Part shown: positions 1 through 34,846 of the stretch, one piece after another
Layout: each line of letters starts with the position of its first letter
Position numbering within the stretch: position 1 is the stretch's first letter
DNA from: Actinomycetota bacterium
GTDB lineage: Bacteria; Actinomycetota; Actinomycetes; S36-B12
Assembly (NCBI GenBank): GCA_017857875.1
Contig: JAFMCH010000016.1
Coordinates: forward strand, 1-34,846
Reading direction: 5' to 3'
DNA length: 34,846 bases
The notes under the pieces: generated by a model
Database searches by the model: none
Seen by the model: only the letters and a program-made list of their open reading frames with translations
What the model was told of the DNA's origin: nothing
Translations under genes and position numbers: made by a program

Positions 1-1041
1 GATCAGGCAGCGGTACCAGCACAACTGCTCCTGTCAGCACTGCCCGATAGTGCCGCGGGAGAATACCTAGAGGGCCTTCGCGAGGGATCGGTCACGTTGA
101 CCGTGCCGATGCGCGGGGCGAAAAAGGCGCTGTTGGAAACGGTCGTGGGTAATGCTCGTCAGTCTTTGGCAGCGCACAAGCTCAAGCGTGCGGGTGATCT
201 CACCGCACGCAGTGTGGCGTTGGCTGAGATTCAACAAATGCTCGATTTGCCAGCCGCCCCCCTGCGCATCGAATGTATCGACGTGTCGCATCTTGGTGGC
301 GAAGACGTGGTGGCATCCCTCGTGGTGTTTGAAGACGGATTGCCCAGACAGCGCGATTACCGGTCATACCGTCTGAGTCCGGAGGGCTCCCGCGATGACA
401 CGCGGGCGATTGCAGAAGTGGTGCAGCGGAGATTTCGCAGACTTGCCAGCGTCACTGAGGTGACATCCGCCGCCGAATCCGAGTCCGACGGCGAGGACAC
501 CCAAGAACTTGTGGCCGGCCATAGGTTTCCACCCAGATTCTCCTACCCACCCCAACTCTTGCTTGTGGACGGCGGCGCGCCCCAGGTGGATGCTGCGAGT
601 CGAGCGCTGACCGAACTAGGTGTTACCGACGTACCAATCGCTGGGTTAGCGAAACGTCTCGAGGAGATCTGGCGCCCCGATGATGCTGATCCGGTGATTA
701 TGCCTCGGGCAAGCGACGGATTGTTTCTCCTGCAGCGTATTCGTGATGAGGCCCATCGCGTCGCCATTAGGCATCAAAGGCGCACCCGCACCAAGAAGGT
801 CACCACGAGCCGACTCGATGCGATTCCAGGCCTCGGACCGGATCGACAACAGCGTCTACTGCGTGTTTTCGGGTCGGTCAAGAAGATCCAAGCGGCGAGC
901 CTCGAGGAACTCCAATCCGTGACGGGCATCGGCCCGGTTCTTGCGCAGGTGATCGCCGACCATCTCAACAATGTCATGATGGACGCTGATGCTGATGTGA
1001 CAGCTGCACCGTCAGAGACAGCCAACACAACGGATACGTGA
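1..1041 (+). CDS. uvrC: UvrABC excinuclease subunit C, C-terminal part (5' end outside window)
   Basis: UvrC makes the two incisions flanking a lesion in nucleotide excision repair, acting with UvrA and UvrB in the cytoplasm. The reading frame is open from base 1, so the gene is truncated by the window edge; 346 codons are visible and the GIY-YIG nuclease half is missing. What remains contains the UvrC homology region and the RNase H-like nuclease domain: the motif IDVSHLGG with its acidic residue, the strand LLVDGG with a second Asp, and RDEAHRVAI with the conserved His. It ends in a tandem helix-hairpin-helix DNA-binding domain (IPGLGPDRQQRLL and VTGIGPVLAQVI). A stretch rich in Glu, Ser and Asp between the two nuclease motifs looks like a linker. 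It stops 52 nt before rapZ, the usual actinobacterial neighbour. The identification is secure. Confidence 0.96.
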   Translation, partial: DQAAVPAQLLLSALPDSAAGEYLEGLREGSVTLTVPMRGAKKALLETVVGNARQSLAAHKLKRAGDLTARSVALAEIQQMLDLPAAPLRIECIDVSHLGGEDVVASLVVFEDGLPRQRDYRSYRLSPEGSRDDTRAIAEVVQRRFRRLASVTEVTSAAESESDGEDTQELVAGHRFPPRFSYPPQLLLVDGGAPQVDAASRALTELGVTDVPIAGLAKRLEEIWRPDDADPVIMPRASDGLFLLQRIRDEAHRVAIRHQRRTRTKKVTTSRLDAIPGLGPDRQQRLLRVFGSVKKIQAASLEELQSVTGIGPVLAQVIADHLNNVMMDADADVTAAPSETANTTDT

Positions 1042-1093
1042 AGAGAGTGGGTGAGATGTTCTCGTGGACGAAGAGTCTCGAGGTGAAGAGCTG

Positions 1094-1972
1094 ATGTCGT
1101 CGAGCGTCGTCAAGCGCACCATCGACGTTGCCGTTGTGACCGGTATGTCGGGAGCCGGCCGCTCGACAGCAGCCCGGGCCCTCGAAGATTTAGGCTGGTT
1201 CGTAGTCGACAATCTCTTGCCCTCGCTACTGCCCATCACCATCGATACTGCGATCGAGAGTGGCTACCTCGATCGTATGGCCGTCGTGATTGACGCTCGA
1301 GGTGGCCGGTTCTTTGCCGATACACAGGCGTCGATTGCAAAGTTGAAGGAGCGCGGCATCCCGTTGCAGGTGGTCTTCTTAGAGGCGGCGGATGAGGCGT
1401 TGGTGCGCCGTTTTGAAAGCAGCCGGCGCCCGCACCCGCTGCAACAGGGCGAGCGGCTCATCGACGGCCTGCGTCGGGAGCGAGTGATGCTGGCGCAATT
1501 GCGAGCAGACGCCGATCTTGTGATCGACACCTCCAATCTCAATGTCCATGACCTGCGCCGCAAGATTGATGCAGCATTCGAGGGCGATCAGCGCATCCCT
1601 CTGCGCGCCACCGTGTTGTCCTTTGGTTTCAAGTACGGAATCCCCGTCGATGCCGACGTGGTGTTGGACGCAAGATTTCTGCCCAATCCGCACTGGCTGG
1701 AGCACCTGCGAGACAAGACAGGTTTGGACGCAGACGTTAACGATTATGTCATTGAGCAAACCGATGCCCCAGAGTTTCTTGACCGAGCGTCTGCACTCAT
1801 TGACCTCATGGCCGATGGCTACCTGCGCGAGGGAAAGCGCTACGTCACGATTGCCCTGGGGTGCACCGGTGGCAAGCATCGCAGTGTTGCGATGGCCGAA
1901 AACCTCTCGGCACGTTTGGTTCGACACGGGGTGGAGACTCTGGTGGTGCACCGGGACCTGGGTCGTGAGTAG
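1094..1972 (+). CDS. rapZ: RapZ-family nucleotide-binding protein
   Basis: This is a member of the RapZ (YvcJ) P-loop family, 292 aa from the chosen ATG. In Enterobacteria RapZ is an RNA-binding adaptor controlling GlmS synthesis; in Actinobacteria its role is not settled, so function is inferred by family only. Visible are a Walker A-like loop GMSGAGRS at about residues 17-24 and the strongly conserved C-terminal motif GCTGGKHRS at about 256-264. The start at 1094 was chosen because GAGGTGA at 1080-1086 is a near-ideal ribosome binding site 7 nt upstream; an in-frame GTG at 1064 would add ten residues and cannot be excluded. It overlaps yvcK by 8 nt, so the two are almost certainly translated from one message, with whiA following. 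Confidence 0.94.
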   Translation: MSSSVVKRTIDVAVVTGMSGAGRSTAARALEDLGWFVVDNLLPSLLPITIDTAIESGYLDRMAVVIDARGGRFFADTQASIAKLKERGIPLQVVFLEAADEALVRRFESSRRPHPLQQGERLIDGLRRERVMLAQLRADADLVIDTSNLNVHDLRRKIDAAFEGDQRIPLRATVLSFGFKYGIPVDADVVLDARFLPNPHWLEHLRDKTGLDADVNDYVIEQTDAPEFLDRASALIDLMADGYLREGKRYVTIALGCTGGKHRSVAMAENLSARLVRHGVETLVVHRDLGRE

Positions 1973-2936
1973 TCGCGTTCCTGCTGTTGTTGCTTTTGGC
2001 GGTGGACACGGCCTCTCCGTCACATTGGAGGCGCTGCTGAACGTCACCCCGGACGTGACGGGGATTGTCGGCGTGATCGACGACGGTGGGTCCAGTGGCC
2101 GCTTGCGTTCTCAGCTGTCGATCGTGCCGCCCGGTGACCTGCGCATGGCGCTTGCGGCAATGATTCCCCGTGACGGCGATAGTGCCATCTGGCGTAGCGT
2201 GCTTCAGCAACGCTTTGACGCCACCGAAAACTTCATCGGACACCCGGTCGGAAATGTGCTCATGGCGGCATTGTGGGGGCAAACACATGACGTGCTTTTG
2301 GGGTTGCAGACACTTGCGACAGCCACGGGGGCGCGGGGTCGCGTTTTGCCCGCGGCGCTGGAGCCAGTTGATTTGCTGGCGCTAATGGAGACGGAGGCAG
2401 GTGGTGAGCCACAATGGATTCGGGGTCAGGCGACGATCTCCAGTACGCGAGGAAAGATCACTGAATTAGCCTTAGATCCCGCGCAACCAACACCCTGTGT
2501 AGACGTGGTGACGGCGATTGACCGTTCCACTGCAGTTGTTTTTGGTCCCGGTAGTTGGTTCACCAGCGTTATGCCTCACCTGTTGCTGCCCCATGTGTAC
2601 GCGGCCGTTTCGAGGAGCAGTGCGCCGCGAATTTTGGTCCTCAACCTCGGGGGTGAGGCGGGGGAGACCGAGGACTTCGCACCCGCGACGCATTTGAACT
2701 CGTGGGCGCAGTTCTTTCCGGAGGTCTCACTGGATTACGTCATTGCCGATCAGCGTCACTTAGGCGATGTGGGCGTCTTGCGGCGGGCATGCGGGCGACT
2801 CGGTGCGGAACTTCACGTCGCTGAGGTGTCCTCGGCGGACACGCACGACATCCAGCGCTTGGGGGTGGCCCTAGATGCGCTCATTCGGACAGCCGACCGC
2901 CCCGACGAGTCATCTACAAGCCGCGTGCAAGGATGA
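1965..2936 (+). CDS. yvcK: YvcK/CofD-like gluconeogenesis factor
   Basis: YvcK proteins belong to the CofD-like fold family, bind UDP-sugars, and in Firmicutes and mycobacteria are needed for normal cell shape and peptidoglycan precursor supply under gluconeogenic growth. The 323-aa product starts with a GTG lying inside the rapZ stop region (8-nt overlap). Family signatures are the glycine-rich loop FGGGHG at residues 11-16, [11 protein letters not shown] at about 38-48 and GHPVGN at 92-97, the last matching the CofD-family GHxxGN nucleotide-binding motif. The frame is open upstream to 1542, but that extension is simply rapZ read in another frame. The rapZ-yvcK-whiA order is a conserved Gram-positive cluster. 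Confidence 0.95.
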
Positions 2937-2940
2937 CACC

Positions 2941-3930
2941 ATGGCACTGACCGCGGAGGTCAAAGACGAATTGAGTCGACTCGTTGTCACTCGAAGTTGT
3001 TGTCGCAAGGCGGAGGTCTCCTCGCTCTTGCGATTCGGAGGTTCCATCCACATCATCAGCGGGCAGATCGTGATCGAAGCTGAGGTTGATGCGGGAGCGA
3101 CGGCGCGCAGACTACGCAAAGATCTGATCGAGGTGTTCAACCAAGACAGCGAAATCGCGATGCTCTCCGGCTCCGGTGTACGCAAGGGCAGTCGATACGT
3201 AGTGCGTGTTGTCAAGGGTGGTGAACACCTCGCGCGACAGACTGGTCTTGTCGATGCCGGGGGTCGGCCAATTCGCGGATTACCTCCGGCAGTTGTCAAC
3301 GGTGGCGTGTGTGACTCCGAAGCGGCATGGCGGGGTGCTTTCTTGGCTCACGGTTCGCTCACGGAGCCGGGACGTTCATCGGCACTTGAAATCACGACCC
3401 CCGGTCAGGAATCAGCCTTGGCACTCGTGGGTGCTGCGCGCAGGTTGGGGATACCTGCAAAGTCCCGTGAAGTACGCAGTGTCGATCGGGTCGTTATTCG
3501 CGACGGCGATGCCATTGGCGCGATGTTGACGCGGATGGGTGCGCATGCCAGCGTGCTGACCTGGGAGGAACGGCGCATGCGCCGTGAGGTGCGCGCGACC
3601 GCGAACAGATTAGCCAATTTTGATGATGCCAATCTGCGCCGCTCAGCGCGTGCGGCCGTCGCTGCCGGTGCGCGCGTGAGTCGAGCTTTGGAAATCTTGG
3701 GCCCGGACGTTCCCGACCATCTGGCTCAGGCAGGTCACCTGCGGCTGGAGCACAAGCAGGCCAGTCTCGAAGAGTTGGGCGCACTGGCTGATCCGCCGAT
3801 GACCAAGGATGCGGTCGCCGGACGAATTCGTCGTCTCCTTTCGACCGCAGATCGTCGGGCCGAGGAATTGGGCATCCCGGGTACTGAGGCTGCCCTAGCC
3901 GATGCTGACCTCGACGACTTGGCGTACTAG
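2941..3930 (+). CDS. whiA: WhiA sporulation/cell-division transcriptional regulator
   Basis: WhiA is a DNA-binding regulator; in Streptomyces it works with WhiB to switch on sporulation septation genes, and in non-sporulating actinobacteria and Firmicutes it is linked to cell division. The 329-aa protein begins at an ATG four bases after the yvcK stop, with AAGGA just upstream; the in-frame extension back to 2875 lies within yvcK and is rejected. The N-terminal two thirds match the degenerate LAGLIDADG homing-endonuclease-like domain ([10 protein letters not shown] at 131-140), and the C-terminus holds the helix-turn-helix ([20 protein letters not shown] region, roughly 275-303). It closes the uvrC-rapZ-yvcK-whiA cluster; a 145-nt gap with a candidate promoter follows. 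Confidence 0.96.
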
Positions 3931-3994
3931 ATCGACACTTGGCTCAGTGCCTAGACGTTCCTCCAGCGCGCTGCGATGCATTCGCTCGCGTTGA

Positions 3995-4000
3995 TAGGGT
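3995..4000 (+). promoter_or_regulatory. Candidate -10 element for the gap-pgk-tpi operon
   Basis: TAGGGT fits the actinobacterial TANNNT -10 consensus and sits 75 nt upstream of the gap start codon in the only sizeable gap (3931-4075) between whiA and gap. No convincing -35 hexamer is seen at 16-18 nt spacing, and nothing like a strong terminator for whiA is visible, so this is a weak call based on position and -10 match. Confidence 0.3.
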
Positions 4001-4066
4001 TGGGGTGAAGGTGTAGGTCCTCGGGTAGACGGCGAACGCGCAGTCTGGGCCTATGTCAGGGCCTAG

Positions 4067-6310
<2,244 letters not shown>

Positions 6311-6318
<8 letters not shown>

Positions 6319-7114
6319 GTCAAGTCGCCAGCCACTCATGGTGGGCAACTGGAAGATGAACATCAATCACTTCGAGGCCATCGCCCTTGTGCAGAAGATC
6401 GCTTTTGGCTTGAACGATGCTGACTTGGATGCGGTTGATGTGGTCGTCCTGCCGCCCTTTACCGACCTTCGGACCGTACACACGCTCGTTGAGGCCGATA
6501 AATTGCGTGTGCGCTACGGCGCCCAGGATCTGTCACCCTTCGCTCGAGGTGCCTACACCGGTGACATCAGTGGGGCCATGCTGGCCAAGCTCGGCTGCCG
6601 ATTTGTGACGGTGGGCCACAGTGAACGGCGCGAGCATCACCATGAGACGAATGAGGTCGTGGCAGCCAAGGCTGTTGCCGCGTGGCAGGTAGATATTGCC
6701 CCCATTGTCTGTGTCGGTGAGGGTCTAGAAATACGCGAAGCACACACACACCTGTCCTACTGTGTCGAGCAGCTGCGGGAGTCATTGGCCGGCCTGACTG
6801 CTGAGCAGATGGCCAAGTCTGTGATCGCCTATGAGCCGGTGTGGGCGATCGGCACCGGCAAGGTCGCCTCGCCTGAGGATGCCCAACAAATGTGCGCGGC
6901 CCTGCGCGGTCTCGTCCAAGAAATGACGGACGCCGCCACCGCCGACGCGATTCGAATTCTCTATGGCGGGTCGGTCAAGATGACGAATATCGCAGGCATC
7001 ATGGCCAGCCCCGACGTTGATGGGGCCCTGGTCGGGGGAGCGAGTCTGGACGCGGAGGAATTTGTCGGAATCGTCCGCTATCGACTGCATCCCGATGCCG
7101 ATGCGCTCGGGTAG
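6311..7114 (+). CDS. tpiA: Triosephosphate isomerase
   Basis: Interconverts dihydroxyacetone phosphate and glyceraldehyde 3-phosphate. The 267-aa protein carries all catalytic residues: Lys15 in GNWKMN, the electrophilic His103 in VGHSERR and Glu175 in [11 protein letters not shown], followed by the phosphate-gripping YGGSVK loop. The ATG lies within the end of pgk (8-nt overlap), as expected for translational coupling. It is followed by a 132-nt spacer containing a GC-rich hairpin and a candidate secG promoter, so it is likely the last gene of the glycolytic operon. Confidence 0.97.
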
Positions 7115-7116
7115 GT

Positions 7117-7137
7117 GGCGGCGCAGCTCAAGCCGCC
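7117..7137 (+). terminator. GC-rich hairpin after tpiA, possible terminator
   Basis: A perfect 6-bp inverted repeat, GGCGGC (7117-7122) and GCCGCC (7132-7137), with a 9-nt loop begins two bases after the tpiA stop. There is no T-run after it. Such hairpins act as terminators or RNA-stability elements in GC-rich actinobacteria, but this is inference from position and structure only. Confidence 0.35.
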
Positions 7138-7185
7138 CGCCCGCCCGAACACCAGCCCTGTTAGGTGATAGCGTCCCCGACGGGT

Positions 7186-7191
7186 TAGCCT
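7186..7191 (+). promoter_or_regulatory. Candidate -10 element for secG-rbpA
   Basis: TAGCCT matches TANNNT and lies 55 nt upstream of secG, with TTAGGT at 7161-7166 about 19 nt before it as a poor -35. The position after the tpiA hairpin supports a new transcription unit, but the match is weak. Confidence 0.3.
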
Positions 7192-7246
7192 GTGGGCTGG
7201 TCATCTGTGCCACCCGCGTCGATCAACTGAGTGAGGAAACCATCGC

Positions 7247-7495
7247 ATGAGTTCGGTGCTCGTTGTCGGTCTGGCGATTTTGCTCGTGATCACGAGTGTC
7301 TTGCTCATCGTTTTGATTTTGCTGCATCGCGGTAAAGGTGGAGGCCTGTCAGACCTGTTCGGCGGCGGTGTTACCTCCTCAGTCGGCGGATCATCTGTCG
7401 CTGAAAAGAACCTCAATCGAATTACCGTTGCGTTGGGCCTAGTGTGGGCTGCCTCGATCGTGGCGGTCGGCCTCCTTGTTCGTACAGGCGCCTAA
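7247..7495 (+). CDS. secG: Preprotein translocase subunit SecG
   Basis: SecG is the small accessory subunit of the SecYEG membrane channel that exports unfolded proteins. The 82-aa product has two predicted transmembrane helices (about residues 5-25 and 59-78) separated by a polar glycine/serine-rich loop with the family-typical HRGKGGGLSDLFGGG segment. GAGGAAA lies 7-8 nt upstream of the ATG and supports the start. The tpiA-secG neighbourhood is conserved in Actinobacteria; the phosphoenolpyruvate carboxylase gene that can follow secG in mycobacteria is absent here and rbpA follows directly. Confidence 0.93.
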   Translation: MSSVLVVGLAILLVITSVLLIVLILLHRGKGGGLSDLFGGGVTSSVGGSSVAEKNLNRITVALGLVWAASIVAVGLLVRTGA

Positions 7496-7531
7496 GGTTT
7501 GTTCGCTCACAACTGGAGAATGAGGTAATCG

Positions 7532-7864
7532 GTGGCCGGTGGAAGTGCAATTCGTGGCAGCAGAGTTGGCGCAGGCCCGATGGGCGAGGCGGAGCGAGGC
7601 GATATTGCTCCGCGGCTGCACATTACGTTCTGGTGTGCACGTGGCCACGAAACCACGCCAAGTTTCGCCGCCGACGCTCCTATTCCCGACAGTTGGGATT
7701 GCCCGCGATGTGGCTGGCCGGCCAGTCAGAACCACGAGGCGCCACCTGCACCGCCCAAGATTGAGCCCTATAAGACCCACCTTGCCTACGTCAAGGAGCG
7801 TCGTAGCGACGCCGATGGTGCAGCGATCTTGGATGAAGCACTCGATCGGTTGAATCGGCGCTAG
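7532..7864 (+). CDS. rbpA: RNA polymerase-binding protein RbpA
   Basis: RbpA is an actinobacteria-specific transcription factor that binds RNA polymerase and the principal sigma factor and stabilises the open complex. The 110-aa protein has the zinc-binding core (FWCARGHET with Cys and His, then WDCPRCGWPA with a Cys pair), an N-terminal basic and glycine-rich tail, a basic linker, and the C-terminal sigma-interaction helix region (YVKERRSDADGAAILDEALDRL portion). The GTG start follows a GAGG about 7 nt upstream. The last bases converge with opcA: both genes stop in the same CTAG at 7861-7864. Its presence is a strong marker of Actinomycetota. Confidence 0.93.
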   Translation: MAGGSAIRGSRVGAGPMGEAERGDIAPRLHITFWCARGHETTPSFAADAPIPDSWDCPRCGWPASQNHEAPPAPPKIEPYKTHLAYVKERRSDADGAAILDEALDRLNRR

Positions 7865-8781
7865 TTCGCCACCGTAAAACCGGTCACCTGGTCTAGGTTC
7901 GCTAAGGCGCGTGCGTACACCTCATCGGGGGTCAACCGACGCAGTTCCTCGGCTAAGAGTTCGGCAAGATGGCGACGAGATAGCGCAACGGGGGCGGGCG
8001 GTACGCCGGGCACGTTTAACATCGCCACCGCACCGTCGGGCCGATCAAGGCTCAAGGCGCCCTCGGTTGTCTCCAGGGTCACGTGCGTTATCCCCGGGCC
8101 GGGGGTCGGTGTGAACGTCACCTCGATGCCAAGATTGACCATTAGCCACGACGCCAGCAGCGATGCACTGGGACTAGCCCCGTTAACGCCGATATCAGCC
8201 GACATGACAGGCCCAGTGTGCCGATCGAGCATTGCGGCCAACACGCTGCGCCACGGGGTCAGCCGGGTCCAGGCGAGGTCGGTGTCACCGGGGGCATAAT
8301 TGAGCCGTCGGGTCTGCAGGGCAGACCACGGATCCGGATCGGCCGAACTGTCGGTGATCCGCCTCTGGGCGTGGCTGCCAATGTGGTCCCGGGCGAGGTT
8401 TTCCGGCGGATTACTCGGCCACCACGCGACGATAGGCGTGTCGGGCAGGAGCAACGGAATCACGACCGAATTGCCGTGTTCGGCTCGATCGCCACGCAGT
8501 CGCACCACCGCAACCTCGCCGGGGCCGTCATCGCCGCCCACGTTGATATCGGCATCGATGGCATCAGCATCGCCGGCTGGCCGCGGCACCAGCGTCAAGA
8601 TCCGCATCGGATGCTCGCGGGCGCTGTTGACCGCAGCCTCGGTTGCGTCGGCCTGATGTTCCTCGTCGCTAAGAATCAACAGGGTCAACACCATGCCGGT
8701 TGTCGGTGAGCCCATGCGGTGTCGTTCGTGACTGATGGCGCGGGCGATGTCACCGCCGCTGGTGTCGTGTAGGCGGATCAT
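7861..8781 (-). CDS. opcA: OpcA, glucose-6-phosphate dehydrogenase assembly protein
   Basis: OpcA is a partner protein needed for full activity and assembly of glucose-6-phosphate dehydrogenase; in Actinobacteria and cyanobacteria its gene sits next to zwf. The 306-aa start chosen here (ATG at 8781) overlaps the zwf stop as ATGA and aligns with the usual family N-terminus; an in-frame GTG at 8793 would add four residues. Family-like segments are the N-terminal GMVLTLLILSDEE stretch, the HPMRILTLVPRP strand, and VVIPLLLPDTPIVAWWP in the middle. It is the last gene of the leftward tkt-tal-zwf-opcA unit. The 6-phosphogluconolactonase gene often found beside it is not present. Confidence 0.93.
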   Translation of the reverse strand: MIRLHDTSGGDIARAISHERHRMGSPTTGMVLTLLILSDEEHQADATEAAVNSAREHPMRILTLVPRPAGDADAIDADINVGGDDGPGEVAVVRLRGDRAEHGNSVVIPLLLPDTPIVAWWPSNPPENLARDHIGSHAQRRITDSSADPDPWSALQTRRLNYAPGDTDLAWTRLTPWRSVLAAMLDRHTGPVMSADIGVNGASPSASLLASWLMVNLGIEVTFTPTPGPGITHVTLETTEGALSLDRPDGAVAMLNVPGVPPAPVALSRRHLAELLAEELRRLTPDEVYARALANLDQVTGFTVAN

Positions 8782-10298
8782 GGTCGACGCCACACACGGT
8801 CATCGCGTGACATCATCTCGTAGGCCGATGCTGGCCCCCATCCGCCGGATGCATAGGGCGGTGGTTGGCCCTGGGTCGACCAATGATCGAGAATTGGATC
8901 GAGAATCCGCCAACTGATGTCCACCTCACGCGCACCGGGAAATAACGGCGGATCCCCCAGCAGGACATCAAGGATGAGGCGTTCATACGCCTCGGGACTT
9001 GCGTCGACGAAGGAATCACCGTATTGAAAGTCCATGGTCACGTCGCGCACCTCCATTGCGGCGCTGCCGGGCACCTTGGATCCAAATCGAAGGGTGATGC
9101 CCTCATCGGGTTGAATTCGAAACACCAGGGCGTTGTCGGCTGAATCAACGACTGACGCCTCGCCAAAGGGAAGCCGCGGGGCCTTTTTGAAGATCACGGC
9201 CACCTCGGTGACTCGACGACCAAGCCGCTTACCGGTGCGGACATAAAAGGGCACTCCGGCCCATCGTCGGCTGTCGATATCGAGGCGGATCGCGGCGAAG
9301 GTCTCGGTCGAAGAATCCGGCGGAATGCCGTCTTCTTCTAGGTACCCGCGGACCGGGATGCCTCCCTGCCATCCTGTCGCGTACTGACCGCGTGCGGTGT
9401 GCTGGCCAATATCGTCGGGCACCTTGACGGCGGCTAGAAGTTTTTCTTTTTCTAGCCGGACCTGCTCGGGACCAAAGTTGAGCGGCTCCTCCATTGCCGT
9501 GAGTGCCAACAACTGGAGGAGGTGATTTTGGATCACGTCGCGGGCAGCACCGATGCCGTCGTAGTACCCGGCGCGACCGCCGATACCAATATCCTCCGCC
9601 TGAGTGATCTGTACGTTGTCCACGTAGTTGCTATTCCACAGCGGCTCGAACATCTCGTTGGCAAAGCGCACCGCGAGGATGTTTTGCACTGTTTCCTTGC
9701 CGAGATAATGGTCAATCCGAAAAATCTCATCGGGAGTGAACACATCGGCCAGAACCGAATCTAGATCTTCCGCGCTGGCGAGGTCATGACCGAATGGCTT
9801 CTCGATCACCACCCTCCGCCACGCACCCGGTTTGCGTTCGGCTAGACCGGTCGCCTTGATCTGTTGGACCACAACGGGAAACAGACCCGGAGGTATCGAC
9901 AGGTAGAAGGCGTGGTTACCGAGGGTTCCGCGTGCGCGATCGAGTTCGTCCAGCGTGCTGCGGAGCAGATCAAATGATGATCGGTCTGTCAGGTCACCGG
10001 CAACAAAGCGAATCCCCTGGGACAGTTGCCGCCACACTTCCTCTCGAAAGGGCGTTCGAGCATGCTCACGTACTGCGTCGTGCACCTCTTGGGCGAAGTC
10101 CTCGTTCTCCCACTCCCGTCGAGCAAATCCGACCAGTCCAAAACCAGGCGGCAGGAGACCACGGTTGGCTAGATCGTAGATCGCGGGCATGATCTTTTTG
10201 CGAGCTAGATCACCGGTGACACCAAACAGGACGACGGCGCTCGGCCCAGCAACTCGGGGGAGGCGGAGGTCTTGAGGATCCCGCAGTGGATTGGTCAT
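8778..10298 (-). CDS. zwf: Glucose-6-phosphate 1-dehydrogenase
   Basis: Oxidises glucose 6-phosphate to 6-phosphogluconolactone, the entry step of the oxidative pentose phosphate pathway and a main NADPH source. The 506-aa protein has the dinucleotide motif GVTGDLARKK (26-35), EKPFG with Lys167, and the active-site signature RIDHYLGKE with His197 and Lys201. Length is standard. The start codon ATG lies 37 nt from the tal stop in the leftward operon; the ribosome binding site is not strong. The stop overlaps opcA by 4 nt, matching the known Zwf-OpcA partnership. Confidence 0.96.
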   Translation of the reverse strand: MTNPLRDPQDLRLPRVAGPSAVVLFGVTGDLARKKIMPAIYDLANRGLLPPGFGLVGFARREWENEDFAQEVHDAVREHARTPFREEVWRQLSQGIRFVAGDLTDRSSFDLLRSTLDELDRARGTLGNHAFYLSIPPGLFPVVVQQIKATGLAERKPGAWRRVVIEKPFGHDLASAEDLDSVLADVFTPDEIFRIDHYLGKETVQNILAVRFANEMFEPLWNSNYVDNVQITQAEDIGIGGRAGYYDGIGAARDVIQNHLLQLLALTAMEEPLNFGPEQVRLEKEKLLAAVKVPDDIGQHTARGQYATGWQGGIPVRGYLEEDGIPPDSSTETFAAIRLDIDSRRWAGVPFYVRTGKRLGRRVTEVAVIFKKAPRLPFGEASVVDSADNALVFRIQPDEGITLRFGSKVPGSAAMEVRDVTMDFQYGDSFVDASPEAYERLILDVLLGDPPLFPGAREVDISWRILDPILDHWSTQGQPPPYASGGWGPASAYEMMSRDDRVWRRP

Positions 10299-10335
10299 GA
10301 GTGACTCATCGTCGCAGGTTATGGCCAGGGGAGAC

Positions 10336-11451
10336 TTAACGCAGTGCGGCTAGACGGTCGGCCACGGAGTCAAGTAGTTCTTGCCATGATGCTGCGAAGG
10401 ACTTCACACCGGCCGCCTCTAGGTCTGCGCACACCGCGGGTTCCAAGATGCCCAACGTGCCCAACTCCTGCCACACCGCCGCCGACTCCTGCTGAGTGCC
10501 AGTCACGGTGTCGCCGTCGAATACTCCGTGGTCTGCCACAGCTGTCAACGTTGCCTCCGGCATGGTGTTGACGCAGCCGGGCGCGGCCAGTCCGATGACG
10601 TAACGGGTGTCGGGGTAGGCCGGGTTCTTGACTCCGGTGGAAGCCCACAGCGGCCGCTGGCGATGAGCACCTTGAGCGACCAGATGAGCCCAGCGGTCGG
10701 TTGTCAGGGCTTGTGTGTACGCACCCCACGCCATGCGAGCGCTGGCCAGCGCGGCTTTACCGCGCAGATTAAGGGCCTGGGCGGAGCCATCGGTGTCCAA
10801 CAGTGCGTCGACTGCGGTATCAAGACGGCTCACGAAAAACGACGCAACAGAATGAATACTGGCGGGCTCGTGACCGCGGTCTAGGGCCTTTTCCAGACCG
10901 GCCTGCCAGGCATCTAGGACCGCGGCATACCGCTCGAGGGAAAAGATGAGGGTGACGTTGACACTGATGCCGTAGGACAGCACCTCGGTGATCGCCGGCA
11001 GGCCCTCCAGGGTGGCCGGAATCTTGATCAAAACATTGGGGCGGGCGACTTCATCCCACAATTCACGGGCCTGGGTAATCGTGGCATGCGTGTCGTGCGC
11101 CAACCGGGGATCCACCTCGATCGACACGTGGCCATCCACGCCACCGGAGGAGCCAAATAATGGGGCGAACAGATCGCAAGCGGCACGTACGTCGTCGGTG
11201 GTCATCGCCCGCACCGCACCTTCGGCGTCGGCGCCAGCCTTAGCCAACGTGTCCAATTGCGCGTCGTAAGCGGCGCTGTGGCCGCCGATGGCCTTAGCGA
11301 AAATGGTGGGATTCGTGGTGACGCCGCGCACGCAGCGGGTGTCGATAAGGTTCTGGAGCGACCCACTCGTGAGACGTTCTCGGTTGAGGTCGTCGAGCCA
11401 CATCGAGACACCGGCATCGGTGAGTTCGGTAAGAACGGCGGGGGTGTTCAT
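10336..11451 (-). CDS. tal: Transaldolase
   Basis: Transfers a dihydroxyacetone unit between sugar phosphates in the non-oxidative pentose phosphate pathway. The 371-aa product belongs to the long actinobacterial transaldolase type. The Schiff-base lysine is Lys143 in VLIKIPAT, and the N-terminal GVTTNPTIF motif (43-51) with its Asp-rich neighbourhood ([10 protein letters not shown]) is typical. AAGGAG lies about 9 nt upstream of the ATG. It is not fused to glucose-6-phosphate isomerase, as happens in some relatives, and no separate pgi gene lies nearby. It sits between tkt and zwf in one leftward unit. Confidence 0.95.
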
Positions 11452-11526
11452 GTGTGCGCTCCTTGATGTTCGGTCGGCAGTGCGGGTTCGCGTATGAAAT
11501 GTGACGGTTGGTCGCCCTGGTGGGGC

Positions 11527-13632
11527 CTAGTGTGCCAGGGATTCCTTGGCGGCTGTGACGATGGCATCGACCGTAATACCGAACTCTTGGTACAGGATTT
11601 CTGCCGCTGCGCTGGCACCGAAATGATCAAGGCCGATGGTACGCCCGCGGTCACCGACATAGCGGTGCCAGCCGAGGGTTGCACCAGCTTCAATCGACAC
11701 GCGTGCCGTGACGTTGGGAGGCAGGACGTCGTGGCGGTACTCAGCGGGTTGCTCATCAAACCAATCGATGCACGGCATGGAGACCACCCGCGTGGAGATG
11801 TTGTCGGCCTGTAACTGTTCGCGAGCTGACATCGCCAAGGCCACCTCAGAGCCTGTAGCCATCAAGATGACTTCAGGGGCGCCACCGTCACCCTCGGCTA
11901 GGACATAACCACCCCTGGTGATCTCCGTTGATCCGATGCTCTCTGTTTGTCTGAGCACCGGTAGGCCTTGCCGGCTGAGGATCAGGCCGACGGGTCGACG
12001 TTGTTCCAAGATCGCCAGCCATGCCGCGGCCGTTTCACGAGCATCGGCCGGACGTACAACGCTAAAGCCAGGAATCAAGCGCAGCGACCACAGATGCTCG
12101 ACCGGTTGATGCGTGGGCCCATCCTCGCCCAGGCCGATGGAGTCATGGGTCCAGACGAAGGTGGTGGCTGTACCCATCAACGCCGCGAGCCGAACAGCGC
12201 CCCGCATGTAGTCGCTGAACACCAAGAATGTGCCGCCGAATGGGCGCGTGAGTCCAGACAGTGCGATGCCATTCAAGATCGCGCCCATGGCGTGCTCGCG
12301 TACACCAAAGTGCAAAATGCGTCCATAGGGCGAGGATTCCGCAGACCCCGAACCGGCCGGTAGAAAGGAGAGACCGCCCGTGATGGTGGTGTCGTTGCTG
12401 CCAGCGAGGTCTGCCGATCCGCCCCATAGCTCAGGCAAGTCGGGCGCCAGAGCATTGATGGCCTTACCCGAAGCTGATCGAGTGGCGATTGAGGCACCAG
12501 TCTCAAACTGTGGCAGAGCGCCGGCCAGGTCAGTCGGCAATCGTTGCGACAGTAGCCGTGTCAGTAGTGCATCGTTCTGCGGGTTGGTTGCCTGCCAGGC
12601 CGCAAAGTGACGATTCCATTCATCGTGATCTCGTTGATGCTGGTCCTGATAGCCACGCGTGTAAGCAAGCACCTCTTCGGCCACGGCGAAATCAACGTCC
12701 GGATCCAGGCCCAACAGCGTCTTGGTCGCGGCCACTTCATCTGCTCCGAGAGCCGCGCCATGCGCTTTCGCTGTATTTTGGGCATGCGGGGCGGGCCAGG
12801 CTATGAGTGAGTGCATGGCGATAAAGGTGGGTCGTTCGGCCTCATTTGCGGCTGCGTCCAGTGCGGTCATCAGGCCATGCACATCGACATCGCCAGTGGG
12901 GGTCAGGCCGACCTCGTGCACGGCCCAGCCGTAGGACTCGTATCGGGCTACGACGTCTTCGGTGAAGGCAACGCGAGTATCGCCCTCGATGGATATGTGG
13001 TTGTCGTCCCAGATCACGGTGAGGTTAGCGAGACGCTGCGTACCGGCGATGCTTGAGGCCTCCCCGGAAATTCCCTCCTCGAGATCACCATCAGAGGCGA
13101 TAACCCATACCCGATGGTCGAAGGGACTGGAGGCGTAGCTGGCCGTCGGATCGAACATGCCTCGTTCGAATCGCGATGCCATCGCCATACCTACCGCGGT
13201 GGACAGTCCCTGGCCGAGGGGACCTGTGGTGGTTTCAACGCCGATTGTGTGTCCGTGTTCGGGGTGGCCGGGGGTCAGGCTGCCCCATGTGCGAAAGGAC
13301 TCCAAGTCATTCAGTTGCAGGCCGTAGCCGCTTAAGTACAACTGGATGTACAGCGTGAGCGACGAGTGCCCGCACGAGAGTACAAATCGGTCGCGACCCA
13401 GCCACGTCGGATCCTGCGGATCGTGGCGCAGGTAGCGCGAGAACAGCAAGTGCGCGAGTGGCGCGAGGGCCATGGCTGTGCCGGGGTGACCATTGCCCAC
13501 CTTTTGCACTGCGTCCATCGCCAACCCTCTGATCGTGGCAACGGTGGCGTCGTCCCGATGGGTCCATTCGGCCGCGGCGGGTCGAAGATCTAGGGGCGAG
13601 AGATTATCGGCAGATGATGAGGTGAGAGTCAC
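11527..13632 (-). CDS. tkt: Transketolase
   Basis: Thiamine-diphosphate enzyme moving two-carbon ketol units between sugar phosphates. From the GTG at 13632 the protein has 701 residues, the normal length. Evidence includes GNGHPG (47-52), the ThDP/metal motif SDGDLEEGISGEAS (180-193) with DDN at 209-211, the pyrimidine-domain FGVREHAMGA with the activating Glu446, and GEDGPTHQPVEHL later in the same domain. The frame continues upstream to 13878 for 82 more codons, but that part is low-complexity Leu/Pro-rich sequence read out of a tandem repeat and the antisense of ctaB, so it is rejected. A TAGGCT seven bases upstream of the GTG suggests a leaderless transcript. It is the first gene of the leftward tkt-tal-zwf-opcA unit. 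Confidence 0.96.
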   Translation of the reverse strand: MTLTSSSADNLSPLDLRPAAAEWTHRDDATVATIRGLAMDAVQKVGNGHPGTAMALAPLAHLLFSRYLRHDPQDPTWLGRDRFVLSCGHSSLTLYIQLYLSGYGLQLNDLESFRTWGSLTPGHPEHGHTIGVETTTGPLGQGLSTAVGMAMASRFERGMFDPTASYASSPFDHRVWVIASDGDLEEGISGEASSIAGTQRLANLTVIWDDNHISIEGDTRVAFTEDVVARYESYGWAVHEVGLTPTGDVDVHGLMTALDAAANEAERPTFIAMHSLIAWPAPHAQNTAKAHGAALGADEVAATKTLLGLDPDVDFAVAEEVLAYTRGYQDQHQRDHDEWNRHFAAWQATNPQNDALLTRLLSQRLPTDLAGALPQFETGASIATRSASGKAINALAPDLPELWGGSADLAGSNDTTITGGLSFLPAGSGSAESSPYGRILHFGVREHAMGAILNGIALSGLTRPFGGTFLVFSDYMRGAVRLAALMGTATTFVWTHDSIGLGEDGPTHQPVEHLWSLRLIPGFSVVRPADARETAAAWLAILEQRRPVGLILSRQGLPVLRQTESIGSTEITRGGYVLAEGDGGAPEVILMATGSEVALAMSAREQLQADNISTRVVSMPCIDWFDEQPAEYRHDVLPPNVTARVSIEAGATLGWHRYVGDRGRTIGLDHFGASAAAEILYQEFGITVDAIVTAAKESLAH

Positions 13633-13639
13633 ACCCGGG

Positions 13640-13645
13640 AGCCTA
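13640..13645 (-). promoter_or_regulatory. Candidate -10 of tkt, leaderless arrangement
   Basis: On the minus strand TAGGCT is followed by exactly seven bases and then the tkt GTG. A TANNNT element at that spacing would place the transcription start on or next to the GTG, as in the leaderless transcripts common in Actinobacteria. No clear Shine-Dalgarno sequence lies before the GTG, which agrees. No good -35 is visible. Confidence 0.45.
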
Positions 13646-13708
13646 GCGAGAATGGTCCCGCGACGCGTGGTCTCGGTAGACTCTGCGTAGTCTGGTGAAA
13701 CACTCGAT

Positions 13709-13780
13709 GCAGGTAACAGGGCAGGTAACAGGCCCGGTAACAGGGCAGGTAACGGGGCAGGTAACAGGCCCGGTAGCAGG
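13709..13780. repeat. Six-copy 12-bp tandem repeat (two nested 36-bp units)
   Basis: Six contiguous 12-bp units fill this stretch: GCAGGTAACAGG (13709), the same (13721), CCCGGTAACAGG (13733), GCAGGTAACGGG (13745), GCAGGTAACAGG (13757) and CCCGGTAGCAGG (13769). The order A-A-B-A-A-B shows a 36-bp trimer that was itself duplicated; the two trimers differ at two positions (13754 and 13776). The array lies in the divergent spacer between tkt and ctaB, just upstream of a candidate ctaB -10. It has no spacers and is not a CRISPR. Function is unknown; slippage-prone sequence or multiple protein-binding sites are possible. Confidence 0.9.
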
Positions 13781-13782
13781 CT

Positions 13783-13788
13783 TAGTAT
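13783..13788 (+). promoter_or_regulatory. Candidate -10 element for ctaB
   Basis: TAGTAT fits TANNNT and lies 28 nt upstream of the ctaB GTG, immediately after the 12-bp repeat array. There is no recognisable -35; at the expected spacing the sequence is repeat DNA. A purine-rich GGGAAGG lies between this element and the start codon as a ribosome binding site. Confidence 0.35.
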
Positions 13789-13816
13789 CGGAAACGAGTC
13801 GGGAAGGTGGTGGCGC

Positions 13817-14740
13817 GTGAGCGCCGTGGACCCACGCACGCGGGCTGCTGGCCCTGCGCGCCCACCCCGACGGGCCATAGTGGCGGCCTATGTCGCCATT
13901 ACTAAACCCCGCATCATCGAGTTGCTCCTCGTCACGACCGTGCCCACCATGATTCTTGCGGCCGGCGGATGGCCCGATCCCTTACGTATGATCGCTGTCA
14001 TCGTGGGTGGCACTCTCGCAGCCGCAGGGGCGAGCACGTTTAACAGCGTGTACGACCGCGACATCGATCAACTCATGGAACGCACCGCCCATCGACCGGT
14101 AGCCAGTGGACTCATCTCCGCTAAGTCTGGAACCATTTTCGGAAGCATCTTGTCGTTGCTCAGTGTCGTGATCCTGGCGGTGTTTACGACCCCGCTCGCT
14201 GCCGTGCTGGGTGCCATTGCCATCGCCGCGTATGCCTTTGTTTACACCGTGATCTTGAAGCGGCGCACGGCCCAAAACATCGTCTGGGGTGGCGCGGCAG
14301 GGTGCATGCCGGTCCTGATCGGCTGGGCTGCAATTACCGGTTCGCTCACCTGGGCACCTGTCGTGCTGTTTTTCGTTGTTTTCTGGTGGACACCGCCGCA
14401 CTACTGGCCATTATCGCTGCGATATCGAGATGACTACGCGAAAGCGGGCGTCCCGATGCTTCCGGTCATTGCGCCACCGAAGACTGTCATGCGTCACATC
14501 GGTGTGTATTCGGTACTGATGGTGGCAACCTCGTGGCTGCTTATTCCGGCAGGCAATATGGGATGGGTCTACTCGATCTCAGCCGGGATACTCGGGGTCG
14601 CATTCCTAGCGGAGGTGTTGCGGCTATGGCTACGGGTACGCACAGATGCTGCCGACCTCGCGCCGATGCGGCTTTTTCATGGGTCGATCACCTATCTAGC
14701 GTTGCTTTTCTTGGCCGTGGCGATTGATCCATTCGTGTAG
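13817..14740 (+). CDS. ctaB: Protohaem IX farnesyltransferase (haem O synthase)
   Basis: An integral membrane UbiA-family prenyltransferase that adds a farnesyl group to haem B, making haem O for cytochrome c oxidase. The 307-aa protein is largely hydrophobic with about nine membrane helices. Both Asp-rich motifs are present: N76-x3-D80-x3-D84 in FNSVYDRDID and the second at about 205 (RYRDDYAKAG). TKPRIIELLL near residue 29 and WWTPPHYWPLSLRYR are family hallmarks. The GTG start is preceded by GGGAAGG about 10 nt away. The last 49 nt overlap the 3' end of ctaA on the opposite strand. The next step, haem A synthase, is that neighbour. Confidence 0.96.
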   Translation: MSAVDPRTRAAGPARPPRRAIVAAYVAITKPRIIELLLVTTVPTMILAAGGWPDPLRMIAVIVGGTLAAAGASTFNSVYDRDIDQLMERTAHRPVASGLISAKSGTIFGSILSLLSVVILAVFTTPLAAVLGAIAIAAYAFVYTVILKRRTAQNIVWGGAAGCMPVLIGWAAITGSLTWAPVVLFFVVFWWTPPHYWPLSLRYRDDYAKAGVPMLPVIAPPKTVMRHIGVYSVLMVATSWLLIPAGNMGWVYSISAGILGVAFLAEVLRLWLRVRTDAADLAPMRLFHGSITYLALLFLAVAIDPFV

Positions 14741-15711
14741 CTGGGCACGCGCATCACGCCGAGCAGCAGCCACACGGTTATCGCCCACACCAGACATGCG
14801 CCGAGCATGTGCAGCGCGACCGGTGGCCAGGGCACCCCGGTGAAGTATTGGATGTATCCCACTGCCCCCTGCCCGACACTGACGCCCGCCAGCAGCCAGG
14901 CGCGTTTGCGCAGTGTAAGCGGCACGGGAACCAGGTACAGGGCGACCAAAATTCCAGCGATTAGACCTAGGAACAGCCAAACCGAGTCTGCATGCAACCA
15001 AGAGATCGTGCGTGGATCGATGGGAAATCGAGACTCCACACCGGCATCACCAGAGTGCGGGCCACTACCGGTGACGATGACGCCGAGAAACACCACGATC
15101 GCTGAGGAAATCAGCAGCGCGATGGCCAGAAGTCGGATAACGCGCGGTAACCGCACCGGGGGTTCCTGGTGTGTGGCCCCGCGCGGCTGGACCAGCGCTG
15201 ATTGAACAACCAGCACCACGCAGCCGGCAATGATGGCCATGGACACAAGGAAGTGTGCCGCGACGGCGTAGGGGCTAAGGCCAGTCAGCACCGTCACACC
15301 ACCCAGCAATGCCTGCACGATCGTGCCGATCAGCGGAACCGCTGCGAACGCGAGTAGCGAGCGAGGGTAGTACCGGCCAGCGGCCCGTCGGCGACGCCAC
15401 CACACGATCGCGGTCACGATCGCGGCGATGGCTAGTGCGGCCAAGACGAAGGTGAGCAGGCGGTTGCCGAATTCGATCGCCTTGTGCCAGGAGCTTTCGT
15501 CCTGGGCTGAGGTGGGCGTGAGTGAGCCGTCGACACACTCGGGCCAGGTCGGACAGCCAAGCCCGGAGCCGGTCAGTCGCACCAGACCACCGGTCACCAC
15601 GATGCCGATTTGGGCAACCAGGTTGGCCTGGAACAGCCACCGCATACCCCGTGTGACGCCCGTCGTTCCAACGAGCAACTCCTGCGGCGTCGCGATTGCG
15701 GTCACGCTCAT
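14692..15711 (-). CDS. ctaA: Haem A synthase (CtaA, COX15-like)
   Basis: Membrane mono-oxygenase converting haem O to haem A for aa3-type cytochrome oxidase. From ATG 15711 the protein has 339 residues and about eight membrane helices. A Cys pair typical of the family is seen in GCPTWPEC (Cys53 and Cys59), with His76 in SSWHKAIEFGNR and further His residues on later helices. The start is uncertain: ATG at 15711 is only one base from a TAGGCT element, whereas GTG at 15705 lies seven bases away, the same leaderless spacing as tkt. An upstream GTG at 15762 is less likely. The C-terminal ~16 codons are antisense to the end of ctaB. Confidence 0.94.
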   Translation of the reverse strand: MSVTAIATPQELLVGTTGVTRGMRWLFQANLVAQIGIVVTGGLVRLTGSGLGCPTWPECVDGSLTPTSAQDESSWHKAIEFGNRLLTFVLAALAIAAIVTAIVWWRRRRAAGRYYPRSLLAFAAVPLIGTIVQALLGGVTVLTGLSPYAVAAHFLVSMAIIAGCVVLVVQSALVQPRGATHQEPPVRLPRVIRLLAIALLISSAIVVFLGVIVTGSGPHSGDAGVESRFPIDPRTISWLHADSVWLFLGLIAGILVALYLVPVPLTLRKRAWLLAGVSVGQGAVGYIQYFTGVPWPPVALHMLGACLVWAITVWLLLGVMRVPSYTNGSIATAKKSNAR

Positions 15712-15712
15712 G

Positions 15713-15718
15713 AGCCTA
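15713..15718 (-). promoter_or_regulatory. Candidate -10 of ctaA, leaderless arrangement
   Basis: TAGGCT on the minus strand, seven bases before the in-frame GTG at 15705 (third codon of the annotated ATG start). The same hexamer and spacing precede tkt. If real, translation would begin at the GTG rather than the ATG. Confidence 0.4.
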
Positions 15719-15795
15719 TGCCGTGTGGAGCGTCCTCGAAAGTTGATATCGCCCGCCAGCACCTGCGGTCCTGGTGTGATGTTGATCGCATGCGG

Positions 15796-16572
15796 TCAAT
15801 CCCAGCGGAATGTGCGCTTGGCCAGAACTCCCGCGCCCACGAACCACACGATGAGAATCACCGCGACAAGCCCCAGATTGGTGGGGGCGTCAAGCATGGT
15901 GCCGCGCAGGCCGTCGCCAAGGGCGCCGCTAGGTAACACCCGAGCGATTGAGCCAATGGCGTCAGGTAATGCAGCGGCCGGCAGAGCTGTTCCGCCGGCC
16001 ACCAAAAGCACGAGAAACACTCCATTGGCCAGGGCAAGGGTGGCCTCGGCTCGAAGCAGACCGGCCAATGCGATGGCGCAGGCAGCCAAACTCACGGTGC
16101 CGATCAACAGGTATCCCAGCGCCGCGATGTCGCCTAAGTCCGGGCGCCAACCAAGACCTATCGCGACAGCCCCCAACAAAAGCGTCTGCGTGGCGACGAT
16201 CAGGACAGTCGACATTGCCCGCGAGATCACCAAATCAACCCGTGAAAGTGGCGTGGTGGCCAAGAGGAGGAGAGACCCGGAGCGACGATCGAATCCGGTC
16301 GCGATGGCTAGTGAGGCGAATGCGCTCGACAACACCGCCACGGTCAAAACCCCGGGCAACACCAAGGCGACGCGCGGGTAGTCAGCAGCGTTGTCGACAC
16401 CGGCATCGACGGGGATTCCCGTCGCCCACACCAGGCCGAAAAGCAAACCGATCGGAATCAACACCGTCAGGAGCAATTGCTCGCCGTTGGCGAGTGTCTG
16501 GCGGGTATCGAATCGGGCCTGGCGGGCGAGCAGACCCAAGCGACTGGGCGCTTGAATCACCGGTGTACTCAT
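15796..16572 (-). CDS. ABC-2 type transporter permease
   Basis: Membrane subunit of an export-type ABC transporter, 258 aa, with about six hydrophobic segments (near 32-52, 72-93, 110-140, 150-170, 175-205 and 232-252). It is co-transcribed with the ATPase upstream: the ATG overlaps the ATPase stop as ATGA. Pairs like this lie between ctaA and sufR in mycobacteria and other Actinobacteria, so the placement is conserved. The substrate cannot be told from sequence; relatives are often labelled antibiotic or drug exporters without proof, and a role connected with the haem A or Suf neighbours is only a guess. Confidence 0.85.
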   Translation of the reverse strand: MSTPVIQAPSRLGLLARQARFDTRQTLANGEQLLLTVLIPIGLLFGLVWATGIPVDAGVDNAADYPRVALVLPGVLTVAVLSSAFASLAIATGFDRRSGSLLLLATTPLSRVDLVISRAMSTVLIVATQTLLLGAVAIGLGWRPDLGDIAALGYLLIGTVSLAACAIALAGLLRAEATLALANGVFLVLLVAGGTALPAAALPDAIGSIARVLPSGALGDGLRGTMLDAPTNLGLVAVILIVWFVGAGVLAKRTFRWD

Positions 16573-17534
16573 GGTGTGCCTCCTACGGAGGCGGGCGTGC
16601 TTGGCCCATCACCGGTGATGTCCCAGTACCTGTCCTCCAGGCGCGTGCCACCGACTCGCAAGCCGCGCGCCATAACTCCGTGCTGGCTGCACCAAGCCGT
16701 GACGGTGGCCAGGGTCTGAGGCGACACGTCGCCAACAATGCGATACCTACCAGGCGAACGCTCCTCCACGTTTGCGGTGGCACTGAGCGCCGATTGCAGA
16801 CCGGTCAGGTCTAGGTGAAGCGGAGCATCGAAATCGACCGACTCACGGGCCTGGGCAAGCACCTGGGTGAGTGGCTCTTGTAGTCGGCACACGCCCTCGT
16901 GAATGATGATCACGTCATCGGCCAGGCGTTCGGCCTCCTCGAGGTCGTGTGTACACAGCACCACGGTGACGCCCTGGCGGCGCAGGGCATCGAGTGCCTC
17001 CCACACCATCAATCGGCCCGGCGGGTCAAGGCCTGCGGTGGGTTCGTCGACGAACACCAAATCGGGGTGCCCTACCAGCGCGCAGGCCAAAGCCACACGC
17101 TTTTTCTGCCCGCCGGACATACGCCTAAACGTGGTGCGGCCGATGCTATTGAGGTCTAACTGGTCGATCCAATACTCAGCTGACTGGGCAGCGCCCCGAA
17201 GGCCGGCGATATGTCGCACGATGGAGGGGCCGCGGGCACCGGTGGGGATGCCCCCCTCCTGCAACATCACCCCCAGCCGCTGCCGTGCCGAGAGTGATCC
17301 GGCGGGTGCTTCAAATATCGTCGCCGAGCCTGAATCGGGCCGAACAAGACCTGCCAAGACGCCCAGGGTTGTGGACTTACCGGCGCCATTCGGGCCCAAG
17401 AGGGTGGTGAGGGCGCCAGGCCGCACGCCCATAGTGAGGCCCCGAAGTGCTCGGGTCTTTCCGTAATTGACGACCAAGTCATCTGCACGAGCGGCCCAGA
17501 TTTGCCCAGTATGTGCCTGCTCGTCGCTCACCAC
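16569..17534 (-). CDS. ABC-2 transporter ATP-binding protein
   Basis: Cytoplasmic ATPase of the export system whose permease follows. The 321-aa protein has Walker A GPNGAGKST (47-55), signature MSGGQKKR (139-146), Walker B LVFVDEP (159-165), D-loop AGLD and the switch His in CTHD. A further ~100 residues after the ATPase core form a C-terminal extension without a motif I recognise. Two adjacent GTG codons (17534 and 17531) could start it; the second lies six bases from a TAGACT -10-like element, fitting leaderless initiation. It is divergent from sufR across a 57-nt spacer, so the two promoters probably overlap. Confidence 0.9.
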   Translation of the reverse strand: MVSDEQAHTGQIWAARADDLVVNYGKTRALRGLTMGVRPGALTTLLGPNGAGKSTTLGVLAGLVRPDSGSATIFEAPAGSLSARQRLGVMLQEGGIPTGARGPSIVRHIAGLRGAAQSAEYWIDQLDLNSIGRTTFRRMSGGQKKRVALACALVGHPDLVFVDEPTAGLDPPGRLMVWEALDALRRQGVTVVLCTHDLEEAERLADDVIIIHEGVCRLQEPLTQVLAQARESVDFDAPLHLDLTGLQSALSATANVEERSPGRYRIVGDVSPQTLATVTAWCSQHGVMARGLRVGGTRLEDRYWDITGDGPSTPASVGGTP

Positions 17535-17537
17535 GTC

Positions 17538-17543
17538 AGTCTA
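17538..17543 (-). promoter_or_regulatory. Candidate -10 of the ABC-2 operon, leaderless arrangement
   Basis: TAGACT on the minus strand followed by six bases and the GTG at 17531. No Shine-Dalgarno sequence precedes the start. It lies in the short divergent spacer shared with sufR, so SufR binding nearby could also affect this promoter. Confidence 0.42.
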
Positions 17544-17579
17544 GGACCCCTCCGATTTTGCGCTTTGTCGTATTTCCGA

Positions 17580-17595
17580 CACACTAGGGGTGTGA
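17580..17595. promoter_or_regulatory. Probable SufR operator overlapping the sufR start codon
   Basis: A perfect inverted repeat CACAC-N5-GTGTG spans 17580-17594, and the same bases read ACACT-N5-TGTGA at 17581-17595. From memory, that second form is the site reported for mycobacterial SufR upstream of its own gene; this recall should be checked. The right arm contains the sufR GTG start (17592-17594), so a bound repressor would sit on the promoter or start region and block the whole suf operon. Confidence 0.6.
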
Positions 17596-18299
17596 AATTC
17601 CCCAGCCCCGGTGCCGAGCGCATTGCTCGTGCCCTGAATGACTCAGGGCCGAGCACGGCGACGGCGTTGGCGAGCCGGCTGGAACTCAGCGGCGCGGTGG
17701 TACGGCGCCATCTGGACGCGCTCCTCGAAGCCGGTCTAGCCACAGCCAGTGAAAGCCCGCCTTTCGGTCCGGCTCCCGACCGGCGTCGAGGCCGACCGGC
17801 CAGAGTGTTCTCGCTCACCGATGCTGGCAGCCACACGTTTGATGTTGCCTATGACGATCTGGCCGTTGGTGCATTGCGATTTATGCGCGATGAGACCCCG
17901 GCCGGCACCGTCGAGGCGTTCACCGGGCAACGCGCCACAACGTGGGCGGAAAGCCACCAGGCACGATTCGACGCACTGAGTGTGGACGATGTTGATGGGC
18001 GTGTGCAGACGCTGGTTGATGTGCTGACCGAGGATGGCTACTCAGCAACCCTGGCCGACGGCGGTCAACTCTGCCAGCATCACTGCCCGGTTGCACATGT
18101 GGCGCAAGAGTTTCCACAGATCTGCGAGGCCGAAACCCAAGCCTTCGCTCGATTGTTAGGCACCCACGTCATGCGAATCGCAACGATTTCGCGTGGTGAT
18201 GGTGTGTGCACCACCTTGATTCCGACGAGCCGCACGTACCCGCACCATGCACAACTGCCTGCACGACCCGCGAACGAACAACGGAGGTCCCTCGCATGA
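17592..18299 (+). CDS. sufR: SufR-type Fe-S-sensing transcriptional repressor
   Basis: SufR is a winged-helix repressor that senses its own iron-sulfur cluster and controls the suf operon. The 235-aa protein starts at a GTG inside a palindrome. Residues about 15-50 form a helix-turn-helix ([20 protein letters not shown]), followed by a wing with [16 protein letters not shown]. In the C-terminal half, Cys residues in [11 protein letters not shown] and the following FPQICEAE provide the three-Cys set expected for cluster ligation in actinobacterial SufR. An in-frame extension to 17502 lies across the divergent promoter and is not used. The stop overlaps sufB as ATGA, tying regulator and operon together. 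Confidence 0.92.
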
Positions 18300-19708
18300 C
18301 AACCACCTCTCATCCCGAACTCGACGGTCTCGGTCGTTATGACTACGGCTGGCGCGACTCTGATGCTGCCGGTATCAACGCTCGCCGTGGTATTTCTGAG
18401 GATGTCGTTCGCGAAATTAGTGCACTGAAGGACGAGCCCGACTGGATGCTGCAAATGCGATTGAAGGGTCTGCGCCTGTTCGAGCGCAAGCCCATGCCCG
18501 TGTGGGGTTCGAACCTCGGCGGGATCGACTTCGACAATATTAAGTATTTCGTGCGCTCGACTGAGAAGCAGGCGACAAGCTGGGAAGAACTGCCCGACGA
18601 CATCAAGAATACCTACGATCGACTGGGTATCCCAGAGGCAGAAAAGCAGCGACTAGTGGCCGGTGTGGCGGCACAGTATGAGTCGGAGGTCGTGTATCAC
18701 CAGATCCGCGAAGACCTAGAAGAGCAGGGGGTGCTGTTCTTAGACACCGATAGCGGTTTGCGTGAGCACGAAGATCTATTCCGGGAATACTTCGGCTCTG
18801 TTATCCCCGTGGGTGACAATAAATTCGCGGCGCTCAATACCGCTGTGTGGTCGGGCGGTTCGTTCATCTATGTACCCAAGGGGGTCAAGGTAGAGATCCC
18901 CCTACAGGCCTATTTTCGCATTAACACCGAAAATATGGGCCAGTTTGAACGCACATTGATCATCGTTGATGAGGACGCGTATGTGCACTACGTAGAAGGG
19001 TGCACCGCTCCGATTTACTCCTCTGACTCTTTGCATTCGGCCGTGGTCGAAATCATCGTCAAGCCCAACGCCCGTTGCCGCTATACGACGATTCAAAACT
19101 GGTCGAACAATGTTTACAATCTGGTCACCAAGCGCGCGGTCGCCCAGCGAGGCGCCACCATGGAATGGGTTGATGGCAACCTGGGCTCGAAGGTCACGAT
19201 GAAGTACCCGGCCGTATGGATGACCGGCGAGTACGCCAAGGGTGAGACCTTGTCGGTGGCGTTTGCCGGTGAAGGCCAGCATCAAGATGCCGGCTCCAAA
19301 ATGGTGCATGCCGCTCCGCACACGTCGTCGAACATCGTGTCGAAGTCGGTGGCCCGCGGCGGCGGTCGCACCTCATATCGCGGCTTGGTCCAGGTGCTTG
19401 AGGGTGCCTATGGCTCCAAGAGCACCGTGAAGTGTGATGCGTTGCTCGTCGATGACATTTCACGCAGTGACACCTATCCGTATGCCGATATCCGTGAAGA
19501 CGACGTGTCGATGGGGCATGAAGCCACCGTCAGCAAGGTCAGCGATGACCAGCTGTTCTACTTGATGAGCCGCGGCATGACCGAGGATGAGGCGATGGCA
19601 ATGATCGTGCGTGGGTTCATTGAGCCCATCGCACGTGAACTTCCGATGGAATACGCCCTTGAGCTCAATCGCCTCATTGAACTGCAGATGGAAGGGGCCG
19701 TTGGCTGA
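18296..19708 (+). CDS. sufB: Fe-S cluster scaffold protein SufB
   Basis: SufB is the scaffold subunit of the SufBCD complex on which Fe-S clusters are built. The 470-aa product begins at an ATG with GGAGG nine bases upstream; the frame is open back to 18206 but that lies inside sufR. Family blocks include [14 protein letters not shown] near residue 79, [34 protein letters not shown], the beta-helix core with [11 protein letters not shown], and [20 protein letters not shown] near the C-terminus. Length is typical. It overlaps sufD by one base (TGATG). Confidence 0.97.
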
Positions 19709-20856
19709 TGTCACCGGTGATGGTGCCGGCTACGGATCACGCACCCGTAGTTCGGTCGTTTAGCCCTGGCGACTTTGAGGTGCCGCATGGGCGCGAGGAG
19801 GAGTGGAGATTCACTCCCTTGACGCGTCTGCAAGGCCTTCACGAATCACCTGAGGCACTAGCGGAGCCTGAGATAACCGTTGCGGGTATCGATGCATCCG
19901 CGGTGCAAAGGCTGGTACTGGATGCTGGGCTACGTGCAAGGGTGAGCACGCCGGTCGATCGCATCGCGGCGCACTCGTGGCAATTAGCTGATCACGCGAC
20001 AGTGATCTCGATTCCTGCTGAAACAACCCTGGATGATCTTATTGCGGTGCAGGTACATACGCCCGCAGGAACATCCTTCGGCCATCTCGTCGTTGAGGTG
20101 GGTGCTTTTGCCACTGTGACCGTACTCATCACGTTCACCGGCGCAGGTGCTTTTGCCGGAAGCGTCGATATCAACGCCGGTGACCACTCGCATGTCACGG
20201 CGGGAAGCGTGTTTGAGTCGGATCGTCAGGCGGTCACCGCGGCACGAATACATGTGCGCTTGGGTCGAGATGCCAATGTGCGTTCAAGTGTCATTACTCT
20301 CGGCGGCGACCTCACGCGCATTCATGCCACGGTTGAATACACCGCACCCGGGGGAGATGCCGAGCTGCTCGGTCTATTTTTCGCCGATGCCGGTCAACAC
20401 CATGAGCATCGAGTCTTCGTGGACCATTCGCAGCCGCACTGCCGCAGTTCGGTTACCTACAAGGGCGCACTCGATGGCGCCGGTACCCATACGGTTTGGA
20501 TCGGCGATGTTCTGGTGCGGGCCGGAGCCGTCGGCATCGATACCTATGAGGTCAATCGCAACTTGGTACTCAGCGACGGTGCGCGGGCTGATTCGGTGCC
20601 TAATCTTGAACTGGAAACCGGAGAGGTCGTCGGCGCTGGTCACGCGAGTGCCACCGGACGATTCGATGACGAGCAGTTGTTCTATTTACGCTCACGCGGG
20701 ATCCCCGAAGAAATCGCGCGCATGCTCGTCGTGCGCGGCTTCTTCGCCGATATTTTGAGACGAACAAATATTCCCGACCTACCGACGCGCATCATGTCGA
20801 TCATTGACGATCGTTTGGGAGTAACTGATCTAGTCGATGAGGTGATCTCAGCATGA
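19708..20856 (+). CDS. sufD: Fe-S cluster assembly protein SufD
   Basis: Paralogue of SufB that pairs with it and with the ATPase SufC in cluster assembly. The 382-aa product shows the SufD N-terminal pattern (EEEWRFTPLTRLQ), the beta-helix core and the shared C-terminal signature ATGRFDDEQLFYLRSRGIPEE followed by ARMLVVRGFF. The ATG overlaps the sufB stop by one base and the gene ends in an ATGA overlap with the Rieske gene, so translation is likely coupled through this part of the operon. Confidence 0.95.
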   Translation: MSPVMVPATDHAPVVRSFSPGDFEVPHGREEEWRFTPLTRLQGLHESPEALAEPEITVAGIDASAVQRLVLDAGLRARVSTPVDRIAAHSWQLADHATVISIPAETTLDDLIAVQVHTPAGTSFGHLVVEVGAFATVTVLITFTGAGAFAGSVDINAGDHSHVTAGSVFESDRQAVTAARIHVRLGRDANVRSSVITLGGDLTRIHATVEYTAPGGDAELLGLFFADAGQHHEHRVFVDHSQPHCRSSVTYKGALDGAGTHTVWIGDVLVRAGAVGIDTYEVNRNLVLSDGARADSVPNLELETGEVVGAGHASATGRFDDEQLFYLRSRGIPEEIARMLVVRGFFADILRRTNIPDLPTRIMSIIDDRLGVTDLVDEVISA

Positions 20857-21191
20857 GCGCCGCTGATGTGTGTCGTGTGGCCGACGTGCCCGAGCAAGGG
20901 GCCCTGCAGGTAACCGTTGACGGGTTAGCGATTGCGATCGTGCGCAGCGATGGCGAGATCTACGCGATTCTTGATCGCTGCAGCCACGCCGATGTTGCGT
21001 TATCCGAGGGCGACGTCGAAGACGGTGCAATCGAATGCTGGCTGCACGGCTCGGCCTTCGACTTGCAGACTGGCAAGGCACTGTCGCTCCCGGCCACCGA
21101 ACCCGTTCCGGTGTATGCCGTAACCATTGATGGATCGGGCGATGATGCCCGAGTTCTGATCGACCCGAGCGTTACGATTCCAACCCGCTAA
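20853..21191 (+). CDS. Rieske [2Fe-2S] ferredoxin embedded in the suf operon
   Basis: A 112-aa stand-alone Rieske protein with both cluster-binding boxes: Cys43-Ser-His45 in DRCSHAD and Cys62-Trp-Leu-His65 in ECWLHGSAF, separated by 16 residues. It resembles the ferredoxin components of non-haem iron dioxygenases, but no oxygenase gene is nearby. It overlaps sufD by 4 nt and sits nine bases before sufC, a position also known in other Actinobacteria such as Streptomyces. An electron-transfer role in cluster assembly (reduction of persulfide or iron) is a reasonable inference, not shown by the sequence. Confidence 0.92.
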   Translation: MSAADVCRVADVPEQGALQVTVDGLAIAIVRSDGEIYAILDRCSHADVALSEGDVEDGAIECWLHGSAFDLQTGKALSLPATEPVPVYAVTIDGSGDDARVLIDPSVTIPTR

Positions 21192-21200
21192 GGAGTACTT

Positions 21201-21977
21201 GTGTCCACCCTAGAGATCCGCAATCTGCACGCTGCGGTTGAAACCGATGCCGGACCCGAGCCGATTCTTCGCGGAGTTGATCTCACCGTTGTTGGTGGTC
21301 AAACGCATGCCGTGATGGGCCCCAATGGTTCGGGTAAGTCCACCCTCGCCTACGTCATCGCCGGCCACCCCAAATACAAGGTCACCGCCGGCAGCATCAC
21401 CCTCGACGGTGTCGACGTTCTGGAGATGACCATTGATGAGCGCGCTCGCGCCGGCTTGTTCTTGGCCATGCAATACCCGGTGGAGATTCCCGGCGTTTCG
21501 GTGTCGAACTTCTTGCGGACTTCGGTGGGGGCCATTCGTGGTGAGGCCCCCAAACTGCGGCTGTGGTTGAAGGAAATGAAAGACGCGATGGCTGCGCTAT
21601 CGATCGACCCGACATTCGCTGAGCGCAATGTCAACGAGGGTTTCTCCGGTGGAGAGAAGAAGCGTCACGAGATCTTGCAGTTGGAACTGCTGAAGCCAAA
21701 GATCGCCGTGCTTGACGAGACTGACTCTGGGCTCGACGTTGATGCGCTTCGGGTTGTGTCAGAGGGTGTTAATCGGTTCCGCGAATCGGGTGACACCGGC
21801 ACTTTGCTGATCACGCACTACACGCGCATTCTTCGTTACATCACGCCGGACTTTGTACACGTGTTCGTTGACGGGCGCATCGTCGAATCGGGCGGCCCTG
21901 AACTGGCGACTCAACTGGAGGACGAAGGCTATGAGCGCTTTATCGCGCTCGCTCAAAAGGAGGGCGCAACACCATGA
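21201..21977 (+). CDS. sufC: Fe-S assembly ATPase SufC
   Basis: ABC-type ATPase that powers SufB-SufD rearrangement; it is soluble, not a transporter. The 258-aa protein has Walker A GPNGSGKST (40-48), signature FSGGEKKR, Walker B IAVLDETDSGLD and the switch His in ITHYTRIL; the AMQYPVEIPGVS segment is characteristic of SufC. The GTG start is preceded by AAGGAG, the only clear internal ribosome binding site within the suf operon apart from sufB, and it follows the only real gap (9 nt) in the operon. The stop overlaps sufS as ATGA. Confidence 0.97.
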   Translation: MSTLEIRNLHAAVETDAGPEPILRGVDLTVVGGQTHAVMGPNGSGKSTLAYVIAGHPKYKVTAGSITLDGVDVLEMTIDERARAGLFLAMQYPVEIPGVSVSNFLRTSVGAIRGEAPKLRLWLKEMKDAMAALSIDPTFAERNVNEGFSGGEKKRHEILQLELLKPKIAVLDETDSGLDVDALRVVSEGVNRFRESGDTGTLLITHYTRILRYITPDFVHVFVDGRIVESGGPELATQLEDEGYERFIALAQKEGATP

Positions 21978-23284
21978 CCTTGACCGTGCCCGCGCCTGCA
22001 AGGGTTTGGAATCTCGACGCCATTCGCGCTGATTTCCCGATCCTGCAGCGCACGGTGCGCGACGGTCACCGTCTGATTTACCTCGATAGCGCGGCCACGT
22101 CACAAAAGCCTCGACAGGTACTCGACGCCGAGCGGCATTACTACGAGACCTCCAATGCGGCGGTCCATCGCGGTGCGCATCAGCTTGCTGAGGAAGCCAC
22201 TGAATGTTTTGAAAGTGCTCGCCAACGCATCGCGACCTTTGTGGGCGGGGCTGCTCAGGAGTTGGTATTCACCCGTAATGCCACCGAAGCTCTCAACATG
22301 ATGGCCTACACGTTCCTCAATGCCACGCTCAAGAAGGCAACCGGGTCACCATTGCCTGAGGGGGCCGATCGTTTCGTTCTCAGTGCAGGCGACGAGGTTG
22401 TCGTAACCGAGATGGAGCACCACGCAAACCTGGTGCCATGGCAAGAGTTGTGCGACAAGACCGGCGCGGTCTTGAAGTGGATCGGCATTACTGACGATGG
22501 TCGCCTTGACATTGCCGATATTGGCAGTGTGATAACCCCCAAGACGAAGGTGGTGTCCTTCAGCCAGCAGTCCAATTTGCTTGGCACGATTACGCCGGTG
22601 GACTTGGTAGCTGATGCCGCACGAGCCGTCGGGGCGCTTGTCGTGCTTGATGCATGCCAGTCAGTACCGCATATGCCGGTTAGCGTGCACGAACTTAATG
22701 TCGACGTGATCACCTGGAGCGGACACAAGATGTTGGGTCCCACCGGTATCGGGTGTTTGTGGGCGCGTAGCGAGATTTTGGAGTCAATGCCCCCATTCTT
22801 GACTGGTGGTTCGATGATCGAGCAGGTCTCAATGAATGGCTCAACATTTGCACCACCGCCGCAGCGTTTTGAAGCCGGTGTGCCAATGGTTGCCCAAGCC
22901 GTTGGCCTCGCGGCAGCATGTGACTATCTTGACGCGTTGACGATGTCGGCGGTTGAGGAACACGAACGGGTTCTGACCGGGTACGCACTAGCCGGCCTTC
23001 AGGCGATCCCCGGGGTACGCATCATTGGCCCGAACGACAACATCGACCGGGGGAGCGCTGTGTCCTTCGTGCTCGAGGGAGTGCACCCGCACGATCTTGG
23101 TCAGTTGCTTGATGATCAGGGCATCGCGGTTCGCGTAGGTCACCACTGCGCGTGGCCCACCTGCCGTCGCCTTGCCGTGCCTGCCACCACACGACTCTCG
23201 ACATATATTTACAACGGCCAGGATGATTTAGACGCGTTATTTGACGCTGTCGGCCAAGCCCAAGTCTTTTTTGGGGTGAACTAG
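21974..23284 (+). CDS. sufS: SufS-type cysteine desulfurase
   Basis: PLP enzyme that removes sulfur from cysteine and passes it as persulfide to SufU. The 436-aa protein has the N-terminal YLDSAATSQKP block (36-46), RNATEALN (101-108), the PLP-binding Lys252 in WSGHKMLGP, and the active-site Cys392 in GHHCAWPTCRR. The paired HH at 149-150 (EMEHHANLVPW) is also typical. It lies in the suf operon with a one-base overlap onto sufU. A second Cys five residues after the catalytic one (PTC) is a small difference from the usual HHCAQP sequence. Confidence 0.96.
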   Translation: MTLTVPAPARVWNLDAIRADFPILQRTVRDGHRLIYLDSAATSQKPRQVLDAERHYYETSNAAVHRGAHQLAEEATECFESARQRIATFVGGAAQELVFTRNATEALNMMAYTFLNATLKKATGSPLPEGADRFVLSAGDEVVVTEMEHHANLVPWQELCDKTGAVLKWIGITDDGRLDIADIGSVITPKTKVVSFSQQSNLLGTITPVDLVADAARAVGALVVLDACQSVPHMPVSVHELNVDVITWSGHKMLGPTGIGCLWARSEILESMPPFLTGGSMIEQVSMNGSTFAPPPQRFEAGVPMVAQAVGLAAACDYLDALTMSAVEEHERVLTGYALAGLQAIPGVRIIGPNDNIDRGSAVSFVLEGVHPHDLGQLLDDQGIAVRVGHHCAWPTCRRLAVPATTRLSTYIYNGQDDLDALFDAVGQAQVFFGVN

Positions 23285-23784
23285 TGGATCTCAATGCGCT
23301 GTATCAACAAATCATCCTTGATCATTACAAGCGACCCCTCGGTAAAGGCCTGCGTGAACCTTTCGAGGTGCAGGTCCATCATGTGAATCCCACCTGCGGT
23401 GATGAGATTGACCTTCGGGTGCACCTCGATCAGGCTGATGGTCAGGTTCGCGTGGCCGACGTGTCCTATGACGGTCAGGGGTGCTCGATCTCCCAAGCGT
23501 CGGCAAGTGTGATGTATGAACTCATTAATGGCCTGACATTGCCCGAGGCACTTGAGATCGAAGGGGCATTCCACGAGATGATCTCTTCACGTGGCACGAT
23601 CGAGGCGGATGAGGAAGTCCTCGGAGACGCTGCCGCATTCTCTGGCGTGGCCAAATATCCAGCTCGAGTGAAATGCGCGCTGCTGGCCTGGATGGCATTT
23701 AAAGACGCTGTGGTGCAAGCCACCTCAGCAATGCAGACGACTGACGCATCATCGAACAGTGTTCAACAGGAGGCATCATCATGA
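23284..23784 (+). CDS. sufU: SufU zinc-dependent sulfurtransferase
   Basis: SufU is the zinc-containing partner that accepts sulfur from SufS and delivers it to SufBCD in Gram-positive bacteria. The 166-aa protein has DHYKRPLG (13-20), the zinc ligands Cys38 and Asp40 in NPTCGDEID, Cys67 in GQGCSIS and Cys131 in RVKCALLAW. The insertion region between Cys67 and Cys131, typical of SufU rather than IscU, is present. The GTG start overlaps the sufS stop by one base. The C-terminal ~25 residues are Ser/Thr/Gln-rich and probably disordered. Confidence 0.95.
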   Translation: MDLNALYQQIILDHYKRPLGKGLREPFEVQVHHVNPTCGDEIDLRVHLDQADGQVRVADVSYDGQGCSISQASASVMYELINGLTLPEALEIEGAFHEMISSRGTIEADEEVLGDAAAFSGVAKYPARVKCALLAWMAFKDAVVQATSAMQTTDASSNSVQQEASS

Positions 23785-24104
23785 CCGAGCCCGCCACGCG
23801 CACCGCCGATGATTTATTCGAGGCGATGAAAGATGTCGTCGATCCCGAACTCGGCATCAACGTCGTCGACCTGGGGTTGGTGTATGACATCCACGTGCAC
23901 GATGGAAATCGCGCCACCGTCGACATGACGCTTACCTCTGCTGCTTGTCCGCTCACCGATGTCATCGAAGATCAAACGAGGGCTGCCCTTGAAGGTCTCG
24001 TTGATGAATTTGCGATCAATTGGGTCTGGATGCCGCCGTGGGGCCCGGACAAGATCACCGACGATGGACGCGAGATGCTTCGCGCGCTGGGCTTTAACGT
24101 CTAG
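23781..24104 (+). CDS. sufT: SufT/MIP18-family Fe-S assembly factor (DUF59)
   Basis: A 107-aa protein of the DUF59 (MIP18-like) family, which supports maturation of Fe-S proteins. It contains DPELGINVVDLGLVY (21-35) and TLTSAACPL with Cys56, both family signatures. The ATG overlaps the sufU stop as ATGA and it ends the operon; a short spacer with a hairpin follows. The start is fixed by the overlap. Confidence in family is high; the exact client proteins are not known from sequence. Confidence 0.93.
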   Translation: MTEPATRTADDLFEAMKDVVDPELGINVVDLGLVYDIHVHDGNRATVDMTLTSAACPLTDVIEDQTRAALEGLVDEFAINWVWMPPWGPDKITDDGREMLRALGFNV

Positions 24105-24139
24105 TCCCCGAATGCGCCGTGTGAGGCGGCTGGAGCATC

Positions 24140-24156
24140 CGGCCTCGACTAGGCCG
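24140..24156. other. Hairpin between sufT and the ABC-F gene (weak terminator or operator)
   Basis: A perfect 6-bp inverted repeat, CGGCCT (24140-24145) and AGGCCG (24151-24156), with loop CGACT, abuts the candidate -10 TAGACT of the next gene. It could be a weak terminator of the suf operon or an operator for the downstream promoter. There is no T-run. Confidence 0.35.
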
Positions 24157-24162
24157 TAGACT
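24157..24162 (+). promoter_or_regulatory. Candidate -10 of the ABC-F gene
   Basis: TAGACT matches TANNNT and lies nine bases upstream of the GTG at 24172, with no Shine-Dalgarno sequence between, consistent with a very short or absent leader. The identical hexamer precedes the divergent ABC-2 gene at 17543. Confidence 0.4.
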
Positions 24163-24171
24163 CTTGTCACT

Positions 24172-25770
24172 GTGATCACGGCCGCCAATATCGAACTGCG
24201 CGCGGGGTCACGTCTATTGCTGGAAGACGCATCATTTCGGGTGGGGCCTGGCGACCGAATCGGCCTCGTAGGCCGTAACGGCGCCGGTAAGACCACGCTC
24301 ACCAAAGTGCTGGCCGGTGAGGAATTACCCGCCGGTGGCACAGTCACCAATAACGGCAGCGTGGGCTACCTGCCTCAAGACCCCCGAACGGGTGACCTTG
24401 AGGTTCTGGCGCGCGATCGCATTCTGGGGGCCCGCAATTTGGCCACGATCGTGGGACGCATGGAGAAGGCCTCGATCGCGATGGGTGGCGACCCAGGAGA
24501 GGCCCAGGATCGGGCAATGCGCCAGTATGCCCAGGCAACAGCGGAGTTCGAAGCGCTGGGGGGCTACGCGGTGCAGGCTGAGGCGGCAACTATCGCGGCA
24601 AGTCTCGCGCTGCCTCAGCGTGTTCTTGATCAACCCCTGGGCACCCTGTCGGGAGGTCAGCGGCGGCGGGTTGAATTAGCGCGAATCTTATTCGGTGGAC
24701 ATGACGTGCTGCTGCTTGATGAGCCCACCAACCACCTCGACGCTGATTCAATCGGGTGGCTGCGCCGATTTCTCGCCGCTTTTCCGGGGGGCTACATCGT
24801 GATCAGCCACGACACTGAACTGCTTGAGAGCACCGTGAACCAGGTAATTCACCTCGACGCCACCAGATCGATGCTCGACGTGTATTCGATGGGTTGGTCG
24901 GCCTATTTGCAGCAACGCGAGACAGACGAGCGCCGCCGCAAACGTGAGCGTTCGAATGCCGAACGACAAGCCACCGCGTTACGAGGGCAGGCCGAGCGCA
25001 TGCGTGCTAAGGCCTCAAAGGCCCGGGCGGCTCAGTCAATGTTCAAGCGTGCCGATCGCTTGGTGAATGAACTCGAGGCCACTCGCACCAGTGATCGCGT
25101 GGCTCGTTTGCGATTTCCGGAGCCTGCCCCGTGCGGGAAGACACCGCTGTGGGGCGATTCGCTTTCGCGTAGTTATGGGTCACTGGAGGTTTTCACCGAC
25201 GTGAACCTGGCCATCGATCGAGGGTCTCGGGTGGTTATCTTGGGCCTCAACGGTGCGGGTAAAACCACGTTGCTGCGCATTCTCGCCGGGGTGGACCCCA
25301 GTGACACCGGGTCGGTGCGGCAAGGGCACGGCGCGCGCGTTGGTTACTACGCCCAAGAGCATGAAACTCTAGATCCCGAGCGCACCGTCCTCGAAAACAT
25401 GCTGTCAGCCGCGCCAGATCTTGGCGAAATGGAAGCCCGTCGAGTGCTTGGATCGTTCCTATTCAGTGGTGACGACGTCGCCAAGCCCGCACGGGTGCTA
25501 TCCGGTGGTGAAAAGACGCGTCTTGCCCTGGCCACGCTGGTGGTGTCAGGTGCCAATGTGTTGTTGCTTGATGAACCCACGAACAACCTTGACCCGGCCA
25601 GTCGTGAGGAGATCCTCGGCGCGTTAGCCGGCTATCAGGGCGCGGTGGTGCTGGTCACCCATGATGAGGGTGCCGTGTTCGCACTGTCACCGGAACGTGT
25701 GGTCATCTTGCCGGAGGGCGATGAGGACCTATGGAGCGATGACTACGCCGAGTTAGTAAGTCTGGCCTGA
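24172..25770 (+). CDS. ABC-F family ATP-binding protein
   Basis: Soluble twin-ATPase of the ABC-F class, whose members act on the ribosome (translation or antibiotic protection) rather than in transport. The 532-aa protein has two nucleotide-binding domains: Walker A GRNGAGKTT (34-42) with LSGGQRRR and LLLDEPTNHLD, then Walker A GLNGAGKTT (about 357-365) with LSGGEKTR and LLLDEPTNNLD. Between them lies a charged Arg-rich linker (about 245-305), the P-site tRNA-interaction motif of the class. There are no membrane segments. The gene follows the suf operon, as its counterpart does near suf in mycobacteria (Rv1473 by recollection). Whether it is a resistance factor or a housekeeping translation factor cannot be told from sequence. 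Confidence 0.92.
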   Translation: MITAANIELRAGSRLLLEDASFRVGPGDRIGLVGRNGAGKTTLTKVLAGEELPAGGTVTNNGSVGYLPQDPRTGDLEVLARDRILGARNLATIVGRMEKASIAMGGDPGEAQDRAMRQYAQATAEFEALGGYAVQAEAATIAASLALPQRVLDQPLGTLSGGQRRRVELARILFGGHDVLLLDEPTNHLDADSIGWLRRFLAAFPGGYIVISHDTELLESTVNQVIHLDATRSMLDVYSMGWSAYLQQRETDERRRKRERSNAERQATALRGQAERMRAKASKARAAQSMFKRADRLVNELEATRTSDRVARLRFPEPAPCGKTPLWGDSLSRSYGSLEVFTDVNLAIDRGSRVVILGLNGAGKTTLLRILAGVDPSDTGSVRQGHGARVGYYAQEHETLDPERTVLENMLSAAPDLGEMEARRVLGSFLFSGDDVAKPARVLSGGEKTRLALATLVVSGANVLLLDEPTNNLDPASREEILGALAGYQGAVVLVTHDEGAVFALSPERVVILPEGDEDLWSDDYAELVSLA

Positions 25771-25784
25771 GCGGCTCAGGCTAG
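25762..25784 (+). terminator. Strong hairpin across the ABC-F stop codon
   Basis: A perfect 8-bp palindrome around a single central base (GCCTGAGC at 25765-25772, GCTCAGGC at 25774-25781) extends to a stem of about ten pairs, including one G-U, between 25762 and 25784. The ABC-F TGA stop (25768-25770) lies within the left arm. There is no T-run, but in a GC-rich genome this is a plausible terminator between the ABC-F gene and the crotonase. Confidence 0.5.
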
Positions 25785-25835
25785 TACGCGTGGCCGGTGA
25801 TCGGTGTCCGCACACAAACAGGGGAGAATGCTCAG

Positions 25836-26660
25836 ATGAGTACAGCGCACGAGGACCACACGCTCGGCTTTGATCCAGATGAACTATCAACGGTAGGCCT
25901 GAAGGTCACCTGGCAGGAGCCGGTCTTGAGGCTGACTTTGGCGGCCCCAGATCGACGGAATGCGCAATCTCCGCAACTGTGGTCGGTCTTGGCTCGCGTG
26001 GGCGACTGGGTGCGTGGTCGTGGCCGAGGCGTGCAGATAATCGTGATCGACGCCGAGGGGTTGAGTTTCTCCGCTGGTCTTGACCGGCGCATGTTCACCC
26101 CGGAAGGTATTCCTGGCCAGACCTCGCTCATGGATGTCGTGCGCGCTGACGATGCGGATAAATTGACCTTTATCGAGGCTGCCCAGGCGGGCTTCCGGTG
26201 GTTGCGCGATGTGCCCGCGGTGTCGATCGCGGTCGTTTCCGGCCACGCGATTGGCGCGGGATTTCAACTGGCACTCGCCGCAGACGTGGTGGTGCCCCAT
26301 CACGATGCAGTCTTCGCGATGAAAGAGACCTCCTGGGGGCTCGTGCCTGATCTGGGCGGTTCTTTGCCGATGGTGCGCGGGGCAGGATACGGTCCGGCGC
26401 TCATCGCCTGCGCGACCGGTCAAGACATCACAGCAGCGCAGTTGGCATCGTGGGGCCTGGCGTTGACTCCGGTGGATGACCCGGCGGCCGAATCTGCACG
26501 GATCATCGATGCGCTTCTCGCGACCCCACCGGGTGCCGTCGCGGACCTCAAAGACCTACTCACCGGAATTGGTCAGCGTCGGCGCAGTGACCAATGGCAG
26601 CGCGAGGCACAGGTGCAAAGTCGGCGACTGAACGCGTGGGCCGAGCAGCTGCCTTCATGA
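25836..26660 (+). CDS. Enoyl-CoA hydratase/isomerase (crotonase) family protein with altered active site
   Basis: A 274-aa crotonase-fold protein. The ATG at 25836 follows GGGGAG by nine bases and is preferred over an in-frame GTG at 25797. The oxyanion-hole segments are present: SFSAGLDRRMF (77-87) and SGHAIGAGFQLALAAD (135-150). In classic hydratases two glutamates catalyse water addition; here the first is replaced by Gln144 (GAGFQL where hydratases have GGGCEL) while the second is kept as Glu164 (KETSWG). True hydratase activity is therefore doubtful, and isomerase, hydrolase or another crotonase chemistry is possible. It is adjacent to the ABC-F gene as EchA12 is to its counterpart in mycobacteria (from memory). 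Confidence 0.88.
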   Translation: MSTAHEDHTLGFDPDELSTVGLKVTWQEPVLRLTLAAPDRRNAQSPQLWSVLARVGDWVRGRGRGVQIIVIDAEGLSFSAGLDRRMFTPEGIPGQTSLMDVVRADDADKLTFIEAAQAGFRWLRDVPAVSIAVVSGHAIGAGFQLALAADVVVPHHDAVFAMKETSWGLVPDLGGSLPMVRGAGYGPALIACATGQDITAAQLASWGLALTPVDDPAAESARIIDALLATPPGAVADLKDLLTGIGQRRRSDQWQREAQVQSRRLNAWAEQLPS

Positions 26661-26676
26661 TGGGTCTGATGACGCC

Positions 26677-28539
26677 ATGAGCATGCAAAATGCCTGGGCT
26701 GCTTATCGAGCGGTCACTCAAGATAAGAGTGAACTCAAGCCGGTGTCACGCAGTGTCGTGCGCCGCATTGTGGGTTATGCCAAGCCGTATCGGCGCATCG
26801 TGATCGCCTTTTTGATCACGTTGATTTTTATCTCGCTCCTCACCGTCGCCCAACCACTGCTGTTTCGGGTGATCGTCGACGACGGCATATCCGTCGGTAA
26901 TGGCGTTTTGGTGACGTGGTTGGCCATCGCCATTGCGGGGTTGGCAATCATCGATGCTCTCATCGGGGTGCTCAGTCGGTGGTACTCCTCACGCATTGGT
27001 GAGGGGCTGATCTTTGATCTGCGGACCCAGGTGTTTGGTCACGTGCAACGTCAATCCATCGCGTTCTTCACCCGCGCACAGACAGGTGCTTTGGTTTCGC
27101 GACTCAATAGCGACGTGTTGGGCGCACAGCAGGCCTTCACCTCCACCCTGGGCGGTGTGGTGGGCAACCTGATCACCACCGTGATCGTGCTAGTCACGAT
27201 GTTGATTTTGTCGTGGCAGGTCACCGTTCTTGCTCTCTTGCTCGTGCCGCTGTTCTTGCTCCCCGCCCGCTGGATGGGGCGGAGACTGCAAAAACTCACG
27301 CGCCAACAGATGCAAGACAACGCACGCATGAATGCGCAGATGACCGAGCGATTCAATGTCGCAGGTGCGTTGCTAGTCACCCTGTTCGGTCGACCGGCCG
27401 CGGAGGATGCCGAGTTTGGTGAACGGGCGGCTCGGGTACGCGACGCGGGTGTGTCCATTGCCATGGCTAATCGATGGTTCTTCACAGCACTCGCACTGGT
27501 GGCGTCGCTGGCCACGGCGATCGCCTACGGCGTCGGTGGCAACCTGGTCATTTCCGAAACGATTACGCTGGGGACACTGCTAGCCATCATCGCCTTGCTT
27601 GCCCAGCTATACGGTCCCCTCACCGCCTTGAGCAATGTGCGCGTCGACGTGATGACCGCGCTGGTTAGTTTTGATCGGGTATTCGAGGTTCTTGACCTGC
27701 CACCGCTGGTGAAGGACTCACCAAGTGCGACCCCGCTACCTGACGGACCGCTGTCGATCCAATTCAACGAGGTGAGTTTCGCGTACCCGACGGCCGCGGA
27801 GGTGTCCCTGGCCTCCTTGGAGTCCATCGCCCGCCAGGTGGAGGAACGAAACGCTGGCAATGTGTTGACTGATGTGTCCTTTCGTGTCGAACCTGGCCAA
27901 CTCGTCGCGCTGGTCGGTCCCTCGGGAGCCGGTAAGTCGACGATGATCGGCCTGGTTGCTCGGCTCTACGACGTGAGCGCGGGGCAGGTGCTCATTGGTG
28001 GGGAAAATGTGCGAGATGCCACCCTGTCTTCATTGCACGAGGCCATCGGGATGGTGACCCAAGAAGCCCACATGTTCCACGACACCATTCGCCAGAACCT
28101 GTTGTATGCCCAGCCCGATGCGACCCAGGAGCAAATGATGGCGGCCCTGTCCGGCGCGCACATCGTGAAGCTCATCACGTCGCTTCCTGAAGGTCTCGAC
28201 ACCGTGGTCGGGGATCGTGGGCACCGATTATCCGGTGGCGAGAAGCAACGCATCGCCCTGGCCCGTTTGCTTTTGCGCTCCCCGCGGATCGTGCTGTTAG
28301 ATGAAGCGACCGCCCACTTGGATTCGGAGAGCGAGGCGGCGGTTCAGGCCGCCCTCGATACTGCATTGGCTGGTCGCACCTCTTTGGTAATCGCACATCG
28401 GCTATCAACCGTGCGCAAGGCCGACCAAATTCTAGTCGTCGAGGCCGGAGGTATCGTTGAGCGTGGAACACACGATGAGCTTGTTGCAGCAGATGGTGTT
28501 TATGCATCGCTGTACCGCACGCAGTTTGCTGAAAACTAG
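26677..28539 (+). CDS. ABC exporter half-transporter (fused membrane and ATPase domains)
   Basis: A 620-aa type IV ABC exporter with an N-terminal membrane domain of six helices (from about residue 43 to 330) and a C-terminal ATPase: Walker A GPSGAGKS (414-421), signature LSGGEKQR (518-525), Walker B IVLLDEAT and the switch His in IAHRLS. It would work as a homodimer or with a partner not seen here. Between the A-loop Tyr (FAYPT) and the next strand lies an insert of about 25 residues (EVSLASLESIARQVEE region), which I recall from an actinobacterial subgroup of these exporters. Substrate is unknown. The ATG lies 16 nt after the crotonase stop, suggesting co-transcription. Its stop shares CTAG with the SURF1 gene. 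Confidence 0.92.
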   Translation: MSMQNAWAAYRAVTQDKSELKPVSRSVVRRIVGYAKPYRRIVIAFLITLIFISLLTVAQPLLFRVIVDDGISVGNGVLVTWLAIAIAGLAIIDALIGVLSRWYSSRIGEGLIFDLRTQVFGHVQRQSIAFFTRAQTGALVSRLNSDVLGAQQAFTSTLGGVVGNLITTVIVLVTMLILSWQVTVLALLLVPLFLLPARWMGRRLQKLTRQQMQDNARMNAQMTERFNVAGALLVTLFGRPAAEDAEFGERAARVRDAGVSIAMANRWFFTALALVASLATAIAYGVGGNLVISETITLGTLLAIIALLAQLYGPLTALSNVRVDVMTALVSFDRVFEVLDLPPLVKDSPSATPLPDGPLSIQFNEVSFAYPTAAEVSLASLESIARQVEERNAGNVLTDVSFRVEPGQLVALVGPSGAGKSTMIGLVARLYDVSAGQVLIGGENVRDATLSSLHEAIGMVTQEAHMFHDTIRQNLLYAQPDATQEQMMAALSGAHIVKLITSLPEGLDTVVGDRGHRLSGGEKQRIALARLLLRSPRIVLLDEATAHLDSESEAAVQAALDTALAGRTSLVIAHRLSTVRKADQILVVEAGGIVERGTHDELVAADGVYASLYRTQFAEN

Positions 28540-29303
28540 GTGACCTCTGCGCGCTGCTTGGCATCGTCTTTTGCTTCTCGACGCAGGAAGTAAAACCAAC
28601 CCGTCAGGGCGATAGCCGCGAAGATCAACCACTGCACTGCGTAGGAGACGTTCTGGGTTTCGTCGATCTCTGGCAAGGGTAGGCGCAAGAGGTCAGGCTC
28701 ACCTACGTTCGAAGACACTGCCTCGAGATAGACCGGAAGTACGGTGGTGTCGGCATTGGTGAGATCGATCGTGCGAGCGGCCAGTACTTCAGTGTCGACC
28801 CATCGCACCTGCCCCGCGGGTAGGTCGTCGGCAACCTCTCTCTGCACCTCCGTGGGTCTTAGTCGACCGTCGATGGTGATCTCTCCGGCTGGGGGAGCGG
28901 GCGCGTCGATAACGGTCGTGGACGCGGCGGTGGCGGGCATCCAACCGCGATTAACCCAAATCAACCGGCCAGTTTCGGTGACGAACGCCGAAACCACCCA
29001 CAACCCGTTACGCCCGTCGAGGGGGCGTTGGCGCACCAATACGGTGGCATCTGGCAGGTATCGACCGGTGGTTTCCACCGGTCGATATAAATCTGCCTCG
29101 GCTGTCAGTGCAGCCGGCTGATCGAGGGCCGCATCAAGATCGATCGGCTCTTGTTGTGTTTGGGCCACGAGGAGGTTCTTCGCCTGGCGCTCCTCCTCAG
29201 CTCGCTGCCACTGCCAACTGCTGAGAAGACCGAAGCCCACTATCGCTACGACCACCAACGCGGTGAATCCCTGCCACCGTCGGCTGCGCAGAAGCGACCA
29301 CAT
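28536..29303 (-). CDS. SURF1-family cytochrome oxidase assembly protein
   Basis: SURF1/Shy1 proteins help insert haem A into cytochrome c oxidase subunit I. The 255-aa product has one membrane helix near each end (about 11-29 and 222-242) and a periplasmic domain between, the standard topology. Recognised features are the N-terminal SSWQWQRAEE, the central VNRGWMP and the C-terminal SYAVQWLIFAAIALTGW block. It fits functionally with ctaA and ctaB elsewhere in the window. It follows the DUF3099 gene by nine bases in the same leftward unit and ends tail to tail with the ABC exporter in a shared CTAG. Confidence 0.93.
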   Translation of the reverse strand: MWSLLRSRRWQGFTALVVVAIVGFGLLSSWQWQRAEEERQAKNLLVAQTQQEPIDLDAALDQPAALTAEADLYRPVETTGRYLPDATVLVRQRPLDGRNGLWVVSAFVTETGRLIWVNRGWMPATAASTTVIDAPAPPAGEITIDGRLRPTEVQREVADDLPAGQVRWVDTEVLAARTIDLTNADTTVLPVYLEAVSSNVGEPDLLRLPLPEIDETQNVSYAVQWLIFAAIALTGWFYFLRREAKDDAKQRAEVT

Positions 29304-29312
29304 GGTCCCAGC

Positions 29313-29660
29313 CTAAGGTGAGGACGAGCCGCCCGCGGATTCAGTAGGCCGCGTTGTGTAGTGGGGCGTGGGCGTTGAGGTAGGGGTGATGGCTCGGTAT
29401 TTCGGTAACGTGACCGTTTCGATCGGCGTGTGCACGTGTCTTTCGCGGCCCGCATTGGCGATCACGACGGCGAGGTAAGGCAGAATGACGGCGCCGGCGA
29501 GCAGAATCCAGCGCGGCCATCCGGGGACCATGATGGCGCCGATGACGCAACCGGTGCGAATGCCCATGGAGATGAGGTACTTGCGGGTGCGCGGGGCCTG
29601 ATCATCGCGAAGTCCCTGGCGAGCACCGGTAATGCTGTGCACCTGCTCGTTGCCAGACAT
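29313..29660 (-). CDS. DUF3099 family small membrane protein
   Basis: A 115-aa protein with two membrane helices (roughly residues 37-50 and 51-70) after a polar N-terminus with the pattern RKYLISMGIRTGC, which I recognise as DUF3099. The C-terminal ~35 residues are rich in Thr, Pro and Ser. No function is established. TGGAGGATC places a good ribosome binding site before the ATG. It sits directly before SURF1 in one unit, an association seen in Actinobacteria, which hints at a role connected with the respiratory chain; this is inference. Confidence 0.82.
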   Translation of the reverse strand: MSGNEQVHSITGARQGLRDDQAPRTRKYLISMGIRTGCVIGAIMVPGWPRWILLAGAVILPYLAVVIANAGRERHVHTPIETVTLPKYRAITPTSTPTPHYTTRPTESAGGSSSP

Positions 29661-29696
29661 GATCCTCCATCTGTGGCCAACGCTGGCCCCGTACCT

Positions 29697-29702
29697 AATC
29701 TA
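29697..29702 (-). promoter_or_regulatory. Candidate -10 element for DUF3099-SURF1
   Basis: TAGATT on the minus strand lies 36 nt before the DUF3099 ATG in the 82-nt spacer after tldE. A small hairpin (GGCCA-GCGT-TGGCC) lies between it and the start codon. No convincing -35 is visible. Confidence 0.3.
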
Positions 29703-29742
29703 TGCCCACTTGAGCCGTCCAGCCACATGAGATACAGGTCTC

Positions 29743-31194
29743 CTACATTGCGTCGCTCTTGCTATTGAGATCAAATCCATCAACAGCAAGGGCGGGCATC
29801 GCCACCCGAGGGGCGTAGTCGCCCATCTCGCGCGGCAGGGTGCGTGCCGTGGCTGAGGAATCTGTGATCCGGTTCAGCATTTCCACGGGTGAATCCAGAA
29901 AGCGGAAGTTGTCGACCGCCCCGATGATCTGTCCATGACGTACCTCATAAACGCCGTCACGGGTCAAGCCGGTAAGGAGCAACCGCTGCGGATCGACCAT
30001 CCGGTTGTACCAAAGGCAGGTGATCAAGATCGCGTGCTCGGTGCGCGAGATGAGGTCGTGGAGACCACCGTCCGCTCCGTCGATATGCATGGCGAGGGAG
30101 TCCGCGCTGGGAGTGAACGCCATACTGTGCCGTTCGGCATAGGCACGCCCACACATCAAATTGCGCAGGATGCCGCTGCCGATCCATGGTGTCGCAGGTA
30201 TGAGCGCACCGTTGTCGAAGACACTCGCGTGCGGATCACTGCCCGCAACCGCCAACACGTTGCTGGCGGGAACGAGCGGATGGTGTGGATCGCTGATCAG
30301 CGAGAGTGTGGCAGGCGCCAGTCGCTCACCGATGCGCGTTGCTCCGTTGTCACTACTGAACACACTCCGTCCATCCACGGCATCGGCGGCAGAGGCAGAC
30401 CACCACAGTTCAACCATCAGGTCCCCGACAGCCGAGGGCGTCAAGAGCACCGGGTGCCGTCCAGGTGCCAGCGGGCGACGGATGCGTTGGGCCGCCAACC
30501 CGGCACTTAGTTCGGAATAGGCCGGTGTGAGATCAATATCTTCGAACCGATCAGCGCTGCGGCCCCACCAGGTTGAGCGGGGTTCTGTGTCATGTCGCGC
30601 GGTCACCTCGAAACGCGCGTTGCGTTGGACACTACGCCGTTGACGGCCGGCAGTGGTGGCGACCCAGGTCGTGTGAGACTCCTGCTCGGCATAGCCAAAG
30701 AGCCCCACATTGTCGTGGCGGCCGCGGTCAAACATCTCGGCCAGTTGCTCCATGATCGGGCCCAGACTGGTCGCCGACAGTGTCTCTCCGTCGAGAACTG
30801 ACTGATCCGACCAACCATCTGTGGACGATAGATACGTATCCGCGGTTAACAACGCTGCCGCGTCGGCCGCCGGTGGACTCTGCTGGGCTGCTGCGAAGGC
30901 ACGCCTAGCCAAATCGGTCACTGAGGCCTGGTCAATCTGGATTGGTGAGCCGCTCGGTGACGTCCAGAGGTTGGTGGTCGTCGCGCTGGCCACACCGATG
31001 CCACCTTCGACCGACGGCATCGCCACAAGAGTGAGCTCCCAGGTTGCCGTATTCCCATTGGTGGTGACCGCAGAGCGGGCGAATCGAAGGTCTAGTCGTT
31101 CGGTGAGCGTCACGATGACCGCCGCCTCACCCGGGCAAGCGGCAAGGGCAAATTCGCAGAGCGTATGGCCGCTGGGGTTTTGGGGGTGAGACAT
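29743..31194 (-). CDS. tldE: TldE/PmbA-family metalloprotease partner
   Basis: The 483-aa product belongs to the TldD/PmbA family and lacks the HExxxH zinc motif, as expected for the TldE (PmbA) subunit. TldD-TldE form a heterodimeric protease that unwinds and trims peptides, including modified (RiPP) precursors and the CcdA antitoxin in E. coli. The conserved C-terminal block TGLTRDGVYEVRHGQIIGAV with FRFLDSPVEML is clear. The ATG begins directly after the tldD stop codon (no gap), so the two are co-translated. The N-terminal half is poorly conserved and shortened relative to the paralogue. No RiPP precursor was recognised nearby. Confidence 0.9.
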   Translation of the reverse strand: MSHPQNPSGHTLCEFALAACPGEAAVIVTLTERLDLRFARSAVTTNGNTATWELTLVAMPSVEGGIGVASATTTNLWTSPSGSPIQIDQASVTDLARRAFAAAQQSPPAADAAALLTADTYLSSTDGWSDQSVLDGETLSATSLGPIMEQLAEMFDRGRHDNVGLFGYAEQESHTTWVATTAGRQRRSVQRNARFEVTARHDTEPRSTWWGRSADRFEDIDLTPAYSELSAGLAAQRIRRPLAPGRHPVLLTPSAVGDLMVELWWSASAADAVDGRSVFSSDNGATRIGERLAPATLSLISDPHHPLVPASNVLAVAGSDPHASVFDNGALIPATPWIGSGILRNLMCGRAYAERHSMAFTPSADSLAMHIDGADGGLHDLISRTEHAILITCLWYNRMVDPQRLLLTGLTRDGVYEVRHGQIIGAVDNFRFLDSPVEMLNRITDSSATARTLPREMGDYAPRVAMPALAVDGFDLNSKSDAM

Positions 31195-32706
31195 CTACAT
31201 TCCTTCAGCGGCGGTGTTGAGCACGCGAATGTTTTCAAAGACCGCCGTAGGGCAAGAGTGAGAAACCGGTGCGACCTGACCGGGTTGTCCCTTGCCGCAA
31301 TTAAGTGCCCCGCAAAGTAGTTCGGTGTCGGGCCCACCGACGGCAATCATGGACTTCCAAAAATCAGGGGTGCTGGCCTGATAGGCCACGTCTTTCACCT
31401 GGCCGAGGAGTCTGCCGCCACGAATTTGGTAAAAGCGTTGGCCGGTGAATTGGAAGTTATAGCGCTGCATGTCGATCGACCAACTTCTGTCGCCCACGAT
31501 GTAAAGGCCATCGTCGACGCCGGCGATCAGCTGCTCGGTGGTTGGGCCGTCGGGTTGGGCGAGCAGGGACACGTTGGGCATGCGCGAGATAGCTGCATGC
31601 TCAGCTGAATCGGCGTAGGCGCATCCATTCGACCGACCCAGATCCATTTCCGCGGCGATAGCCCGATCGGTCTGCATCCCGGTGAGAATGCCGTGCTCGA
31701 TAAGTGGCCAGTGTTGAGCGGTTACGCCTTCGTCATCCCAGCCCACCGTTGCTAAACCATAAGGGGTTGTCCGGTCGGCTACAACGTTCATCAACGCGCT
31801 GCCGTATTCAAGGGAATGCAGGTCGGTCGGGCGAACGAAAGTGGTTCCGGCGTAGTTCGCTTCGTAGCCGAGTGCTCGATCAAGTTCGGTTGCGTGTCCG
31901 ACGGACTCGTGAATGGTGAGCCACAGGTTCGTCGGATCGAGAACCAGGCTGTATTCCCCCGGCTGCACGCTGGGAGCTTGCATCCGCTCGGCCAAATGGT
32001 CGGGCAATTGGGCGAGTTCGTCATCCCAGTGCCAGGCGCGAGCAGCGCCGGCAGTGACGGCATCACCGGTGACGTACTCCCAACCTCGACCAGCAGGGGG
32101 GGCGATCGTGCGAAGTGAATCGAATGAGCCCGTACGCGGGTCGATTGCGGTGGCCGACCATTCTGCCGCGATCCGGTAGCGAGATTGATCCGTTCGTGTT
32201 CCTGAAAGGTCGGCGTACAGCGTCTCTTCACGTACGTATTGCACGAAGGCGTCGACATGATCTACCGACTCGGCGGCGAGGAGCCTCGTACTGCGCTCGG
32301 TGATCAACCCGATCCGGTCGGCAACGGATACGGCGAACGGGTCAATGTCGGCCGGCTGCGTCCACGAGCCCACATGCACGGGCTCCGGGGCTAGTTCAAC
32401 CGGTGATGTGTGCAGCCTGCGAGCCAGCCGCGCCAACTCAATCGCCCGGTTCACCAGCCCTGCTGGATCATCGAGCGCCCAACCTCCGACCGCGGCGAAT
32501 CCCCAGGCACCGTCAACCACGACACGCAACCCGATGCCGCTCCTCTCGGAGTCCTCAAGTGATTCAAGGTCGGTATCACGCAGCGAGATGCTGCCGTGGC
32601 GTGTGCGGGTTAATCGCACATCGGCATGTTGTACGCCTTCTTGCTGGGACAACTCAAGAATTCGGTCAATGAGGCTGCTGGAAGGGCGTTCTGCCGGTGC
32701 GTTCAC
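31195..32706 (-). CDS. tldD: TldD-family zinc metalloprotease
   Basis: Catalytic subunit of the TldD/TldE protease. The 503-aa protein has the zinc motif His266-Glu267-xxx-His271 in TIHESVGHATE and the conserved C-terminal Cys-containing segment (ELLCGALNCGKGQPGQ) that supplies a further zinc ligand. The N-terminal domain shows the family pattern DLESLEDSERSGIGLRVVVDG. The start is a GTG at 32706, seven bases after the stop of the upstream TMEM175-like gene; no strong ribosome binding site is evident. TldE follows without a gap. Confidence 0.93.
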   Translation of the reverse strand: MNAPAERPSSSLIDRILELSQQEGVQHADVRLTRTRHGSISLRDTDLESLEDSERSGIGLRVVVDGAWGFAAVGGWALDDPAGLVNRAIELARLARRLHTSPVELAPEPVHVGSWTQPADIDPFAVSVADRIGLITERSTRLLAAESVDHVDAFVQYVREETLYADLSGTRTDQSRYRIAAEWSATAIDPRTGSFDSLRTIAPPAGRGWEYVTGDAVTAGAARAWHWDDELAQLPDHLAERMQAPSVQPGEYSLVLDPTNLWLTIHESVGHATELDRALGYEANYAGTTFVRPTDLHSLEYGSALMNVVADRTTPYGLATVGWDDEGVTAQHWPLIEHGILTGMQTDRAIAAEMDLGRSNGCAYADSAEHAAISRMPNVSLLAQPDGPTTEQLIAGVDDGLYIVGDRSWSIDMQRYNFQFTGQRFYQIRGGRLLGQVKDVAYQASTPDFWKSMIAVGGPDTELLCGALNCGKGQPGQVAPVSHSCPTAVFENIRVLNTAAEGM

Positions 32707-32713
32707 CGGGCCG

Positions 32714-33412
32714 CTACTGAATCTCGGTCGTCGCGGCGTCGGAATCGCTTGTCTTTGGAATCTCGGCGCGTCGACGTGCCAGCCGGCTGATTACAAAGCC
32801 GGTGGGAATGAACAACAGGGGTAGGTAGGCGGCCGCCGAGGGGAAATAGATCGTCAAAACTCCGATGATCAAGAACATGACGGTGAACACGAGGCTTCGC
32901 AGCCGGCCGGCGAGTCGATCGTGGGCGTGACTTTCAAACTCTTCAGGACGCAGCATCTCCGGGTGCTTGTCAACGTACATTGAAATCGCTGCAGCCATCG
33001 CGCTAACGAAGGCGAGAAGGGCGAAAAAGAATAGCCCGGTTCCACCGAAACCTTCTGACGGTGTGCCCCATTCATCAGCTGCGCCATACATCGCCGTGGC
33101 CCATGGCAACGTCACGATGCCGGCAAGCCAAGAGATATTGAGCCAAAAAACGGTTGCGTCATATCCACGCATGGAGTTGACGATGCGATTATGTGTCAGC
33201 CAGTTTCGGGCCACCAGGAAGAACCCGAGTAGGAACGCGAAGATCGCCCCGAAGTTGTCGCCTAACACGCCCCACACCGTCTGCCCAGGGGCAGGACCGG
33301 CGACAGAAATCAGGGGTAACACAAGCAGGGTGATGGCAATAGCCACTACTGCATCGGTGAAGTTGACGAAGCGATCAAATGAGGTACCTGTGCGAATTCG
33401 ATGCTCACTCAC
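32714..33412 (-). CDS. TMEM175-like (DUF1211) putative potassium channel
   Basis: A 232-aa membrane protein with about six helices. Bacterial TMEM175 proteins are potassium channels whose first helix carries an RxxxFSD motif; here the equivalent is DRFVNFTDAVVAIAITLLVLPL, with FTD in place of FSD. The C-terminal ~25 residues are polar. The GTG at 33412 is preferred because it lies just before the FTD helix; an extension to 33547 would run into the fabG promoter region and is rejected. It is probably the first gene of the leftward unit with tldD and tldE. Channel function is inferred by family only. Confidence 0.82.
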   Translation of the reverse strand: MSEHRIRTGTSFDRFVNFTDAVVAIAITLLVLPLISVAGPAPGQTVWGVLGDNFGAIFAFLLGFFLVARNWLTHNRIVNSMRGYDATVFWLNISWLAGIVTLPWATAMYGAADEWGTPSEGFGGTGLFFFALLAFVSAMAAAISMYVDKHPEMLRPEEFESHAHDRLAGRLRSLVFTVMFLIIGVLTIYFPSAAAYLPLLFIPTGFVISRLARRRAEIPKTSDSDAATTEIQ

Positions 33413-33528
33413 GTGCCGGAGTCTGCCATAACCGCCCAGCAGTCCGGGGTGCTGCAAACATTCACCGCCTACTACTGTGCCCGAATACGACAGCATGCTT
33501 TCGGGACGATGACGTGGTGGTGGGTAGT

Positions 33529-34254
33529 GTGAATTCGACAGAAGCACCGACGGCGCGGGTAGCCCTCGTCACGGGTGGTAATCGCGGTATCGGCCTAGCC
33601 ACCGCTCAGCGACTAAGGCACCTGGGGTTCACCGTCGTCGTGGGTTCCCGGTCGGGGCAGGCCCCCGATGATCTCGGGGCGGTCAAGATGGATGTCACGT
33701 CAACCACATCGGTAGATGACGCTTTCGCGGAGATCGAGCGGGACTTCGGCCCGGTCGAGGTGATGGTGGCTAACGCCGGAATCACGCGTGACACCTTGTT
33801 GATGCGTATGTCTGACGAGGATATTGAGCAAGTGCTGCAGGCAAACCTCTTCGGGGTGATTCGATGCATGCGACGGGCCACGCGTGGCATGCTCAAAGCT
33901 CGTCACGGTCGGATGGTGCTGGTGTCGAGTGTGGTGTGGGCGGTGGGATCTGCCGGGCAGGTCAATTATGCCGCGGCGAAGGCGGGGCTGGTGGGTGCCG
34001 GACGCTCGCTAGCCCGCGAGTTGGGGGCTAGGGGTATTACGGTCAACGTGGTTGCTCCAGGTTTCATCGAAACAGATATGACAGCTGGACTCGCCGAGGC
34101 CGACAAGAGCGCGATCCTTAGCGGAATTCCCGCCGGCCGATACGGTCAAGCCGATGAGGTCGCCGATCTCATCGGGTACCTGTGTTCAGATTCAGCCGGT
34201 TATATCAATGGGGCCGTGATTCCCGTTGACGGCGGCTTAGGTATGGGTCATTAG
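33529..34254 (+). CDS. fabG: 3-oxoacyl-ACP reductase FabG (MabA-like)
   Basis: NADPH-dependent short-chain dehydrogenase reducing 3-oxoacyl-ACP in fatty acid elongation. The 241-aa product has the cofactor motif TGGNRGIG, the NAGITRDTLLMRM block and the catalytic Ser-Tyr-Lys set in LVSSVVW and NYAAAKAG, with PVDGGLGMGH at the C-terminus. Several GTG codons (33514, 33517, 33520, 33529) could start it; 33529 leaves a short N-terminus before the cofactor fold. It is followed 27 nt later by an InhA-like enoyl reductase, the mabA-inhA order of mycobacteria. Confidence 0.94.
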   Translation: MNSTEAPTARVALVTGGNRGIGLATAQRLRHLGFTVVVGSRSGQAPDDLGAVKMDVTSTTSVDDAFAEIERDFGPVEVMVANAGITRDTLLMRMSDEDIEQVLQANLFGVIRCMRRATRGMLKARHGRMVLVSSVVWAVGSAGQVNYAAAKAGLVGAGRSLARELGARGITVNVVAPGFIETDMTAGLAEADKSAILSGIPAGRYGQADEVADLIGYLCSDSAGYINGAVIPVDGGLGMGH

Positions 34255-34281
34255 CCAGACACGCGGCAAGGGAGATCAAGG

Positions 34282-34846
34282 GTGACGGAATCATCGAAGA
34301 CTGAGGTAGGTCATGGCCTGCTCCATGGCAAGACCCTTGTGGTGACGGGAGTGCTGACCGATCAGTCCATCGCATTTCATGTGGCCCGCCTGGCCCAACA
34401 GCAGGGCGCGCATGTGCTGCTCACCTCTTTCGGTAGAGCATTATCGCTAACACGTCGCACCGCTAGCCGGTTGCCGCAAGCAGCCCCTGTGCTGGAGCTA
34501 GATGTCACCGACACCGATCATCTGGCCGGTTTGGCCGACGCTGTGCGGCCGCATTCGGATCGCGTGGATGGCCTGCTGCACTCGATTGGTTTCGCGCCCG
34601 AGTCGGCTTTGGGAGGGCGATTCCTGCACACCGAATGGCCAGATGTGGCGACTGCCATTCAGGTGTCGGCTTACTCGTTGCAGGCCCTCACCATGGCAAT
34701 ACGACCGCTCCTTGGTCGAGGCTCGTCGGTGGTCGGGCTCGACTTCGATGCCACGGTGGCGTGGCCGACCTATGACTGGATGGGCGTAGCGAAGGCTGCG
34801 CTTGAATCCACATCTAGATACCTAGCCCGCGACCTTGGCCCAGACG
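34282..34846 (+). CDS. fabI: Enoyl-ACP reductase, InhA/FabI type (3' end outside window)
   Basis: NADH-dependent enoyl-ACP reductase, the last step of each fatty acid elongation cycle. The frame starts at GTG 34282, with AAGGGAG upstream, and is still open at the window edge; 188 residues are visible. It follows InhA closely by eye: GLLHGKTLVVTGVLTDQSIAF (cut short here: GLLHGK, VTGVLTDQSIAFH), DVTDTDHLAGLA, SIGF with Ser101, GLDFDA, and the catalytic Tyr164-x6-Lys171 in YDWMGVAKAALES. The YX6K spacing separates it from ordinary short-chain dehydrogenases. It is paired with fabG. Isoniazid or triclosan response cannot be judged from this fragment. Confidence 0.93.
   Translation, partial: MTESSKTEVGHGLLHGKTLVVTGVLTDQSIAFHVARLAQQQGAHVLLTSFGRALSLTRRTASRLPQAAPVLELDVTDTDHLAGLADAVRPHSDRVDGLLHSIGFAPESALGGRFLHTEWPDVATAIQVSAYSLQALTMAIRPLLGRGSSVVGLDFDATVAWPTYDWMGVAKAALESTSRYLARDLGPD

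Follow-up and report, generated by a model that had tools for sequence, protein, structure and literature searches.

Bacterial minisatellites, or VNTR loci, are arrays of short tandem units that are used for MLVA typing. The array described here resembles them in its short units, near-identical copies, nested duplication and restriction to one lineage; VNTR loci vary in copy number within species, whereas our array is known from one genome. The nearest functional precedent is the group of phase-variable promoter tandem repeats of Mycobacterium tuberculosis (dop, lpdA and cysG), which are described as repeated promoter elements (PMC12817950). The two cases are alike in having tandem repeats by the 5' end of an actinobacterial gene, but in M. 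tuberculosis, on the description given there, the promoter itself is repeated (PMC12817950), whereas here the array lies downstream of a predicted -10 element, in the leader. A further likeness concerns the neighbourhood of the array and not the array: TANNNT-type signals around 12 bp upstream are described as marking leaderless genes in Actinobacteria (PMC3160421), and the TAGGCT before the transketolase gene at our locus has its first T 13 bp upstream of the GTG start.

The window, by which we mean the whole 34,846-nucleotide stretch of DNA analysed, contains a minisatellite of six 12-bp units at 13709..13780, to which no strand is assigned and which can also be read as a tandem duplication of 36 bp x 2. 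Direct reading, Tandem Repeats Finder (TRF) and a repeat search (start-to-start spacing of 12) agree on the order A-A-B-A'-A-B', with units beginning at 13709 (GCAGGTAACAGG), 13721 (GCAGGTAACAGG), 13733 (CCCGGTAACAGG), 13745 (GCAGGTAACGGG), 13757 (GCAGGTAACAGG) and 13769 (CCCGGTAGCAGG). The 36-bp halves differ at two positions, 13754 and 13776, each an A in the first half and a G in the second. The original prediction of an A-A-B-A-A-B arrangement with two differences between the halves is therefore borne out, as is its count of the core motif, GGTAAC in five units and GGTAGC in the sixth. TRF scored the array 102 at period 12 (6.0 copies) and 130 at period 36 (2.0 copies, 94% matches), and the best score in 200 dinucleotide-preserving shuffles of the whole window was 76. 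Head-to-tail copies, a unit of at least some 10 bp and a score far above chance are what define a minisatellite, and the array has all three.

The array stands between two divergently transcribed genes, both recognized above curated cut-offs: tkt, encoding transketolase (11527..13632, minus strand; TIGR00232, 742 bits), and ctaB, encoding haem o synthase (protohaem IX farnesyltransferase; 13817..14740, plus strand; NF003349, 410 bits). By eye, the GTG starts of both align with those of congeners, and with tkt beginning at 13632 and ctaB at 13817 the spacer measures the 184 nt (13633-13816) originally given. Within 8778-19708 of the window, tkt is followed on the minus strand by tal and zwf, and beyond ctaB lie a weak match resembling haem A synthase (14692-15762, minus strand), a DrrA/DrrB-like ABC transporter pair below curated cut-offs, and sufB. 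The open frame of tkt extends upstream through the array to 13878, with LLPG/LLPA repeats; we rejected an N-terminal extension of transketolase because in relatives, too, the gene begins at the GTG 7 nt beyond TAGGCT. The ctaB frame is also open across the array, and was set aside because by eye it holds no ATG, GTG or TTG upstream of the GTG before a stop.

Upstream of ctaB we predict a -10 element of the TANNNT type, TAGACT (13677..13682, plus strand), from a by-eye match to the TAGACT, TACACT or TAGTGT that 12 relatives have at the equivalent position; a second TANNNT sequence, TAGTCT (13688-13693, plus strand), fits the consensus. The -10 element predicted for tkt from its conservation in relatives, TAGGCT (13640..13645, minus strand), is only 7 nt before the GTG at 13632, so that tkt is probably leaderless. 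The two would form a compact back-to-back promoter pair (13640-13682), in which the gap between the divergent elements is 37 nt; it is 37-39 nt in 10 of the 12 relatives and 50 nt in the other two, both congeners, making 37-39 nt in 11 of the 13 measured spacers when our own is included. The 12 relatives comprise three congeners and nine members of one other genus of the family, and gap and leader lengths were taken for 13 of 14 spacers (L113 was left out), with the -10 and start motifs entered by eye. The exact tkt element (AGCCTA) is present in 24 of 75 family spacers and was not found in 51, so the predicted promoter core is supported only for the window's own genus and one other. A sigma-70 consensus scan did not report the predicted -10 elements, its sole site lying inside tkt on the minus strand (9 of 12 matches); as predictions, the elements of tkt and ctaB rest on consensus and on their conservation, judged by eye, in two genera.

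With respect to these elements, the array starts 26 nt beyond the -10 element predicted for ctaB and therefore falls within the predicted ctaB leader, downstream of the inferred transcription start, and leaves promoter spacing unaltered. By motif measurement this 5' region, from the predicted -10 element to the start codon, is 134 nt long (13683..13816, plus strand), and it includes a Shine-Dalgarno-like GGGAAGG upstream of ctaB (13801..13807, plus strand, from sequence reading). A promoter tandem repeat includes or respaces promoter elements; our array does neither to the elements as predicted, and the gap between them is that of most relatives without an array. For the predicted elements, this contradicts the earlier suggestion that the duplication could alter promoter spacing.

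The distribution of the array could be assessed across the family. We searched 85 family genomes for ctaB, of which three gave no match and three with partial or weak matches were left out; removal of four of the 79 loci for want of a tkt motif within 700 bases (L110, L117, L118 and L179) left 75 spacers with a divergent tkt. The array is present in one of these, its own, and the other 74 are without it. In the three congener spacers there is no array at a TRF score of at least 40, and comparison of the spacer DNA with them gave no match spanning the array, the sole match in congener G003 (56 bp at 71%) lying over the promoter core. This absence at the same place in relatives marks the array as lineage-specific and, with halves that are 94% identical, upholds the idea of a recent nested duplication.

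Unrelated arrays occur in the same tkt/ctaB spacer of two loci from other genera: one of 13 bp x 4.3 (score 56) at L177 (G083:C106:32000-32800), by eye in the ctaB leader, and one of 16 bp x 2.6 (score 77) at L128 (G100:C11). Three further family spacers have two-copy repeats scoring 44-47. In a wider, partly overlapping set of 67 distinct spacers (out of 77, from 110 loci), only the arrays of the window and of L128 score at least 50. The view that such duplication is uncommon in a compact region thus holds in part: among the family spacers scanned the array is alone of its kind, but two of the 74 others carry unrelated arrays at scores of at least 50, besides those with two-copy repeats. A phage origin was considered and dropped, the spacer having no match in the phage collection, and a literature search on the divergent ctaB/tkt arrangement found no work that was, by its title, about the tkt/ctaB spacer.

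The leader that holds the array is variable in length. From -10 element to start codon it measures 134 nt with the array and 62 nt without it, compared with 49-64 nt in the nine members of the second genus and, among the three congeners, 84, 122 and 156 nt; in the window's own genus, leader length drifts freely even without repeats. Short-period arrays also occur elsewhere in the lineage. At a score of at least 60, TRF reported 8 rows from 234,251 sampled bases of the window's own genome and 20 from 387,977 bases of congener G003, and 12 of these 28 rows, representing 11 places outside the window, were checked for reading frames. At ten of the 11 places the array overlaps an open frame of 134 aa or more (that of L170 reaches the contig end and was seen on one strand only), and at the eleventh (L158:280-342) only frames of 85 aa or less overlap; these are open frames, with an identified gene only for ScpB. 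That gene, in congener G003, has a 12-bp x 4.7 array (L152:16765-16820) coding for repeats near the N terminus, and in the window's own genome a 12-bp x 4.1 array of a different unit (L147:5252-5300) overlaps a minus-strand open frame of 134 codons. With 10 of 11 checked arrays in long open frames, a non-coding array is somewhat atypical: the arrays of the lineage are mostly in frame where checked, and one in a leader is rarer, though not unique.

Several functions can be imagined for an array in such a place. Slippage might make unit number vary within the population and so tune ctaB, and through it the supply of haem o, by analogy with the promoter repeats of M. tuberculosis (PMC12817950); the high identity of the copies would suit a switch of this kind. 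We consider it unlikely, since the array lies outside the predicted promoter core, unlike the repeats described in that source, and the predicted accessibility of the ctaB start codon is nearly constant, at 0.87-0.97 with 0, 36, 72 or 108 bp of array. The Shine-Dalgarno-like stretch is predicted to be somewhat less accessible when the array is removed (0.40, against 0.53-0.57 with it), so that there may be a small effect. A structured RNA leader was rejected: such a leader would match a known family or fold well beyond its shuffles, and here an Rfam scan to E 1 gave one match, scoring 19.1 against a gathering score of 34, on the other strand and outside the array, while the folding z of the ctaB leader is -0.92 (33 of 200 shuffles equally or more stable). 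Improbable, too, is translation of the array itself, for which a putative open frame offers a candidate (GTG...TGA, 13695..13820, plus strand; 41 codons, or 37 from the ATG at 13707). It would encode a peptide of (Q/P)VTG repeats, and its TGA overlaps the ctaB GTG by 4 nt (GTGA), so that ctaB might be translated by coupling; the 12-bp units keep frame, and a change in their number would alter the length of the peptide and never its frame. That 10 of the 11 other strong arrays checked overlap long open frames argues in the same direction, as does the relative L107, in which an open frame ends 4 nt into ctaB, though it has 7 codons. Against this, frames of at least 30 codons whose stop overlaps the beginning of ctaB by 1 or 4 nt arose in 110 of 2000 shuffled leaders (237 of 2000 at 20 codons or more), third-position G+C in the array frame is 0.54 compared with 0.67-0.68 in tkt and ctaB, and no Pfam match was found at E 0.001. 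A leader peptide would be expected to appear as a conserved frame ending at the downstream start, yet a comparable frame of 30 codons or more is absent there from all 12 relatives measured, leaving one of this length in 1 of 13 spacers. That the array should encode part of a leader peptide whose translation is coupled to ctaB, and also, through in-frame slippage of 12 or 36 bp, provide a graded and reversible setting of haem o strikes us as very unlikely.

More doubtful still is the proposal that the GGTAAC array supplies several binding sites for a regulator of ctaB or tkt, for which six copies of the core at regular spacing might be taken as a sign. A search of the genome, a 2.27-Mb draft in 117 contigs, turned up no other array of the motif, and the array is not conserved in relatives. 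Single matches are not above the control: at up to two mismatches the motif has 15 matches (12 forward and 3 reverse), five of which are the array and 10 of which lie outside it, and the reversed pattern also has 15. The best partial DNA match outside the array is a single one of 26 bp (G000:C62, E 0.016) that overlaps a two-mismatch motif match. The DNA helix makes a turn in about 10.5 bp, and successive steps of 12 bp leave one face of it; the core, moreover, is asymmetric, and no inverted repeat of at least 12 nt was found around it. Least probable of all is an artefact of a metagenome-assembled contig. The draft state of the genome, of which the window is one entire contig, gives some cause for suspicion, as does the fact that the five named relatives closest by CtaB protein are all metagenome-assembled Actinomycetota (four titled 'Candidatus Nanopelagicales'; top identity 75%); the genome is itself most likely metagenome-assembled. 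However, the array copies differ at single bases, both flanks match relatives in order, and the 72 bp of the array are shorter than a typical short read.

We therefore think it likely that the array is a young minisatellite, specific to its lineage, in a tolerant ctaB leader, and that its effect on expression is probably small. Its growth would have begun with duplication of a 12-bp unit by replication slippage or unequal recombination, taking A to A-A-B; the resulting 36-bp trio would then have been duplicated once and have gained two single-base differences. Such growth would have taken place in the least constrained part of the spacer, the stretch of ctaB leader that separates the conserved -10 element from the ribosome-binding site, where the array may be close to neutral: it would add 72 nt to the leader, while the start of ctaB and both predicted promoters would stay as they are in relatives.

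Among the 13 spacers measured, the more conserved feature is the predicted divergent promoter pair, with its gap of 37-39 nt in 11 of them, and not the array. The locus also carries a caution, in that a repeat between divergent housekeeping genes looks regulatory, and aligned relatives place its growth outside the predicted promoter core. If its copy number varies, the array would be usable as a strain marker.
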